NCBI GenBank assembly: GCA_903875445.1 | Contig: CAIQWD010000013.1 | Coordinates: 1 to 64,000, forward strand | Reading direction: 5' to 3' | DNA: 64,000 bases | Origin: an uncultured delta proteobacterium | Lineage (GTDB): Bacteria; Desulfobacterota; Desulfobulbia; Desulfobulbales; Desulfocapsaceae | In this document: positions 1-64,000 of the stretch, piece after piece | Layout: every line of letters starts with the position of its first letter | Numbering within the stretch: the stretch's first letter is position 1 | Position numbers and translations under genes: made by a program | The notes under the pieces: generated by a model | The model's database searches: none | The model's input: the letters and a program-made list of their open reading frames with translations, nothing else | What the model was told of the DNA's origin: nothing

Positions 1-80
1 ATTCCGAACACGGAAGTTAAGCTCTTCTGCGCCGATGGTACTGCATGGGTAACTGTGTGGGAGAGTAGGTCGCCGCCGAT
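1..80 (+). rRNA. rrf: 5S ribosomal RNA, 3' part
   Basis: The first 80 bases carry the conserved 5S rRNA core, including CCGAACACGGAAGUUAAGC and, further on, the GAUGGUACUGC and GGGAGAGUAGG segments, and end in GCCGCCGAU, which would pair with the missing 5' end. The window therefore opens inside the last gene of an rRNA operon. The exact 3' end is estimated. A strong terminator follows within 20 bases. Confidence 0.93.
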
Positions 81-96
81 TTCCTTCTTCAAACAA

Positions 97-133
97 AAAC
101 CCCCGTTGAGCGTTGCTCTTCGGGGGTTTCTTG
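97..133 (+). terminator. Rho-independent terminator of the rRNA operon
   Basis: AAACCCCCG (97-105) pairs with CGGGGGTTT (121-129), with further pairing of TTGAGC with GCTCTT inside, followed by a short T-rich stretch. It lies just after the 5S gene. Bases 134-333 hold no gene I can support. Confidence 0.85.
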
Positions 134-333
134 CGTTTAACGATCACAATCAACGCAAATTGAGCACCACTGAAGAAATCCAACATGTTACTGCATTTCA
201 ATTAGGAGTATGGTAACGTAAGGAGCATCTTTTTCTTAAATGAATCCCTTCTCATTCGTGTTTACCTTCAAGATAACACTCTTTTTTCGTAGGTTGCGTT
301 TACGCACCATTTTCAGAACAACTGATACATGAA

Positions 334-2037
334 ATGCACCCTACTCCTGGAATGAAATTCACAATGAAGATCTTCCGCCTCTCTTCACCCTTTACTCCTC
401 TTCTCCAAGAAACGACTCCTTCCGCCAAAACCTTGGCCGCCCTTATCGGCCTTATGCTTTTTGAAAATCTTTTCTCACTCTTTTCTCCTTGGCTTGCCGG
501 ACAATTCTCGGAAGTTCTCCTCCACGGTTCTGCCAAAATTTCCCTCAACTACCGACAAATCTTGCTGGCGTGGTTATGTCTCATCCTGGTTCAAGCTATT
601 CTCAGCTATTACAGCCGTATCATTTCCGGAGTTGCCGGCGAAAGGATGGTCATCAAACTTCGCAACAAACTGTACTCCCACCTGCAAACCTTACCGTTAC
701 TGTTTTTCCATGAACGTAAACATGGCCAGATCCTTTCCCTGCTTTCCTATGATACCACGGTAATCGGCACCTTCGTAAGCAACACGTTGATTGGCTTCAT
801 TCCTCTTTTTGTCACCGCCATCGGGGCAATAATTTGCATGTACCTGATCAACCCTCTGGTTGCCTGTCTCAGCACACTGCTTATTCCCCTTTTTGTGCTC
901 ATCACTAAGTTACTTGGCCGCAAGATCCGTCCTCTCAGCCAAGATCTCATGCAGCAGTATGGTGCGACTTTTTCGATCGCCGAAGAAAATCTCAGTACCT
1001 TACCGCTTATCAAATCGTTTAGTCGTGAATCCCTTGAGTATCAGCGTTTTGCATCCAGCAACGAGGATCTCCTCACAACTACCAAAAGATATATCAAGGC
1101 TCAAGCGCAACTGGCCCCGATCACCCGTTTTCTTGCCAGTGCCATTATCATCATCTTCCTGCTCCTTGCCGGAGATCGATTCATGGCCGGCAATATGAGT
1201 ACCGGCAACTTTGTCAGTCTGATGCTTTACGGTTTGCTTCTGACGCGCCCGATAAGCGGAATGGCTGAGGCGTACGGACAAACTCAGCGCGCCCTCGCCG
1301 CTGCTCGCCGACTTGGCGAAGTCTTTTCGCAGCAAAAGGAAAATTTCTTGTCCGGCACGATTTTGCCAGCCATTAAGGGAAAAATCACCTTTGCCGATGT
1401 CGCTTTTGGCTATCCGGACCGAGACATTCTTTTCTCTTCCTTGAACCTGGTAGTTCAACCAGGTGAAACAATTGCCATAACCGGAAAAAACGGCGCCGGC
1501 AAAAGCACGATTGTCCACCTGTTGATTCGCTTGTACAACCCCTTGTCCGGTACCATTCGCATTGATGAGAATGATATCCGTGACGTTACCCTGGAAAGCC
1601 TCCGTTCGCAGATTGGTCTGGTGCAGCAGAATGTACTGTTGCGTAATAGTACCGTCCGGGACAATCTTCTTTTTGGCAAGGTCGGTGCCGAAACCGCCGA
1701 CCTTGAAAGAGCGGCAAAGGCCGCCCATGCATATGAATTTATTACCGCCCTTCCCGCCGGCTTTGACACCCTTATCGGCGATCAGGGTGTCAAACTTTCC
1801 GGGGGCCAGAAACAACGGTTGTCCCTTGCTCGGGCACTTCTGAAAAACCCGCCGATACTGATACTCGATGAGGCCACGGCGATGTTCGATCCGGAAGGTG
1901 AAACCAATTTTATTCGCGACAATCTACCGACACTCCGCGACCGAACCGTTATCATCATTACCCATCGACCGGCAACTCTTGCCCTTGCCGATCGAATTTA
2001 TGAACTGAAAGACGGTGCATTGCACCTTCTTCCCTGA
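334..2037 (+). CDS. ABC transporter, fused permease and ATPase
   Basis: This 567-residue half-transporter has an N-terminal membrane domain of about six segments (residues 25-320) and a C-terminal ATPase (about 345-565). Walker A is GKNGAGKST, the signature is LSGGQKQRLSLARALL, Walker B is ILILDEAT and the switch His is in ITHRPAT. It belongs to the type I exporter (MsbA/HlyB-like) family, would work as a homodimer in the inner membrane, and has no peptidase domain. The substrate cannot be read from the sequence. It precedes the GlmU-like gene on the same strand, so an envelope lipid or glycan is possible. It is also the only ABC exporter near the lasso cluster, but lies 3.8 kb away on the other strand. 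The start is uncertain: ATGs at 334, 352 and 364 are in frame and none has a clear Shine-Dalgarno sequence. Confidence 0.9.
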   Translation: MHPTPGMKFTMKIFRLSSPFTPLLQETTPSAKTLAALIGLMLFENLFSLFSPWLAGQFSEVLLHGSAKISLNYRQILLAWLCLILVQAILSYYSRIISGVAGERMVIKLRNKLYSHLQTLPLLFFHERKHGQILSLLSYDTTVIGTFVSNTLIGFIPLFVTAIGAIICMYLINPLVACLSTLLIPLFVLITKLLGRKIRPLSQDLMQQYGATFSIAEENLSTLPLIKSFSRESLEYQRFASSNEDLLTTTKRYIKAQAQLAPITRFLASAIIIIFLLLAGDRFMAGNMSTGNFVSLMLYGLLLTRPISGMAEAYGQTQRALAAARRLGEVFSQQKENFLSGTILPAIKGKITFADVAFGYPDRDILFSSLNLVVQPGETIAITGKNGAGKSTIVHLLIRLYNPLSGTIRIDENDIRDVTLESLRSQIGLVQQNVLLRNSTVRDNLLFGKVGAETADLERAAKAAHAYEFITALPAGFDTLIGDQGVKLSGGQKQRLSLARALLKNPPILILDEATAMFDPEGETNFIRDNLPTLRDRTVIIITHRPATLALADRIYELKDGALHLLP

Positions 2038-2183
2038 AGTCGCTTGCAAAGCCGATAACATTTTTTTATATACTCATACTGTAGGCATTGGCTGAACTGG
2101 CCTCTTGCCATACCTCTGAGGTAAACGACTGCTTTAGACACTCCCGTCTCACATTTATATTTAGGAAAAGACAGATTCTTATA

Positions 2184-3194
2184 ATGACATCTCCCGCCCT
2201 TTCCATCGTCATTCTCGCTGCAGGCAAAGGCACCCGAATGAAATCGGACAAAGCCAAGGTACTGCATGAAGTTTTCTTTGCCCCCATGGTGCAACATGTC
2301 GTCGGCGCCGTTCTCCCCCTCAATCCCACTCGGACTGTGATCGTGGTCGGCCACCAGGGTCACGCCGTTGAACAGGCTCTGCGGGCTTTTCCTTGCGAAT
2401 TTGTCATCCAGGATCAACAGCTTGGTACCGGTCACGCCGTCCTGGCCGCCGGACAAGCGATAAAAGAAGACACCTGCATGGTAATGATACTCTGCGGCGA
2501 CACCCCGCTTATCCGAACGGAGACCCTTGCCGAGATGTACTCCGCCCATATAAAAAGCCGGGCAACGCTGACGCTGATGACGACTCTTCTTGATAATCCG
2601 ACCAACTATGGCCGGATTATTACGGATACTGACGGCAAAGTGCTTGGCATTGTCGAGCAAAAGGACGCATCCCCTGAACAACTTCTCTTAAGAGAAGTAA
2701 ACGCTGGTATCTATTGTGTCGAAAAAAAATTTCTCTTTTCGGCATTACAGAAAGTGGACACCAATAACAGCCAGAAGGAGGTCTATCTGACCGATATCGT
2801 CAAACAGGCAGTGGATGGTGGTATGAAGGTCGAAAAATTCACCGTCCCCTCCCCCACCGAGGTGCTTGGAGTCAACTCACGGATTGAATTGGCTGAGGCC
2901 CAGCGGGAATTGCAATTGCGGAGAAACCGCGAACTGATGTTGCAAGGGGTGACGATATATAACCCGGAAACGGTTGCTGTTTCTCCGAATGCCAGTATCG
3001 GCACCGACACGGTGCTTGAAGCCGGAGTCCGGATAACCGGAGAGTGCAAAATCGGCCAGGGGAGCAGGATCGGCCAGGGGGCAATTTTACAAAGCTGCAC
3101 GGTAGGAGATCGGGCGGTGATCGGCCCCTACAGTTGCCTAACCGAAATAAACGTTGCCGCCGACAGAACATTACCGCCCTTCAGCAGCGATTGA
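2184..3194 (+). CDS. GlmU-like UDP-GlcNAc pyrophosphorylase lacking the acetyltransferase domain
   Basis: The 336-residue product begins with the nucleotidyltransferase motif LAAGKGTRM and contains KVLH, QLGTGHAV, CGDTPLI and a NYGRI segment, all typical of the GlmU uridylyltransferase domain (about residues 5-230). A short hexapeptide-repeat stretch follows (about 260-320), then the protein stops. GlmU normally runs past 450 residues and its acetyltransferase site lies in the part missing here. It should make UDP-GlcNAc from GlcNAc-1-P and UTP but not acetylate glucosamine-1-P. ATG at 2184 is chosen because the family N-terminus starts there; the in-frame extension upstream to 2088 has no family similarity. 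It lies 146 bases after the ABC gene. Confidence 0.88.
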   Translation: MTSPALSIVILAAGKGTRMKSDKAKVLHEVFFAPMVQHVVGAVLPLNPTRTVIVVGHQGHAVEQALRAFPCEFVIQDQQLGTGHAVLAAGQAIKEDTCMVMILCGDTPLIRTETLAEMYSAHIKSRATLTLMTTLLDNPTNYGRIITDTDGKVLGIVEQKDASPEQLLLREVNAGIYCVEKKFLFSALQKVDTNNSQKEVYLTDIVKQAVDGGMKVEKFTVPSPTEVLGVNSRIELAEAQRELQLRRNRELMLQGVTIYNPETVAVSPNASIGTDTVLEAGVRITGECKIGQGSRIGQGAILQSCTVGDRAVIGPYSCLTEINVAADRTLPPFSSD

Positions 3195-3275
3195 GGAAAG
3201 GGTTAGCCTTGTCGCGGAGTAATCGCCCCCAACCTCAATACACCAACAAACCATAGCCAACAAAAAGGTGCGAGC

Positions 3276-4565
3276 ATGAGTGATATAAAAAAGATGTATT
3301 CAACCATTCTCGGAGATAGCTTTCCGATGGATATGACCATTTCCTTCGGAGATCAGAAACTCGTTTATCGTAAGAAAACCTGGAAAATTAAAAGCCCGGA
3401 CGGAACCATCGACGAACGAGGCGTACGCTATGGCGAAAACCCCGATCAGGAGGCAGCGCTCTATGAACTGATCAACGGCAATCTGACCCTGGGCGACTGC
3501 CGGTTTATTGAGCCCGGCAACGGCCTGGTTTCCGCTATCGCCGTCGAGGATATGCTCCAGGTCGGCAAACATCCTGGGAAAATCAATCTCACCGATATCG
3601 ATAACGGGCTGAATATCATTAAATACCTGATGAACAAACCGGCGGCGGTTATCCTCAAACATAATAACCCGTGCGGCGCTGCCTACGGTGACACGCCGGC
3701 AATCGCCTTCAACCGCGCCCTGCGTTGTGACCGTATTGCCGCCTTTGGCGGGGCTGTTGTGCTTAACCGAGCTTGCGATAAAGACACTGCGGAATTGCTT
3801 GCCAGGAATTATCTCGAGGTAGTCTGCGCCCCGGAATTTGAGAACGGCAGCCTGGATATTCTAAAGAAATCTAAGAACCTGCGCATTATCCGGATTGGCG
3901 GAATAGACCGACTCAGCGATTTTGAAAAATTCCGCTTTGTTGATTTCAAAAGTCTTATTGATGGGGGTATCATTGTTCAACAGTCGGCGGTCAACTCGAT
4001 CTGCAGTATCGCCGACCTGAAGCCTGCTATCGCTACATGGCAGGGCAAAGAATATCGATGCGAACGGCAACCGACAGCTCGTGAACTCGATGATATGATT
4101 TTTGGCTGGGCAGTTGAACATGGCGTCACGTCTAACTCCGTACTCTATGTAAAAGATGGCTGCACAGTAGGTATCGGAACTGGCGAACAGGATCGGGTCG
4201 GTGTTGCAGAAATAGCAGTACATAAAGCCTACATCAAATATGCTGATATTCTATGCTTTGATGCACATGGCATTGGCTACGCTGACCTTAAACTAGCCAT
4301 TGCCCAAGGCAAAAGGAAAATGGCCGAGAAAGATTCAATCGACCAAAAAGTTCAACATGATCATGCCGGATTACTTCGCTCGGTAATGATCTCCGATGCT
4401 TTTTTCCCTTTTAGGGATGGTGCTGATGTGGGTATTGCTCAAGGTGTCTCAGCAATACTCCAGGCGGGAGGTTCGATGCGTGACTTTGAAACTGTTGAGG
4501 CTTGTAATGAGAAACAACCGCAAGTGGCCATGATGTTTACCGGGCAGCGGTCTTTCAAACATTAA
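3276..4565 (+). CDS. AICAR formyltransferase (PurH C-terminal domain only)
   Basis: The 429-residue protein matches the AICAR transformylase half of PurH: RYGENPDQEAALY, a KHNNPCGAA loop, the AFGG segment and, near the C-terminus, DAFFPFRDGAD followed by an AGGSMRD motif. The N-terminal MGS-like IMP cyclohydrolase domain of standard PurH (about 200 residues) is absent, so ring closure to IMP must be done by another protein. It catalyses the folate-dependent formylation of AICAR in purine synthesis, in the cytoplasm. AAGGTG lies just before the ATG at 3276. Naming follows domain content; stand-alone forms are known in several bacterial and archaeal groups. Confidence 0.88.
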   Translation: MSDIKKMYSTILGDSFPMDMTISFGDQKLVYRKKTWKIKSPDGTIDERGVRYGENPDQEAALYELINGNLTLGDCRFIEPGNGLVSAIAVEDMLQVGKHPGKINLTDIDNGLNIIKYLMNKPAAVILKHNNPCGAAYGDTPAIAFNRALRCDRIAAFGGAVVLNRACDKDTAELLARNYLEVVCAPEFENGSLDILKKSKNLRIIRIGGIDRLSDFEKFRFVDFKSLIDGGIIVQQSAVNSICSIADLKPAIATWQGKEYRCERQPTARELDDMIFGWAVEHGVTSNSVLYVKDGCTVGIGTGEQDRVGVAEIAVHKAYIKYADILCFDAHGIGYADLKLAIAQGKRKMAEKDSIDQKVQHDHAGLLRSVMISDAFFPFRDGADVGIAQGVSAILQAGGSMRDFETVEACNEKQPQVAMMFTGQRSFKH

Positions 4566-4833
4566 TCCTCCTTTTTCCTCTATTACGGATTTTATTTTTC
4601 ATTTTTCCGGATTTCATGACCCAGTATTTCTTTTTCCGTTATGCACTCAATATTCTCCTCTCAGTGCTAACAAATCTAAGATGACAAGAAGGGAGGTATT
4701 AGCTGTTTATAAATAACTATTTCTGTTGTTTTTACCTGGTTGTTCACTAAACATGCTTCATTTTTATTTCATTTAGCTCTCATCGGACTGACAGATATTT
4801 TTTGACCTTTCAAAATCCACACACTGTGATTCT

Positions 4834-4850
4834 TGGCACGCAATTTGCAT
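4834..4850 (+). promoter_or_regulatory. Sigma-54 (RpoN) promoter of the PEP-CTERM gene
   Basis: TGGCACG (4834-4840), four bases, then TTGCA (4845-4849) matches the -24/-12 consensus with correct spacing and the invariant GG and GC. The start point would be near 4861, giving a leader of about 110 bases before the GTG at 4971. The rest of 4566-4970 is AT-rich and gene-free. It should hold the enhancer-binding site, but I could not pick one out by eye. Confidence 0.8.
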
Positions 4851-4970
4851 AATATTGCAAAAACGGAAAATAGTTTTTTCTTTAGACTTGGTTGTTTATT
4901 CAATATCGAGTATTTTGAAAGAAAAATTCTAACAACTGGTAAACATGCATAGCCCTCAAGGAGGTACATT

Positions 4971-5726
4971 GTGAAAATATTACCGATAATTGCAGTTACA
5001 GCAGCGTCTCTTATAATGTCAGTTGTTGTTTCCTCTGCCTCGACCATCGCAGCCCCGACTTTAACTGCAGGGACTACCTGGACGGTGGACGATCTTGCAA
5101 CCTGGCAAACGTCCGGTAATACAATGGGCGGGATGTCCGTAACAGCAAAGTTTTCAGACAATACCGTTCAGACCTTGATTTGGGGTAATGGTACCGGGGT
5201 TACGGGAAATCCTTTTATAGATCAAGGCGCTTGGTCTTTAAAAACGAATCCCATGGCGGGCAATACCTATGATTATTCTACACACTGGGATCTTGTCAAT
5301 TTGACAGGAAAAAACATTACTTCGGTCGTGCTTGAAGGTATGACCGATCCAAACGGCTACGGTACGGTATTCGATATCAATGATATTACAATTCAAACCC
5401 CTGGCTCATTGTATGGAAGAACCGTCACATCGCAAGATAATAATTCGGCCCTTAATGTTTCCGCGAATTATAGCAACCTGGTTGCTCTTGAAGGATCTAA
5501 CGTAATTAACGGGGTGTCTCAACCATGGGGCGATCTTTACCATACTCTTACTCTAACATTCTCTCATTCCACTGGATCGCTTGGGTTTGGCAATGAAATA
5601 TTTTCTTTTAGTACCGACACCGATAACGTCAACTCACATGATGCCGTACCTGAACCTGCAACTATGCTTCTTTTTGGAGCAGGGTTGGCTGGACTTGCTG
5701 GGTTGAGAACGAGAAAACGAAAGTAA
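4971..5726 (+). CDS. PEP-CTERM sorting domain protein
   Basis: The 251-residue product has a signal peptide (about residues 1-24), a Gly/Thr/Asn-rich beta-type body without a recognisable enzyme motif, and a C-terminal sorting tail. The tail is VPEPATMLLFGAGLAGLAG followed by a basic RTRKRK end. This tripartite PEP-CTERM signal is cut and anchored by an exosortase (EpsH/XrtA family). No exosortase is in this window. The start is GTG with a strong AAGGAGG seven bases upstream. It is the only gene between a sigma-54 promoter and a perfect terminator, so it is a single-gene transcription unit. PEP-CTERM proteins are usually surface or exopolysaccharide-associated; the specific role is unknown. 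Confidence 0.92.
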   Translation: MKILPIIAVTAASLIMSVVVSSASTIAAPTLTAGTTWTVDDLATWQTSGNTMGGMSVTAKFSDNTVQTLIWGNGTGVTGNPFIDQGAWSLKTNPMAGNTYDYSTHWDLVNLTGKNITSVVLEGMTDPNGYGTVFDINDITIQTPGSLYGRTVTSQDNNSALNVSANYSNLVALEGSNVINGVSQPWGDLYHTLTLTFSHSTGSLGFGNEIFSFSTDTDNVNSHDAVPEPATMLLFGAGLAGLAGLRTRKRK

Positions 5727-5761
5727 TAGATGCAGTTGAATTTCCTGAATTGAAAATTCAA

Positions 5762-5798
5762 ACAAGGGGTGACAAAAATTTGTCACCCCTTGTTTTTT
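5762..5798 (+). terminator. Rho-independent terminator after the PEP-CTERM gene
   Basis: A perfect 15-bp stem (ACAAGGGGTGACAAA with TTTGTCACCCCTTGT, two-base loop) is followed by TTTTTT. It ends the sigma-54 transcription unit. The near-perfect palindrome may also slow transcription arriving from the minus-strand lasso operon. Confidence 0.9.
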
Positions 5799-5863
5799 GT
5801 ATGTTCTTCTTTATAGAGTCTCGTCCTTGAACGTCTCTCTTATTAACTACCCAAGTAATACTC

Positions 5864-6766
5864 CTATCTCCTAAGGAGATATTCTTCAACCAACTGACCC
5901 GTTTTCCCAAGAAATTTCAATTCTCTTGGTCGATCCAGTCGGATTATTCTCGTTTTTTTTGTCAGCAAGGAACAGTCCTTAAACATTTTCTCCCTTTCGA
6001 CCGGAGATAACACATCCTGAAATCGAGAGAGATAGCAGCCACCTGTCAACCAAAGCATCTTATCAATACCATTCAGATCGAACAAATCAATCCGATCTTG
6101 ATGACTATTGAGCATGAAAACCGTATCCAACTCTCTTTCTTCGTTACAAAAACGTCCAGGCACAAAATAATTCCTCTTTGAAGCAGCAGAATAAACCCTA
6201 GGGTAATCCTCTGGGTTTAAGCCTATCGACAACATTGAGTCAGGCCAAAGCTTTATGCAAGGCATCCCTGGCAGGACCGATATTCTGTCGGAACCGACTA
6301 AAAGAGCTGTAACATCGTCGGAGAGCAATCGATGCCCCTCGGCAACCAGATGGGCAACAAGAGTTGATTTTCCATGGGTCTTCTCCCCAAGGAAGACAAC
6401 TGCTCTCCCGGAAATCTCGACAGAACTCGCATGAAGGATTAAGAATCCTCGCTGATGTAAAATAGCAGCTAACGCGAATCCATGGAGAGCAAGACGCTCA
6501 AGTTCAACGGAGCTATTCTCTCTAAAAATTATTGTTATTTCCCGACCGCCCAGAACCTCATATTCGAGGCCACCGTAAGGGCATTTGAAGAGAAACCCGC
6601 CTGTCGCGGTCTTTTCGGCAACAACCTTGCTCAGCGGACCACCTGACGGATTTGCAGAAAATATTCTTGTTATCTTAATATCAGCCCTGCATTCGTCAGT
6701 CTCCAAATATCCCGGGAGGGGTATTGAGGATACCACTCCTAGGCAATACGCAGAATAATAATACAA
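5864..6766 (-). CDS. HPr-kinase-like lasso peptide kinase
   Basis: The 300-residue protein has the HPrK/P C-terminal fold: HASSVEI, a P-loop GEKTHGKST (about residues 127-135), and SDDVTAL (about 149-155). HPr is not its likely target. In paeninodin-type lasso clusters a homologous kinase phosphorylates the C-terminal Ser of the precursor (established for that family). The neighbouring precursor here ends in Ser, which fits. The start is a TTG at 6766 with no visible Shine-Dalgarno. It lies 33 bases after the precursor stop and in the same reading frame. No ATG, GTG or TTG lies between that stop and the TTG, and family similarity (AYCLGVVSSIPLP) begins almost at once. It is the last gene of the lasso operon. 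Confidence 0.85.
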   Translation of the reverse strand: MYYYSAYCLGVVSSIPLPGYLETDECRADIKITRIFSANPSGGPLSKVVAEKTATGGFLFKCPYGGLEYEVLGGREITIIFRENSSVELERLALHGFALAAILHQRGFLILHASSVEISGRAVVFLGEKTHGKSTLVAHLVAEGHRLLSDDVTALLVGSDRISVLPGMPCIKLWPDSMLSIGLNPEDYPRVYSAASKRNYFVPGRFCNEERELDTVFMLNSHQDRIDLFDLNGIDKMLWLTGGCYLSRFQDVLSPVEREKMFKDCSLLTKKTRIIRLDRPRELKFLGKTGQLVEEYLLRR

Positions 6767-6799
6767 TGGAGAAAAGGATATTTCTTTAAATATGCTGCA

Positions 6800-6988
6800 T
6801 TATGAAGCCATTAAGCAGTTGCTGTGCCCTTCATTACATTCAACCCCATCCATTTTGGGCCCAAGACTTGTTGCTTTCGTAATTGTCTCAGCTTTCCCAA
6901 AAACTGTTAATAGAGGGGCCTGATACAGCAACTTACTTGCCTTCTCTATTTCTTTCGTCCCCGATATACCAGTGCGTCTCTTTTGCAT
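6800..6988 (-). CDS. Lasso peptide precursor
   Basis: This 62-residue peptide lies between the cyclase and kinase genes. Its leader has the YxxPxLxxxG...T recognition motif: Y22, P25, L27, G31 and T37. Placing the conserved Thr at -2 puts cleavage after K38 and gives a 24-residue core starting ATSLGPKMD, in which A1 can form an isopeptide ring with D9. The tail has C13 and C20, possibly a disulfide, and ends LMAS with a terminal Ser for phosphorylation. The A1/D9 register equals that of paeninodin. A G43-E50 (eight-residue) ring is a weaker alternative because Thr would then be at -3. The ATG at 6988 is preceded by GGGTG and is 18 bases after the cyclase stop. The assignment is strong from motif plus context; the mature structure is inferred. 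Confidence 0.85.
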   Translation of the reverse strand: MQKRRTGISGTKEIEKASKLLYQAPLLTVFGKAETITKATSLGPKMDGVECNEGHSNCLMAS

Positions 6989-7006
6989 AATTCACCCATT
7001 ATACTC

Positions 7007-8899
7007 TTAGTTTCTAATGATCTGCTTTGCCCACCATCGAGAAAATACAGTGGCTACAATCAGGTTGATTAACTCCGGTTGCCCCTCTTGTTGGCCACCA
7101 AACTTGAAGGCCGATAAGAACTGCAATAATAATTTTTCATCGATAATACCATAACTTGCTTTGACGATGATGTCAATATTCTCCGGCAGCCATCCCCCGT
7201 CCATCTCTCGGAACGCATGCAACATGCTCGGAGTAAAATCAGTCTTATTTCTCCTCTCGCTTATGCTTTCCGGCAGAAGATCACCTAAGGCCCTGCGTAC
7301 AATGCTCCTGTTTAATCCATCTCTCAGTTTTTCACTTGCAGGTAGTCCTAAACAAAAATCAATTACCCGTTTATCAAAGTATGGATATCGCGGAACAATA
7401 CCCTCCCTGGTCATAATACGATCAAAAAGCTCCAACGTCAGCGGATGAAGCGGTTGGGTAATATTTTTTAAATGATATATGTCTTCCCGTTGGCCAAATT
7501 TCGGTAATGTTTTCGTTGCAGCAAGTAAACGCTCCCTTGCTCTTGTCCTATTCAAAAACTCCGGGTTCAATTTTCGGACGGAATTCTCTATCTCTTTCCT
7601 GCGAGGTGAAAATGGCAAAAACACAGGAACTGTATTGCAAAAAATATACCAATACAGCAACATAATTCTTCTTCCTAACGATTTATATGACTTTCCCCCT
7701 ATCTTTTTATAATGTTGGGCGAGTCGAAATATTTTTCCGGAAAAAGCCAGCTCCGCCAATAGGCTGTAGCCATAGGAAACTGCCGCATCCCCATCATGGC
7801 CATCTAGAAGAACTCTGACTCCGGCCTTTCGTACTAATGGCAACAAGCCCATATTCATGAATATATGGGGTGCCATAAAAGGCTCGTCTTCATCATATAT
7901 AAGTTTTTCATATGCAACTGCCGGATGGATTTCATCAACAGGGATAACATGAGATGTCACCCCATAACGTTCTATAACAGAGGAAAAATATTCCCTTTCA
8001 TCACAACTGGAAATCTTATTAAATATCCCCGAAAAGGTATGCAGCTTCCCGCAGATTTCTTTCCCCAGCAGTCCAGCTGCAGTACAAACGATTGACGTCG
8101 AATCCAATCCACCGCTAAGAAGCGACCCAACAGGAAAATCTGATCGAAGACGAACCCGAACTGCATCAATAAATATTTCCCGAAACTGCTCCTCATATTC
8201 GCCTTCATTTTTACAGTTAAGTGTAGCAGGACAAAACTGATGGTATCGTCTTTTTATAGTTTTTCCGGAACTGATTTCCAGGTAATGTCCAGGTGGAAGG
8301 CGAAATATGTTTTTATAGAATGTTGATTCGTTGTCAAGGATTATGCTTGTTAAATAATCTGCAATCCTTTCATCGTTTAAAACTCGAATAACCTCTGACA
8401 AAACGAAAATTCCTTTGATCTCCGAAGCAAAAACAAAAAGAGTCTCCGACAAATAATAATAGAAAGACTTTACCCCCATATGGTCTCGGCTGCAGAACAA
8501 CTTCTTATTGGCCTGATCCCAAACAGCAAAGGCGAAATCACCCAATAAATAATCATCACATTCTTTTCGCCATTTCCGATATGAAGCCAGAACCAAATCA
8601 CTGTCTGTTACAGCCGAAAGTGGTTTGACCCACCCTATTTTATCATAAAGCTCCTGCCGATTATCAATCCTTCCATGGAAGGTTAATACAAATTTCTCAT
8701 CTTCTGTTTTATTGGGGAGCGTTTCAAAGAGCGATTCAGGCGTATCATGCAACATGCAATGGACAAACCCGACAGAATCTTTGCAATAATAATTAATTCC
8801 ATCGGGCCCACGATGGGCAAGGGCGGTACCCATTGCCTGGAGCTGTTCCAATTGTACAGGTTTATTGTTGCGATAGAAAATACCGGCAATCCCACTCAT
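7007..8899 (-). CDS. Lasso cyclase, asparagine synthetase B homologue
   Basis: The 630-residue protein has an N-terminal Ntn-hydrolase-like region (LAHRGPDG at about 28-34) and a C-terminal ATP-pyrophosphatase domain with SGGLDSTS at 262-269. The N-terminus reads MSGIAG instead of the MCGIAG of glutamine-dependent asparagine synthetases, so the catalytic Cys2 is Ser and glutaminase activity should be lost. This change is typical of lasso cyclases. It is expected to adenylate the ring Asp side chain and close the macrolactam with the core N-terminus. The start overlaps the leader peptidase stop by four bases (ATGA). Without the context it would be annotated as asparagine synthase. Confidence 0.92.
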   Translation of the reverse strand: MSGIAGIFYRNNKPVQLEQLQAMGTALAHRGPDGINYYCKDSVGFVHCMLHDTPESLFETLPNKTEDEKFVLTFHGRIDNRQELYDKIGWVKPLSAVTDSDLVLASYRKWRKECDDYLLGDFAFAVWDQANKKLFCSRDHMGVKSFYYYLSETLFVFASEIKGIFVLSEVIRVLNDERIADYLTSIILDNESTFYKNIFRLPPGHYLEISSGKTIKRRYHQFCPATLNCKNEGEYEEQFREIFIDAVRVRLRSDFPVGSLLSGGLDSTSIVCTAAGLLGKEICGKLHTFSGIFNKISSCDEREYFSSVIERYGVTSHVIPVDEIHPAVAYEKLIYDEDEPFMAPHIFMNMGLLPLVRKAGVRVLLDGHDGDAAVSYGYSLLAELAFSGKIFRLAQHYKKIGGKSYKSLGRRIMLLYWYIFCNTVPVFLPFSPRRKEIENSVRKLNPEFLNRTRARERLLAATKTLPKFGQREDIYHLKNITQPLHPLTLELFDRIMTREGIVPRYPYFDKRVIDFCLGLPASEKLRDGLNRSIVRRALGDLLPESISERRNKTDFTPSMLHAFREMDGGWLPENIDIIVKASYGIIDEKLLLQFLSAFKFGGQQEGQPELINLIVATVFSRWWAKQIIRN

Positions 8900-9339
8900 A
8901 GGGTATCTTCTTTAGATTTCAATGGAAGTTCCTGGTATAATCCCAAATCCGGCATATTGCCGATAACAATTTTTCCATCATAACTTAACCAGGCATGCGC
9001 CTCCAATTGTCGATTATCATTAATTAACACGCCGATATGCAGATCAGCTGCGCAATCATTCCTGGCAAAGAGCACAGAACCAGCCAAGGCTTTCGATAAA
9101 CACGTTGAATATGGCACAAAGCGGCTCACCTGATTTATGATTCTCGCAATTCTAACGGGAGGTACACAGCATGGTTGATGCGCTACAACAGCACCAGATG
9201 TTTTTGCAACTTCTGCAAATAGAATTTTCGGTGGTGTAAGTGCTAATCTGATGCGAAAAACAAGGAGGTAATATACTGCTTGAAAGAACAGGGTCTTTTC
9301 TCTAGGAGGTAGATTGATGAACTTCAGTAAATTACTCAT
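8896..9339 (-). CDS. Lasso leader peptidase (transglutaminase-like B2 protein)
   Basis: This 147-residue protein matches the small transglutaminase-like peptidase of split lasso B systems. The likely nucleophile is Cys80 in STCLSKALAG. His115 lies in EAHAWLSYDG, and an Asp just downstream completes the expected triad. LHIGV precedes the His, as in the family. It should cut the precursor after its leader in cooperation with the RRE protein. Its start overlaps the RRE protein gene by eight bases and its end overlaps the cyclase by four, so the three genes are translationally coupled. Confidence 0.88.
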   Translation of the reverse strand: MSNLLKFINLPPREKTLFFQAVYYLLVFRIRLALTPPKILFAEVAKTSGAVVAHQPCCVPPVRIARIINQVSRFVPYSTCLSKALAGSVLFARNDCAADLHIGVLINDNRQLEAHAWLSYDGKIVIGNMPDLGLYQELPLKSKEDTL

Positions 9340-9646
9340 TTTTAATAAGTATCAATCCATTATCAGCCAGATCTTTGAGAAATGCAAGGAGATCAGCAAC
9401 ACATTGCTCTCTTGCCACATCATACCTTTCAAGAATAGCATCGCGAAGGGCGGCAATAGTTGCAGGTTGCTCCAATTGGTTCCAGATAAAAGTACCAATA
9501 GTATCCAGACCGCTGTAAATTCCGGAGGCAATATCCAAAATTACCGTTTCGCCATCCAATTCGGTGGATATGCTGTCCTTGGCTCGATAGAGAATTAACT
9601 CAAACAGTTGTTGATTGTTCAAATTAAAAATTTCGTTATTTGTCAT
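9332..9646 (-). CDS. PqqD-family RiPP recognition protein (lasso B1)
   Basis: The 104-residue product contains ELDGETVILDIASGIYSGLDTIG and a helical C-terminus. This is the PqqD-like RiPP recognition element that binds the leader and hands the precursor to the B2 peptidase and cyclase. ATG at 9646 is chosen. A longer version would need TTG at 9694 and adds a non-homologous tail. No Shine-Dalgarno is visible, but the ATG overlaps (ATGA) the stop of a 24-codon ORF, so translation could be coupled to it. It is the first recognised gene of the lasso operon. Confidence 0.88.
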   Translation of the reverse strand: MTNNEIFNLNNQQLFELILYRAKDSISTELDGETVILDIASGIYSGLDTIGTFIWNQLEQPATIAALRDAILERYDVAREQCVADLLAFLKDLADNGLILIKNE

Positions 9647-9717
9647 TTTGATTGTAATAGCGTGTAAGTTTTCCCCGAATCGGCCTCTACGCAAAAACCC
9701 TCAACGAAAATCTTCAT
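9643..9717 (-). CDS. Possible 24-residue leader ORF coupled to the lasso operon
   Basis: An ATG at 9717 opens a 24-codon frame (start MKIFVEGFCV) whose TGA overlaps the ATG of the B1 gene. GAGGA lies upstream at a slightly long distance. It has no recognisable homologue and could be chance. The exact ATGA junction and the lack of a ribosome site for B1 make a coupling role reasonable. The preceding deacetylase gene stops only 26 bases upstream, so there is little room for a separate promoter. Confidence 0.35.
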   Translation of the reverse strand: MKIFVEGFCVEADSGKTYTLLQSK

Positions 9718-9743
9718 TTTTGCTGAATCCTCGCGTTGTCAGT

Positions 9744-10709
9744 CTACAGCAGTACCTCCCGCACCCCGACATACTGCACCCGAGTCAGGTATTTCTCACC
9801 GCATTTCGCAACCGCGTTCACAGTTACCCGATGGGGATGCCCAATTCCTATCGCTCTCCCATTTTTTTCCGATATTATAACCAGTTGTTCTAACTGGTCG
9901 CAAATCTTTTCCTCATCCAAGACATTATCGAGAAAAACATTTCTTCCAATACTTTTAACCGCCGCTTGACGGGCTACCTGCAAACCAACACTCCTGGAGG
10001 CCGTGAAACTGTCGACAAACATCAGGGATCGGTCCTTGATCTCTTGAATGATATTGATCATTGCCGGCTTATCCTCGGTGAAAGCCGACCCCATGTGGTT
10101 GTTTACACCTATTGCGTGCGGGACCTCTTGCAAAGATTTTGCAAATTTCTCTCTTTGCGTTTCCGGAGAATCTTGGAGATAAAGGGCCCCCGGTCCAGGA
10201 TTGAACGCACTGTTCTTGGGTTCGAGAGGCAGGTGAAGAAACACGGTTTTGCCTGCCCGGTGGGCAAGCCTCTCAAGTTTCTTGGTATACGGCGCAAAGG
10301 GTAAAAAGGAGTAGGTGAGTTCGATGGGGAAGGTCAACAATTGTTCCCCAATAGCCTCATCATAGCCCATATCATCGATAATGATGGCCACCTTCGGCAA
10401 TATCGTCTTTTTCTTGACAATTTTTTCTGCGATTTCCTCGACAACCGGCTCTCCAATCGACTTGACAACCGGTTCCTCAGCCTGCACAGGCGGGTCCGGT
10501 TCCTCAAATACTATGGAGCTGCGAAGTGCCGGGAGTATTTCCTGGGCTACAACCGTCCGGAAAAAAATCACATAGCCGACGGTACAGACGGAAAAGGCCA
10601 ATACCAACAGCAAAAGGAGATAGGAGAAGAATCTTTTGAGGTTGAAGGAACCGGCTTTTCTTCGGTTCCTTGCTTTCTTCTGAGGTCGTTTTTTCTTGGA
10701 AGGATTCAT
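9744..10709 (-). CDS. Divergent polysaccharide deacetylase family protein
   Basis: The 321-residue protein has a basic N-terminus, one membrane segment (about 25-50), a low-complexity Val/Glu/Pro linker, then the YibQ-type divergent polysaccharide deacetylase domain. Key pieces are KVAIIIDDMGYD, ELTYSFLPFAP, FLHLPLEP, NHMGSAFT, FVDSFTASRS and IGIGHPH. It probably acts in the periplasm. A few family members are linked to peptidoglycan or lipid turnover, but the substrate is not established. It is on the same strand as the polyprenyl synthase upstream (70-base gap) and the lasso genes downstream. Confidence 0.85.
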   Translation of the reverse strand: MNPSKKKRPQKKARNRRKAGSFNLKRFFSYLLLLLVLAFSVCTVGYVIFFRTVVAQEILPALRSSIVFEEPDPPVQAEEPVVKSIGEPVVEEIAEKIVKKKTILPKVAIIIDDMGYDEAIGEQLLTFPIELTYSFLPFAPYTKKLERLAHRAGKTVFLHLPLEPKNSAFNPGPGALYLQDSPETQREKFAKSLQEVPHAIGVNNHMGSAFTEDKPAMINIIQEIKDRSLMFVDSFTASRSVGLQVARQAAVKSIGRNVFLDNVLDEEKICDQLEQLVIISEKNGRAIGIGHPHRVTVNAVAKCGEKYLTRVQYVGVREVLL

Positions 10710-10779
10710 TTACCGGACTGTCACTCTGCCGAGAGGGCTCATCGAAGATGAAGTTTGTTTTGCTAAAAAAAGGTGTCTG

Positions 10780-11778
10780 TTACTTATCTCTCGTCAGAAC
10801 ATAGTGGGCGAGCCCTTCCAAGACATTTCGTTCATAATAGTTGTTATGCGTTGGAAATATCCGCAATGCAGCTATTGCATTTTCCACTGCGGCAACCGCT
10901 TCTTTCCTTGCCGCTGCAAAGCCGCCAACGCTCTCAATAATACCCGATACTTCCTGAACATTGCTTGATCTTTTATCCTTGGTTCCAAGAAGTGCAGCCA
11001 ATCTTTTTTTGTCCCTTTCTCCAGCGCAATTGAAGGCCAGAATGAGCGGCAGGGTAACCTTGCCTTCAACCAGATCATTACCTACGACCTTGCCGGTTTT
11101 CGCCGGATCGCCAAGATAATCGAGAAGATCGTCGATGATCTGGAAGGCGCAGCCAAGATTAGCGCCGTAGTCACGCAACGCCTTGACCTGCTCGGGTGTT
11201 CCGCCGCCATAGATTGCCCCGACCTCGCAGGCTGCGGCAATGAGCAAACCGGTTTTCATCATGATTGCATCATAATATTCCAGTTCGGTGAGATTATGTT
11301 TCGTAGCATTGCGAAGCTGCATGAATTCGCCATCGACCATGCCGGTTGTGGCATTGCAAAAGATTTCCAGCCCTTTTGCTCCCGCCAGCCTGCCGACAGT
11401 CGACATGGCCAGGGCGTGGAGATAATCTCCGGCGAGAATGGCGGCGATGGTCCCGAATTGTTTGTATACCGACCTCTTGCCGCGGCGTGTTTCCGAGTTG
11501 TCGATGATGTCGTCATGGAACAGGGTTGCCGCATGGAGATATTCAAAGGCACAGCCCAGGCGGTAGACATTTTCATCCTTATTGCCGCAGAGTCTTGAGG
11601 CAAAAACCGCAAGCAGCGGACGAACACGCTTACCGCCGTTTAACAGACCGTAGTCGAGAACCTCGAGCAGCAGTTCGTCGGTTTCCGGCTGCAGACGGGC
11701 GAGGTCGGCCCGCATATATTCATCGACTTTAGCGGCCTCTGCCTTGACAGCGGCAATAACGCTTTTCACCTGAACCAT
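10780..11778 (-). CDS. Trans-isoprenyl diphosphate synthase (octaprenyl type)
   Basis: The 332-residue enzyme has both Asp-rich motifs of the family: DDIIDNSETRRG (first, about residue 92) and FQIIDDLLDYLGD (second, about 220), plus GGKRVRP near the N-terminus. It elongates isopentenyl units to a long-chain diphosphate, most likely the side chain of menaquinone, as in IspB/HepT homologues. The chain length cannot be read with confidence. The gene starts 14 bases after the helicase gene and probably forms an operon with it. Confidence 0.92.
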   Translation of the reverse strand: MVQVKSVIAAVKAEAAKVDEYMRADLARLQPETDELLLEVLDYGLLNGGKRVRPLLAVFASRLCGNKDENVYRLGCAFEYLHAATLFHDDIIDNSETRRGKRSVYKQFGTIAAILAGDYLHALAMSTVGRLAGAKGLEIFCNATTGMVDGEFMQLRNATKHNLTELEYYDAIMMKTGLLIAAACEVGAIYGGGTPEQVKALRDYGANLGCAFQIIDDLLDYLGDPAKTGKVVGNDLVEGKVTLPLILAFNCAGERDKKRLAALLGTKDKRSSNVQEVSGIIESVGGFAAARKEAVAAVENAIAALRIFPTHNNYYERNVLEGLAHYVLTRDK

Positions 11779-11792
11779 ATCTTTCTCTTCTC

Positions 11793-13772
11793 TTATGAAC
11801 TCCGGTCAACCCTCTCGGCTGTTTGAAAAAATGCTGCAATATCTCGTATATCTCTTGTTACCGGCGATGGCGGGAGGCTTTTTAGAAATGTGCGCCCATA
11901 CCCTTTAGTGTAAAGGCGAACATCCATGATGGCAATCACCCCTCGGTCGGTAGACGAGCGCATCAACCGCCCAACGCCCTGGCGTAAGGCGAGTATCGCT
12001 CGCGGCACCTGGAAATCGAAAAAGGGGTTGCCGTCTTCAGCCTTGATACGGGCAATCCGCGCCTGAATCACCGGATCGCTGGGCACCTCAAAGGGGAGTT
12101 TATCAATTATGACACAACTGAGCGCCTCACCTACAACATCGACACCTTCCCAAAAACTTGCAGTCGCCAGCAGAACCGAGTGAGTTTCTTCCCGAAAACT
12201 CCTGAGTAACGAATTTCGTGATGCAGTCCCCTGGACAAGTATGGGGTAATCCAGGCGCATTTCCAGGAAGGTCGCCAAGGCGTCCATCCCTTTATAGCTC
12301 GTGCAAAGAATGAGAGCCCGACCCTCGCTTAATTTTAAAAGGTCAAGAATGCGAACACAAACACTTTTTATGAATTCGTCCGCCGAAGGCTCGGGAAACC
12401 CAACCTCGGGAAGATACAGGAGCGTCCGCCTCTCGTAGTCAAAGGGAGACTTTAATTGTCGGCACTCTACCACATCGTCCAAACCTAGTCGCTCTTTGAT
12501 GTAGGCAAACGAGCCGCCGGAAGAGAGGGTGGCCGAGGTCAAGACACAGGCATTCACCGAGGCATAGAGCGCCCTCAGTTCTTCGGCAACCTTGATAGGG
12601 GTTGCCGAGAGGGCAACGGAGCGCTCTCTCTTTTCATACCAATACACATATTCTTGATTTTTGTTGCCGATAAAAAGAGCAATCTCGCGCAAAAGACCGT
12701 TCAGTTCCTGCGCTCTGTCGGCAAGATGGGACCAAACCTCCCCCTGTCCCTCCATTGCCTTGAGGCAATCAAAAAGTCCTATAATTCCAGTTGACAGCAG
12801 CTCAACCTCCGCATACCAGGTACCCTGAGGCATTTGCTGGGTCAGCGACTCAAGAGGAAATCTTCCCGGATGCGGGGGAAAGATTTGCGTAAAAGCATCC
12901 GCTCGCTGCTTCAGGCCGGTCTGCAAAGTCAACAACCGATCGACCACCTCCGGACGATGGGCCCTCGCCTCAAGTTCGATATCGCCCAGCAGATCGATCA
13001 ACTGATAGTGACTAAAATTCTTGCCGAAAAACGCCGAGGCGACATTTTCAAGGTGGTGTGCCTCATCAAAAATCACCGCTTCATAGCGCGGCAACACCTC
13101 GCCAAAACCAGCTTTCCTCAGTGCCAAATCGGAAAAGAACAGGTGGTGATTGACGACAATTACCCGGCAAGATCCCGCCAGTTTTCGCAATTGATTGATA
13201 AAACATCCCGCCGCCTCAGGACAATCGCCGCCGAGACAGTGGTTGCTGTGACTTGATACCTTTGGCCAGAACCCCGACCTTTCTCCTAACCAATCGAGTT
13301 CAGCTCGGTCGCCTGTTTTGGTACTCTGCAACCAGGTGTCGATTTTCTCCACCCACGGCTCGGCAAAAAGCGACAGTTGCGGATTGCTCCGATACTGATA
13401 CCAGCGATAAAGGCACAGATAATTTTGCCGACCTTTGAGGCAAAGAGCCGGGATATCCTGCCCGAGAATACGAGCTACCAGGGGGATATCCTTGTCGATA
13501 ATCTGATCCTGGAGATTGAGGGTAGCGGTCGACACCACCACTCTCTTTCCTGACAAGACCGCTGGGATAAGATATGCCAGGGTCTTGCCGATACCGGTCT
13601 CGGCCTCAACGACTATTATTTGCGCCGACGGTTCGCTGTATTCCTCTGCCACAGACGGGGTTAAAGCGGAGGTAACAGCTTCAGCCATGGCCCTCTGCCC
13701 CTCCCGGGGCTCAAACCCCGCCAAGGCCTCGGACAGAGTCCCACCCGCCTTAAAAATGTCATCGAGATCCAT
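11793..13772 (-). CDS. DinG-family ATP-dependent DNA helicase
   Basis: The 659-residue protein is an XPD/DinG-type superfamily 2 helicase. Walker A is in EAETGIGKTLAYLIPA, Walker B is the DEAH box FDEAHH, and the C-terminal half has SFWEGVDVVG and a final QGVGRLMRS motif VI. Cysteines in ALCLKGRQNYLCLYRW and NHCLGGDCPEAAGCF sit where the iron-sulfur cluster of the family is bound. It should unwind 5'-overhang DNA, R-loops or D-loops during repair. ATG at 13772 is chosen because GAGGGAAGG precedes it; an in-frame extension to 13877 is unsupported. Confidence 0.9.
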   Translation of the reverse strand: MDLDDIFKAGGTLSEALAGFEPREGQRAMAEAVTSALTPSVAEEYSEPSAQIIVVEAETGIGKTLAYLIPAVLSGKRVVVSTATLNLQDQIIDKDIPLVARILGQDIPALCLKGRQNYLCLYRWYQYRSNPQLSLFAEPWVEKIDTWLQSTKTGDRAELDWLGERSGFWPKVSSHSNHCLGGDCPEAAGCFINQLRKLAGSCRVIVVNHHLFFSDLALRKAGFGEVLPRYEAVIFDEAHHLENVASAFFGKNFSHYQLIDLLGDIELEARAHRPEVVDRLLTLQTGLKQRADAFTQIFPPHPGRFPLESLTQQMPQGTWYAEVELLSTGIIGLFDCLKAMEGQGEVWSHLADRAQELNGLLREIALFIGNKNQEYVYWYEKRERSVALSATPIKVAEELRALYASVNACVLTSATLSSGGSFAYIKERLGLDDVVECRQLKSPFDYERRTLLYLPEVGFPEPSADEFIKSVCVRILDLLKLSEGRALILCTSYKGMDALATFLEMRLDYPILVQGTASRNSLLRSFREETHSVLLATASFWEGVDVVGEALSCVIIDKLPFEVPSDPVIQARIARIKAEDGNPFFDFQVPRAILALRQGVGRLMRSSTDRGVIAIMDVRLYTKGYGRTFLKSLPPSPVTRDIRDIAAFFQTAERVDRSS

Positions 13773-13945
13773 TATTATCAGCCTTCCCTCGCTTTGCGAT
13801 TTCAGAGGCGCACTATACAACAGAATCCCGAACAGGGTAATGTGATTCTTATATATTACTTTTGCAGAAGACGGCAAATTTTGCTAAAACAAATCAGGCG
13901 ATTATTTTTGTAGACAAGAACTCTTCGGTGCTTTCCGGGAATCCT

Positions 13946-15796
13946 ATGGTCGAAATCCTTCTCTCGCAACACAAGGTGCCATCATTACCAACCCCTGAGC
14001 TTCTTGGACCTGATGAGGTTGTCGCCGTTGTTGATGACTCGCCGGAGATAGTCCTCCTCCTGTCCCACTACCTTGGCAGCCAAGGATTCCCCGTGGTCTG
14101 CGCCGGCAATGCCCGTGAATTCTATCAACTCCTGCACACTCGAAAGATCGCCCTGGTCCTCCTCGACATCGAATTGCCCGATCAGAATGGCAATGAAATC
14201 CTGAAAGATATTGCCCCGACGCATCCCGACCTTGGAATAATTATGGTCACCGGGACGACCGACATCCAGGTCGCCCTCAACTGTTTACGCCATGGCGCCG
14301 ATGATTACCTCATCAAACCTGTCAACATAAAGCAGTTTGTCCACACCGTCCAGAGCACCCTGGAGAAAAGGCGACTGGCCATCAACAGCCTTATTTTTCA
14401 ACAAGAGCTGCAAAAAACCAATACCCGGATGCGTTTTCTCCACCATCTTAACCTAAAGATGAACACAGCCTACCTGAACACCGTCGAACTTCGGGGCATT
14501 CTTCAGGCGATTTTAGTCGGCATTACCTCTGAGGATGGTTTGCGATTCAATCGGGCCTTCCTCGCCCTCTTTAATACAACCAACGGTTTTCTTGAAGGAA
14601 AATTAGCGATTGGCCCCTCTTCACGGGAGGAGGCCGGTTACGTATGGAATTCCATAAAGGAAAAAGGCTTACAACTCGACGATATCCTGGAGGACATTCA
14701 GGAAAAATCGATCGGGGAGGATGTCGCGGTCAATCTGATCATTAAAACCCTCAGAGTTTCCCCGGAAGACCATGACCATGTGTTGATCCATGCCAGCCGC
14801 ACCAACGAATCGATCCGCGTGCAAAATGGCAAGGCCGACAACTGCCGGGTCCCCGAGGAACTGCTCGGGATTTTAGGGGAGTCTTCTTTTGTGGTTGTGC
14901 CGTTGTATGCGCCGGGAAAAGCCCTTGGAGTGATGATTGTCGATAACTTTGTGACGGGAGCTCCGATAACCGATGAGGATGTCAACGGCCTGCAAATATT
15001 TGCCAGTCAGGCTAGCCTTGCCATAGAGCATAGCCGACTCTATGAAACAATGGCGGAAAAAATTGAGGCCCTGGAGGTCGTTACCCAGGAGCTTGAAAAA
15101 AGCAAGGATCTGCTGATCGAAGCGGAACGCACAGCGGCAATTGGCCATATGTCGGCACAACTGTTGCACGCCATCAGGAACCCTCTGACCTCGATCGGTG
15201 GCACCTCCAGGCTTCTTGCCAAAAGAGTAACCGATCAATATGTCACTAATTTTTTGAACATTATCACCCAAGAAACCAATAAAATTGAAAACATCCTGGA
15301 AGACCTTTTCAGCTTCGTCGAAGAAAAGGAATTGACCTTGGAGAATCGGCCGATCTTCTCGATCATTCGTAAAAGTATAATGATCTATTATATGGCGATG
15401 AAACAAAACAAGATCGAATACACCTTGGATTTGGAAGGTGTTGGTCCGTCTCTTGCCGTAGATGAGAACAAAATCCGTCAGGTGTTTCTCCACCTGGTGA
15501 AAAACAGCATTGAAGCAATGCCAAAAGGCGGTTCTTTGCAGATAAGGGCTAAAGAAGATGGGACTTTTGTAACGATCCTGGTGATCGATTCCGGCCCCGG
15601 CATACCGGCAGAAGCCCTTCCCCATGTCAAGGATCCCTTCTTCACCACCAAGACCTACGGCAACGGTCTGGGTCTTGCCTTGGTCGAGCAGATTGTAGAG
15701 AGACATGGCGGGCGCTTCACCATCCAAGACGGTGCAGCCGGTGGCACTGTGGCTACGGTTTCTCTGCCAAAAGTAACCTCATCCCCTGCGAGCTGA
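13946..15796 (+). CDS. Hybrid response regulator / GAF / histidine kinase
   Basis: The 616-residue soluble protein starts with a receiver domain (VVDDSPE, phosphorylatable Asp in LVLLDIELP, KPVN near its end), followed by a GAF domain (about 190-385), a coiled linker, and a HisKA domain with H in QLLHAIRNPLTSIGG. The ATPase domain carries NSIEAMPKGG, DSGPGIP and GNGLGLALVEQ. It has no membrane segment, so it senses an internal signal or relays from a partner kinase. ATG at 13946 is preceded by GGGA; an in-frame TTG at 13862 is less likely. The end overlaps the convergent MFS gene by 18 bases. No cognate output regulator is adjacent. Confidence 0.88.
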   Translation: MVEILLSQHKVPSLPTPELLGPDEVVAVVDDSPEIVLLLSHYLGSQGFPVVCAGNAREFYQLLHTRKIALVLLDIELPDQNGNEILKDIAPTHPDLGIIMVTGTTDIQVALNCLRHGADDYLIKPVNIKQFVHTVQSTLEKRRLAINSLIFQQELQKTNTRMRFLHHLNLKMNTAYLNTVELRGILQAILVGITSEDGLRFNRAFLALFNTTNGFLEGKLAIGPSSREEAGYVWNSIKEKGLQLDDILEDIQEKSIGEDVAVNLIIKTLRVSPEDHDHVLIHASRTNESIRVQNGKADNCRVPEELLGILGESSFVVVPLYAPGKALGVMIVDNFVTGAPITDEDVNGLQIFASQASLAIEHSRLYETMAEKIEALEVVTQELEKSKDLLIEAERTAAIGHMSAQLLHAIRNPLTSIGGTSRLLAKRVTDQYVTNFLNIITQETNKIENILEDLFSFVEEKELTLENRPIFSIIRKSIMIYYMAMKQNKIEYTLDLEGVGPSLAVDENKIRQVFLHLVKNSIEAMPKGGSLQIRAKEDGTFVTILVIDSGPGIPAEALPHVKDPFFTTKTYGNGLGLALVEQIVERHGGRFTIQDGAAGGTVATVSLPKVTSSPAS

Positions 15797-17176
15797 AAAA
15801 ACTCCTCCCAATAAGGCTAAACAAGCGGACATGAGAAAGGTAGTTCTTAAGGCGAGGATGAACGCATTCCGGTCAACAAGCGTATAATCCGTCAGCTGCC
15901 CCCCACCGCTATAGAAGGTAAACCACCAAGAAAACAGGGCGGCTGCAAGCGTTGCCCCGGCAACCATCCCAAAATTTCTTGCTGTTGCCAGGATTCCCGC
16001 GGTAATTCCGGCATATTCCTCACTTACTTGGGAAAGGACCGAAGCGCTGTTCGGCGAAAGAAATACCGATTGCCCGGCACCAAGCAGTGCGAGTTTGACC
16101 GTCACCTCGAGAATCGAACTATCGGCCGAAAGAGAGGCCAAACCGAGCAGAGCCAGACAACAAAGCCCAAGCCCCGCCGTTGTTAAAAACCTCGCGCCGA
16201 TCTTGTCGTACAGCCACCCTGAAAATGGTGAAAGAACAATAAGAGTTGCCGGCACCGCCATCATTACCCGACCGATCTTCTCAATCGGCAAGCGAATTAC
16301 CAATTCAAGGTAGAAAGGCAACAGCACCAAAACGGTAAACATGGTGGCAAAGGAAATTGTAGCGGTAAGCACCGCCACCCAATAGAACCTTTTTTCTAAC
16401 AGACGGATTGGCAAAATCGGAAATACGGCATTCTTCTCAACCCGGATAAAGACAGCAACAAGGGTCACAAAAAGGGCAAAAGAAAGAATATTTGCAAGAG
16501 AGAGAAAGCGGTCGAGGCGGTGGAAAATCGACAAACCCAGCACAACCATTGCCACCCAGCAGCAGCTGCCCTGCCAATCAAAGGCAAAAGGCCGCTCGGC
16601 GTCTGTTTGCGGCAACCGCTGCAGGATGAAGAACCGGCCAAGAAAGACGACCGTGACACTGACCGGCAAACTGACCAGAAAAATAGCCCGCCAGGAAAAC
16701 ATAGCGAGTAACAGCCCGCTGATAAAAGGCCCGCTGAGGAGACCACAGGCGGTGGCAATACCGACAAGACCAAGACTGCGCCCGAGGTGGTCGGCCGGAA
16801 AAACCATTTTGATAAGGGCCGGACCGGATGACATCATCATCGATGCACCCAAGGCTTGGAGAAACCGGCTTGTCAGCAAGATGAGATAACTCGGTGAATA
16901 ATAGCAGGCAAGAGCACCAACGGAAAACAGCAGCATGCCCGTCAGATAAATATTGCCACGCCCCCATCTATCGGCTAAGCGCCCCCAGAAAACCAGGGTG
17001 ACCGTTATCGTCAGGAGATAAAAAGTTACTATAAATTCAGCGTATTCAAGGCTGAGACCGAGAGAACGCATGATTGTCGGCAAGGCAACATTTATCATGC
17101 CGCTGTCCATGGTGGAAAGGAAAACTCCTGTCATCACCATCGCCAGAATAAGCCAACACTCATGCTTTTTTTGCAT
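15779..17176 (-). CDS. MFS transporter, DHA2-like drug/H+ antiporter
   Basis: The 465-residue protein has about 14 hydrophobic segments and the family signatures: TMDSGMINVALPTI in helix 1, GRLADRWGRG (motif A) after helix 2, and GxxxGPxxSG in helix 5 (ATACGLLSGPFISG). The 14-segment plan and the TMDSGMINVALP signature point to the DHA2 (EmrB/QacA) group, usually exporters of drugs or other hydrophobic compounds. The substrate cannot be told. It is monocistronic on the minus strand, with a terminator of the next gene close upstream. Confidence 0.88.
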   Translation of the reverse strand: MQKKHECWLILAMVMTGVFLSTMDSGMINVALPTIMRSLGLSLEYAEFIVTFYLLTITVTLVFWGRLADRWGRGNIYLTGMLLFSVGALACYYSPSYLILLTSRFLQALGASMMMSSGPALIKMVFPADHLGRSLGLVGIATACGLLSGPFISGLLLAMFSWRAIFLVSLPVSVTVVFLGRFFILQRLPQTDAERPFAFDWQGSCCWVAMVVLGLSIFHRLDRFLSLANILSFALFVTLVAVFIRVEKNAVFPILPIRLLEKRFYWVAVLTATISFATMFTVLVLLPFYLELVIRLPIEKIGRVMMAVPATLIVLSPFSGWLYDKIGARFLTTAGLGLCCLALLGLASLSADSSILEVTVKLALLGAGQSVFLSPNSASVLSQVSEEYAGITAGILATARNFGMVAGATLAAALFSWWFTFYSGGGQLTDYTLVDRNAFILALRTTFLMSACLALLGGVFSARRG

Positions 17177-17212
17177 GCTATCCCGGAGGGTTAGATATTT
17201 CTAGAAAGGGGC

Positions 17213-17250
17213 AAAACAAAAAGCCCGGCGGAGAGAATCTCCACCGGGCT
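17213..17250 (-). terminator. Rho-independent terminator of the porin gene
   Basis: AGCCCGG-GGAGA pairs with TCTCC-CCGGGCT (17222-17249, one mismatch, three-base loop). On the minus strand the stem is followed by a TTTTTGTTTT run (17211-17220). It lies 35 bases after the porin stop codon. Confidence 0.88.
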
Positions 17251-17284
17251 AATTTAACGTAACTACTTTACTCGTTGTCGGTAA

Positions 17285-18538
17285 TTAGAACTTCAGGGAC
17301 AAACGAACACCGCCTTCCGTGATGTTTTCAGGACCGACTGCATCGCCGGAGAACAGATAAGCAATTACCAGATCAGCAGTCAGATTGTCATAAATGCTAT
17401 AGGAGGCTACGCCATCAAGCTCCCAACCGAGTTCCTTGTCACCGGTCTTATCCCAGGACTGAGCAAGGGATGCGTACCAAACATCTCCAGTGAGTTTCAG
17501 TTTATCCATCGGCTTGAAGGTCACACCAACGTTAGCAGCCCAGATATTGGTGATATCGTCGGCAAGGGTTCCATGGGCAACGGGGTTATCAAAGATACCA
17601 TAACCCATGATCTCAGCCCAATAGTAGGAACTTCCGGTATTAGCGGAGGCGTATTTAGGTTGAAGACCCGGAATACCTACAAATTGGTTGTTCTTGGTTG
17701 GATCATCGCCGAATTTTTGACCGCTGGAGTAGAAGGCCTGACCATGGACAAGACCGGCATCGGCACCTACGGCACCGAGGTATGCGCTAGTGTCAACATT
17801 GTTGACTGTTCCGCCGTTGTAAATAGCAGTAGCCCAGGTAGTGACGCTCCCGAATTTCATATCGGCATCGGCACCAAGCCACCAGTAATTACCATCTTTT
17901 CCAGTAGCTGCAAAGTCCATGACTTGGTCAACAAAATAGGGAGTAACAGTTATAGCGTCGTTGATCTTAATAGCAGCCAAGGCCGCAAAAACATTTACAT
18001 TATTGGCATTAGGAAGCATACCGTCAGTAGTAACGACATCCTTATTGGCGGCATTGATCCACACCAACGGCACGGTAACATTGCCGAATTTACCGGTAAC
18101 CATTACGCCGGAGGCATCGTCATCGAAGAGGAAGCCACGGGCAAGAGTGAAGCCCTGGATACCGACCTTGGCGTTAACGACTGGACCTATGTTGAAATCG
18201 GCATAGGAGTTTTTAATCCTCCAGTTGCCCTTGCCATCGGCACCGATATCGCCACCGGCTCCGGTCCCTGAACCACCATTTGCATCGCCCCAACCGGTGT
18301 TAAACTCAAATTTATTGACGAATTTGAAATCATCGCTGAATTTGGCGGTATAGAACAGGCGAGTACGCGTATCAACATAAAATACGCTCGGGGTATTCGT
18401 GCCGGTTAAGATATTGTCCTGATAAGTAAAACGGGTACGCCAGTAACCACCAAACTCATTCTCTACTGCTGCTGAAGCGGTCGTTGCAATTCCGCCAGCG
18501 AGCATGAGACCTACAGCTGAAGCAATTATCTTCTTCAT
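17285..18538 (-). CDS. Outer-membrane porin-like beta-barrel protein
   Basis: The 417-residue product has a signal peptide (MKKIIASAVGLMLAGG..., cut after ASA near residue 24). Its body consists of alternating aromatic/hydrophobic strands, such as GGYWRTRFTYQDN and DTRTRLFYTAKFSDD. It ends VRLSLKF with the terminal Phe typical of outer-membrane barrels. It resembles the abundant porins of sulfate-reducing deltaproteobacteria, where it would allow passive diffusion; this is inferred from architecture. ATG at 18538 has AGGAGA nine bases upstream; an in-frame start at 18586 would bury the signal peptide. It stands alone between a palindrome upstream and its own terminator. Confidence 0.82.
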   Translation of the reverse strand: MKKIIASAVGLMLAGGIATTASAAVENEFGGYWRTRFTYQDNILTGTNTPSVFYVDTRTRLFYTAKFSDDFKFVNKFEFNTGWGDANGGSGTGAGGDIGADGKGNWRIKNSYADFNIGPVVNAKVGIQGFTLARGFLFDDDASGVMVTGKFGNVTVPLVWINAANKDVVTTDGMLPNANNVNVFAALAAIKINDAITVTPYFVDQVMDFAATGKDGNYWWLGADADMKFGSVTTWATAIYNGGTVNNVDTSAYLGAVGADAGLVHGQAFYSSGQKFGDDPTKNNQFVGIPGLQPKYASANTGSSYYWAEIMGYGIFDNPVAHGTLADDITNIWAANVGVTFKPMDKLKLTGDVWYASLAQSWDKTGDKELGWELDGVASYSIYDNLTADLVIAYLFSGDAVGPENITEGGVRLSLKF

Positions 18539-18721
18539 TTTTCTCTTTCTCCTGATTAGGTTTTCACCCCCCTTACGAGGAGCCACTTTCCCTTCACCCG
18601 GCTCAACAAGCTGACCACCAGCTGTTACCTTCCATTTCGCGGGAAGAAAACCGGCAAAGACACTATGCTATGCCTCTAACTTATACTTGGGAAAATTCTT
18701 TGTCAAGATTTTTTTACCTAT

Positions 18722-18741
18722 GGGTATAATTTTTTATACCC
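18722..18741. promoter_or_regulatory. Palindrome upstream of the porin gene
   Basis: GGGTATAA and TTATACCC form perfect 8-bp arms around TTTT, next to an overlapping TACC-TATG-GGTA. It lies between the end of the FG-GAP gene (18758) and the porin start (18538), both on the minus strand. It could be an operator in the porin promoter region or a weak terminator. The TACC/GGTA symmetry recalls CsoR-family operators, but the evidence is thin. Confidence 0.35.
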
Positions 18742-18757
18742 CGATAATGTGCTTTTT

Positions 18758-20500
18758 TTACTTCATTTTCCCGGAAGAAAACTCCAAATCATAGACTGTA
18801 AGTTGGGTTTCTCCCGTCCCCGGCAGAAGGCCGACGAAGGTGCCGCTTCGGGGAAGATGGCCGACATACAGGCCGACGGTCGTTTTCTTGTCATCTGTTT
18901 TGGCGATCTGTTCGGTTTCACCGAGTTTATTGCGTACCGAAAAACCAAAACCGGCAATGTATCCCTTGAAGGTTCCGGTTCGCCATGCCTCGTTCAAGGC
19001 GGAGCCATCCCAGGCCAGCCCGACAATCACCCCGTCGTTATATATCCGCATTTTTTGAGAAAAGCTCAAAGAGGACAGGGTGTTTTCATTAACAATAATC
19101 TCCTGGCGGCCGTCTTTACCTATATCTGCGACAACAAGCCTGCCCGGCACAAATATGAGTTCACGCTCAAAATCCTCATCTACCGTGAAATTTCTCCGAT
19201 CTTGTCTATTTACCGCCTCTCCTCTGCTCGGGCCGAGGTAGATCTGGCTTCCACCGAAAGTCCTTTTGCTCACCCACAACAATTCGTTGGCCCGGTTAAA
19301 GACTTTTATCCGCTCTTTCTTGTCAATTGCCACTATCTCCGGTGCTCCATCGCCATCAAGATCGGCGAACACAAAGTCAAAGAGATTGACCCCGTCCGGC
19401 AGGGCGAGTCGTTCGCCTTGAGTGGGGAGTGCCCCGACGTGCAAATCAAGCAGATAGACACCGGCTTTTACCAGCTGGGTCTTTTCCGTTCCCCTCTGTT
19501 GCCCGGCAAGACGCCACCCCTTACCGGGAATTTGGACAGGTCGAATATACCAGGGAATATTTTCAGTTATAATGCGAAAACCTTTCTCCTTATCCCACCC
19601 GACGATAAGGGATGAGATATTCAGACCCTCGGTTGCGCTGATAAATATCTCCATGCGTCCCTTGTTGTCGAGATCCGCCATATTAACCGCATGGCATTCG
19701 AGAGCCGCCGGCAGGCTTGCCGTTGCAATCTTGTTGATCTTCTTCCCCTCGACCTTATATAGCTCAAGGGTGTTGCCGATTAATACAACCATCTCGTCGC
19801 CCCCATCGCCATCGACATCACCCACCGCAAGAGCTCGTATTTCCCGTGAAAGTGTAAGGCTCTTTTTCCCTTCTTTGGCTGTTACCTGCACAGTGCTCCC
19901 GACCGCACCCGTTACAGCGCCGGTATTTACCCTTTTTTTGTAGGCGGCCTCTGGATGAGCAGTGACAAAACCGGAAGTACCACTTCTCTCACCTTCGGTC
20001 TTCACCACCCCAGGATCGACGGCTTCGTGGCCGAAGGCAGACTGGGTAATTTCCCTCGATAGCTGCTCGACATCGGCTAGCATGTTGTCAGGATTCTTGA
20101 CAACCGCCTCGAAACGCAAGGGTTCCTTGTCTTTTGCAAAAGGATAAAGAACGATCTGGATATTCAGGCCGGTCTTGAGCTTATACAAAGACCCGGTAAC
20201 AAGATAATCGGCCACCGCCGTTTCCGATCCTCCGGGACCAGTCGTTTGTTTGTTTTTCAAAGAATTCAGCTCTTTTTCACTGAAGTTCCGATCCAACACT
20301 GCCACCCGATCCCCCACCGACAGGCGACTGACAAGCATACTCTGTATACCGTCGCGCAGGTAGGCGTAGTTGCCGGCCGAGCTTATATCAAATGTGGAAA
20401 ATACAAGTCGATACTTGTCATTACCGCCCTTGCCATATACCGCTGCCGAACAGAGCATAAAAAAGCAAAGAAAAACCAGCACCATCCCTTTATTTCTCAT
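18758..20500 (-). CDS. Exported FG-GAP/VCBS repeat protein
   Basis: The 580-residue protein has a signal peptide (residues 1-22). Its N-terminal part (about 28-150) includes DKYRLVFSTFDISSAGNYAYLRDGI..., resembling periplasmic proteins that compute a TolB/CsgG-like name-dependent fold. A beta-propeller-like region follows with FG-GAP calcium-binding loops (DVDGDGGDEMVV, DLDNKGRMEIF, DLDGDGAPEIVA, DIGKDGRQEIIV). Such repeats normally bind calcium and mediate protein or glycan contacts. The function is not known. It ends 220 bases before the porin on the same strand, but an intervening palindrome makes co-transcription uncertain. Confidence 0.75.
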   Translation of the reverse strand: MRNKGMVLVFLCFFMLCSAAVYGKGGNDKYRLVFSTFDISSAGNYAYLRDGIQSMLVSRLSVGDRVAVLDRNFSEKELNSLKNKQTTGPGGSETAVADYLVTGSLYKLKTGLNIQIVLYPFAKDKEPLRFEAVVKNPDNMLADVEQLSREITQSAFGHEAVDPGVVKTEGERSGTSGFVTAHPEAAYKKRVNTGAVTGAVGSTVQVTAKEGKKSLTLSREIRALAVGDVDGDGGDEMVVLIGNTLELYKVEGKKINKIATASLPAALECHAVNMADLDNKGRMEIFISATEGLNISSLIVGWDKEKGFRIITENIPWYIRPVQIPGKGWRLAGQQRGTEKTQLVKAGVYLLDLHVGALPTQGERLALPDGVNLFDFVFADLDGDGAPEIVAIDKKERIKVFNRANELLWVSKRTFGGSQIYLGPSRGEAVNRQDRRNFTVDEDFERELIFVPGRLVVADIGKDGRQEIIVNENTLSSLSFSQKMRIYNDGVIVGLAWDGSALNEAWRTGTFKGYIAGFGFSVRNKLGETEQIAKTDDKKTTVGLYVGHLPRSGTFVGLLPGTGETQLTVYDLEFSSGKMK

Positions 20501-20748
20501 AACATCTCCCAGTAATATTCGCTTACAATCATCTTAGGGTAGTCAGTCTAGCCGCACAATTAACTTGCTCCTAAGGTTAAAAAGCTGTTTATATCGCAAA
20601 TCTTTGGCACAAGCAAGCCATGTCTCAGACCTGTGATGTCGCGTAGCTCCCCTCCTTGCTCGCCACTTTTTTTGCCATCTCGGGTTCATCCGCCATCCTC
20701 GGCAAGCAAAATCTTGAGCAAGAATATTTCCCAACAAGCACTTTTTTC

Positions 20749-20777
20749 TTGACTTTACGCCACCTGAGATGAATTAT
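20749..20777 (+). promoter_or_regulatory. Possible sigma-70-type promoter
   Basis: TTGACT (20749-20754), 17 bases, then AATTAT (20772-20777) lies 90 bases upstream of the beta-barrel gene at 20868. The match is moderate. The rest of the 367-base gap 20501-20867 holds nothing else I can support. Confidence 0.35.
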
Positions 20778-20867
20778 ATATATTAGTACAGTTTTTTGAA
20801 CTTTGCCCTCCAAAGGATCCGGAAACGCAGGCAAGGTTCTTGATACATACCTTCAAGCTGATTAAAA

Positions 20868-21419
20868 ATGAAGACGTTTGCGCTTTCCATCCTGGCAATT
20901 TCACTGTTATTCTGCCAAAATTCCCCCGCCTACGCCGACGGGCAAACCATCCTCAGCGCCTATCAAGTAACCTCCTATAATCTTGGTGCCATTTTGGATA
21001 ACCAAGGTGGCGACACTTCCCGTTATTTAACGGATTTTAAGCCGCTCATGATCACCAGCACCGCCTCCGACATTCTTAATAGTGAGCATATCGGCAAGGT
21101 TTCTCTGGGCGAAGCGATAACACCCACTTCGAATGCCAGCGGCGTTGCCCTTTCTGCCACATTCGATGCTTCTCAGAAAATCTCCCTTCAGGGGGCCTTC
21201 GGCGTTACTCGCAATCTGTCGACCTCCGATTTGCGTAAATATGTGAACGAATCAAGCTGGGAAGCCAACCTCGGAGTGATCTATAAATTGCTCAATAATC
21301 TTTCATACGAGTTACATTTCGGCTACATGGATACCGGCACTCTCTTTCATGACCGGAGCAGCTACACTAATGTCGAAAGTATTATCATGATCAGCAACCA
21401 GTTGACCATGAGTTTCTAA
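20868..21419 (+). CDS. Putative outer-membrane beta-barrel protein
   Basis: This 183-residue protein has a signal peptide ending SPAYA (about residue 23) and alternating strands such as GVALSATFDASQKISLQGAFGV and LSYELHFGYMDTG. It ends in LTMSF with terminal Phe, the usual mark of outer-membrane barrel assembly. No enzyme motif is visible and I do not recognise the family. About eight strands would fit its length. The gene is convergent with the UDG gene, 39 bases away. Confidence 0.6.
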   Translation: MKTFALSILAISLLFCQNSPAYADGQTILSAYQVTSYNLGAILDNQGGDTSRYLTDFKPLMITSTASDILNSEHIGKVSLGEAITPTSNASGVALSATFDASQKISLQGAFGVTRNLSTSDLRKYVNESSWEANLGVIYKLLNNLSYELHFGYMDTGTLFHDRSSYTNVESIIMISNQLTMSF

Positions 21420-21458
21420 TTTAAGATTTTTCCTTCGTTACTCCTTCACACCTTGCTC

Positions 21459-22253
21459 TCAGTCACTCTTTTGTTGCAGCTCTCTGACGAGCAGCTGCAA
21501 ATCTGCCCATGTTGCCGTTTTCATTTCTGAATTCTGCAATAAGTAAGTGGGGTGATAGGTGGCGATAACCGGGATTTTCAGATCCTTGCTCACCTCGTAT
21601 TCATGGAGTCGCCCCCGCAGACGCGATAACGGCATGGACTTTTCCAGGATTGCACGGGCGGCAACCATGCCCATGGTGCAAATGATTTCCGGCATTACTA
21701 CCATTATCTGGCGGCGTAAAAACGAGACGCAGCTCTGCACATGGGTTGCCTGGGGTTGGCAAGTGGCAGGAACGGCACATTTAATGACATTGGTGATGAA
21801 CACCGAGTTGAGCGGTAGTTGAATGGCAGTAAGCATCCTGGCAAGCATCAGATCCTGCTCGACGCCAAAAAGCTGACCTGGTGGCAGCTGCCCGTGTTCG
21901 TCGGCCGCCAGCCAGTCTCCGACAAGCAACAGGCGAACCTTCTCGGAACCTCGGCCGGCTACAGGATAAAGACGCTGCTTATGGAGTTCGCAGGCGTGAC
22001 AGACAGCCACCTCCTCGGCAATATCGGCAAGGCGCAGCGGTGATTTTTCAGCCGGCTTGGCCCCTCGCCCGTAAGAAGCCTGCCCATGACTCGGCGTCTC
22101 TTTCTGGATCACCGTCCCTTGCACTGTCGTAGGAAACGGCTGCAAGCGGAGAAAGGTCTCACTCTCAATACCCTTCGGATAACTGTCGATCCCGGTTGCC
22201 TGATGGTAGCGGAGCAAGGATCTGACCCCGGCAAGAAAACCGTATTTATCCAT
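21459..22253 (-). CDS. Family-4-like uracil-DNA glycosylase with altered motif A
   Basis: The 264-residue protein keeps the four iron-sulfur cysteines of family 4 UDGs with normal spacing: C85, C88, C159 and C175. It also has FITNVIKC and the TYHPTYLL motif (about 231-238). Motif A, normally GEAPG, reads GDWLA (112-116), so the usual Glu is Asp and the following residues differ. An N-terminal extension of about 80 residues without family similarity precedes the first cysteine pair. It probably removes uracil or related bases from DNA, but the changed motif leaves activity open. Confidence 0.8.
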   Translation of the reverse strand: MDKYGFLAGVRSLLRYHQATGIDSYPKGIESETFLRLQPFPTTVQGTVIQKETPSHGQASYGRGAKPAEKSPLRLADIAEEVAVCHACELHKQRLYPVAGRGSEKVRLLLVGDWLAADEHGQLPPGQLFGVEQDLMLARMLTAIQLPLNSVFITNVIKCAVPATCQPQATHVQSCVSFLRRQIMVVMPEIICTMGMVAARAILEKSMPLSRLRGRLHEYEVSKDLKIPVIATYHPTYLLQNSEMKTATWADLQLLVRELQQKSD

Positions 22254-22284
22254 GATTACTGCTGCGGACTTCTTTTACCAGCAT

Positions 22285-22788
22285 TTAATTGAAGGGGAAG
22301 TGGTGAATTTCCCACTGCCCACCATCGCTCAGTGGATTGGTTTGGAACTCGCCATAATAATGGAAGGCAAAGGCCTTGCTGCCGGGAGGTCGGACTCGGG
22401 ACATTTTGAGCGGCAGACTGTCCGGTGCAGCACCAAAGGTATTTATCACCGGGGTAATATCGACCGTTTCGATAACCTTTCCGGCATCGTCAAGATAGCT
22501 CAAGTACAAAAAGAACTTGGCAATTTTCGGGAAGGAATCGCTAAGACTCCGGTCAAAGACGATTTTACCGCTCAGAGTGCAGATATCGTCTTTTTGGGTA
22601 AGAGAATAGACGATGCGCAGATCCCCGGTTTCAAAAGTCCCGGCGGGTATATCGGCCAGGTTGATGCGGGCCTCTTTCCGGGCGACAGCGCCTATCTCCG
22701 GCTTAAGAAAATTGGCGCACCCGGATGACAACAAAAGTCCCAGACACATCATCATGGTACATATTCTTACTGCGGTCTGTTGTGACAT
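22285..22788 (-). CDS. Putative lipoprotein of unknown function
   Basis: The 167-residue product has a lipoprotein signal: a hydrophobic run (MMMCLGLLL) and lipobox SSGC, with Cys about residue 24. The mature part reads as beta-sandwich-like and contains a Tyr/Phe-rich C-terminus. I do not recognise the family. ATG at 22788 has AGAGG upstream; the longer frame would need TTG at 22809. Its end lies 31 bases before the UDG start, so the two may be co-transcribed. Confidence 0.65.
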   Translation of the reverse strand: MSQQTAVRICTMMMCLGLLLSSGCANFLKPEIGAVARKEARINLADIPAGTFETGDLRIVYSLTQKDDICTLSGKIVFDRSLSDSFPKIAKFFLYLSYLDDAGKVIETVDITPVINTFGAAPDSLPLKMSRVRPPGSKAFAFHYYGEFQTNPLSDGGQWEIHHFPFN

Positions 22789-23023
22789 AGTAATAAACCT
22801 CTTGGTCAAATGATCTTTGCTTATTTATCAACAAAATAGAAACAGTCGCCTGCTGCCCTGTTATAATAATCATGAGTGGCAAAATGTAACAAGGTTTTCC
22901 GACGATGTCGGAGGAAAATCACAGCCGTTTTTCGCAAGATCTGGTATTTTTGCAACCAATGTGCAATACCTGCTTCCTTCCCCGCGGGTCAAAAACCAAG
23001 GGCTCTTCCAAGGAGAATTTCCG

Positions 23024-23239
23024 ATGCCGATTTACGAATATAAATGCTCTGCATGCGGCCACATTTTTGAGATCCTGACAACCTCATCCAGCAATAAAGA
23101 GGAGGTCTTGCAGTGCCGCAACTGCCAAAGCGCCAAAGTCAACAAAATCCTCTCGGTCGGCAGCCTGAGACGAGGTTCCGGCAAAACACTGCCGGTCGCC
23201 GCACCGGCAGGCTGCGGCAAAAAATCCGGTTTTTCCTGA
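23024..23239 (+). CDS. FmdB-family zinc ribbon protein
   Basis: This 71-residue protein starts MPIYEYKCSACGHIFE and has a second cysteine pair CRNC, giving the CxxC-CxxC zinc ribbon of the FmdB/CxxC_CxxC_SSSS family. The tail is Gly/Ala/Lys-rich with one more Cys. The family was first noted near formamidase genes; its role is regulatory or unknown. AGGAGA precedes the ATG by seven bases. It is convergent with ftsB. Confidence 0.88.
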   Translation: MPIYEYKCSACGHIFEILTTSSSNKEEVLQCRNCQSAKVNKILSVGSLRRGSGKTLPVAAPAGCGKKSGFS

Positions 23240-23281
23240 GCTGCCTGAGCACGAGGCTCGGTCGGAGCCCGCAGCAGAGAT

Positions 23282-23629
23282 CTACTTTTCCTTGGCCGAT
23301 TTTTTTGGTGCAAATTCAAATACACGTTCGTTTTTCTTAAGGAGGCTGTAGTCCCGCCTGGCGATCTCCTCAAGATGGGCAGGATCATTCTGCAATCTAT
23401 CGATTTCTTTTTGCAGACGGCTATTTTCCGCTTCAAGCTCAACATTTTGTTGCTGCAGATTTTTGAGTTCCGAACGTTTTCGCCAAATGGCCAAGAGACC
23501 CGATCCGGGAGAAAGAATAACCCATAACAAGGCCAGCACCACAAGAGAAATACCGATTTTATAATAGCGGCTTTTCTGGATGGGGGAAAGTTTCTGCTTT
23601 GGCCTTGGCTTCTTCCTTGTAAACGACAT
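23282..23629 (-). CDS. ftsB: Septum formation initiator, FtsB/DivIC family
   Basis: The 115-residue protein has a basic cytoplasmic N-terminus, one membrane segment (about 27-45) and a periplasmic coiled coil (about 50-85). After it comes the conserved HLEEIARRDYSLLKKNERVFEF block. This is the FtsB/DivIC plan: a divisome component that works with FtsL and FtsQ. The gene diverges from the DUF523 gene with an 18-base gap. The symbol is given for the family; orthology with E. coli ftsB is likely but not certain. Confidence 0.82.
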   Translation of the reverse strand: MSFTRKKPRPKQKLSPIQKSRYYKIGISLVVLALLWVILSPGSGLLAIWRKRSELKNLQQQNVELEAENSRLQKEIDRLQNDPAHLEEIARRDYSLLKKNERVFEFAPKKSAKEK

Positions 23630-23647
23630 ATCTATCCTTTATTAACG

Positions 23648-24064
23648 ATGCCGAACGCACTTCCCATCTATCTAGTCAGCGCCTGTCTGGTCGGCCTTTG
23701 TACTCGCTACGACGGCAAAACCCGCAAAAATCCCGATTGTATCGGCAAACTTGAAAAGGCCATTTGGATCCCGGTCTGCCCGGAGCAACTGGGTGGCCTG
23801 CCAACTCCACGGGAGGCGGCCGACATCGCCGGAGGTGACGGAGCCGATGTCCTGGCCGGAACGGCGAAGGTGCTGACAAAATCGGGCGCCGATCTCACCA
23901 GCCACTTCATCCGAGGCGCCGAGCAGGTACTGCACCTGGCCCGCTCGCAGAATGTCCAAGCCGTCTACCTCAAGGCGCGAAGCCCGTCCTGTGCCGTCAA
24001 CGGCAAGATCGGCGTTACCGCGGCAATACTTCGGGCAGCCGGCTTTCAACTCGCCGAATTCTAA
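23648..24064 (+). CDS. DUF523 (YbbK-like) protein
   Basis: The 138-residue protein has the DUF523 signatures SACLVGLCTRYDGK, CPEQLGGLPTPR, GGDGADVL and ARSPSCAVNG. The usual YDGxFxG segment after SPSC is shortened. The conserved cysteines suggest metal or iron-sulfur binding. Some members act as 2-thiouracil desulfurases or 2-thiouridine enzymes, but the role here is not established. It is a single gene between divergent ftsB and convergent tatC. Confidence 0.82.
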   Translation: MPNALPIYLVSACLVGLCTRYDGKTRKNPDCIGKLEKAIWIPVCPEQLGGLPTPREAADIAGGDGADVLAGTAKVLTKSGADLTSHFIRGAEQVLHLARSQNVQAVYLKARSPSCAVNGKIGVTAAILRAAGFQLAEF

Positions 24065-24074
24065 AATGCTTTTG

Positions 24075-24776
24075 TTATTCTTTGCCTATCCCCAGCACCC
24101 GCAGGATGATAATCCCCGATTCGTACAGGAGATATAAGGGCACGCCCATAAGTGCCATATTGACGACATCCGGGGTCGGCGTCAGTACCGCGGCAATGAT
24201 GGCGATTATCAGGATGGCATAGCGGCGGTTTTTTTCATAAAATCGCCTTTTAAACACCCCTACCCTGGCCAGAAATACCATAAAAATAGGTAACTCGAAG
24301 ATAATTCCAAAGCCAAAGATGAAGATGGTAATAAAACTGACAAACTGAGTGACGGAAATAACCGGTTTCAGCTCCTCGGAACCGTAACCGAGAAGAAATT
24401 GGATACCAAACGGCAAGGTGATAAAATAGCAAAAAGCCGTTCCGGATAAAAAAAGCAGGCAGGTGAAAAAGATAAAGAAAAATAATTGCCCTCGGGAAAG
24501 GTGAAAAGGTTTGCCCAAGGCTCGCCACAGGACAATGGTAAACCAAGGCATCAGAACGTAGAGGGCGGCAAAAAAAGCCAGGGTCACATGGGCGAGAAAC
24601 GGGGCGGACACGGTAAAAAAATAGAGTTTGGTGTCGAGATGGTGCTGCACAAACTGCAGGAGCTGAGGCGCCAGGAAAAAAATCGCAAGCGTTGCCAGAC
24701 CAAGAGACAATCCCAGGTTGCGTATGGATTTTCGTAACTCGGAGATAAAGGAGATGATTTTTTGATGGTTGGCCAT
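24075..24776 (-). CDS. tatC: Sec-independent protein translocase TatC
   Basis: The 233-residue membrane protein has six predicted segments and TatC landmarks: a short N-terminal ELRKSIRNL (usually HLxELRxR), APFLAHVTLAFFAAL, and the GFGIIFELPIFMVFLARVGV helix containing the conserved FExP. It recognises twin-arginine signals with TatB and forms the translocation complex. No tatA or tatB is visible here. The N-terminal His-Leu-Glu-Glu-Leu is less conserved (SFISELRKS). Confidence 0.9.
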   Translation of the reverse strand: MANHQKIISFISELRKSIRNLGLSLGLATLAIFFLAPQLLQFVQHHLDTKLYFFTVSAPFLAHVTLAFFAALYVLMPWFTIVLWRALGKPFHLSRGQLFFFIFFTCLLFLSGTAFCYFITLPFGIQFLLGYGSEELKPVISVTQFVSFITIFIFGFGIIFELPIFMVFLARVGVFKRRFYEKNRRYAILIIAIIAAVLTPTPDVVNMALMGVPLYLLYESGIIILRVLGIGKE

Positions 24777-24961
24777 AGGGGGATGTCAGGGTACAAGGTT
24801 ACGTCGCTGTGCAGCGACCATGCTTCTCAATATCAAATCTGCCCGACAGGGTAGCAGAAGGATGATAAAAAAGCAATTTGATAGAAGTTGCTTTCCCCAA
24901 TCGGTCATGCTAAACAATATACAGACGTTTTTAACCTCTCAAATCAAACAGATAAAATATT

Positions 24962-26239
24962 ATGCTGGAACTCCGATTCATACGCGAAAACCTCGATCTG
25001 GTGAAAGAGAAATCGATCCGCCGCGGCATGGCGACCACCCTGCTCGACCAATTTGCCGCCATCGATAAAGAAAGGCTGGTCATCCTCGCCGAAGTGGAAG
25101 GACTGAAAAACAAACGCAACACCGTCTCCGAGGACATTGCCCAGCTGAAAAAAGGGTCCGTGGGCGACCAGCAAAAGGTCGAGCCGCTGATCCTGGAGAT
25201 GCGCGACACCAACCAGCGCATCAAGGAACTCGACGGCGAATTGACCAAGGTCGAGGATGGCTTACAAAAAATCGTCATGAATATCCCCAACCTCTGCCAT
25301 GACAGTGTCCCGGTGGGGCAGAACGACACGGACAACTTGGAGGTCAGGAAATGGGGTGAAAAACCGACTTTTGCCTTTCAGGCAAAAACCCACTGGGAAC
25401 TCGGCGAAGGGCTGAATATCATTGATTTCGAGAGGGCGGCCAAGCTCTCGGGTGCTCGTTTTGCCCTGCTGAAAGGCTTTGCCTCCAGGCTTGAAAGGGC
25501 GCTCATCAATTTCATGCTCGACCTGCACACCCAGCGACACGGCTACACCGAAATCCTGCCGCCGTTTCTCGTCAACACCCCGACCATGACGGCAACCGGA
25601 CAACTACCCAAGTTTGCCGATGATCTTTTCAAAATAGAGGGCTGGGATCTCTTCCTCATCCCCACCGCCGAAGTGCCGGTAACCAATATCCACCGCGACG
25701 AGACCCTGAGCGAATCGGACCTGCCGATCAAATACACCGCCTACACCCCCTGTTTCCGGTCGGAAGCGGGCAGCCATGGCCGAGACACCCGGGGACTGAT
25801 CAGGCAGCACCAATTCGACAAGGTCGAGCTGGTAAAATTCACCACCCCGGAGACCTCGGAGCAGGAACTGGAGGCCTTGCTGGCCGATGCCGAAGCAGTT
25901 CTCAGGCTTCTCGGACTGCACTACCGGGTAGTCGCGCTGTGCACCGGCGATCTCGGTTTTTCCGCCACTAAGACCTATGACATCGAGGTCTGGCTGCCGG
26001 GCCAGAATACCTACCGGGAGATATCCTCCTGCTCCAACTTCCTCGATTTCCAAGCCCGGCGCGGCGGCATCAGATATCGTCCGGAAGGCCAGAAAAAGAG
26101 TAAACTGGTGCACACCTTGAATGGCTCAGGCCTGGCGGTCGGCCGAACGTTGCTGGCAATTCTTGAGAACTACCAGCAGGAAGACGGCACCATCCGCCTG
26201 CCGGAGGTGCTTCAGCCCTATTTCGAAAACCGTTTTTAA
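24962..26239 (+). CDS. serS: Seryl-tRNA synthetase
   Basis: The 425-residue class II synthetase has the N-terminal long coiled-coil arm (about 30-100, alternating Lys/Glu) that binds tRNA(Ser). Its catalytic motifs follow: TAEVP with VTNIHRDE, motif 2 [27 protein letters not shown], and motif 3 [19 protein letters not shown]. Length and order are standard. It is transcribed alone; the 185-base upstream region shows a small GTCGCTG-TG-CAGCGAC hairpin (24803-24818) and no T-box-like structure. Confidence 0.97.
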
Positions 26240-26251
26240 CAGCCATTCAGC

Positions 26252-26288
26252 ACATTCGGCAGGGCAAACAAGCCTCCCTGCCGAATGT
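26252..26288 (+). terminator. Hairpin after serS
   Basis: ACATTCGGCAGGG and CCCTGCCGAATGT form a perfect 13-bp stem with an 11-base loop just after the serS stop. No T-run follows, so it may end transcription with Rho or protect the 3' end rather than act alone. Confidence 0.5.
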
Positions 26289-26612
26289 CTCCATTGCTCT
26301 GTCGCTGAAAAAATCGTTTTACTCAAACCGCTCAAGTAACTTTGTTGCAGGAATCTAAAATCTTGCAAGATAACCGTATTTATGCTACGGAAAAAGAAAT
26401 CGCAGTGCGTTTTTATACTTGGTTGTAAATTTTTCATCAGAGGGATCGTTTCCATCTGAGCCAAGGACCGCTCCCCAAAAAATCTACCTGTTGTGCGCGA
26501 TGACTCGTCAGTGAGGGAAAAGCCCCTTCCGGGTGACTGCGCCTCGTCCCGTTCGTCGGGGGAAGTCTTTCCTCCAGTTTTTTTTGTTCCAGCCCCCCAC
26601 AAAGGGGGATAA

Positions 26613-26664
26613 GTACCTTCACGGAATTCTTTCTTAAAACACAAGAAAGAAACTCCTAAGGTAC
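26613..26664. repeat. Long imperfect inverted repeat upstream of a sensor gene
   Basis: GTACCTT (26613-26619) pairs with AAGGTAC (26658-26664), and TTCTTTCTT (26627-26635) pairs with AAGAAAGAA (26643-26651) inside. It can form a cruciform or RNA hairpin 52 bases before the GTG at 26717. The rest of 26289-26716 is G/C-hairpin-rich but I can assign nothing to it. Confidence 0.55.
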
Positions 26665-26716
26665 TAAAAGGTCAGGGCTGCTAAGGTTTCGAAAATTTAA
26701 CCTGTGGTGACCGTAA

Positions 26717-27322
26717 GTGATCAAGAACAATATAAAATTCCTGCTGTTTGTGAGTCTTGCGTCTCTCCTGCTGCAGAGCAGTATTGCCCTATCCGCAGAA
26801 AAAGAAGGGTCTGCCGATTTTGACCTTAAAGTCAGAGAGATGGCGCTTGCCTGTCGAGAAGAGGTTATCAAAGAGTTGCAAACTCTTCTCGCCGCCAAGA
26901 GGCTGACTGTTGCCCAACTTTTTGACACCTTTTATATCCCGATTGCCAACACCATTCCCCAAAAATTCACAACCCAGTATGATAAAATAATCGACCCGGT
27001 ACTCAAACCCATTCTTGATAAGTACCTGGTCAAAGACAATAGGCTGCTGTTTGTCGTTGCCGTCGATAAAAACGGCTATCTGCCTACCCATAACTCAAAG
27101 TACTCCCTGCCACAGACCAGCGATCCCGACTACAATACCAAATACAGTCGCGAGAAAAGGTTATTTAATGACAGGACCGGATTGGCTGCGGCAAAAAATA
27201 CCCAGCCATTTCTTCTGCAAAAGTACAGCAGAGACACCGGCGAGGAATTATTTGATGTATCTGTTCCGATAGTTATCGATGACAAACATTGGGGAGCTAT
27301 CCGTATTGGTTATACAAAATAG
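26717..27322 (+). CDS. Exported single-domain Cache-like sensor protein
   Basis: The 201-residue product has a signal peptide or N-terminal membrane anchor (about 5-26) and one periplasmic ligand-binding domain. The domain bears NGYLPTHNSKYS, EKRLFNDRTGLAAAKNT, SRDTGEELFDVSVPI and HWGAIRIGYTK. This signature is found in the periplasmic part of methyl-accepting chemotaxis proteins. There is no signalling domain and the protein ends right after the domain. The start is GTG; an ATG is not available nearby. It precedes a membrane-bound homologue by 63 bases and likely forms an operon with it. Its role is unknown: it may act as a free ligand-binding partner. Confidence 0.7.
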   Translation: MIKNNIKFLLFVSLASLLLQSSIALSAEKEGSADFDLKVREMALACREEVIKELQTLLAAKRLTVAQLFDTFYIPIANTIPQKFTTQYDKIIDPVLKPILDKYLVKDNRLLFVVAVDKNGYLPTHNSKYSLPQTSDPDYNTKYSREKRLFNDRTGLAAAKNTQPFLLQKYSRDTGEELFDVSVPIVIDDKHWGAIRIGYTK

Positions 27323-27385
27323 CCACGAAAAAGATACCCTAAGCCCGCCGACAGACAGTCACCAAAACCATTCAGGAGAAACCCT

Positions 27386-28288
27386 ATGGCTAACTTCATT
27401 ACCAAGAGTATTGGCGTAAAAGTTTCGGTTATCGTTAACGTTTTTATTTTTCTTATCATTTCCGTCGGAACCTATGTACTGATGGCCAAACAAAGTGCAA
27501 AACTTGAAGCGGAACTGTTGAGCAGAGGACAAATCCAGGCCATCGTCGGCGCCAAGATGATCGGACAAATTATTGAAGAAGCCATCGACAACGGCGTCTT
27601 TTCGGTTGCCGATGCCTTTGATAAAAATTACGAGCAGATCGGCGCCTTTGATCCACCCAAATATCACACGAAGTACGATTCTTATCTGGACAAGGCCATC
27701 CTCAGCCTTGAGGATGAATTTTTACTCGATCAAAGCATTGTTTTTGCAGTAGCTACCGACGTGAATGGTTATTTGCCGACGCATAACACACGGTATCAGC
27801 TGCCACTCACCGGTGATCCGGTAAAAGATAAGGTCGGCAACAGAACAAAACGGATTTTTAATGACCCGGTGGGACTTCAAGCCTCGAAGAACACCGTAAA
27901 AGGCCTTCTGCAGGTGTATAAAAGAGATACCGGAGAAACCATGTGGGATGTATCGTCACCCATCTACGTGAAAGGCAAACAATGGGGTGGTTTCAGGATC
28001 GGCTTGTCACTGGTAGCAATCGATGCGGCCAAAAGCGAACTGAAAGTTACTCTGTTCGGTATCATGGCAACGATCCTGATTCTCTCTCTGGCGTTGATCT
28101 TTATAATCGTCAACCATTTCCTGGCACCCATCAAAACCCTGACAAACATTGCCGATAATGTCGCCAACGGCAAGAACCTCGACGAAGAAATCAAGGTCAC
28201 CAATGAGGATGAATTCGGGGACATGCAGGGTTCGCTCGAACGCCTGAGGATGAGCATGGTCATCGCATTACGCCGTTCGAAAAAGTAA
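27386..28288 (+). CDS. Membrane Cache-HAMP protein without an output domain
   Basis: The 300-residue protein has an N-terminal membrane segment (about 12-33), the same sensor domain as the preceding gene (NGYLPTHNTRYQ, TKRIFNDPVGLQASKNT, RDTGETMWDVSSPI, WGGFRIGLS), a second segment (about 225-247), and a HAMP domain (about 248-292). It then stops after RSKK, with no methyl-accepting, kinase or cyclase domain. It may modulate another receptor or kinase. CAGGAG lies just upstream of the ATG. The 3' end overlaps convergent mobB by 29 bases, so transcription of one may affect the other. Confidence 0.75.
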   Translation: MANFITKSIGVKVSVIVNVFIFLIISVGTYVLMAKQSAKLEAELLSRGQIQAIVGAKMIGQIIEEAIDNGVFSVADAFDKNYEQIGAFDPPKYHTKYDSYLDKAILSLEDEFLLDQSIVFAVATDVNGYLPTHNTRYQLPLTGDPVKDKVGNRTKRIFNDPVGLQASKNTVKGLLQVYKRDTGETMWDVSSPIYVKGKQWGGFRIGLSLVAIDAAKSELKVTLFGIMATILILSLALIFIIVNHFLAPIKTLTNIADNVANGKNLDEEIKVTNEDEFGDMQGSLERLRMSMVIALRRSKK

Positions 28289-28925
28289 TTCTCAGCTCGA
28301 TTTCTTTCATATCTTTATCGAGCTTCAGGGTGTTTATGAAACCGTGGACGGTCCCGGCAAGGGCCTCCTGAACGAAATCCTTCAGCGGTATCTTTTCGCC
28401 GTTGACCAAGAGGGTGGCAATCTCCGTTATCCCCTTGCTGCGGAGATAACGTTTTTCAATAAACAGGGCAATATCCCTGGCTGCATCGAGGCGAAAAACA
28501 TACTCCCCGGTCACGCCCGCAAGATCGGTTGCCACCGCGACGACTCCGTGCACCTCCTTGCGCAAAGACTGATCAAGGTTTCTGAACACCTCTATCTTCG
28601 GTATTCTTTTTGCCGTCTTAAAGCCTTCGCCGATGACCAGGTCAACATCGGGAAAATATCGATGAGCCAAGGTTCTAAGGGAAAGGTTACAGTTTTTGGT
28701 CTGCAGCACCATTTGATCGGGGGCCACGAGCATGACGCTGTCTGCTCCGGCAGCCTTGTGCTTGTAGGTGTCGGTTCCGGGAGTATCGAACTGAATGCCC
28801 TCGTCGCTTGTCGATTTGATAACGGCAACCCGATAGCCAAGAGTGATAAGTTCGGTGACAACCTGCGTTACCAGGGTGGTTTTACCGCTGTCATGCCAAC
28901 CGATAAAAGTAATAATTGCTGCCAT
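28260..28925 (-). CDS. mobB: Molybdopterin-guanine dinucleotide biosynthesis protein B
   Basis: The 221-residue GTPase has a P-loop FIGWHDSGKTTL at residues 6-17, TDTYKHKAAGAD and LVIGEGFKT, all typical of MobB. It helps MobA attach GMP to molybdopterin. The C-terminal region has an added segment (about 165-221) beyond the core MobB fold. ATG at 28925 has GGAG upstream; an in-frame start at 28988 is unlikely. It follows two redoxin genes on the same strand and a molybdopterin enzyme is coded at 49642-51693. Confidence 0.88.
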   Translation of the reverse strand: MAAIITFIGWHDSGKTTLVTQVVTELITLGYRVAVIKSTSDEGIQFDTPGTDTYKHKAAGADSVMLVAPDQMVLQTKNCNLSLRTLAHRYFPDVDLVIGEGFKTAKRIPKIEVFRNLDQSLRKEVHGVVAVATDLAGVTGEYVFRLDAARDIALFIEKRYLRSKGITEIATLLVNGEKIPLKDFVQEALAGTVHGFINTLKLDKDMKEIELRITFSNGVMR

Positions 28926-28950
28926 ATACTCCTCTGGAAATTTTAAATTT

Positions 28951-29541
28951 TCAAGGCATCGCCGCCAATTCCCGCACAAGGTCTTCAAGGAGCGGTCGGG
29001 TATTGATATCCGTCACGCTCATCCCTCTGATAATCCCTTTAGTATCAATAAAAAACAAGGCTCGCTCGGCCATACCGTCGGTCCTCAGCACTCCGTAGAC
29101 ATCAGCGGTCCGCCCATGCGGCCAAAAATCCGAAAGCACCTCGAACCACAGGCCGCCCATCTGTTGCACCCAGGCATGCAGAGTCGGCACATTATCCACG
29201 GTGATCCCGAGAAGGACAGCGTTGTGATCGGCAAAAATCTTCCTGCTGATGTTATATCCGGGCCACTGATCGGAACATACGGGCGTCCAGGCGGCCGGGA
29301 CAAAGGAAAGCACGACTTTGTTTTTGCCGCGATATTGACTGAGGCTTACCATCCCGCCATTGATCGACCTTAGAGAAAAATCGGGGGCAACCTGGCCTAT
29401 CACGACCTTCACCGTACTGTCCACGGGCTTCAGAAGACCCGGATTGAAAATCGCCTCCTGAAACCCGGAGGTTTCTGCAAAACCTGGGACAGCGTACGCG
29501 AGTAACAGAATAATTGCAGCGACAGAACCGACTCTCCGCAT
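28951..29541 (-). CDS. Exported peroxiredoxin (AhpC/TSA family)
   Basis: The 196-residue protein has a signal peptide (about 1-22) and a thioredoxin-like peroxiredoxin domain: VAPDFSLRSING, then PAAWTPVCSDQ with peroxidatic C89, and P82 and T86 in the expected places. No second conserved cysteine is obvious, so it may be a 1-Cys type reduced by a partner, possibly the thioredoxin-fold protein next door. It likely reduces peroxides in the periplasm. It lies nine bases after that gene. Confidence 0.85.
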   Translation of the reverse strand: MRRVGSVAAIILLLAYAVPGFAETSGFQEAIFNPGLLKPVDSTVKVVIGQVAPDFSLRSINGGMVSLSQYRGKNKVVLSFVPAAWTPVCSDQWPGYNISRKIFADHNAVLLGITVDNVPTLHAWVQQMGGLWFEVLSDFWPHGRTADVYGVLRTDGMAERALFFIDTKGIIRGMSVTDINTRPLLEDLVRELAAMP

Positions 29542-29550
29542 CTCTCCCCC

Positions 29551-30135
29551 TTATTGACGTTGATACCCGCTCTTTTCCAGCAGTTCTTTGAGAAAGTGTT
29601 CGGCGTTATAAAATCCGCCGGCTTTGCGGACAACAACAACCGGTTTTTCTTTTTGCCCATTTAAGCGACAACCGACGAAACTTGGAGTTCCTGCGCCGGA
29701 CAGGGCTTTGAACATCGACTTATCCAAGTCGGGAAAAAGAGGAAACGGGACTCTGTAGGTATCACGAAAATGTTCCACCTCGAACTGCGAATTAGCGACT
29801 CCCAGGCCGATGATCTTCACCACCATCCCCTGTGTCGATACTTCTTCCATCCTTTGGTACAGTTCGTTAACGTTGGCAGCCTCTTTCTGACAATAGGGAC
29901 AGTACATGCTAAAGAGTTCAATCAGCAGGACATCCGCCTTGATATCGGCAAGAGAAAAACTGCTGCCGCCTGCCCCGGTAAGGCCAAGGTAGTTTCGATA
30001 CTCTTCGTCTTGCGGGATCGGCAGCAGGAGATCCGGCAAAAATTCCTTGTCGGTCGCCAGTTCACCGGCAGAAATAATCGAGGAAGACCAGAACAAACAC
30101 AGGGTCAAGATGAGTTGCAGGGCGGTAGTTTTCAT
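29551..30135 (-). CDS. Exported thioredoxin-fold (TlpA/redoxin-like) protein
   Basis: The 194-residue protein has a signal peptide (about 1-23) and a TlpA-like domain with CPYC in LFSMYCPYCQKEA and a cis-Pro region GAGTPSFVG. It should carry out thiol-disulfide exchange in the periplasm. It overlaps the response regulator stop by four bases (ATGA), which places it in the signalling operon. Pairing with the downstream peroxiredoxin suggests a periplasmic peroxide or thiol function under its control. Confidence 0.82.
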   Translation of the reverse strand: MKTTALQLILTLCLFWSSSIISAGELATDKEFLPDLLLPIPQDEEYRNYLGLTGAGGSSFSLADIKADVLLIELFSMYCPYCQKEAANVNELYQRMEEVSTQGMVVKIIGLGVANSQFEVEHFRDTYRVPFPLFPDLDKSMFKALSGAGTPSFVGCRLNGQKEKPVVVVRKAGGFYNAEHFLKELLEKSGYQRQ

Positions 30136-30833
30136 CTGGTCCTTTCTGCTTCATTTTTCCGGCCGTCTTTACCTCCGTCGGAATCGAAAAATTCCTGCTC
30201 GGTCCAGAGAACGGCGCGGCGGATGAGTTCCGCCGCAGTCTTGATGCCGAGTTTCTGTTTCACCCGGTCGCGATAGGTGCCGATGGTCTTGACGCCGAGA
30301 TTCATCCGCAGGGCTATTTCCCTGGTAGACAGCCCGGCTCCGATCAACCTGAACACCTCAAGTTCCCGATCGGTGAGCAGATCGACCGTCGGGGCGGCGG
30401 AGGCATCCGGTTTCAACTGGAAGCGATCAAGCAGACGCTCCATGATGCTGGTGCTGACATGGATTTTTCCGCCGAGAATATTGCGCAGGGCTAAGATCAC
30501 CTTCTCGCTCGCCTCTTTTTTCATGATGTACCCCCGTGCCCCGGCACGGATGGCCCTTTCGGCCCAGACCTGCTCATCATGCATGGAAAGAACGAGAATC
30601 GGCAGGGGGTTTTTATCGCCGGAAAGCTCTTTTACCAGATCGAGTCCATTTTCTCCGGCCAGGGTAATATCAATGATGGCGAGATCCGGACTGTACTGCT
30701 GGATGACCTTCCTCGCTCCGGCGATATCTTCGGCCAGGCCGCAAACGATAAAATCGTCCTCTTGATTGAGCAGTTCGGCCATACCCATGCGGAAAATGGG
30801 ATGATCATCGACAATTATTACCCGTGCTTTCAT
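30132..30833 (-). CDS. LuxR/NarL-family response regulator
   Basis: The 233-residue protein has a receiver domain (IIVDDHPIFR, phosphoacceptor Asp in LAIIDITLAG, Lys in MKKEAS) and a C-terminal LuxR helix-turn-helix (LTDRELEVFRLIGAGLSTREIALRMNLGVKTIGTY...). It partners the histidine kinase upstream: kinase stop and regulator start overlap as ATGA. NarL-type regulators bind DNA as dimers. Targets probably include its own operon. Confidence 0.93.
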   Translation of the reverse strand: MKARVIIVDDHPIFRMGMAELLNQEDDFIVCGLAEDIAGARKVIQQYSPDLAIIDITLAGENGLDLVKELSGDKNPLPILVLSMHDEQVWAERAIRAGARGYIMKKEASEKVILALRNILGGKIHVSTSIMERLLDRFQLKPDASAAPTVDLLTDRELEVFRLIGAGLSTREIALRMNLGVKTIGTYRDRVKQKLGIKTAAELIRRAVLWTEQEFFDSDGGKDGRKNEAERTR

Positions 30834-33253
30834 TCCAGTCCCTCGCCGGAGACCGAAATGATAGTCCCGCTCTTTTCCCCGGAATTGATGGTGAGCGTCG
30901 CCCCAATGGCTTTGGCCCGGTATTTCATGGTGTGAAATCCCATACCCGTCGCCGCCGGCGTCCCGGCAAAGCCTTTACCGTCGTCGACGATCTTCACCAA
31001 GAAACCATTGTCATCCTGCACCATATAGACCCCGATATTGTTGGGTTTGCCGTGTCGTGCCGCATTAAAAACCGCTTCCCGTATTATATAATGCAAATGG
31101 GTGGCGGTGTTCTTACCGAGACTATGTCCCCCGTCTTGCCAGGACAGATCGAAGTTCACCTTAAACATTTTTTTCGCCTCAGCAATCAGTTCTTCCATTG
31201 CCGCTTCCAAACCGTACTCGACAACGTGCACCGGATACAAGCCCTGCGACAGACGACGGGTCTTTTCTATGGCATCGCGAATCAGGTTGCGGATCGTTCC
31301 CAGCTGCTCCGCCCTTTCCGGGGCTTCCTCCCGGAGTTGCTGCTGCAGGGCCTTACTGAGCAGTTCCACTCCGGTGAGATGGGAACCGAGGTCGTCATGG
31401 AGGTCCCGACCGATCTTGCTTCGTTCTTCCTCGCTGACGGCAATAATCTGCCGCTCCAACCGGGCAAGTTCCTCCTCAGCCGATTTTTTCAAGACATGCA
31501 GCCACAAGCCCTCCAATAATCTGGTCACCTGGCGGATATCGGAGTTGTCATAATTTTCTCGGTTATTACAAACCCCGGCGACCATAACAATCTTGCCATC
31601 GTTGAAAACCGGGACATCGAGATGCCGGGTCACGGCGTTCCCGTAAGGATAGTTGTTGTGGTCATCGGCGGGTATGAAGTCATTGGCGAGGATCGCCTTC
31701 CTGCCTATCACCACCTTGCCGGGCAAACCGGCCTCCTCGACGGAAATGGGCATGTCCAGGGCTTCTTCGTGCGACGGCTGACGATCGCTGCTATCGATAC
31801 GGGAGCAAAAAAAGAGATGCGCCTGGTCCGGATCGACGATGGCCAGATACCCCGCCTCGCTCCTGGTGATCTGCACGATCCGCTGCAGGATAAAACGATA
31901 TTTGTCCGGCAGCGATTGTTTTTCAATCATCCCCAACTGCAGCAGAGAGTTAAGACGCAACTCGTCGCGATGCAGGAGCAGTTCATTATTGATGCGGTAT
32001 TCGACCATCTTGTTGGCAAGGTGCCCGAGATCTTCGAACTCACGAAAGGTAAGATTTTTGTTGTCTATTTTTACATTTGCATCGGCGGCCTTCTGGAAAA
32101 AATTGGTGAAGAGATTGATGCCCTGCCTGATCTTCAAGGAATAGTAGTAGGTGCTTGCGAGAAGAAAAATTACAGCAATGGCAAAAAGGACGATAAAGGT
32201 TAAGACATTTTTAAAGGCGATACGCTGATAGGTCTCGGTTTCGATGGCTATCGCCTGCTCCATACCGTCCATGAACATCGAGGTGCCGACGACCCAGCCC
32301 CATTTCTCATAGCTGCTGACGTAAGCGAGTTTTTGATGGACGATGCCGTCGGCACTATCGGTCGGCGAATAATGGACGTAACCTGTCCGCTCTTTCGCCA
32401 CTCCTGCCAGAAGAAAGGCCTTGCCGTATTCCTGACCGTGACGATCGATAAGGTCGCTCACCGAACGACCGATGAGCCGTTCATCCTGATTGCTGATGAT
32501 GGTGCCGTCGGCACGCAGGCAAAAAACCTCGCCGTCGGCACCGAAACGGATGTTTTGGATCCTTGCCAACACCTCACTCTGGAGAATTTCTTCGAGGTCG
32601 TTGCTGTAGATACCAGCCCCGATAAACCAGTCAAGAGGTTGAAAATATTTCACAAATGCTATCTTTGAAAGTATCTCCCCAGCGAACATCGGTTTTGTCA
32701 GATTGTAGCGAAGCAGTCCGGCTTCTTTATCCCGGACTATCGAGACAATATTGCCGACGACATCTTCACCGATCAGCCTGTGAAATTCGGCTGCCGACTT
32801 GCCTTCAAAAAAGGGCTCGTCGGCAAAAAGATCGATAATGCCGTCGTCTACCCTCCCAAGGAAATAGTAGCCTCGTCCGTTGTTCCAGCGCATCGGCCGA
32901 AGCAGCTCGACGACCATGGAGCGCAATTCATTCGGACTCTTTTCATCCTTATAGAGCTGATAGTTGTGGGAGGCGATGGTGTATGCCGCCTGCACCCGTT
33001 CCCGGATATCATGTTCCACCCGCTGATCGTTCTGCAACTGGAGATGGTCGATCAATTCAACAACTTTGTCCAGCTCTTCTTTCAGGCGACTCTCATACTG
33101 GTGCTTATAGTTATATTTGATGATTTCAACACTTTCCTGGTAGGCCTGATACTCGTTGACCGCCCAGAAGCTGCCGATAAACGTGGCGAGCGAGGTGATT
33201 ACCACGAGCGAGGCGTAGAAGGGTGCCGCAGAAAGGGTGATCTTATTAAACAT
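30830..33253 (-). CDS. Tandem Cache / GAF histidine kinase (HisKA_3)
   Basis: The 807-residue membrane kinase begins with a signal anchor (about 12-32), then two Cache-type repeats: RGYYFLGRVDDGIIDLFADE with PLDWFIGAGIY, and DGEVFCLRADGTIISNQDE with KWGWVVGTSMF. A second segment (about 350-372), a HAMP-like linker, a GAF domain (about 435-600) and a NarX-type dimerisation/phosphoacceptor motif EERSKIGRDLHDDLGSHLTG follow. The C-terminal ATPase has NAARHG and DDGKGF. It would sense a small periplasmic molecule and phosphorylate the adjacent regulator. A substrate-binding protein is encoded 35 bases upstream. Confidence 0.92.
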   Translation of the reverse strand: MFNKITLSAAPFYASLVVITSLATFIGSFWAVNEYQAYQESVEIIKYNYKHQYESRLKEELDKVVELIDHLQLQNDQRVEHDIRERVQAAYTIASHNYQLYKDEKSPNELRSMVVELLRPMRWNNGRGYYFLGRVDDGIIDLFADEPFFEGKSAAEFHRLIGEDVVGNIVSIVRDKEAGLLRYNLTKPMFAGEILSKIAFVKYFQPLDWFIGAGIYSNDLEEILQSEVLARIQNIRFGADGEVFCLRADGTIISNQDERLIGRSVSDLIDRHGQEYGKAFLLAGVAKERTGYVHYSPTDSADGIVHQKLAYVSSYEKWGWVVGTSMFMDGMEQAIAIETETYQRIAFKNVLTFIVLFAIAVIFLLASTYYYSLKIRQGINLFTNFFQKAADANVKIDNKNLTFREFEDLGHLANKMVEYRINNELLLHRDELRLNSLLQLGMIEKQSLPDKYRFILQRIVQITRSEAGYLAIVDPDQAHLFFCSRIDSSDRQPSHEEALDMPISVEEAGLPGKVVIGRKAILANDFIPADDHNNYPYGNAVTRHLDVPVFNDGKIVMVAGVCNNRENYDNSDIRQVTRLLEGLWLHVLKKSAEEELARLERQIIAVSEEERSKIGRDLHDDLGSHLTGVELLSKALQQQLREEAPERAEQLGTIRNLIRDAIEKTRRLSQGLYPVHVVEYGLEAAMEELIAEAKKMFKVNFDLSWQDGGHSLGKNTATHLHYIIREAVFNAARHGKPNNIGVYMVQDDNGFLVKIVDDGKGFAGTPAATGMGFHTMKYRAKAIGATLTINSGEKSGTIISVSGEGLE

Positions 33254-33288
33254 TCGCGTTCAGAATGCCTTGGCGACAGGTCTGGAGT

Positions 33289-34452
33289 TCATTCCCCGGC
33301 CTCGAGTTTACGCACGGCGGGATAGATCCTGGTCAAATAGATGTTATCCATGCCCTGGTGGTCCTTGGGACTAAAGCGGAGAACCAGGCCGCCGAGGTCG
33401 AATCTGCTCACTTCCTCCATGGTGGTTATAAATTTCTCTCTGGTGAGTTCGCCTTCGACCGCCCGGGCAATCTCACCGAACAACTTGCCGCCAATATACC
33501 CTTCCAGGGAAGTAAAACTTATCGGCGAATCATGTTGATACTTGGCCATCGCCCGTTTGTATTCCCTGATCAGCTCGATATCGTTGTCATCGGGAGAAGG
33601 TACTACCTGGGAAACGACAACGTCCCGGCCATAGCCACCCAGCGCCCCTCGCAAACTTTCGGTGCCGACAAAGGAGATATTGCAGAAGGTGATATCCCCG
33701 CCGACCTTGATTTTACTGAGCTTGATAAATTCGGCACAGGCGGCATAGGCACCAACGAGGACAACGACTTCCGGTTTGGCCTCGTAGATATCCTGCAGGG
33801 CGCCCATGACGGCGACCGTATTTCTTTCGTAGCCGCCTTGCGACACCAGCTGCATGCCTCTTTTGGCCAGGGCGATTTCAATGCCGCGCAGGCCATCGTA
33901 GCCGTAACTGTCGTTCTGATAGAAACAGGCGATACGCCGAAACTTTTTGCCGTCGATCAGGTAGGAGGCGAGCTTTTCCAACTCCTCATAGTAACTGGCT
34001 CGAACATTGATAATGTAGGGTTGAAAGGGCGAGCGAAGGATTTCCGCGCCGGTAAAGGGCCCGAAGAAGGGGATCCGCGCTTCATTGACGATGGGCACCA
34101 CCGCCTTGGCGGTAGGCGTACCGACCGCCCCGATCAGGGCAAAGACATGGTCGTCGTAGATCAACTCCTTGGTGTTTCTCACCGCTTTATCCGGTTCGTA
34201 GCCGTCATCTCGACTGAGCAGGACCACCTCCCGGTCTTTGATGCCGCCATTATCGTTGATCAGGGAAAATGCCGCCAAGAGCCCGGCCCGCATCTCAAGG
34301 CCGAGGTTTTGCGCCGGACCGCTGAGAACCGCCGATTGGCCGAGAACCAGCGGCTTTAAACTCTCGACAGCCGTAACCGCTGCCCCTTGCAGCCAGGAAG
34401 CGAGGAAAATGAAAAGGACCAGAGATCTTCTAAGAATCATAACTCCCGGCAT
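33289..34452 (-). CDS. Periplasmic branched-chain-amino-acid-type binding protein
   Basis: The 387-residue product has a signal peptide and a type I periplasmic-binding (LivJ/Peripla_BP_6) fold: VLGQSAVLSGPAQNLG, INDNGGIKDREVVLLSRDDGY, ALIGAVGTPTAKAV. No ABC permease or ATPase gene is near. It is followed by the Cache kinase, so it more likely presents ligand to the kinase than feeds a transporter. An in-frame ATG at 34440 is an equal candidate start and gives a more compact signal peptide. Confidence 0.85.
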   Translation of the reverse strand: MPGVMILRRSLVLFIFLASWLQGAAVTAVESLKPLVLGQSAVLSGPAQNLGLEMRAGLLAAFSLINDNGGIKDREVVLLSRDDGYEPDKAVRNTKELIYDDHVFALIGAVGTPTAKAVVPIVNEARIPFFGPFTGAEILRSPFQPYIINVRASYYEELEKLASYLIDGKKFRRIACFYQNDSYGYDGLRGIEIALAKRGMQLVSQGGYERNTVAVMGALQDIYEAKPEVVVLVGAYAACAEFIKLSKIKVGGDITFCNISFVGTESLRGALGGYGRDVVVSQVVPSPDDNDIELIREYKRAMAKYQHDSPISFTSLEGYIGGKLFGEIARAVEGELTREKFITTMEEVSRFDLGGLVLRFSPKDHQGMDNIYLTRIYPAVRKLEAGE

Positions 34453-34564
34453 CCCAATATGGCCACATTGCAGGATATGAAAAAATCGTCGGCTGGATTA
34501 TCGTTTGAATGTCTTTAATGCCCCGGAGCGTTTCGTCTATTGAGGAACTCCCTCCAATCGCGGA

Positions 34565-35515
34565 TTACTTTTTCGACCGCCCTTCCATGCCGAGTTCGAT
34601 GAGCCGTTCGAGAAACTGCGGGAAAGCGAGGCCATGTGTCGCCGCCGCCCGGGGCATGAGGCTGGTGGCGGTCATCCCCGGAATGGTGTTGGTCTCAAGA
34701 AGATACAGCGCGCCGCTTGGTTCGAGGATCATGTCGGTGCGGGAATAGCCGCGCAGGCGCAGGGCCAGGTGGGCGGCTAAACCGTACTGCTGTGCTTGGG
34801 CGGTGATCTCCTCGTTGATCCTCGCCGGACAGATCTCCTCGGTGGCACCCGTCTTGTATTTGGCGTCATAGTCAAAAAAATCGAATCCGGGTCCCGGCAC
34901 AATCTCGATTACCGGCAATGCCGTAAGCCAGCTATTGCCGAAGACGCCGACGGTCAGCTCACGGCCTTTAATATATTTTTCAATCATCACCTGACTATCG
35001 TGGCGCAGGGCGCGTTCGATACCGCGAAGCAGCTGCTCCTCCGATCTGGCGAGGGTTAAACCAAGGCTCGACCCCTCATGCACCGGTTTGATGACCACGG
35101 GCAGGCCGAAACTGTCGAGCAACTCCGCCCCGCTTATCCGATCCTCATGGCCGATTATTCGCCAGTCGGCAACCGGCAAGCCATTCAAACGGTACAGTTC
35201 CTTGGCCAGATGTTTATCCATGGCGATGGCGCTGCCCAACACCCCCGATCCCTGATAGGGAATCCCTAACAAGTCAAGAAAACCCTGCATCGTCCCATCC
35301 TCGCCGAACCGGCCATGCAGGAGGATGAAGGCGAAATCGATTTCCGGGGCATCGGTTGCAAGACGCGCCAGATCAGTCGCCGGATCATAGCGGCGGACGA
35401 TGAATTTTTCCGGATCGAGGGCCTTTTCAACGCCGGCGGCGCCGTTCAGGGAAACTTCCCGCTCCCCCGATATCCCTCCGGCCAATAAGGCTATATGTAA
35501 TTTGTGTGTATGCAT
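34565..35515 (-). CDS. ddl: D-alanine--D-alanine ligase
   Basis: The 316-residue ATP-grasp enzyme has LLAGGISGEREVSL at the N-terminus, HGRFGEDGTMQGFLDLLGIPYQGSGVLGSA..., PVVIKPVHEGSSLGL and ETNTIPGMTATSLMPRAA. It makes D-Ala-D-Ala for peptidoglycan precursors. ATG at 35515 is chosen since GAGG lies nine bases upstream; ATGs at 35524 and 35566 are in frame. Usually found in the mur cluster, it stands apart here, 112 bases upstream of the binding-protein gene on the same strand. Confidence 0.93.
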   Translation of the reverse strand: MHTHKLHIALLAGGISGEREVSLNGAAGVEKALDPEKFIVRRYDPATDLARLATDAPEIDFAFILLHGRFGEDGTMQGFLDLLGIPYQGSGVLGSAIAMDKHLAKELYRLNGLPVADWRIIGHEDRISGAELLDSFGLPVVIKPVHEGSSLGLTLARSEEQLLRGIERALRHDSQVMIEKYIKGRELTVGVFGNSWLTALPVIEIVPGPGFDFFDYDAKYKTGATEEICPARINEEITAQAQQYGLAAHLALRLRGYSRTDMILEPSGALYLLETNTIPGMTATSLMPRAAATHGLAFPQFLERLIELGMEGRSKK

Positions 35516-35688
35516 GGTCTTCATCCTCAAAGTTTCAAAAACGATTACCCCCATCCGAACCGACAAAGCTCGGTCGTCCCTTTTTCACAAAATACTCGGG
35601 GTTGCAGAGTGTGGTCAGTGTACCACAGGCGGACGTGGCCTGCACGAAAAGGTGGGGAAAGGCGATAACAACCTCAAGGAAAAATCCA

Positions 35689-35718
35689 TTGACAAATGTT
35701 CCACGTCTTTAGTATATA
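35689..35718 (+). promoter_or_regulatory. Sigma-70-type promoter of rpsU
   Basis: TTGACA (35689-35694) and TATATA (35713-35718) are separated by 18 bases. The rpsU start follows 102 bases later, preceded by GGAG. The -35 is consensus and the spacing is at the upper end of normal. Confidence 0.6.
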
Positions 35719-35819
35719 AGCGAGATTGTTGTCACGAAACCACAGCCATTTCCTAAAAAGACCGCCAACAGTCCGATCTTTTTACAAAAAATCGATAAAT
35801 TCGTTTAACGGAGTCGCAC

Positions 35820-36014
35820 ATGATTGATGTTGAAGTTCGAGGAGATCTTGAGTACGCAATCCGCCAGCTGAAAAAAAAGCTGCAGATAGACGGCATTAAA
35901 AGAGAATTAAAGCGTCGTGAGTACTACGAGAAACCGAGCGTGAAAAAACGCCGCAAGCAGGCTGAAGCCCGCCGCAAGCTCCGCAAGTTCAACCGCATGA
36001 AAAAAACGATGTAA
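35820..36014 (+). CDS. rpsU: Ribosomal protein S21
   Basis: The 64-residue basic protein matches bS21: VEVRGDLEYAIRQLKKKLQ, then GIKRELKRREYYEKPSVKKRRKQAEARRKL. S21 is the small-subunit protein that binds near the anti-Shine-Dalgarno end of 16S rRNA. It has its own promoter and a perfect terminator, so it is a single-gene unit. Confidence 0.97.
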   Translation: MIDVEVRGDLEYAIRQLKKKLQIDGIKRELKRREYYEKPSVKKRRKQAEARRKLRKFNRMKKTM

Positions 36015-36022
36015 AGGCTGCC

Positions 36023-36058
36023 GTTTTAAAAGTCCGATTCCGGTCGGACTTTTAAAAC
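36023..36058 (+). terminator. Rho-independent terminator of rpsU
   Basis: GTTTTAAAAGTCCGA (36023-36037) and TCGGACTTTTAAAAC (36044-36058) make a perfect 15-bp stem with a six-base loop; the TTTTAAAA part serves as the U-rich arm. It lies nine bases after the rpsU stop. Confidence 0.85.
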
Positions 36059-36112
36059 CCATTGCCGTCACTCCTTTCCGAAAAGCAGCCATTAGTTAAC
36101 AACTGAGGCGCC

Positions 36113-37027
36113 ATCGAACCCACAAATTTTCCCCAACACTTCTCTGCAGCTTACGAGCTGTATCTGCATTATCTCATCTCCGAAAGGCGATTGGCCGAGA
36201 ATAGTATCGAGGCGTACGCCGCCGACATCGCTCTTTTTCTGAATTTTCTCGTAAGCTGTAAAGTCCGCCAACTGCACGGTGTCGATATCCTTCATATTCA
36301 GGAGTTTCTTGAGGCGCAGGGCGCTCAAAAAATCTCCAAGCGCAGCAATTCCAGGCGCATTTCGGCGCTGAAATCGTTTTTCAACTTTCTCGTGCGCGAA
36401 AATCTGGCCGAACATAACCCCTTTCTCGCCATCGACCTGCCGCGCAGCAGCCAGACCCTGCCCAAGGCCTTGTCACAACAAGAGGTCATGAGCCTGCTCG
36501 CCCCGCCGAACATCCAGACACCCATCGGCAAAAGGGACAATGCCATGCTGTTTGTCCTCTATTCGACCGGCCTCAGGGTCTCGGAACTGGTCGGCCTGCC
36601 GCTTTCGGCATGCAATCTGAGCGCCGGCTTTGTCCGGGTTCTCGGCAAGGGCAATAAAGAGCGCTTGATTCCCTTTGGCGACCAGGCCCGGGAAAAAATC
36701 GACGACTACCTGAAAACGGCCCGGCCGCTTATTCTCAAAAACAAACGGAGCAACTTTCTCTTCGTCACTCGGCGCGGCACCTGCATGACCCGTCTGCGAT
36801 TTTGGCAGATACTCCGCAAAACCGCCCTGGCCGTCGGCATAGAGAAGGAAATCTCGCCGCACATGATCCGCCATTCCTTTGCCACCCACCTCCTCAGCCA
36901 CGGTGCCGATCTACGGGCGGTGCAGATGATGCTCGGCCATGCCGATATCGCCACAACCCAGATCTACACCCATATCGACCAGGAACGGCTGAAGAGCATC
37001 CACAAGAAGTTCCACCCCCGCGGCTGA
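36113..37027 (+). CDS. Tyrosine recombinase XerC/XerD
   Basis: The protein has the SAM-like N-terminal domain and a catalytic domain with Arg in STGLRVSELVG, HMIRHSFATHLL, LGHADIATTQIYTH and the terminal Tyr within it. It resolves chromosome dimers at dif. The start is a problem. Family similarity (SAAYELYLHYLISERRLAENSI) begins near 36143, but the frame back to the stop at 36104 has no ATG, GTG or TTG. An ATC at 36113 has GAGG a few bases upstream and is the best position; the first normal alternative, TTG at 36191, would remove part of the N-terminal domain. With ATC the length is 304 residues, normal for Xer proteins. Confidence 0.85.
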   Translation: MEPTNFPQHFSAAYELYLHYLISERRLAENSIEAYAADIALFLNFLVSCKVRQLHGVDILHIQEFLEAQGAQKISKRSNSRRISALKSFFNFLVRENLAEHNPFLAIDLPRSSQTLPKALSQQEVMSLLAPPNIQTPIGKRDNAMLFVLYSTGLRVSELVGLPLSACNLSAGFVRVLGKGNKERLIPFGDQAREKIDDYLKTARPLILKNKRSNFLFVTRRGTCMTRLRFWQILRKTALAVGIEKEISPHMIRHSFATHLLSHGADLRAVQMMLGHADIATTQIYTHIDQERLKSIHKKFHPRG

Positions 37028-37165
37028 CAAGCTTTTATCGCGCCATTTCCTGGCTAGTGTCGGGACCAACGGTGCGAAAGTATTTACCAGTTGTGGAAAA
37101 ATCCTTCAAGATCGCCTACAATGGGCTCTCTTACGACCACCTGAGCCAAGGGAAACCCGACACCG

Positions 37166-39838
37166 ATGCGTGTAATTACCACCCACCAGAACGCCGACTT
37201 CGACGGCTTGGCGGCGATGATCGCCGCCCAAAAGATCTATCCCGATGCGGTCATGGCCTTTTCCGGCTCGCAGGAGCGCAATGTCCGCGAGTTCACCTCG
37301 CAGAGCCTCCTCTACAACTATGATTTTCGCAAGATCAAGGACATCGATCTCCATGCCGTCGACACCCTCATCTTGGTCGATACCCGCTCCTCGGAGAGAA
37401 TCGGCCCTTTTGCCGAGTGCCTGAAGAATCCGGGCATTGCCCTGCATCTCTACGATCATCACCTATACAATCCGGGCGATCTCAAGGGCCAGGTCGAGGT
37501 AGTGAAGGATTTTGGTTCGACCACCACCATCCTCATGAATATCCTCATGGAAAGAGAGATCGACATCAGCGCAAACGAGGCCACCATCTTCGCCCTGGGG
37601 ATTTATGAAGACACCGGCTCGCTCACCCATCTGACCACCACCCCGGAAGATCTCATGGCGGCGGCATGGCTCCTGCAGAAGGGCGCCAAACTCGACCAGG
37701 TGGCCCAGTTCCTCACCCATGAACTGACCTCGGCCCAGATCGGTCTCCTCCATGAGCTGATGAAAAGCGCCAAGCAGTACAGCATCCAGGATATCCCCGT
37801 TGTCGTGGTCACCCATTCCCTGCCGCACTATGTCGATGAGTTCGCCCTCATCGTCCGACGTTTCATGGCCATGGAAAACCTCAACGTGCTGTTTGCCCTC
37901 ATCTCCATGGCCGGGCGCATTTATCTGATCGCCCGCAGCCGCATTGCCGATGTCAACGTCGGTACCATCGCCCGCGACCTCGACGGCGGCGGCCATGCCA
38001 CCGCCGCCTCGGCAACGCTCAAGGACGTCACGCTCATCGAGGCGGAGGAAAAACTCATCCTCACCCTGCACCGCCACATCCGACCGCAACCGATCGCCAG
38101 CGAGATGATGTCGAAACCGGCCATTACCCTCCTACCCGACGCCACCATTGCCGAGGCCAAAGCCCTGCTCACCCGCTACAACATTACCGCAGCCCCGGTT
38201 CGCGAGGACATTCGCACCGCCCGCGACAACGGCCATGCAATCCTCGGGATAATCACCCGGCAGATTCTGGAAAAGGCGGCGCACCATAATCTCAGCGGTC
38301 GCCCGGTCAGCGAATATATGAGCACCGAGGTGAAAACCCTGCCGCTGAACGCGACCCTTGCCGACATCCAGGAATTGATCATCGAGAACCGCCAGCGGCT
38401 CATCCCCATAGTCCAGAACCGGGCGCTCATGGGAGTGATAACCCGGACCGACCTGCTCAACCGGCTGGTCAACGATCCGGCCCATCTGCCCAAGGACCTG
38501 CTGCACGAGGCGGAACACCCGTCGCTTGCCAGAATGCGCAATCTCAACACCCTCTTAGTCGAGTGCCTCAGCCGGGATGTCCTTCAACTCCTCCAGGCGA
38601 TCGGCGAGGTGGCCAAAAAACTCGGTTACAACGCCTTTGCCGTCGGCGGGTTCGTCCGCGATCTGCTCTTAAAAAAGACCAACCTCGATCTGGATATTGT
38701 CGTCGAGGGTGACGGCATCGATTTTGCCAAGACCCTGGCCCTGCATCTGGGGGGCAGATACCGCACCCATGAGCGCTTCAAGACCGCCATGGTGCTTATG
38801 CCCAGCGGTTTCAAGATCGATATCGCCACGGCGCGTCTCGAATATTATGAATATCCGGCGGCCATGCCGACGGTCGAGCTGTCGTCGATCAAACTCGATC
38901 TGTCGCGCCGCGATTTCACCATCAACGCCATGGCTATCCATCTCAACCCGGAACATTTCGGCACTTTGATCGACTTCTTCAACTGCCAGAACGATCTCCG
39001 GCAAAAGACCATCAAGGTCATGCATAACCTCAGTTTTGTCGAGGATCCCAGTCGCATCTTCCGGGCGGTGCGCTTTGAAAAACGCATGGAGTTCGAGATT
39101 GCTCCACATACCAGGCGGATGATCGTCAACGCCGTCAACATGAAACTCTTCGGCAAGGCCAACGACTCCCGTTTTCTCACCGAACTGAAGATCATCCTGT
39201 CGGAGGAAAACCCCCTGCCGGCCATAGAGCGCCTTGCCGAATTCGATCTGTTCCAGTTTCTCTGGCCGGACCTCAAGCCGCACTATAAGATTGACAGGCG
39301 CTTCATGCACGTTCTCGTTCAGACCCAGCTGGCCATCTCCTGGTTCCGGCTGCTGTATCTTGAGGAGTCCTGTCAGAACTGGATGGTGTATCTGCTGGCG
39401 ATCATGTCGAGATCAAGTGCCGGCGAACTGGCCGCCTTCTGCCGCAGGTTTGCGGAGACGGCCAAGATCAGCGAACTCCTCCTCGACCAGAAAGATCGTG
39501 CCGACCAGGCTGCCCATCAGCTGGCCCGCGAGTCGCACCTGAAAAACAGCAGGATTGTGACGCTGCTTGCGGAAATCAGAATCGAAGGCCTGCTGTATAT
39601 CATGGCCATCGCCAGGAAGAATCATGTTAAAAAAGCCGTTTCCCTGTATGTGACGACGCTGCAGCAGGTTGAACCGGCGCTTTCCGGCGACGACCTGATC
39701 AAAATGGGCTATCAACCCGGACCGCAGTTCAAAAAAATCCTCACCTTTTTAAAAAACGCCCGTCTCGACAATCTGGTGTGCGACAAAAAGGAAGAAGTGG
39801 CGCTCCTGCGCAGGAATTTCCCTCCCGCGGCGACTTGA
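37166..39838 (+). CDS. DHH-CBS-tRNA nucleotidyltransferase fusion
   Basis: The 890-residue protein joins four modules. An N-terminal DHH phosphoesterase (HQNADFDG, LVDTRSSERIG, YDHH) has its DHHA1 part (DVNVGTIARDLDGGGHATAASAT). Two CBS domains follow (about 315-440). A class II poly(A) polymerase/CCA-adding head has GGFVRDLLL and LDLDIVVEGD, and a helical C-terminal part follows. In deltaproteobacteria and cyanobacteria such fusions are known as A-adding or CCA-type enzymes that act on tRNA 3' ends. The CBS pair could bind adenosine nucleotides and the DHH domain may degrade short RNAs or c-di-nucleotides; this is inference. It follows the Xer gene by 138 bases. Confidence 0.88.
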   Translation: MRVITTHQNADFDGLAAMIAAQKIYPDAVMAFSGSQERNVREFTSQSLLYNYDFRKIKDIDLHAVDTLILVDTRSSERIGPFAECLKNPGIALHLYDHHLYNPGDLKGQVEVVKDFGSTTTILMNILMEREIDISANEATIFALGIYEDTGSLTHLTTTPEDLMAAAWLLQKGAKLDQVAQFLTHELTSAQIGLLHELMKSAKQYSIQDIPVVVVTHSLPHYVDEFALIVRRFMAMENLNVLFALISMAGRIYLIARSRIADVNVGTIARDLDGGGHATAASATLKDVTLIEAEEKLILTLHRHIRPQPIASEMMSKPAITLLPDATIAEAKALLTRYNITAAPVREDIRTARDNGHAILGIITRQILEKAAHHNLSGRPVSEYMSTEVKTLPLNATLADIQELIIENRQRLIPIVQNRALMGVITRTDLLNRLVNDPAHLPKDLLHEAEHPSLARMRNLNTLLVECLSRDVLQLLQAIGEVAKKLGYNAFAVGGFVRDLLLKKTNLDLDIVVEGDGIDFAKTLALHLGGRYRTHERFKTAMVLMPSGFKIDIATARLEYYEYPAAMPTVELSSIKLDLSRRDFTINAMAIHLNPEHFGTLIDFFNCQNDLRQKTIKVMHNLSFVEDPSRIFRAVRFEKRMEFEIAPHTRRMIVNAVNMKLFGKANDSRFLTELKIILSEENPLPAIERLAEFDLFQFLWPDLKPHYKIDRRFMHVLVQTQLAISWFRLLYLEESCQNWMVYLLAIMSRSSAGELAAFCRRFAETAKISELLLDQKDRADQAAHQLARESHLKNSRIVTLLAEIRIEGLLYIMAIARKNHVKKAVSLYVTTLQQVEPALSGDDLIKMGYQPGPQFKKILTFLKNARLDNLVCDKKEEVALLRRNFPPAAT

Positions 39839-39915
39839 TCGCTCCGACGGGATGCTTACCTTCTTGCAGCTACCGGATACAATCCCCCACTCTCATTTCT
39901 CTGGCCACGATTCCC

Positions 39916-40548
39916 ATGCTCGATTTTTTAAACGAATTCATCATCCTCGCCCCGCCGCTGCTTTTCGCCCTCACCGTGCATGAGTTTGCCCACGGCTTTA
40001 TCGCCTACCGACTGGGGGATCCGACCGCCAAAATGGCCGGACGGTTGACCCTCAACCCGCTCAAACACCTGGATCCGCTGGGGACAATCGCCTTTTTCTT
40101 TATCAAGTTCGGCTGGGCCAAACCGGTGCCGGTCAACGCCGGCTATTTTCGCAACCCGAAACGGGACATGCTCTGGGTGGCTCTGGCCGGTCCGATCACC
40201 AACCTGGGGCTGGCGGTGATCAGTGCCATCCTCGCCAAGGCCGTCTGGTTTCTCGCCGGTTTACTGCCGTATTCGTGGATGCTGGAGGCTCTTCTTCTGC
40301 CGCTCAGCGGCATGCTGGTAGCGAGCGTGTGGATCAATCTGGTACTTGCCATCTTTAATTTTTTGCCCATCCCACCCCTCGACGGCGGTCGGATTCTTGC
40401 CGGTCTTTTGCCCGACCGGCTGGCCTATGCCTACAGTCAAATAGAACGGTATGGCTTTCTCATCATCCTCATCCTGTCCTTCAGCGGCCTGCTCTCCAAG
40501 GTGATTTTGCCGATTATCAAAACCGTTAATCATCTCCTGCTATCGTAG
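39916..40548 (+). CDS. Site-2 protease family (M50) membrane peptidase
   Basis: The 210-residue membrane protein has HEFAHGF (HExxH, residues about 22-26) and a second motif FLPIPPLDGGRIL, together binding zinc in the M50 family. No PDZ domain is present, so it is the short YwhC-like form rather than RseP. About five or six membrane segments are seen. The in-frame frame upstream to 39778 overlaps the preceding gene; ATG at 39916 fits the family start. Its substrate is unknown. Confidence 0.88.
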   Translation: MLDFLNEFIILAPPLLFALTVHEFAHGFIAYRLGDPTAKMAGRLTLNPLKHLDPLGTIAFFFIKFGWAKPVPVNAGYFRNPKRDMLWVALAGPITNLGLAVISAILAKAVWFLAGLLPYSWMLEALLLPLSGMLVASVWINLVLAIFNFLPIPPLDGGRILAGLLPDRLAYAYSQIERYGFLIILILSFSGLLSKVILPIIKTVNHLLLS

Positions 40549-40605
40549 TGGAAGATTGCCGGCAGATCCTTTCCCAATAATTGTTGCCCGTCACAAGGTG
40601 TGAGA

Positions 40606-40621
40606 CCATTTTGCAAAATGG
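40606..40621. repeat. Perfect 16-bp palindrome
   Basis: CCATTTTG-CAAAATGG is a perfect palindrome in the 444-base gap 40549-40992, just after the M50 gene. It may be a regulatory site or the edge of the accessory block that follows. The rest of the gap shows no gene I can support. Confidence 0.5.
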
Positions 40622-40992
40622 CAGGGTCAAATGAATGCCACTGCCTTTAATCTGTTCTATGTGCTGTACCGCTGGGCAATACGAGCAAACCAGTTAGGTA
40701 CTGTCTGTCCACTCTGAGATAACATCAAGGATTAATTAAGAATAATTGCCTCTTAGGGGTGTCATTGGGGGTGATTTATGGTAAGTAGATTGTGTAACCT
40801 CTCAAAATTACGCAATTAACCACTTACTGGAGTCACAAAAAGATGCGAAAAACACGCAATCAACAGCTTCATATGATAGTCCCAGAGATCGTAACGCAAT
40901 GTAAGTAACAACGTTATATCAACTACTCTGGTTGCGGGGTTGTTCCCGCATTCCGACTGAAGCCTTATTCGTTGGCCGCTGGGTTTAAAAAT

Positions 40993-41781
40993 TCATGAAG
41001 ATGGTAAAAGACGTTTGATAAACTCAACAACTGCTTCCCTCGCCACCTTGCTGTCGTAGGTTCCATGTCCTGTCCCAGGAACAGTAACATGATGACTATC
41101 TGCTCGACCAGCCATCTTCTGTGCGCAGGTGCCTTTGGTATGTTCTTCCATATAGTGCGGATCTTCCTCATAAGACAAGGTGAGCAGAGGGGTCTCAGGC
41201 GGAAGATATATCCCGTCGAAGGATGGCGTCTTCGTGTTTGTACAGGTCCAAGAGGAGGAAATTACTCCCTGGAAACCACTCAGCTTTGTACGGACAACAG
41301 CCATCGCACCTTCGCTGAAACCCATGAGAAAGAGGTTTTTCCCATCAAACCACGGCATGGATCTAATCTGCTCGGATGCGTATTTAATTTCCTCCAATCT
41401 CATTCCATGCACGGCCGGAAACAGCCCAGATTTCTTATTCTTGGGATCGCAACTCGGTTTACGATCAGTTCTTGCCAGACTATCAGGCATGACAACTAGA
41501 AGCCCTTCAGAAGCCAAGAGCTTTGCCCAGGAATGATTGTCGGGATTGGGTGCAATACCATCACACCCATGCATAAAGATCGCAACCGGATACGCTTTGT
41601 CTGTTTTGATCTGGTCTATCGAAATGGGCTGGGATGTATGAGGTAGATAGACTACTGCCCGTTCCCAGCTTTGGGCAACCTGAGTCCCTGGAGTCTCAGC
41701 CGTCACCAAACGCGGGTCAGAAACCAAAACGACTCCAAAGAGAACCGATGCAAGTACTATGAATAACGCTTTCCTTTTCAT
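40993..41781 (-). CDS. Exported dienelactone-hydrolase-like alpha/beta hydrolase
   Basis: The 262-residue protein has a signal peptide (about 1-29) and an alpha/beta-hydrolase fold: PVAIFMHGCDGIAPNPDNHSWAK (oxyanion region), and the nucleophile motif LFLMGFSEGAMAVV with Ser in GFSEG. His near the C-terminus is GTGHGTYD. Eight Cys are spread through the mature part, fitting an exported enzyme with disulfides. The substrate is unknown. It is the last gene of a three-gene minus-strand run. Confidence 0.75.
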   Translation of the reverse strand: MKRKALFIVLASVLFGVVLVSDPRLVTAETPGTQVAQSWERAVVYLPHTSQPISIDQIKTDKAYPVAIFMHGCDGIAPNPDNHSWAKLLASEGLLVVMPDSLARTDRKPSCDPKNKKSGLFPAVHGMRLEEIKYASEQIRSMPWFDGKNLFLMGFSEGAMAVVRTKLSGFQGVISSSWTCTNTKTPSFDGIYLPPETPLLTLSYEEDPHYMEEHTKGTCAQKMAGRADSHHVTVPGTGHGTYDSKVAREAVVEFIKRLLPSS

Positions 41782-41890
41782 ATGCTCCTCTTTTTTTATT
41801 TGATGGCCAACTTGGTAATCACCGGTTTATCCGGTGAAAAATGGATACCCCAGGATACTCTTGAGAGTCTTTGATACACGTCTATTCCGC

Positions 41891-43777
41891 TCACTTCAAG
41901 CCTGCTTTTCGCAGGTTGTCTATATAGCGGTCCTTTCCCGGCCCTTCCTTCATGGGGAGCATTTTTGACCAGTTGTCGAGGGAAAAGTTGGGGTCTATGC
42001 GATAGACTTCCGCAACAGTTGCGCGTGCATCTTTTTCTCGCTTAGCCAGCATATAGGTATACACGAGGTTTATGTTCGACAAAAGGCTATCGGGTGTAAG
42101 TTTAATGGATTCTTTGAATGCACTTATACTTTCATCATACTTGCCGATCACGCGACAAGCGGCGCCATACTGCATGTGGTAACCTGAAACCAGAGGATTG
42201 AGCCGAATGGCTTGTTGGTACAAGGGAATGGCATCCTCGGCCTTCCCAGACAGGAGCAGAGCATTGGCAAGACTGTAAGCTGCCGAAGGACTGTTCGGGT
42301 CCAGCTTTATCGCCCGTTGCCCTGCCTCGATTGCCTTCTCAGTCTGAAGCATCATCCGGTAGACCTGAGAGAGGGCAGCGGCTCCGGCTGAGGAATCATC
42401 CAGTGCTATGGCTTTCTCAACAGATGTCATGGCATTAGAGAGGACAACCTCTTTTGATGACTCGCTGCCGCCATAATACAAACTGTAGGTAAGCCCATAC
42501 GTCTGACGTATATACGCCATCGCGTAGTTGGGGTCTAGCGCTATGGCTTCCCGGTACAACCGCAAAGCAACGGCATTCGACTCCTTATTGGCCTGCTGCA
42601 AATATCCGTTCCCCTCCAGTACTTTTAAATACGCCTGAAGGTTCTTGGTCCCTTTCTCATACAACCGGGCCACTTCACCGTCGGTGAGCTTTACCCGAAT
42701 TTCCGTGAGCACTTTCATGGAAATCTCGTCCTGCAGGGCAAAGGTGTCCTCAATGCTCCGGTCATACCGCTCCGACCAAAGGTTCCGGTTTTGTATCGCA
42801 TCAATCAACTGGGTCGTCACGCGCACCGCGCCTCCAGACTCGCGAACGCTGCCCTCCAGCACATACCGCACGCCCAGGTCTTTTCCCACCTGATGCGCAT
42901 TGGTGGACTTGCCCTTGTAAACAGCCATGGAGTCGGAGGCAATGACAAAGACTTCGGGAATTTTGGAGAGCGCATTGATGATCTCAACGGTCATGCCATC
43001 GCAGAAAAGGTCCAGCTTGTGATTGTCGCTCATCATGTTGACAAAAGGCATGACCGCGAGGGAGGGCTTGTCAGGGAGCGGATACGCGGTTTTCGCGGCA
43101 TTGCCGGCAGGCGGGAAAATTCTCGGGTAGAGCTGCCAGATGCCATTGGCAGCTCCGACCAAAGCCACTATGACTGTAACGACAATACGGAATCGTTTCC
43201 AATAAAATAACCCAATCCTTGTGCACTTCTCTACAAATGAAACAGTCTCGCCCTCGAGCAACACCCGATAGATCCGAACGGGTTCCGCTATGTTTTGCAC
43301 CGTCGGCTTGCCCAAATAATCATATCTGAACTCTAACTTGCTTTTAATCTGTTCATACACTTTCCCGGACAAACAAATACCGCCCGCATCGGCAAAGCTC
43401 TGGATCCGCACCGCGATGTTGACCCCATCCCCGAAAATAGTTTCCTCTTTTTGTAATACCTCGCCCAGATCGAGGCCGAAGCGAAATTCCATTCGTCGAG
43501 GTTCAGGTAATTCATCATTTCTACTCTTGAGCTCCTTTTGCATCTCGACGGCGCACTGCACTGCTTCCATCACATCGGGAAATTCGGCAAGAACATGATC
43601 TCCCGGCGTATCAATGGCTTTTCCCCCATGACTTTGAATAAGGCTCACCATCATTTCCTTATACGCGGCAAGGGTGCGGGCTGTTCCCGCTCCATCTTTG
43701 AAGAGGAGGCGGCTGTATCCCTTCACATCTCCACTGAGAATGGTAGCAAGTTTGCGCTGAATTTCTTGTGTGGTCAT
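41891..43777 (-). CDS. Class III adenylate cyclase with TolB-like and TPR domains
   Basis: The 628-residue protein has an N-terminal class III cyclase domain (LATILSGDVKGYSRLL, TPGDHVLAEF, GDGVNIAVRIQ), one membrane segment (about 193-215), then a TolB-like region (PSLAVMPFVNM..., VRYVLEGSVRESG) and about five TPRs (370-600). The first metal Asp is in GDVKGYS and the second in GDHVLAEF. This architecture is common in rhizobia and some deltaproteobacteria, where it is thought to make cAMP. The TPR region may bind a partner or peptide. It is 19 bases from the hydrolase gene upstream of it. Confidence 0.85.
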   Translation of the reverse strand: MTTQEIQRKLATILSGDVKGYSRLLFKDGAGTARTLAAYKEMMVSLIQSHGGKAIDTPGDHVLAEFPDVMEAVQCAVEMQKELKSRNDELPEPRRMEFRFGLDLGEVLQKEETIFGDGVNIAVRIQSFADAGGICLSGKVYEQIKSKLEFRYDYLGKPTVQNIAEPVRIYRVLLEGETVSFVEKCTRIGLFYWKRFRIVVTVIVALVGAANGIWQLYPRIFPPAGNAAKTAYPLPDKPSLAVMPFVNMMSDNHKLDLFCDGMTVEIINALSKIPEVFVIASDSMAVYKGKSTNAHQVGKDLGVRYVLEGSVRESGGAVRVTTQLIDAIQNRNLWSERYDRSIEDTFALQDEISMKVLTEIRVKLTDGEVARLYEKGTKNLQAYLKVLEGNGYLQQANKESNAVALRLYREAIALDPNYAMAYIRQTYGLTYSLYYGGSESSKEVVLSNAMTSVEKAIALDDSSAGAAALSQVYRMMLQTEKAIEAGQRAIKLDPNSPSAAYSLANALLLSGKAEDAIPLYQQAIRLNPLVSGYHMQYGAACRVIGKYDESISAFKESIKLTPDSLLSNINLVYTYMLAKREKDARATVAEVYRIDPNFSLDNWSKMLPMKEGPGKDRYIDNLRKAGLK

Positions 43778-43796
43778 GAAATCCCTAAAAGGTTAG

Positions 43797-44708
43797 TTAT
43801 TGGCTAATAAGGTTTTTCTTCAAAAAATCAACGAGCTTTATGCGTGAATCATTTGCAGCATTCTCATTCCATGCTACATATCCTTGTTCATTTATAGCGG
43901 CCGGGTCTTTGTAACTGAAAGACGGCGCGTTTCTGTTAAATCCGTGGGCCGCTCCGGCGTATTCCACAGTTTCAACTTTAAAATTATATTTTTCCTCTAG
44001 CAATTTTTTGAACTGAGGCACTGCCTTCCCTTCACCATAACTGTCTTCGGTTCCGTAAAAAATTATCATGGGTGCACCTGTCAGGCCATCGCTGCCGATT
44101 TCTGAATGCTCTAGAAAAGGTTTACATACAGGATAGGTAGCTGCGTGGGCGATAAAACCCTTTTCGTCTCCCATCCATTTTTTGTGATAGGACTCAAAAG
44201 CTGTTCTTACAGTGACACCGCCTCCCAGTGAAAAACCCATTATCCCAATGCGAGTGGGATCTATCGCGGGCAATTTTCGAAGTTCTTTTAAGGCAGCAAA
44301 AGCCATAGGAACGAAGGAAGTATTCTTGGGACGGTTTAGAGCCCCAGTAAAGATTCCAGTTTTAAAATCTACTTCAAAAAAAGCAATTCCCTGATCTAAA
44401 ATAGCTTTTCTGTAAAAAGTCCCTCGCTCATCAATTCCAGTGGTGCCATGAACAACAACAACTGCCGGGCTCGGGGTCTGTTTATTCTCTGGTAGATAAA
44501 GGGTCCCGTGGAGTTGATACGTTTGACTTTTATCCAGAGAAGTAAAGGGAATTACCATTTTTCCGGTCTTAGTAGTTTCCATTTTTGCTGATGTCTGCGG
44601 CTGATCACTTGACGATTGCGGCTGGTCAGGTGCAACTGCACATCCTGAATATGCAAAAGAACAAAATAAAAGTATCACCAGTTGCCAGGTTTTGCTAAAG
44701 TACCTCAT
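43797..44708 (-). CDS. Dienelactone hydrolase family lipoprotein
   Basis: The 303-residue protein has a lipoprotein signal (SFAYSGC, Cys about residue 23), a Ser/Gln-rich linker, then an alpha/beta hydrolase domain with VVVVHGTTGIDERG, nucleophile motif GIMGFSLGGGV and C-terminal AGAAHGFNRNAPS. It likely sits at the inner or outer membrane. It resembles the other hydrolase in the run in type but not closely in sequence. It starts the minus-strand run 44708 to 40993. Confidence 0.8.
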   Translation of the reverse strand: MRYFSKTWQLVILLFCSFAYSGCAVAPDQPQSSSDQPQTSAKMETTKTGKMVIPFTSLDKSQTYQLHGTLYLPENKQTPSPAVVVVHGTTGIDERGTFYRKAILDQGIAFFEVDFKTGIFTGALNRPKNTSFVPMAFAALKELRKLPAIDPTRIGIMGFSLGGGVTVRTAFESYHKKWMGDEKGFIAHAATYPVCKPFLEHSEIGSDGLTGAPMIIFYGTEDSYGEGKAVPQFKKLLEEKYNFKVETVEYAGAAHGFNRNAPSFSYKDPAAINEQGYVAWNENAANDSRIKLVDFLKKNLISQ

Positions 44709-44977
44709 AAGAATCTCCTTTGCAGGTATTGGATTAATTCCCAGCGAGAATACGCTAGGTGTACATACTAAATTTATACATTCCGATTCTTACATTTTTC
44801 TTACAAATGCCATCATCAGGTAATTTTTTTGGCGTTAATTGCCAATGAGAGGTTTGCCCCATAAAGGACGCAGTCGCTATTGTAATGAGTTAAACCATCG
44901 GGTAATGCTGAGCCTGTACAGACACAGTAATATGCTGTGGTGACATTTGTGGAATTTCACAACCAGGTATTCCCGCG

Positions 44978-47900
44978 ATGTTAAACTTCATTCACTCATT
45001 AAAGCAACATCCGTTTTTTTCCAAAGCCATTCGACCTATAGCCGTACCCATCGCCTTGGTATTGGCGGGGGTTTTGTATGTCGCTTTTGTGGGCATTTTT
45101 TTCGATGCTTCGGGGCTGCGAGACGAGACTGCAGCGAAACTTACAGAAAATCTCGGTCGAGACGTGCGTTTCGATGGCTCTTTACAGATTGAAGTATCGG
45201 CGCATCCCAAGCTGATTGTGGCTGGCTTGCACATCGCCAATGCGGCAGGTTTTGTGGGCAACGATTTTGCCAGCTTGGGTGAGGTGCGATTGGTGTTAGA
45301 TCTTTGGCCATTGTTGCGTTTTTTGCGCCTGCAAATTGAAGAGCTCTCCGGCAGCAATGTGCTTATTCGCTTGCAGCAAAATTCGGAGGGTGACGGCAAC
45401 TGGTCATTTGCCCCTGCCGGTGGTCACAAGGATATAGCGCCCTCCCCCTCAGCAAAGAAAGCTGTCAACACAGAATTGAAAAAGCTGCTTACGCGGCTTG
45501 ATATCAAGCGCGTGTCGCTGGAAAATCTTGACGTGGAATATATCGGTGCCAATTCCAAAAGTCACTTTTTCGAGCTGCAATCACTGGTTGCACAATTTCC
45601 CGCAGGGCAACCCGTTACGCTGTCATTACACGGAGCCGTTGAAAAAAAATATCCTTATCATCTTGATTTCAACGGCGGCACCATCGCCGATTTGACGCAC
45701 GTAGACAAACCCTGGCCCGTCGATCTGAAGCTCGGTTTTATGAGTTCTCGATTATCGCTTAACGGCAACATGACCGGTAGCACGGGCGCTCTTGACTTTA
45801 GTCTGGGCACTGAAAATTTGAGTGAATTCGAACGCCTGTTTCAGACCAAGCTGCCCGCTGTCGGTGTTGCGCGTATCTCGGGGGCTATCAAGTATTCACC
45901 GGGCGAATTTGCGATGGGCAACTTAGCGGGGGTCATGGGGAATACCACTCTGTATGGATTTCTCAATTTCAACGATAACGGCAATCGCCCCAAAATTCAG
46001 GGTGAACTAACGCTCCCGGTACTCGATTTGAGGCCTTTCATAACAGGTCAGCCCGCAAATCAAAAAAAATCACCGCGAAGCCTGGCCGATGTGTACCGGG
46101 AACTTGCCAAAGCGACATTCAGCCTGAACGATTTAAATAGTACTGATGCGGATTTGACATTGCATGTTGGACAGTGGCTCAGCCTTCCCGGTGAAGTACA
46201 TGACGCAATGTTGAAAGTAAGCCTCGAACAAGGGCATTTAAGTATGCCGGTACAAGGCACCGTCGCAGGCGTGCCTTTGTCGGGTAGCGCCAATATTGAT
46301 GCAAGTGTTGCTCCGGCAAAATTTAAACTTGCATTGGGTACGCACGATTCTAATCTGGGCGATTTGGCTGGTTTGATGTTCGGGATGTCTAATGTCAGAG
46401 GTCAGTTGGGCCGTTTCGATTTGCGTATCGCCGCACAGGGTGACAGTGGGGCGGAATTGATGGATAGCCTGGATGTGCGACTGAATGTGGGGCGCGGGAA
46501 GTTGGCGTATGGCAACGGATCGGACGGACGCTCCGTGCAATTTTCTCTGGATGCGCTCGATGTCGCTCTTCCTGCCGGGAAAGCATTGCATGGTGAGGCG
46601 CACGGTTCTCTTCTGGACAAGACTTTCAGGGGGATGTTGCGCGGTGGCTCGCTGACCAATATCATGAAAGAAGAGCATTTCCCTATTGATTTTGAATTGC
46701 AAGCGGGTAGTGCTCGTGTCCAGATTCACGCCGTATTGCAGCCCTCTTCGGAAAATACCGAATCAGTGGCCGCATTTGAACTCACGGCTCCCCATTCCGG
46801 CGAGATCGCCAATTGGCTTGGCCTTAAACCTGGTGTCGATGCGCCGATCAGCTTGCATGGTGATTTCCTCACTGCCAACGATAGCTGGCATCTGTCCGAT
46901 TTTGTACTGAAATTAGGGCATAGCGATTTGTTTGCGGATGTGCTGCGCACCTCGGATAAAGGCAAGTCGCTTATAAAATTGCAATTGTCGGGCGATCTGA
47001 TTGATGCAGATGAACTTCAGTCGCTGCTGCCCCCGAAAAATAAAACTACAGGCGCAGCAACGCCGGTAGCCGCAAACATGATCGACATTCCCATCCTGCC
47101 TTCGGAAATCAGTCTGGCGGATGCGGATATTGCAGTACGCATCAAACGCATTGCCAGCGCTTCATCGCTTGCCGTGAATGAACTCCGATTTGACGGGCGC
47201 ATACGCGACGGAATGATGAGCGCTTCGCCGTTTGCGGCCAATGTGGCTGACAGTAATTTCAGCGGCACCATTCTGCTCGACTTGCGAACACAGCAAGCAC
47301 ATTCTGTTTTGCAGTTATCTGCGGATACTCTGGATGTCGGAAAAATCTTGAATAAGTTTGGCATCGCACACAATATTGACGCAGGCTTTGATCACCTGCA
47401 TCTGCAACTGGATTTGTATTCCAGCCGCCTGGGCCAGTTGCTTGAACAATCGGAACTGGTTGCCGGTTTCGAGGGAGGGCATCTCTCTTTAAAGGATGCC
47501 AACTCCAGAGGAAAATTGCACATTGCGCTCGACAAGGGTGAACTCAAATCTTCTGCGAGAACGCCGGTGTACCTTAACCTGATCGGCTCCCTCGACGATA
47601 TTCCCATCACAATCGGCATACAAACGGCTAAGGCTGTTGACCTGATTAATCCGAATATTCCGCTGCCGCTCAAATTAAATGCAAATACATCCGGCACCTC
47701 TATCATATTGACGGGTGACATCGACCGTCCGTTTTCAAAAAAGGATATTGAACTTGCCCTCGATATAAACGGTAGCCGACTGGATAAGCTCAATTCGATA
47801 GCGCATGCTTCACTTCCTCCGTGGGGGCCTTGGTCGGCTTCGGGGGAATTCCACATGTCATCCGGGGGCTATGAGGTTTCATCCCTGCTGTTACAGGTGG

Positions 47901-48943
47901 GTGGCAGCCAGCTTAGCGGACATGGCAAAATTGACACATTGGTTGTGCCTCCACGCATCGATGTATCGTTGACTGCACCGACGATCCGGCTCGACGATTT
48001 CAAATTTGGAGACTGGTCTCCCGAAAAAAACAATCCAGATACTAAAGTGAAGCCAAAACCTAAAGGAGAGTTAAGCGAAAGGGTAGGCAAAGCCAGCGAT
48101 CATGTGCAGCACATTTTTAGCCCAGAAGTTCTTGGACGGCAGAATGCGCATTTGACGGTAAACGTGGATCAGGTCGTTTCCGGAAAAGATACCCTCGGCA
48201 ATGGCAAACTAGATGCGCTATTAGATAAAGGTCACCTTGTGATCGGCCCTGTCGTAGTCAATACACAGGGAGGTTCTGCAACGTTCCAGCTCGGGTACAA
48301 ACCCGGTGATAAAGAGGTCGGAGCCAACCTGCGCGCCACAGTCAAGCATTTCGATTACGGCATCCTTGCCCGTTACCTAGAAAAAAAGAATGAGATGCAT
48401 GGGGTTTTCAGTCTGGATGTCGATATAAAATCCCCTGCCCAGTCTTTATCTGAACTTTTGCTGTACGGCAAGGGACACATCGATTTTGTCGCGTGGCCGG
48501 AAAACATGAAATCGGGTTTTCTTGACATCTGGGCAGTCAATGTACTAATGGCGCTACTGCCTGCTATCGATTCATCGAATACATCGAAAGTCAATTGTGC
48601 GGTCGGACGCTTCGTATTGAGCGATGGCAAGCTGTCCGAAAAAACCATCCTTATCGACACCAGCCGTACGCGAGTTACAGGCAAGGGCGGAGTGGATTTC
48701 GCGACAGAAGAAGTACGGTTCTATGTTCAGCCCCACGCCAAAAAACCTCAGTTTTTCAGCTTTGCGCTTCCGATTGAGCTACGCGGCAATTTTAATGCCT
48801 TTCACATTGAAAAAAGCCCGGCAGACATACTGGAAACAGTAATTCAACTCGCCACCTCAGTGGTTTGGGTGCCGATAGAATCCCTATTCGGCAAAGAGAC
48901 ACCCGCTGATGGACACGACGTTTGTGAGGTTGAATTCAATTAG
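44978..48943 (+). CDS. Large AsmA family protein
   Basis: The 1321-residue protein has a short cytoplasmic N-terminus, one membrane segment (about 20-43) and a very long beta-rich periplasmic body. The AsmA signature NLGRDVRFDGSLQIEVSAHPKL follows the segment, and an AsmA C-terminal domain occupies about 1000-1290 (KGHIDFVAWPENMKSGF, NCAVGRFVLSDGKLSEKTILIDTSRTRVTGKGGVD). AsmA-like proteins form bridge-like grooves thought to move phospholipids between membranes. The member here is long. The ATG at 44978 has no clear Shine-Dalgarno. It stands alone; the 269-base upstream gap holds only a small TTGGC...GCCAA inverted repeat. Confidence 0.85.
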   Translation: MLNFIHSLKQHPFFSKAIRPIAVPIALVLAGVLYVAFVGIFFDASGLRDETAAKLTENLGRDVRFDGSLQIEVSAHPKLIVAGLHIANAAGFVGNDFASLGEVRLVLDLWPLLRFLRLQIEELSGSNVLIRLQQNSEGDGNWSFAPAGGHKDIAPSPSAKKAVNTELKKLLTRLDIKRVSLENLDVEYIGANSKSHFFELQSLVAQFPAGQPVTLSLHGAVEKKYPYHLDFNGGTIADLTHVDKPWPVDLKLGFMSSRLSLNGNMTGSTGALDFSLGTENLSEFERLFQTKLPAVGVARISGAIKYSPGEFAMGNLAGVMGNTTLYGFLNFNDNGNRPKIQGELTLPVLDLRPFITGQPANQKKSPRSLADVYRELAKATFSLNDLNSTDADLTLHVGQWLSLPGEVHDAMLKVSLEQGHLSMPVQGTVAGVPLSGSANIDASVAPAKFKLALGTHDSNLGDLAGLMFGMSNVRGQLGRFDLRIAAQGDSGAELMDSLDVRLNVGRGKLAYGNGSDGRSVQFSLDALDVALPAGKALHGEAHGSLLDKTFRGMLRGGSLTNIMKEEHFPIDFELQAGSARVQIHAVLQPSSENTESVAAFELTAPHSGEIANWLGLKPGVDAPISLHGDFLTANDSWHLSDFVLKLGHSDLFADVLRTSDKGKSLIKLQLSGDLIDADELQSLLPPKNKTTGAATPVAANMIDIPILPSEISLADADIAVRIKRIASASSLAVNELRFDGRIRDGMMSASPFAANVADSNFSGTILLDLRTQQAHSVLQLSADTLDVGKILNKFGIAHNIDAGFDHLHLQLDLYSSRLGQLLEQSELVAGFEGGHLSLKDANSRGKLHIALDKGELKSSARTPVYLNLIGSLDDIPITIGIQTAKAVDLINPNIPLPLKLNANTSGTSIILTGDIDRPFSKKDIELALDINGSRLDKLNSIAHASLPPWGPWSASGEFHMSSGGYEVSSLLLQVGGSQLSGHGKIDTLVVPPRIDVSLTAPTIRLDDFKFGDWSPEKNNPDTKVKPKPKGELSERVGKASDHVQHIFSPEVLGRQNAHLTVNVDQVVSGKDTLGNGKLDALLDKGHLVIGPVVVNTQGGSATFQLGYKPGDKEVGANLRATVKHFDYGILARYLEKKNEMHGVFSLDVDIKSPAQSLSELLLYGKGHIDFVAWPENMKSGFLDIWAVNVLMALLPAIDSSNTSKVNCAVGRFVLSDGKLSEKTILIDTSRTRVTGKGGVDFATEEVRFYVQPHAKKPQFFSFALPIELRGNFNAFHIEKSPADILETVIQLATSVVWVPIESLFGKETPADGHDVCEVEFN

Positions 48944-49000
48944 TACTGAGGTCTTGTTGAATATTTGTTAGCAGTCTCACAGGAATGCCCACCGAAAGTA

Positions 49001-49029
49001 TTGACAATGGTATAAACTGAGTGCATAAT
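49001..49029 (+). promoter_or_regulatory. Sigma-70-type promoter of the toxin-antitoxin operon
   Basis: TTGACA (49001-49006), 17 bases, then CATAAT (49024-49029) is close to consensus. Two direct repeats, AAAGTATT at 48995-49002 and 49031-49038, flank it and may be the antitoxin operator. Confidence 0.75.
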
Positions 49030-49059
49030 AAAAGTATTCAACACTGCGTGAGGTGAATT

Positions 49060-49317
49060 ATGGGTGGAGTCAAAACAGCAATTTCTTTAGATGAAGAATT
49101 ATTCAACAAAGTCAACAAACTAGCAAGCGACATGCACGTTTCACGTAGTCGACTGTTTACCATTGCAGTCAAGGATTATTTGAAAAAGCAAGAAAACCAA
49201 TCGTTACTTGCCCAATTAAATGAAGCATATAGTGACTACCCTGATGATGAGGAAAAAAAAGTTGCTCAATCCATGAGAGCTAAACACAGCAAAATCATTG
49301 AGCAAGACTCATGGTAA
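49060..49317 (+). CDS. MazE-type ribbon-helix-helix antitoxin
   Basis: The 85-residue protein has an N-terminal RHH DNA-binding part (KTAISLDEELFNKVNKLASDMHVSRSRLFTIAVKDYL) and an acidic, disordered C-terminus that should wrap the toxin. GTGAGGTG precedes the ATG. It overlaps the toxin gene by seven bases, the usual arrangement. It likely represses the operon with the toxin. Confidence 0.88.
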   Translation: MGGVKTAISLDEELFNKVNKLASDMHVSRSRLFTIAVKDYLKKQENQSLLAQLNEAYSDYPDDEEKKVAQSMRAKHSKIIEQDSW

Positions 49318-49667
49318 TCGAACAAGGTGAAATATATTGGGTCGACCTTGGCCGGCCAACGGGGTCTGAGCCAGGCTATCGCCATCCGCACGTCGTTATC
49401 CAAAACAATTTATTTAACGCGAGCAGAATAAACACAGTAGTGGTTTGCGCACTTACTTCAAATCTCAAAAGATCTCAAGCACCTGGCAATGTCTTACTCG
49501 ATAAAGGCGAAGCCAATCTCCCCAAACAAAGCGTTGTGAATATTTCGCAAATTTACACTGTCAACAAAGCCGATTTGGTTGAAAAAATTGGAAAAGTTTC
49601 AGAAAAAAGATTTGATGAAATTCTATGTGGCATAAAACTGCTCACTGAGCCGCGAGAGATTCTTTAA
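49311..49667 (+). CDS. MazF/PemK-family toxin
   Basis: The 118-residue protein has the CcdB/PemK fold signatures GEIYWVDLGRPTGSEPGYRHPHVVIQN, VVCALTSNLKRSQAPGNVLL and QSVVNISQIYTVNKADL. It is a ribosome-independent mRNA endoribonuclease in this family. Its stop lies 26 bases inside the 3' end of the convergent molybdopterin oxidoreductase gene. Confidence 0.92.
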   Translation: MVIEQGEIYWVDLGRPTGSEPGYRHPHVVIQNNLFNASRINTVVVCALTSNLKRSQAPGNVLLDKGEANLPKQSVVNISQIYTVNKADLVEKIGKVSEKRFDEILCGIKLLTEPREIL

Positions 49668-51693
49668 ACCTGCTAGGTTCAAAACCGCCCGCCTGGACAA
49701 CCGCCACCAGCGTCTCGTGAAAGGTCGCACCGCCGCCCATGTCGGTGAGCTTTTGCGAGGTAAGGTCGTTGATGGCACAGTCATCCGCATCGACCGGCCA
49801 AAAGATGCCTTCGGCAACCAGGACCCCTTGCCGGGTATCGGAGGTCAGACGGGCAATTCTCGCAACCCGGCCCCGGTGATTTTCCAGGATAACCTCTGCC
49901 CCATCCAAGACTCCCCATTTTGCCGCATCGACCGGATTGACCAGCACTTCGCCGCGCCGCCCCGGATATCTTTCCCCGAAAGTGCTGTTGAGAAGATCGG
50001 CATGCGGCGGGACAAGCAGCCGAAAAGGAAATCTGGCAAGGAGATCCGGGTCGGCAAATTCGCCGGCACGGGTGAGGCAGGCCACCTGCGGCTCGGGCCC
50101 GAGCGTTTCCCTGACAAAGGAGAACTTGCCGCGCCGCCCCACCAGCACCCGGCCATCCTTGCAACTGTTGGTGGAATGTACCGGATGGCCGGCCAAGACC
50201 CGGGCTGCACAACCCTCCGGCAGCCCCGGCATGTCATCCAGGTAGTCGGCAATCCGCTCCTCACAGCTTTGATAAAAAGCCCGGTCGGTGAAACCCATTT
50301 TTTGCGCCAGGCTCTGGAATAAATCAAAATTACTTTTCGCCTCGCCGACCGGTTCGATAACCTGCTGTGCCACCCCGAGATAAAAATGACCGTAGGCCGT
50401 ATAGATGTCGTGGTTTTCGAGAAAGGTCGTGGCCGGCAGAAGCAGGTCGGCATAGCGCGCCGTCGGCGTCAGCACCTGTTCGTGGACGACGGTAAAGAGG
50501 TCCTCACGGGCAAGGCCTAGGCGGACCAAGGATCCGTCTGGACTAACGCTAACGGGATTGGCGTTGTAGACGAAGAGTGCCCTAACCGGCGGCTGCAGGG
50601 CGGTAAGGGCATGGCCGAGATGGATCATATTGACGGTTCGGGTGTCCCCAGGGGCAAGAGATGGCCAGGTCAGTTTCCTTTTATCGCCGCGAAAGGCCCC
50701 GCTTGACAGAAGGACGCCGCGCCCCTGACCGCCTGCAAACAGGCCAAGGGCACCGGCGAGGGAGGCGATCGCCCGCACCGCCATGCCTCCCCGGCTGTGG
50801 CGGGAAAGACCGATGCCGATACGGATAAAGGTTTTTGCCGACCCGGCAAGGAGGGTCGCCAGTTCTTCCATGGCCGGCCGCGACACACCGCTTTCCCGAG
50901 TTAGGCTCGGCCAATCCTCGCTGTGCAGACTTTCGGCCAAACGATCAAAGCCTTCGGTTTCCCGGGCAAGAAAGGCGCGGTCAAGGAGATCGCCATCAAC
51001 GAGGGCCTTCAGCACCCCGAGGGCCAAGGCCAGATCGCCGCCGGGCAAGACCGCGAGATGCCGATCCGCCGCCTTCGCCGTCTCGTTGCAATAGGGGTCG
51101 ATCACCAGCAGGCGGCCGCCTTTTTTCCTGGCGGCGGCCACATAGGGCCAAAAATGGATATTGGTGACCTTGATATTGATGCCCCAGGCGACAATCAGTT
51201 CGGCCTCCGCCGCGTTTTCCGGAGGACATCCGGGAAGATCGCCGCATTGGCAGGACCATCCGGCCCCGGCCGCTGCCGAGCAGATGGTCTGGTCGAGCTG
51301 GGTTGCGCCCAGTCGGTGGAAAAAAGGGTAGCCTGCGAACCTGTTGACCGCCCCCATGTTGCCGGCATAGGAATAGGGCAAAATCGCCTCGCCGCCAAAA
51401 CGCCCGCGAATATCGGCCAAACGGTCGGCAAGAATATCCAGCGCTTCATCCCAGCCGATACGGCAAAATCTGCCCTCGCCCTTTTTGCCGACACGCAGCT
51501 GCGGGTACAGCACCCGATGTTCTCCGTACAAGCGCTCCGGATAGCGGCGCATCTTGCGGCAGATAAAACCGTTGGTATAGGGGTGCTCTTTGTCGCCGTT
51601 CAGGCTCGTCACCCGCCCGCCCTGCACGGTGGCAATCATGCCGCAGGTATCGGGGCAGTCAAGCGGGCAAATGGTTTTTTTCTCGGTGCGCAT
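49642..51693 (-). CDS. Molybdopterin oxidoreductase with one iron-sulfur cluster
   Basis: The 683-residue DMSO-reductase-family enzyme has an N-terminal 4Fe-4S site CPLDCPDTCGM plus C45 (GFICRKM). Molybdopterin-binding segments follow (GRFGGEAILPYSYAGNMG, LIVAWGINIKVTNIHFW, LLVIDPYC) and a C-terminal MoCo-binding domain (PPHADLLNSTFGERYPGR). No signal peptide or Tat motif is present, so it acts in the cytoplasm, or with a partner. No electron-transfer subunit is nearby. The substrate is unknown. It is 12 bases downstream of the AMP-dependent synthetase gene on the same strand. Confidence 0.88.
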   Translation of the reverse strand: MRTEKKTICPLDCPDTCGMIATVQGGRVTSLNGDKEHPYTNGFICRKMRRYPERLYGEHRVLYPQLRVGKKGEGRFCRIGWDEALDILADRLADIRGRFGGEAILPYSYAGNMGAVNRFAGYPFFHRLGATQLDQTICSAAAGAGWSCQCGDLPGCPPENAAEAELIVAWGINIKVTNIHFWPYVAAARKKGGRLLVIDPYCNETAKAADRHLAVLPGGDLALALGVLKALVDGDLLDRAFLARETEGFDRLAESLHSEDWPSLTRESGVSRPAMEELATLLAGSAKTFIRIGIGLSRHSRGGMAVRAIASLAGALGLFAGGQGRGVLLSSGAFRGDKRKLTWPSLAPGDTRTVNMIHLGHALTALQPPVRALFVYNANPVSVSPDGSLVRLGLAREDLFTVVHEQVLTPTARYADLLLPATTFLENHDIYTAYGHFYLGVAQQVIEPVGEAKSNFDLFQSLAQKMGFTDRAFYQSCEERIADYLDDMPGLPEGCAARVLAGHPVHSTNSCKDGRVLVGRRGKFSFVRETLGPEPQVACLTRAGEFADPDLLARFPFRLLVPPHADLLNSTFGERYPGRRGEVLVNPVDAAKWGVLDGAEVILENHRGRVARIARLTSDTRQGVLVAEGIFWPVDADDCAINDLTSQKLTDMGGGATFHETLVAVVQAGGFEPSRFKESLAAQ

Positions 51694-51705
51694 GGTGGGT
51701 GTGTT

Positions 51706-53403
51706 TTAACCCACCATGGCGGTTTCGTTATACAGATAGCGCTTGATTTTATGGGTGGCGGTCTTGATGAACGGCTCGCGGCGTTCAAAGACCTTGGCCA
51801 GCCGCGAGGCTTTGGGCAGCTGTTCGTTCAGTTCGAGCCGCATGGATTCGAGCAGGTTTTCGATATAGGTCCGACGATCGATGCGCGAACCACCGGCGGT
51901 CTGCTCGTCGATAAACTCGTAATCGGGATAGATCCACGCCTCGACCTGCCCGTTATTCTCAAGCACCAGGCTTTCAACCACCCAGGTGTTGGTATTGATC
52001 TTGTGTTCAATAGCCTCCGGATAGACATTTTCGCCGCTTGCAAGGACAATGACGTTTTTGGACCGGCCACGGACGTGCAGATTACCCTGTTTATCAAAAA
52101 CCCCGAGATCTCCGGTGGAAAGCCAGCCATCGGCGGTTAGGACCGCCTGGGTCGCCTCGTCATCGTTGTAGTAGCCGCGCATGACATTCGGGCCGCAGAC
52201 GGTGATCTCACCGACCCCCGTTTCCGGGTCGGGACGGGCTATCTTCACCTGCACCCCAGGGATAGGCTTGCCGGTCGAGCCAACGGTAATCGTCGGATCC
52301 CCGGCCGGCCCGCCGGCGATGAGCGGCGCCGACTCGGTCATCCCGTAGCCGACCAGATAGGGGAACCTGGCTTCCTGGAGAAACTTTTCCACCTCCGGAT
52401 TCAGCGCTGCCCCGCCCACCCCCATCAATTCCAGTTTGCCGCCGAAGAAGTCACATAATTTTGCTCCGATCTTGCGATAGATCAACCTTCGCGTCGGCCC
52501 GAGTTTGCAGAGCAAACCGAGAAGGGGGCTCTTTGCCAGCTGTGGCAACACCCTCTTTTTGTAGATCTTTTCGAGAACGAGGGGGACGGCGAAGATGGCA
52601 AAGGGTTTTTCATACGCACAGAGCTTCTGGAGGATCGCCGGAGTCGGTGTTTTTCCGGCATATGCAATACGGCCACCACACAACAAAGGGAGGATAAAGC
52701 CACAGGTAAATTCATAGGTGTGGGACATCGGCAAAATCGACAGCCATACCGAACCCGGCGCAATCGCCTTCAGGCCTGCGGCCGCATAGGCGTTGGCGGT
52801 CAGGTTTTTATGGCTCAGCATAACCGCCTTGGAATAGCCGGAGGTGCCCGAGGTGTAAAGGATGGATGCCAGATCGTCCTCGGCCACCTCGGCAAAAATC
52901 GGGGGCTCGGGACTGTCGCGCAAGGCGGTCAAGGCATCACTCAAATAGCCTGAAATGGTGATGACGGGGAGAACGCCGATCTCGGCGGCGTAGTCGTCAA
53001 GGGTGACGACCGGACAGGTCATCACCGTGCGCAGTTCATAGATCTTTTCGATCTGCTTCTGGGTAGTGAACAAGGCCGCCACCTGCATCTCGCCGAGAAT
53101 GTGGTGCACATCACTCTCCGGCAGATCGGGCAGGATGGGTACGGCAATGGCACCCAGGCGAACAATGGCCAGATAGGAAATCGCCCAGTTGTGGGAATTT
53201 TCTGCAAGAATGGCGATCCGATCGCCTTTTCTTATCCCTTCCCGGAGAAACCGTGCGGCAAGGGCGATGATCCGTTCATGGAAATCGCCATAGGTGAGCG
53301 GTGTTTCCATCGCCATGCCGATTGCCGCCATATCCCGGTATTTGGAACAGCTGGAATCGATCACATAATTGAGGGTCATTCCGACTTTTGCCACCGCATT
53401 CAT
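51706..53403 (-). CDS. AMP-dependent synthetase (long-chain acyl-CoA ligase type)
   Basis: The 565-residue enzyme has the adenylation motifs ILYTSGTSGYSKAVMLSHKNL, GYGMTESAPLI, WLSTGDLGVFDKQGNLHVRGRSKNVIVLASGENVYPEAIE. This set fits long-chain fatty-acid-CoA ligase. AGAGGTG precedes the ATG at 53403. It forms an operon with the molybdopterin enzyme, which could act on the same substrate; that link is only inferred. Confidence 0.9.
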   Translation of the reverse strand: MNAVAKVGMTLNYVIDSSCSKYRDMAAIGMAMETPLTYGDFHERIIALAARFLREGIRKGDRIAILAENSHNWAISYLAIVRLGAIAVPILPDLPESDVHHILGEMQVAALFTTQKQIEKIYELRTVMTCPVVTLDDYAAEIGVLPVITISGYLSDALTALRDSPEPPIFAEVAEDDLASILYTSGTSGYSKAVMLSHKNLTANAYAAAGLKAIAPGSVWLSILPMSHTYEFTCGFILPLLCGGRIAYAGKTPTPAILQKLCAYEKPFAIFAVPLVLEKIYKKRVLPQLAKSPLLGLLCKLGPTRRLIYRKIGAKLCDFFGGKLELMGVGGAALNPEVEKFLQEARFPYLVGYGMTESAPLIAGGPAGDPTITVGSTGKPIPGVQVKIARPDPETGVGEITVCGPNVMRGYYNDDEATQAVLTADGWLSTGDLGVFDKQGNLHVRGRSKNVIVLASGENVYPEAIEHKINTNTWVVESLVLENNGQVEAWIYPDYEFIDEQTAGGSRIDRRTYIENLLESMRLELNEQLPKASRLAKVFERREPFIKTATHKIKRYLYNETAMVG

Positions 53404-53472
53404 TGTGCACCTCTGTGGGTAGGAGCCGTTACCAAAAACGTTTAGATAATATTTTAAGAAGACCTGCCGGCC

Positions 53473-53871
53473 TTATTCGTCGGCGGCTGTAGCCTGATCC
53501 CGGAGAAGCCCCGCCGCAGCGTTGACAATAGCCTCAACGGAAAACGGTTTTGCTATGGTGATAACCTTGTCCAGATAGCCGGCAACGGTGAGGTACCTCT
53601 CCTTAGAAATAGCCCCACCCCCCGAGATGGCAATAACCGGAAGATCGGAGGCAATTTCTCGCAGTTCAAGGATTGTCTGCAGACCGTCCATAACCGGCAT
53701 TACCATGTCGGTTATAACCAGGTCGCAGGGCTGCCTACGAAAGAGTTCCACCCCTTCCCGGCCATTGGTCGCCATGTGAACCTCGTAGCCCTCGCCTTCG
53801 AAAATCTTCTGCAGGAGATTAAGGGCTGTCACTTCATCGTCTATCACAAGGATACGTTTTGTTTTTTTCAT
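53473..53871 (-). CDS. Stand-alone receiver domain protein
   Basis: The 132-residue CheY-like protein has IDDEVTALNLL, phosphoacceptor Asp in LVITDMVMP, SGGGAISKERY and KPFS. No output domain is present. It is upstream of the acyl-CoA ligase gene only in the sense of being on the same strand 69 bases beyond it. It may relay a phosphate from a kinase elsewhere, such as the hybrid kinase at 13946-15796. Confidence 0.9.
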   Translation of the reverse strand: MKKTKRILVIDDEVTALNLLQKIFEGEGYEVHMATNGREGVELFRRQPCDLVITDMVMPVMDGLQTILELREIASDLPVIAISGGGAISKERYLTVAGYLDKVITIAKPFSVEAIVNAAAGLLRDQATAADE

Positions 53872-54033
53872 CTTGTCACTTTGTCTTTGTCAGGAACCAG
53901 CACCCTGTCTTTATACGCTACTTTGTGACATTTTCAAACAAGATTTCACTGGTGCGTGGATGCAGGCCTCAGTGACGGTTGTCGGCTAAAACTCTCTGCC
54001 GACAATCGCCCCAAAAGAGGCAGGAAGACCTTT

Positions 54034-55908
54034 TCAGCCACCGCCCAGGCAGTCCGAGATCTGCTCCCAATCCTTTTTCTCCACCCATTGCAGCTTCTCG
54101 GCAAACGATTTATCGGTCGGAAAGGTCTTGTTACTCTTTTCTCTCGCCAGGTATTTTTCATATTGGCCCGGACCGCCGTTGTACATGGCATACACAATCC
54201 CGGGCAGGATGCCAGCTTTGACTCCCGGTACCGTTGTCTTACCCTGGAGAACATAGCGACTCAGATACAGTTCAGCAATCTCACATCCAGCCTGGGCATT
54301 GTAGCGAATATCCCAGCGAAGTTTTTTCGGTTCGTAGATGCCGCGCCACACCCGTTCATTGACCTGCATTATCCCCACCGAGGTTTGATTATACGACAGC
54401 AGAAAAGTGAGTTTATTGCCTTTTGCGATAAATTGGCGAAAGCAGCTTTCTTGCCAGGCCATGGCGACAATCATCGTCTGAAACATCCCGTGCAGGTTTT
54501 CGGGCAACTCCTGTTTGGCCAGGACGGTCGAAGATGCCTCAGCCAGCACGGTCCTGACCCGTTCGACATAGGCGACCGTATCGTCTTCCGGAACCCTCCA
54601 TTCGAGAATCGAAGCTATCTGCGGAGCCTCGACAGCATAGACCGGAGCGAAGAAAAAATCGAATACTCGCGAGAAGGGATCGGATTCCTCCTTGCCGCTC
54701 GGCAGATCAATTTCCTGTATGTCATCATCATCTTTGGATGGAGTAGGCGTCTCGACCGGCGGCAACTGCAATAACTTTCTGAGGCCCGGATCGATACTCA
54801 TACCGTAAGGCAAGGACGTCTCTTTGCCGGTCAACATGCTTGCAAGCCGCAACAAGCCCTGCTGGCTGATCTCGACACCGAGAGTCGGCCCCATCTGATC
54901 AAGAACCAACAGGGCATCGGCTGCGGTGAAAAAGGCCAGATAGCCGAGGGTGTTCGGCGACGATTTGGCATACAACTGTCTTCTGAACAGCGGGGCCAGG
55001 GTACGCCAGACTTTTATAAACTGCATTCTGACGAAATCCTTTTCCATATCCGGCTCTTCCAGCGCCGCCGTGAAGGCATAGCGGGTGTCGAGCAAGACAT
55101 CGGCAAGGAGAAGTTGATCTTCACGGGTAAGCGGTTCCGAGGCGAGAAGGGAAATGAGACGCACAAGAAAGACATCCCAGGTCTCCCACAGCTGAACCAA
55201 CTTCTTACGCTCGGCCGGGGTTATTGTCTTGCCCGACTCCTCTATAGGCGTCTGAACCTCCTCCACTTCGGCCTGCAATTCGACCACGACGCTATCCTTG
55301 GTCACGGTAAGCCGCCCCCCGTGCAAACTGTCAAGCATGGCCTGGGTAGCCTGACGCGCTTGTTCATGGAAAAGAGGCGCCAGAAAATCGCGCATATCGC
55401 GAACCGGCGGCGCCAGATTCAGCCGTACCCGATTGAGGTGTTGCGTGACCTGCGGTTTAGCAAATTCCCAAAGGAAATTGGCGATTTTCGCAGGTTGGTG
55501 CGACAGAGTTGAAAGGCTTGAATCAATGGTCTGAAAGGAAAGAGTAAAGGTACGACTGTCAAAAATCGGCTGTTGGGTAAGGGAAAGATATCCCTGCCAT
55601 TCAACCGGAACCATACATTGTCCGGCGACCTCTGTGCCAAGCCGAATGACCATCTTCATCTCTAGGCGAACATTATTCCCCACCGATGAAAACCTCGGGT
55701 CGGAAATCCCTAAATACGTGCATTCGCCGGGACGACCAACGATAGCCGCACTGTTGTTTTTACCGGGAAAGGCCTCGCGAACAATCAAGGAGGTGAGAAG
55801 CTTGTAGTCGAGGGTCAGGGGCAGATCCACCTCTTTCGCTCGGGCGTCTGGGACAAGCAGCAACAACAATAAAAATGAATACTTGCAAAGTTTCAGTGTA
55901 TTCCACAT
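54034..55908 (-). CDS. Exported protein with a C-terminal lytic transglycosylase domain
   Basis: The 624-residue protein has a signal peptide (about 1-25), a long family-specific middle part, and an SLT domain at about 470-590. The domain has the catalytic Glu in AWQESCFRQ, then SVGIMQVNERVWRGI and NAQAGCEIAELYLSRY. It cleaves peptidoglycan glycosidic bonds by an intramolecular route. ATG at 55908 has AGGAGAG upstream; an in-frame start at 55968 would hide the signal peptide. It is a single gene between two convergent or distant genes. Confidence 0.85.
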   Translation of the reverse strand: MWNTLKLCKYSFLLLLLLVPDARAKEVDLPLTLDYKLLTSLIVREAFPGKNNSAAIVGRPGECTYLGISDPRFSSVGNNVRLEMKMVIRLGTEVAGQCMVPVEWQGYLSLTQQPIFDSRTFTLSFQTIDSSLSTLSHQPAKIANFLWEFAKPQVTQHLNRVRLNLAPPVRDMRDFLAPLFHEQARQATQAMLDSLHGGRLTVTKDSVVVELQAEVEEVQTPIEESGKTITPAERKKLVQLWETWDVFLVRLISLLASEPLTREDQLLLADVLLDTRYAFTAALEEPDMEKDFVRMQFIKVWRTLAPLFRRQLYAKSSPNTLGYLAFFTAADALLVLDQMGPTLGVEISQQGLLRLASMLTGKETSLPYGMSIDPGLRKLLQLPPVETPTPSKDDDDIQEIDLPSGKEESDPFSRVFDFFFAPVYAVEAPQIASILEWRVPEDDTVAYVERVRTVLAEASSTVLAKQELPENLHGMFQTMIVAMAWQESCFRQFIAKGNKLTFLLSYNQTSVGIMQVNERVWRGIYEPKKLRWDIRYNAQAGCEIAELYLSRYVLQGKTTVPGVKAGILPGIVYAMYNGGPGQYEKYLAREKSNKTFPTDKSFAEKLQWVEKKDWEQISDCLGGG

Positions 55909-56066
55909 ACTTATTCTCGCTCTCCTGGCAACCGGCCGGCTTCTTTGCTTTTGTTCGTTCAAAACCATCTCCCGACCCGAACAATGGACCTCGTTCGCGT
56001 CATTTTACCATGATTGGCTGCGACTCCGCAGTCACCCTGGTACCAAAAACCAAATGACTGTGCAGA

Positions 56067-56906
56067 TTATCCTGCCAGGATAGCAGTATCTTCCAAGACA
56101 ATTTCCAGTTCGGCGAGATCAATCTCGGTAAGATTGAGTTGATGCGCTTCCTCACTTGCCGACAGTACAAGAGAGTCATCTTTTGCCAAGCCGATCCCCA
56201 GTTTCAAGCACGTCATATCGGCAAGGCGGACCAAGATCAGCAAGTAATTTTTACTGTCATAATCTTTTTTGTGATGGTCCCTGGTAATGATGCAATACTC
56301 CTCGGGCATATTCCATTGCCGCATGAGGTTATAGCCCTGTTCCGCATGAAGCGTGGCCATTGACTCCGTGAGCAATGCCTGGGTAATCGGCAGATTCTTA
56401 TCCTTTTCTTTCATCTGATCAACCACCATCAGGACGAACAGCTTGCCGATGTCATGAAAAAGTCCGGCAAAAAAGGCATGCTTCTCAAGCTCATCAAATT
56501 TGCAGCGCTTCGCCAGCCATTTGACGCCAAGGGCACAACCCACCGCATGTTGCCACAACTGCTTCATCAGCACATTAAAGTCTTTGTCTTTGCTCCGAAA
56601 TTGATTTCTCGAAGCAACCAAAAGAACGAGTCGCCCAACTTCCTGCATGCCGAGACGGACAATAGCTGCTCGAACGGTGAGAATCTCAATAAGCCCGTGA
56701 TAAAATGCCGAATTAGCCATCTGCAAAACCTGGCTGGAAAGCGATTGATCGCCGGAAAGAATCCCTTCCACCGCCTTCATATCAGGCTCTTTTTTCACCA
56801 GCTCCTGCTGGATCCTGAGGGCCGCCGAACTGAATACCGGCAAAACGATATTGCCGGACGCTATATACTGATTTATGACATCAAGAAATGAAGTACTGTT
56901 GTGCAT
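56067..56906 (-). CDS. HDOD domain signalling protein
   Basis: The 279-residue protein is an HDOD protein: VLPVFSSAALRIQQELV, SLSSQVLQMANSAFYH, AVGCALGVKWLAKR and FAGLFHDIGKLFVL. The HD-like His-Asp pair is in FHDIGK, so it may keep some metal-binding residues. HDOD proteins act in signalling and in type IV pilus or motility control. The ATG at 56906 is five bases after the ATPase stop and is preceded by GGGAGA, so translation should be coupled. An in-frame start at 56990 is unlikely. Confidence 0.85.
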   Translation of the reverse strand: MHNSTSFLDVINQYIASGNIVLPVFSSAALRIQQELVKKEPDMKAVEGILSGDQSLSSQVLQMANSAFYHGLIEILTVRAAIVRLGMQEVGRLVLLVASRNQFRSKDKDFNVLMKQLWQHAVGCALGVKWLAKRCKFDELEKHAFFAGLFHDIGKLFVLMVVDQMKEKDKNLPITQALLTESMATLHAEQGYNLMRQWNMPEEYCIITRDHHKKDYDSKNYLLILVRLADMTCLKLGIGLAKDDSLVLSASEEAHQLNLTEIDLAELEIVLEDTAILAG

Positions 56907-56910
56907 TCTG

Positions 56911-58779
56911 CTATTCTCCCGCGAGTCGACGGAGTTCCAAGAGCGGTCTGGGGTTGGAAAGTCTCGGCAAGGAGCGTAGGACTTCTTCAACAGTGGTAAT
57001 TCCCGCCGCCGCCTTCAACAACCCATCCTCCAGCAAGGTCACCAGGCCTGCATGTTCTATGCTGATCTGCCGTATTTCATAACTGGTTTTCTGTTCCAGG
57101 ATGGCATTCCGCACAAGCTCATTGAGTACCAAGACCTCGAACACCCCAACCCTGCCTTTATATCCTGTCTGTTTACAGGCCGTGCATCCCCGTCCTTTTC
57201 GGAATTGTGCCCCCATGACATCTTTTGCGGAAACTCCGAGCCGCTGCAGTTGGACCGGCGTCAACCTGGTTTCCACGGCACAGGCAGGGCAGACCCGCCG
57301 CAGGAGTCGCTGGGCCAAGACGCTGACAACCGTTGAGGAAATAAGAAAGGGTGCAATATCCATATTCAGAAGACGTATCAGGCCGCCGATGCTATCCTCG
57401 GTATGGAAGGTGCTCAACACCTTATGCCCGGTCAGCGCCGCTTGCACCGCCATTTCGGCGGAGACCTGATCTCTGATTTCTCCAATAACGATAACGTCCG
57501 GGTCCTGGCGGACGATATGCCGTAGGGTTTCTTCAAAAGTTACGTTTATCGATGGGTCTATTGAACACTGTGCGATACCGTCGATGAAGTACTCTACCGG
57601 TTCTTCCGCTGTAATAATACTTATCTGCGGATTTTTTATATGGTTGATGCAACTGTAGACAGTGGAAGTTTTTCCCGAACCGGTGGGGCCGGTTACCAGA
57701 AGAACGCCGCTGGGCGGATACACCGCCTCCTCCAAAAACTTGGCTAGCATCTTGGGGGCCATGCCCATGGTATGGATATCGAGGAGTTCCCGTTTCTGAC
57801 TCAACAATCGCAAAACAATCTTTTCACCATGCACGGTAACGTAGAAAGAAGCGCGGATATCAACGGCCCCTTCTTCGTAAGCAAAAAGAATTCGGCCGCC
57901 TTGATGCCGACGCTTTTCCGAGATATCGACCTCACACATTATTTTCATTCGGCTCGTCAAGGGCGGTATGATATCTTTCGGAAAATCCTTGTAATGGCGG
58001 AGAATGCCATCCTCGCGGAAACGAACATGCAGGCGGTCGGACATCGGTTCGATATGAATATCCGAACAGTTTTCTTTGATTGCCGCAAGGATCATGGCAT
58101 TGACGATCCCTACCACGGTCTTGCTATCGACATCGATGGTTTTGCCGGCAAGAAGATTGGCCAAAAGGTGCAGGGTATCGTTTAACGCTTTTTTCTCGGA
58201 AATTGCCGGGGCAATGGTCCCACCGAAAAACTTCTTTGCGCTCTCGAGGCTTTTTTTATCAAGCGGATCGGCAAAGGCTACGAGGACCGCCTTTTCCGTG
58301 GTCTTCAGAGGGATGAACTGATGCTCAAGGAGAATCTTCATGGGCACCCGGCCAGCCAGATTTTTATCCACCAGGGACATATTCACATCAACCAGGGGGA
58401 AACCAAGTTGAATGGAAAGAATCCTGTTGAAGAGCTTTTCATCGATAAAATTATGCTTTATCAGGATCTCTCCCAAACGGAGTTCCTTTTCCTGCTCTTG
58501 CTGAATCCTGAAGGCGGCGTTCAGATCATCCCCGGAAATGTGTCCCAGCTCAACCAACAACTCGCCGATACGGATGTTCGAACCGGTGCCCATTAATGCC
58601 TTTCGCACCATTTCATCGGTGACATCGCCCCGTTCCTTCAACACATTGAGAAGAGGGGTAGAGGTCGCAAGCTTCTGGCGTATTCGATCGGCATGGTTCA
58701 GCTGGTTTTCACTCACCATCCCCGCCTGCAGAAGCAGTGCGGCGATTACTCCGTATTCAGAATCCTTTTTATTGACCAT
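56911..58779 (-). CDS. GspE/PilB-family secretion or pilus ATPase
   Basis: The 622-residue ATPase has two N-terminal MshEN-type regions (about 1-200), a Walker A GPTGSGKTSTVYSCI, Walker B RQDPDVIVIGEIRD, AQ-box and a zinc site CPAC...CTACKQTGYKGR near the C-terminus. MshEN domains bind c-di-GMP in related proteins. It drives type II secretion or type IV pilus assembly. No other pilus gene lies in the window. ATG at 58779 has GGTGG upstream; a longer version to 58809 is possible. Confidence 0.92.
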   Translation of the reverse strand: MVNKKDSEYGVIAALLLQAGMVSENQLNHADRIRQKLATSTPLLNVLKERGDVTDEMVRKALMGTGSNIRIGELLVELGHISGDDLNAAFRIQQEQEKELRLGEILIKHNFIDEKLFNRILSIQLGFPLVDVNMSLVDKNLAGRVPMKILLEHQFIPLKTTEKAVLVAFADPLDKKSLESAKKFFGGTIAPAISEKKALNDTLHLLANLLAGKTIDVDSKTVVGIVNAMILAAIKENCSDIHIEPMSDRLHVRFREDGILRHYKDFPKDIIPPLTSRMKIMCEVDISEKRRHQGGRILFAYEEGAVDIRASFYVTVHGEKIVLRLLSQKRELLDIHTMGMAPKMLAKFLEEAVYPPSGVLLVTGPTGSGKTSTVYSCINHIKNPQISIITAEEPVEYFIDGIAQCSIDPSINVTFEETLRHIVRQDPDVIVIGEIRDQVSAEMAVQAALTGHKVLSTFHTEDSIGGLIRLLNMDIAPFLISSTVVSVLAQRLLRRVCPACAVETRLTPVQLQRLGVSAKDVMGAQFRKGRGCTACKQTGYKGRVGVFEVLVLNELVRNAILEQKTSYEIRQISIEHAGLVTLLEDGLLKAAAGITTVEEVLRSLPRLSNPRPLLELRRLAGE

Positions 58780-59030
58780 GCAATACCACCGGGGATTAGA
58801 TCCGTTCAAATGAGGTTACAATAGCCAAGAAATGTACCACATAGCCGAGTTGAATAATATTTGAATATTTACATAATAGCCGAATTCTTCACCAACTATT
58901 GAAATAGCCGGCATTCGCCCAAAAAAGTACTCCCCGTCGACAATTATTTCTCTGCGACCGGCGGCAGGAACGGCCCCATGAAATACGAGATAGAGAAAGA
59001 ACCTGACCGGAGGAATGCCTGGAACGGCTC

Positions 59031-60227
59031 CTAGAATCCGTTGCCGGAGGGCGGATGCCGATCTTTCTTGGCAAAGGGCAAATGCCGGTTCAAAGCATCG
59101 ATATCCCCTTCCGCTATATTGTTTACCCGGTCTATGAGCTGCTCGAAAATAATCTTCAGCCGCAGGTCATAGAATCGGTGCAGGCTGGTATTGGATACCG
59201 CCTCGAATCCACGATAAATTTTGTGAGGCGAACCGGCACCAGGATCGAATGTTTCGATTTCGTTGTCGATGGCCCATTGGATCGGGGCATAAAAACACAT
59301 ATTGAAGTGCAGATCTTTGACAGGCTCCGCACAGCCCCAATAGCGGCCGATCAGGTGGCGATTCTTCACCAGCAGCATCGACAAGGCGATGGGAACCGAG
59401 CCCCGGCCCTTGAAAGCGGCAACGATCAACAGACGGTGGCGGTAGTCCTGAAAGATTCCGTTAAAAAATTCGCCATTGAGAAACCGGGCCGCCCAGGGTC
59501 CGTAACGATCATTGGTGTTAAGATAGTAGCGATACATGGCAGCAGCTATAGCGGATGGTATGGCATCGCCGGTGAAGGTGCGGATCTCGATGCCCTGCTT
59601 CTCCATACTCTCGCGTTCACGACGGATATTGCGCCGCTGATCCGACTTAAAGGTCTGTAAATACTCCTCGAAACAAGCGAAATGCAAATTTTTCCACAGG
59701 TAGGATTGATGCTGCCAGCCGATAAACCCGTCCGACGGCAACCCGGCAAACCAAGGCACGTCGACGTAATTGAAATGGCAGCAGGAGAGCCGCTCCTGCC
59801 TACAAAACCGATCGATGGCCGCAAGCATGCTGCGCATCAAGCTGGGCTGATCGCTGCCCTCAGCCATCAGAAACCGATATCCCGCAGACGGCGTTGCCGG
59901 ACTCATACCGACCAGCTTGGGATAATATTCGACCCCATATTCCGCCGCCAATTGCGCCCACCAGTGGTCGAATATAAATTCCCCGTCGCTGTGCGTTTTC
60001 AGATAAAGCGGTGCCGCGCCAACCAGTTCCTGGCCATGCCAGAGGGTTAAGTGATGCGGTTGCCACCCGAAACGGGGCGAAATACTGCCGGATGCCTCCA
60101 GATGATGCAGCCATTGCCATTCCAATAAGGGTGTCGGCAGCGGCAGGGCCAGCTTATCCCACTGCCGGCAATCCACTTGATCAATGGAATCAAGCCAACG
60201 GACTGTCCACAAGGATGTAGTATCCAT
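59031..60227 (-). CDS. DUF482 GNAT-like protein
   Basis: The 398-residue protein contains the DUF482/peptidogalycan-type acyltransferase fold: PTPLLEWQWLHHLEASGSISPRFGWQPHHL..., then YPKLVGMSPATPSAGYRFL and the terminal FDPGAGSPHKIYRGFEAVSN. The family consists of GNAT-like enzymes that may transfer aminoacyl or other groups. The substrate is unknown. It starts at ATG 60227 and is a single gene. Confidence 0.82.
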   Translation of the reverse strand: MDTTSLWTVRWLDSIDQVDCRQWDKLALPLPTPLLEWQWLHHLEASGSISPRFGWQPHHLTLWHGQELVGAAPLYLKTHSDGEFIFDHWWAQLAAEYGVEYYPKLVGMSPATPSAGYRFLMAEGSDQPSLMRSMLAAIDRFCRQERLSCCHFNYVDVPWFAGLPSDGFIGWQHQSYLWKNLHFACFEEYLQTFKSDQRRNIRRERESMEKQGIEIRTFTGDAIPSAIAAAMYRYYLNTNDRYGPWAARFLNGEFFNGIFQDYRHRLLIVAAFKGRGSVPIALSMLLVKNRHLIGRYWGCAEPVKDLHFNMCFYAPIQWAIDNEIETFDPGAGSPHKIYRGFEAVSNTSLHRFYDLRLKIIFEQLIDRVNNIAEGDIDALNRHLPFAKKDRHPPSGNGF

Positions 60228-60553
60228 AAGTTATCGAATTTCGCTTGGGCTGATTCGGAGAAGGCTCTCTGCCCCATCGACTGTCATCAATAATGACCTT
60301 ACCCAGATTCAAAAATAAGGTTGATCAGCCGCTTTGTCACCAAACAGGAGGGCACAGAGAAAAGGGAGGAGAGTTATTTTGGCTATGCAGAGCCATTGTT
60401 CCAGCCGGAAAAGGTCTTATTCTTTCGATAATGGCCGGATGAAAACATGGCCCCGCCCCTGGCTGCACAGGGCAGCATGCCCGCAAGTCGGGGGACTCGG
60501 AAAGATGGAAGGAAAGAACGCCTTGCATCACTCAATAACGAAGGAGGTAGCAA

Positions 60554-60715
60554 ATGATACTCAACGATACTTTGCAAAAACGCCGGGACTGCCTCGAACA
60601 GTGCGAGCTTGAACGTGTCGCTTGCGAACTTGAAAAAGATGCCAATTACGATAAAACCTGCGACAAAGAAATAACCAACTGCAAAATCGTTTGTGACTTC
60701 GACTACGGTCCCTAA
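60554..60715 (+). CDS. Six-cysteine 53-residue protein
   Basis: The ATG is preceded by a full AAGGAGG seven bases upstream. The product has cysteines at 13, 17, 24, 37, 43 and 47, spaced x3, x6, x12, x5, x3, almost mirror-symmetric. Two helical segments rich in Leu, Glu and Lys flank a central DANYD turn, so C13-C47, C17-C43 and C24-C37 could lock a helical hairpin. It has no signal peptide and is too short for a standard gene caller cut-off. I do not recognise a family. A 9-bp hairpin (60714-60747) overlaps its stop. It is isolated from other genes by the 326-base gap 60228-60553, which has a GC-rich hairpin-prone part and no clear riboswitch. Confidence 0.65.
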   Translation: MILNDTLQKRRDCLEQCELERVACELEKDANYDKTCDKEITNCKIVCDFDYGP

Positions 60716-60747
60716 GGTGAAGGCCGGGAATCCCTGCTCTTCACCTT
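60714..60747 (+). terminator. Hairpin after the six-cysteine ORF
   Basis: AAGGTGAAG (60714-60722) and CTTCACCTT (60739-60747) form a perfect 9-bp stem with inner GGGA/TCCC pairing. No T-run follows. The gap 60748-61010 up to the IS110 remnant has no further gene I can support. Confidence 0.5.
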
Positions 60748-61010
60748 CCGCCTGCATGGGGCCGAGGCCGATCCTTTTGCATGCTAAGAGGATTCCGGGC
60801 CACACAAGGAACCTTGGTCTGGCACAAGCCGCAACTGCTGACCTTGAATCCCAGTTGTTCCCGCTCCACATGCAGAGAAGTCACGTCACGGATAAGCCGC
60901 CGCAAATGACCTTGCAACGAAATGCATGCTTTCTTCCGATTTGTTTGAGCCTATTGGCAGTTATGAAAGCAATTGGTATTGCTTGAATTTTACACATTTG
61001 TCAACAATGA

Positions 61011-61739
61011 AGATTTGACCCCCGTTCTTTTAGACTGGGGATCTTGCCGGAAGGATACATTTATCCAAAAGCGGATCGACCGATACGGGATCTTCTGCGA
61101 AAGAGAGGACACCTGGTCCAGGTAAGGACTTCCCTGATCAACAGTTTGCAGGGAATCATCAGCCGAAACTGCGGGTTCCGACTAAACGTAAATAAGATCA
61201 AACAAAGAAAGGAGAATCATATTGCCCCACTTTTTGCCGGCCAAGAGGATCTTGAGCTAAGCGGCGAGGTGAGCAAAAATGCCATTGATTTTTTAACCAA
61301 ACAGATTGTCAGAATTGAGACTGCAGTTGTCGACGCGGTGAAACTACGCAAGCCGTTTCTCGGATTACAGACCATTCCCGGTCTCGGGAAAATTCTTTCC
61401 ATGACAATCATGTTGGAAACAGAGAGGATAGAACGATTTGCCAAGGTTGGCAATTTCTCCTCATACTGCCGCAAGGTACCGACCGTCTGGAAAAGCAACG
61501 ATGTGAAAAAAGGGAAAGGAAACAGCAAAAACGGCAACAAATATCTGGCTTGGGCTTTTTCCGAGGCTGCGGAATTTGCTCGTCGGCACGATGAAACAGT
61601 CAGGGCCTATTATAATCGCAAGGCCAGTAAAACAAATAGGATGATAGCTCACAGCGCACTCGCGCACAAGTTGGCGCGGGCGGCATATTATATAATGAGG
61701 GACAACGTGGAATTCGACCATCGCAGGCTTTTTGCCTAA
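61011..61739 (+). pseudogene. IS110 family transposase, 5'-truncated
   Basis: The frame covers about the last 230 residues of an IS110 transposase: GYIYPKADRPIRDLLRKR, LQTIPGLGKILSMTIMLETE and the C-terminal GNSKNGNKYLAWAFSEAAEFA with the Ser region of the Tnp_20 domain. The N-terminal RuvC-like DEDD domain, about 100 residues, is missing; the frame runs back only to a stop at 61008 with no proper start. It is a dead element remnant. Confidence 0.88.
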
Positions 61740-61744
61740 GAGTT

Positions 61745-61811
61745 GGCCGGGACGGTGAACCAGCAAAGGGGTTGGCAAAACCACCAGATTTGATTGGCAG
61801 CCGTCCCGTCC
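61745..61811 (+). repeat. Structured unit A next to the IS110 remnant
   Basis: CGGGACGG (61748-61755) and CCGTCCCG (61801-61808) pair perfectly and flank a loop beginning GTGAACCA and containing GGTTGG...AAAACCAC...GATTTG. Inner GGTT/AACC pairing makes a small hairpin. The loop is repeated in unit B with different outer stem sequence. Confidence 0.6.
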
Positions 61812-61834
61812 GGTGATTTTCGCTTCTTTACCGC

Positions 61835-61909
61835 CCATGCCGTGAACCATCATAGGGTTGGTTCAAAACCACTTGATTTGTCAACAGTTGATCATTGGAC
61901 ACGGCATGG
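61835..61909 (+). repeat. Structured unit B next to the IS110 remnant
   Basis: CCATGCCGTG (61835-61844) and CACGGCATGG (61900-61909) form perfect 10-bp arms. The loop has GTGAACCA, GGGTTGG, CAAAACCAC and GATTTG in the same order as unit A. It also holds one copy of the ATTTGTCAACA repeat. Together 61740-62562 has no sure gene besides these units and the frame at 62312. Confidence 0.6.
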
Positions 61910-62039
61910 AACCGCTGATTTTCTGGACCGCCAACCGGCGGAAGGGGCAGAGATGGAAAGCTTCATGCTATCTCACCGCCTTGATCCTGATGGGTGACTG
62001 GTGCGGTGGAATTTACACCGACACACAAAAGTGAAATAT

Positions 62040-62120
62040 CGGGCGCGGCAAAGTGCTGAGAAACACCAACGATTACATTCAGAGATCGGGTAAGGTGCTA
62101 AAAACCACCATTATATAACA
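62040..62120 (+). repeat. Two short degenerate repeats
   Basis: GGCAAAGTGCTGAGAAACACCAACGATTA-like sequence at about 62046 recurs as GGTAAGGTGCTAAAAACCACCATTATA at about 62091. Each has a small GTG...CAC type pairing. They may be further decayed units of the same kind as A and B. Confidence 0.3.
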
Positions 62121-62311
62121 TCCTGAAATCTCAACACCCTTGCAAGGAAACAAAAGATTATTTACTTCGTTTCACTTGAAGGGGGAGGATTATTCCATTG
62201 ACAAGGGCCTTTTAATGGGTGACCCCCATTCTTCATTTCAGGAAATACCGCGGGTTGTACGAACGCGGCAATTTGAGGTAGGTTGCAACCAACCATCCCC
62301 GCTCAACAGGT

Positions 62312-62530
62312 TCACAGCCCTTTCAGAGTAAACTCCGTTCCTATGAAAGATTCCTCGGCCCCGTCCTCCAGAAAAAAGGTGGATTTATAGAATTCATCGC
62401 CTTGGTCGCAATCCTGTATTATTGTTATCTTATCCGTGATCGCCACCCCTTTGATCGGTGGAAGTCGGCGGAGAGGAAAACAAGAACACGGATGGCGCAA
62501 GGCAAAAACCGTCATCATCATCCGTGACAT
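62312..62530 (-). CDS. Possible small hypothetical protein
   Basis: A 72-codon minus-strand frame from ATG 62530 ends with a stretch that looks coding (DKITIIQDCDQGDEFYKST, then SFIGTEFTLKGL), while its N-terminal third looks random. It may be the broken end of a former gene. I recognise no family. Confidence 0.25.
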   Translation of the reverse strand: MSRMMMTVFALRHPCSCFPLRRLPPIKGVAITDKITIIQDCDQGDEFYKSTFFLEDGAEESFIGTEFTLKGL

Positions 62531-62562
62531 ATATTTGCATAATATTTAACAAGATACCAACT

Positions 62563-63579
62563 ATGATACTCTACGACCCCCGTATCCCGGCGAGCCTTAT
62601 CGAGTTCGGCATTCAGATTCCCCTGCGGGACAGCCGTTCTACCAGGACATTGCAGGCACCCCTCGATGATCCCCAGCTGAAATCCCTGCAAAGTCATTGG
62701 CATAAGGATCGCATCGTCGAAACGATCAGCCGCGAGGACCTGTTGCGGGTCCATTCGGCCGAGTATGTGGAACGATTGCATTCGCCGGCTCTTGAAAAGG
62801 AGATTATTGCCACCTTTGAGTTGATCGATACCGAAGGCAAATACTATCGGTATACCCCGGAGTCAGCGACGCGACCGCTCACCGACCTCTTCGAGCGTAT
62901 CCTGCTTAAAAACGCCGGCACTATCCAGGCCGCGAGGCTTGCCCTGCAGCATGGTTTCTGCTTTTCCTTCACCGGTGGCGCCCACCACGCCCAGCGTGAT
63001 TTCGGCAATGGTTTCTGCCTGATCAACGATGTCGTCATCGCCGCCCGCAAGCTGCAGTTCGAAAAGATGGTGCGCAGGGTGTGGGTTATCGATGTCGATG
63101 CCCACAAGGGCGATGGCACCGCCGCTCTCACTGCCGGCGATGATTCCATCCGGACGCTCAGCGTGCATATGGCAAGCGGCTGGCCGCTCGATTGTCCGAT
63201 TGTGCTTGCCGACGGCAGACCCAATCCTTCCTTTATTCCAAGCGATATCGATATCCCCATCGAAAGCGGCGAAGAGGCCTATTATTTGGAGAGGCTGGGT
63301 GCTGGTCTTGGGAAACTTGCGGAGGGAGACACGGCCGATCTGGCCATCGTCGTCTGCGGCGCCGACCCCTATGAAAAGGATGAATTGCCCTCAACGGCAC
63401 CTTTGAAACTCTCTCTGGACCAGATGTTCGAGCGCGACCGGCTGATCTATACCTGGCTGAAAGAACGCAAGATACCGGCCGTCTTTCTGATGGCCGGCGG
63501 CTATGGCGATGAGGTCTGGCGGGTTTATGCACAGTTTTTGCTCTGGGCATTGCATAAGCGCTATAAGCATATTCCCTGA
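62563..63579 (+). CDS. Histone deacetylase family protein
   Basis: The 338-residue enzyme has the arginase/deacetylase fold signatures: TGGAHHAQRDFGNGFCLIND (His pair), VIDVDAHKGDGTAAL with metal-binding Asp and His, CGADPYEKDELPS with a further Asp, and MAGGYGDE. Bacterial members (AcuC and acetylpolyamine amidohydrolase types) remove acetyl groups from proteins or polyamines. ATG at 62563 fits the family start (ILYDPRIP); the in-frame extension to 62458 has no similarity. The Shine-Dalgarno is weak. Confidence 0.9.
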   Translation: MILYDPRIPASLIEFGIQIPLRDSRSTRTLQAPLDDPQLKSLQSHWHKDRIVETISREDLLRVHSAEYVERLHSPALEKEIIATFELIDTEGKYYRYTPESATRPLTDLFERILLKNAGTIQAARLALQHGFCFSFTGGAHHAQRDFGNGFCLINDVVIAARKLQFEKMVRRVWVIDVDAHKGDGTAALTAGDDSIRTLSVHMASGWPLDCPIVLADGRPNPSFIPSDIDIPIESGEEAYYLERLGAGLGKLAEGDTADLAIVVCGADPYEKDELPSTAPLKLSLDQMFERDRLIYTWLKERKIPAVFLMAGGYGDEVWRVYAQFLLWALHKRYKHIP

Positions 63580-63580
63580 A

Positions 63581-63623
63581 AAAAAGTGCTGCCTGTTTTA
63601 AGAATCATTTCTCAAACAGGCAG
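63581..63623 (-). terminator. Terminator of the DUF1566 gene
   Basis: CTGCCTGTTT (63589-63598) and AAACAGGCAG (63614-63623) pair perfectly. On the minus strand the stem is followed by a CACTTTTTTT run. It lies 70 bases after the DUF1566 stop. Confidence 0.75.
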
Positions 63624-63693
63624 TGTATCCGCAACCAGGAAAAAATAAAGTGGTCGGAAGAACCGGCAACCCATGTTGCCGGGGATAGCCGTC

Positions 63694-64000
63694 TCAGGTC
63701 TGCGACCGCACTGGCCGACCAAAGCCGCCGGGGATAGTGCCCGACGACCAGAAGGCACGGCCCTGCTTGAAATCGACAAACCAGTAGCCGCCGGGTTTGC
63801 GTTGCGCCGCAACGAAGATAAACGGCTGCTCCTTGGAAAAGCCGGGATGGAGGTAAATGCCTTTAGTGTTTCTCTCCGGCTCCATGAGAGATAAAGCCTC
63901 TTCCATGGTCGGTAGGCGCCAGTCGGCATAACCGGCAAATTCCGTGCCGTTCAACTCCTCAATCCCTCTTTGAATATGGCGGATGGAGCCGATATCGATG
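63694..64000 (-). CDS. DUF1566 domain protein, C-terminal part
   Basis: The frame is open to the window edge, so only the last 102 residues are seen. They contain FAGYADWRLPTMEEALSLME, YLHPGFSKEQPFIFVA and YWFVDFKQGRAFWSS, the signature of the Lcl C-terminal/DUF1566 fold. Members are often exported lipoproteins with C-type-lectin-like folds. The N-terminus lies beyond the window. Confidence 0.78.
   Translation of the reverse strand, partial: IDIGSIRHIQRGIEELNGTEFAGYADWRLPTMEEALSLMEPERNTKGIYLHPGFSKEQPFIFVAAQRKPGGYWFVDFKQGRAFWSSGTIPGGFGRPVRSQT

Follow-up and report, generated by a model that had tools for sequence, protein, structure and literature searches.

Five genes in the 64,000-nucleotide stretch of DNA analysed here (the window) very probably form a kinase-tailored lasso-peptide operon, judging from their sequences, and a gene for a PEP-CTERM surface protein lies next to them. 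This kind of cluster is already known, and the main interpretation given in a preliminary description of the window is right in kind, though not novel in kind. What appears to be new is that PEP-CTERM genes also adjoin lasso genes in relatives, and this linkage is the part most worth following; open-access searches returned no paper on a linkage of lasso peptides with PEP-CTERM proteins or exosortases.

The operon runs on the minus strand from 9646 to 5864 in the order B1-B2-C-A-K (Table 1). All five open reading frames are intact and lie where the preliminary description had placed them, and the coupling it had reported is seen as overlaps of 8 nt between B1 and B2 and of 4 nt between B2 and C, with gaps of 18 nt from C to A and of 33 nt from A to K. 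The same description had called for a search of each protein against lasso cluster collections. The cyclase C, whose reported Ser2 is visible in the sequence, exceeds the NCBIfam cut-off (593.8 bits against NF033535, cut-off 525), as does the peptidase B2 (62.2 bits against NF033537, cut-off 33), in which C80, H115 and D121, presumably the catalytic triad, are present. The curated cut-offs are missed by B1, A and K, with best matches that are still lasso- or HPrK-type; the best NCBIfam model for B1 is the lasso PqqD chaperone NF033536 (69.4 bits, cut-off 80), and A gives a weak leader match. In the PDB, B1 matches 9x90_B (2.3e-11) and TbiB1 5v1u (6.2e-10), and two of its three top matches carry lasso or TbiB1 B1 names. 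The cluster goes beyond chance, as cyclases related to C are found in many genomes with B1, B2, K and precursor open reading frames beside them.

Table 1. Features of the cluster and its surroundings, in window positions.
Feature	Position	Strand	Remarks
5S rRNA gene	1-81		
PurH-like protein, 429 aa, left border	3276..4565	+	78-89% identical in full-length-matched relatives
Sigma-54 -24/-12 site	4833..4849	+	perfect match, ~120 nt upstream of PEP-CTERM gene
PEP-CTERM surface protein, 251 aa	4971..5726	+	PF07589; GTG start, convergent with K
Terminator-like palindrome	5760..5795	.	16 pairs, longest stem; between convergent K and PEP-CTERM genes
K, HPrK-like kinase	5864..6766	-	TTG start; His-Lys-Asp-Asp set, AF2 fold match
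A, predicted core ATSLGPKMDGVECNEGHSNCLMAS	6803..6874	-	A1-D9 ring, C13/C20, Ser24; placed from the leader Thr
A, leader, residues 1-38	6875..6988	-	Y..P.L...G.....T-K, penultimate Thr (Thr37-Lys38)
C, asparagine-synthetase-like lasso cyclase	7007..8899	-	Ser2; SGGLDS at 262; NF033535
B2, transglutaminase-like leader peptidase	8896..9339	-	PF13471; NF033537 above cut-off
B1, PqqD-like RRE, predicted leader binder	9332..9646	-	PF05402 4e-19
Polysaccharide deacetylase (PDA), right border	9744..10709	-	PF04748 1.2e-68; divergent, conserved neighbour

A PEP-CTERM neighbour and its recurrence in relatives

The PEP-CTERM protein matches PF07589 with 33.3 bits (cut-off 20.7), and the host genome carries an exosortase (PF09721, 236 bits, G000:C72), so that both the C-terminal signal and the genomic exosortase that mark a substrate of this sorting system are present. 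With its upstream sigma-54-type site, the gene resembles the PEP-CTERM/exosortase (EpsH) system, for which excerpts of PMC1569441 describe a regulon with upstream sigma-54-type sites in Proteobacteria. A structure prediction from two rows was uninformative (pLDDT 39). The preliminary description is silent on this adjacent gene.

The site upstream of the PEP-CTERM gene is the sole match to the sigma-54 -24/-12 consensus in the window at one mismatch or fewer, where 0.39 is expected and 32 of 100 shuffles have one, and 796 kb of control strands contain no perfect match. Terminator-like sites number 7 in the region (4.7 expected), and promoter-like matches are at chance (14 vs. 12.1 expected). 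A terminator-like stem stands between K and the PEP-CTERM gene, which also has a sigma-54-type site of its own, so that co-transcription of the two is not expected in the window. Near other PEP-CTERM genes such a site occurs with one mismatch (G014), two (the G005 relic) or three (G028, G033, G005), and none is found at up to three mismatches for G060, G064, G066, G020, G076, G063 and G074; a shared sigma-54 site as a common rule of linked PEP-CTERM genes was rejected, the match being perfect in the window alone.

To describe the linkage at the level of the family, we counted PEP-CTERM genes found with the motif profile within 2 kb of lasso genes. Such a gene is present in 12 of the 25 family loci with a cyclase, against 0.34 expected (Poisson P 4e-15, with loci counted irrespective of relatedness); the expectation is based on 75 PF07589 matches in ~50.2 Mb of 12 genomes, ten of which were picked with the linkage known. 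The loci were picked by cyclase or kinase score and hence do not comprise every family lasso locus, and weak kinase-superfamily matches fall outside the set. The count also excludes L126 and L129 (no C match), L130 (a relic chosen for its PEP-CTERM gene), both L028 and L031 (members of other families), L029 (a cyclase-like match without B1, B2 and K), and L131 and L134 (selected by PEP-CTERM). Control DNA from six family genomes has no PEP-CTERM gene in 398 kb, and neither do 16 lasso-free deacetylase loci in 154 kb. As a hold-out we took another 18 B2 loci, of which 7 were left out for want of a C match (0/7 with a PEP-CTERM gene). Two of the remaining 11 C loci have a PEP-CTERM gene no more than 0.8 kb away, G074 being a member of the family and G168 not, against 0.15 expected (P 0.01, again irrespective of relatedness). 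The hold-out includes L198, which is L028 again, a locus already known. The hold-out rate lies below the first rate. Linkage is absent in 13 of the 25 family loci (at least 4 of which are truncated where the contig stops) and in 9 of the 11 hold-out loci.

Scanning the contig collection with a single cyclase gave no relative, and scanning with a five-row cyclase alignment gave 78 named loci (the best 80 of 566 confirmed candidates). One of these 78 has a PEP-CTERM gene beside it (again among the best 80 of 566), and that one is G033. L041, L043 and L111 are themselves contigs of the family, and in the other 75 loci, not traced to it and drawn from the same best 80 of 566 candidates, the linkage is 0/75.

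It is also informative to consider which PEP-CTERM proteins are involved. In 93 genomes, a profile of three window-type proteins yields 8 matches above 100 bits. Six of these lie next to lasso loci that carry a kinase (G000, G028, G033, G060, G064, G066; three of these six proteins had trained the profile), a seventh lies next to the G005 relic, and the eighth is unlinked (G076). In the K clade formed by the window, G028, G060, G064 and G066 (SH-aLRT 99), a window-type PEP-CTERM gene lies beside every K. The other linked proteins are of the choice-of-anchor K type (G020, G063, G076), the F5/8 type C (G014), a thioester-domain type (G005) and another type (G089), and the types are unrelated to each other. 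In G033, G020, G063, G076 and G089 the PEP-CTERM gene stands in tandem with the precursor, and in G063 the stop and start of the two genes overlap. According to excerpts of PMC1569441 most PEP-CTERM genes are single-gene operons, unlike these five tandems with a lasso precursor. The cassette of G060, G064 and G066 lies at another site, between genes that we named by eye as glutamine-synthetase-like and ABC-transporter-like, and the PurH-deacetylase interval of G060 holds no lasso gene.

These observations suggest that the exosortase-sorted surface protein next to the cluster probably works with the peptide as a functional partner; as a guess, it might hold the peptide, or sense it, at the cell surface after export. 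In a rival explanation, to which we give somewhat less than an even chance, the PEP-CTERM gene has nothing to do with the lasso genes beside it, and the linkage mirrors the shared ancestry of a few loci. Linkage is indeed found mainly in two kinase clades, and the kinase clade of G018, G108, G003, G101, G072 and G062a has no PEP-CTERM neighbour. The sigma-54-type site that the window gene has to itself, the low hold-out count and the null count in named loci from elsewhere point the same way. Shared ancestry accounts less readily for the same position being filled by PEP-CTERM proteins of unrelated types (window, choice-of-anchor K, F5/8C, thioester), for linkage at two different chromosomal sites, for the five tandem arrangements with A, and for deacetylase loci that lack PEP-CTERM genes where they lack lasso genes. 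A functional partnership could be carried further, tentatively and with a good deal of doubt, to kinase-tailored lasso peptides and exosortase-sorted proteins forming one system in Desulfocapsaceae and their neighbours, with a phosphorylated, exported peptide acting at the producer's surface layer. If this is true, the PEP-CTERM protein would be an anchor, a receptor or an immunity protein, and phosphorylation of the tail would serve surface binding, not antibiosis. A surface-sorted partner that recurs in these genomes offers a concrete candidate for binding and points to a role beyond antibiosis.

Precursor, kinase and predicted product

Precursor A has 62 residues (6800-6988, minus strand) and matches the lasso leader model NF033528 weakly (E 8e-4, 19.4 vs. 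33 bits, residues 21-40). Its leader carries the motif Y-x-x-P-x-L-x-x-x-G with a Thr six residues past the Gly, features that recur in 16 family precursors, with an identical Gly-to-Thr spacing in 16 of 16; these precursors were selected by eye from a list that also contained spurious open reading frames. The precursors of G076 and G089 were located by eye only. A penultimate leader Thr is a mark of lasso precursors in excerpts of PMC10368454, and taking this Thr as penultimate means that Ala1 follows Lys38 and that an Asp falls at core position 9. The predicted core is thus ATSLGPKMD-GVECNEGHSNCLMAS, with a ring from A1 to D9, two tail cysteines (C13 and C20) that both fall outside the predicted ring, and the terminus LMAS, so that the precursor ends in Ser. 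Under the same rule the first Asp or Glu lies at core position 7, 8 or 9 in 14 of 16 relatives and at 10 in the other two, G003 and G101, which form a sister pair in the cyclase tree (100). The computed mass of the lasso with its disulfide is about 2430.01 Da, or 2509.97 Da when phosphorylated.

At least two cysteines are present in 10 of the 14 PEP-CTERM-linked precursors found, against 0/7 unlinked family precursors. The cysteine pair is not diagnostic and was rejected as a marker of linkage, since 22 of 67 candidate cores from beyond the family have at least two cysteines too; these candidates were chosen by pattern, with doubtful open reading frames among them.

At the domain level K can be assigned to the HPrK superfamily only (PF07475, 25.1 vs. 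33.3; TIGR04352, 43.8 vs. 200), and it is the one kinase of its type in the host genome. The AlphaFold2 model built from 40 rows has a pLDDT of 95.3 and a fold that matches PEP carboxykinase (PEPCK) and HPrK/P. H112, K133, D150 and D151 are the same in all 40 kinases of the alignment and match, by type and order and with PadeK outside the alignment, the His-Lys-Asp-Asp set reported as essential in lasso kinases (PMC9266682, in excerpt). Together with the C-terminal Ser, this set is consistent with a paeninodin-type reaction.

From these features we can propose a sequence of steps. B1 would bind the leader of A, K would phosphorylate the precursor on its C-terminal Ser, B2 would cleave after Lys38, and C would activate Asp9 and couple it to Ala1 around the threaded tail; the Cys13-Cys20 disulfide may form last. 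All of these chemical steps are deduced from the genes, motifs, order and conservation that we observe.

The preliminary description had the host making a phosphorylated lasso peptide. The lasso cluster with a dedicated kinase stands, and a phosphorylated product seems likely given the terminal Ser and the four catalytic residues. Nine of 16 family cores besides that of the window end in Ser, three have it next to last (G018, G060, G101) and four have none at either position (G014, G005, G020, G063), and outside the family 18 of the 67 candidate cores end in Ser. As far as these sequences go, not every such kinase adjoins a Ser-ended precursor, which counts against the phosphorylation idea. 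It is possible, if rather unlikely, that a lasso peptide is made and that K does not monophosphorylate Ser24, acting instead as a polyphosphorylating enzyme or on another residue, or being inactive. ThcoK and SyanK attach several phosphates (excerpts of PMC9266682), K is only distant kin of solved HPrK proteins (E 0.012), and several kinase-bearing relatives lack the terminal Ser. Monophosphorylation of Ser24 is favoured by the retention of all four catalytic residues, by the confident structure model and by Ser24 being the C-terminal residue in this precursor.

Comparison with known systems places the window in context. The paeninodin system of Paenibacillus dendritiformis, with the firmicute order C-A-K-B1-B2-D, shares the split B1/B2, the cyclase, an HPrK-like kinase with His-Lys-Asp-Asp and the C-terminal Ser (excerpts of PMC9266682 and PMC5067487). 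Compared by features only, the window differs from it in the order B1-B2-C-A-K, in having no D exporter, in its two tail cysteines and in its PEP-CTERM neighbour. SyanA/SyanK of Sphingobium yanoikuyae is likewise a proteobacterial kinase-tailored lasso system (PMC9266682, in excerpt), and a proteobacterial kinase cluster has the order A-B1-B2-C-K-D (PMC5067487, in excerpt); on features only, the window differs from SyanA/SyanK in gene order and in lacking a D gene. Cyanobacterial clusters (NF033535/NF033528; Nostoc sp. L044) share the C-A-K order and the leader pattern, with cyclase identities of 40-43% at loci L044-L046, and, unlike the window, no PEP-CTERM gene was found in these cyanobacterial lasso loci. 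Class IV lasso peptides (LP2006, pandonodin, felipeptins) have two cysteines outside the ring, as is predicted here, where the two may form a disulfide; no kinase is named in the excerpts of their descriptions. What lasso phosphorylation and further tailoring steps do has yet to be worked out, according to excerpts of PMC9266682.

The cluster contains no exporter gene, a gap that the preliminary description passes over. ABC-ATPase-like and permease-like genes (named by eye) lie upstream of B1 in G060, G064 and G066, with similar open reading frames in G018; the ~95% complete host genome has no close match to that permease (best 22%, E 1.7e-6). The permease of G028 (61%) adjoins the only B2 found there, ~434 kb from the remaining cluster.

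Host, genomic site and history of the cluster

The host is a sulfate-reducer-type bacterium of the Desulfobulbales with a 95% complete genome, in the same genus as Desulforhopalus sp. G009 (contig JANJUM010000046.1; Desulfobulbales, Desulfocapsaceae in NCBI), which agrees with the desulfobacterial type first assigned to it. Its genome has one lasso B2, and the other cyclase match is a single 31% partial on another contig. Lasso B2 above cut-off is present in 35 of 93 family genomes; the search across the order took in 257 genomes and found it in 42, of which 7 do not belong to the family. The kinase profile matches 43 of the 93 family genomes at E<=1e-5, many weakly. Lasso clusters had already been reported in delta-proteobacteria by mining (PMC4289311, in excerpt). 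The kinase-bearing set had been presented as a feature of Firmicutes, a view that is not supported: SyanK of Sphingobium has been characterised (PMC9266682, in excerpt), and a kinase-profile match is found in 73 of the 78 named cyclase loci (best 80 of 566 candidates). In 67 of those 73 (best 80 of 566) the kinase is on the same strand and no more than 4.5 kb downstream of C, and the named loci (best 80 of 566) are mostly cyanobacterial, with acidobacterial, chloroflexi and other members. Kinase-tailored clusters in Gram-negatives are not new, and the data suggest that they are established in Gram-negative anaerobes, not a Firmicutes import.

The site reads GlmU-like, PurH-like, [PEP-CTERM, K, A, C, B2, B1], PDA, IspA-like, DinG-like. 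As the preliminary description noted, the block is AT-rich (GC 0.39-0.45 vs. 0.49-0.52 in the flanks), with a GC3 of 0.35-0.43 against 0.50-0.58. Lasso genes occur at the same PurH-deacetylase site in G009, G014, G028, G033 and G089, with the PurH side alone seen in G033 and G089 and the PDA side alone in G009 and G014. Parts or relics lie there in G005 (precursor, B1, PEP-CTERM), G006 (a B1-like open reading frame at a contig end), G035 (B1, B2) and G030 (B2). Among 20 deacetylase loci fetched, 15 have no lasso gene (G003, G008, G011, G012, G013, G081, G015, G032, G096, G059, G076, G063, G062, G060, G061), three have some (G006, G035, G030) and two end too early (G083, G016). Around the cluster only short imperfect repeats were found, and among neighbouring open reading frames, named by eye, no mobile gene was recognised.

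The same description had the block acquired by transfer. Because lasso genes or relics stand at this site in other genomes and genera, recent transfer is unsupported. The lower GC3, the absence of the block from the site in same-genus G003, G008, G011, G012 and G013, and the cyclases of genus g7, which sit at another site and are about as close as that of G009, are set against the presence at the same site of B1-B2-C in G009, on a contig that breaks off within C. The cyclase of G009 pairs with the window's in the tree (SH-aLRT 99), and we regard horizontal acquisition as improbable. By path G060 is slightly nearer, and the window cyclase is 49% identical to both G009 and G060; the B1 tree is too weak for use. 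A clear GC deficit of the lasso genes against their flanks is seen in three of six loci (the window, G009, G033), while in G028, G060 and G064 it is not clear; those of G009 have 0.54-0.57 GC in a 0.60 GC locus, so that in this genome their composition tracks that of the host. An old presence at the site, lost more than once, accounts for the pattern better than recent transfer, and in Desulfobulbales the cluster has probably been resident here for a long time. Exchange occurs too: G033 (Desulfoprunum sp., contig JAUYSF010000021.1, classed in the same family here and as Desulfobulbaceae in NCBI) has at the same site a C of another clade. In a plasmid collection, 14 records have distant kinase matches, all below 60% identity.

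Split and partial gene sets

The lasso genes of G028, a relative with a one-contig genome, form a split system, in which the PEP-CTERM, kinase (K), precursor (A), cyclase (C) and RRE protein (B1) genes are grouped at one place from which the leader peptidase gene (B2) is absent, and the sole B2 found lies ~434 kb off from the other lasso genes. This distant B2 adjoins an ABC-permease-like gene.

At the PurH-deacetylase interval, where the window's own cluster lies, the relic of G005 holds B1, a lasso-type precursor and a PEP-CTERM gene, with no matches to K, B2 or C within L130. A more complete cluster occurs at another place in that genome (C103). No cyclase was found locally beside B1 and B2 in G035 or the lone B2 in G030, and these proteins possibly act in trans. 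The window's site is a few kb downstream of an rRNA gene (5S).

Precursors and their neighbors

Counted from the predicted cleavage point, the precursors of G003 and G101, which belong to two sister cyclases, reach an acidic residue only at core position 10 (usually 7–9), which may reflect a larger ring or a different cut site. Since the precursor start codon in G063 overlaps the PEP-CTERM stop codon, the sequence suggests translational coupling of the two genes. The TED-domain PEP-CTERM gene of G005 is ~1.8 kb from a lasso cluster.

Coordinates of features in the window and in relatives' loci (L-handles)
Feature	Genome	Position
Lasso precursor	G003	L022 11793-11951
Lasso precursor	G101	L124 12876-13022
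Lasso relic, window's site	G005	L130 9947-13049
B1+B2, PurH-deacetylase site	G035	L145 9857-10622
B2 alone, PurH-deacetylase site	G030	L146 6915-7397
PEP-CTERM stop/precursor start overlap	G063	L136 5737-5740
PEP-CTERM protein with thioester (TED) domain	G005	L024 14181-14846
Split lasso system	G028	L020 10066-12354 + G028:C1:811875-813112
5S rRNA gene, truncated by window's edge	Window	1-81
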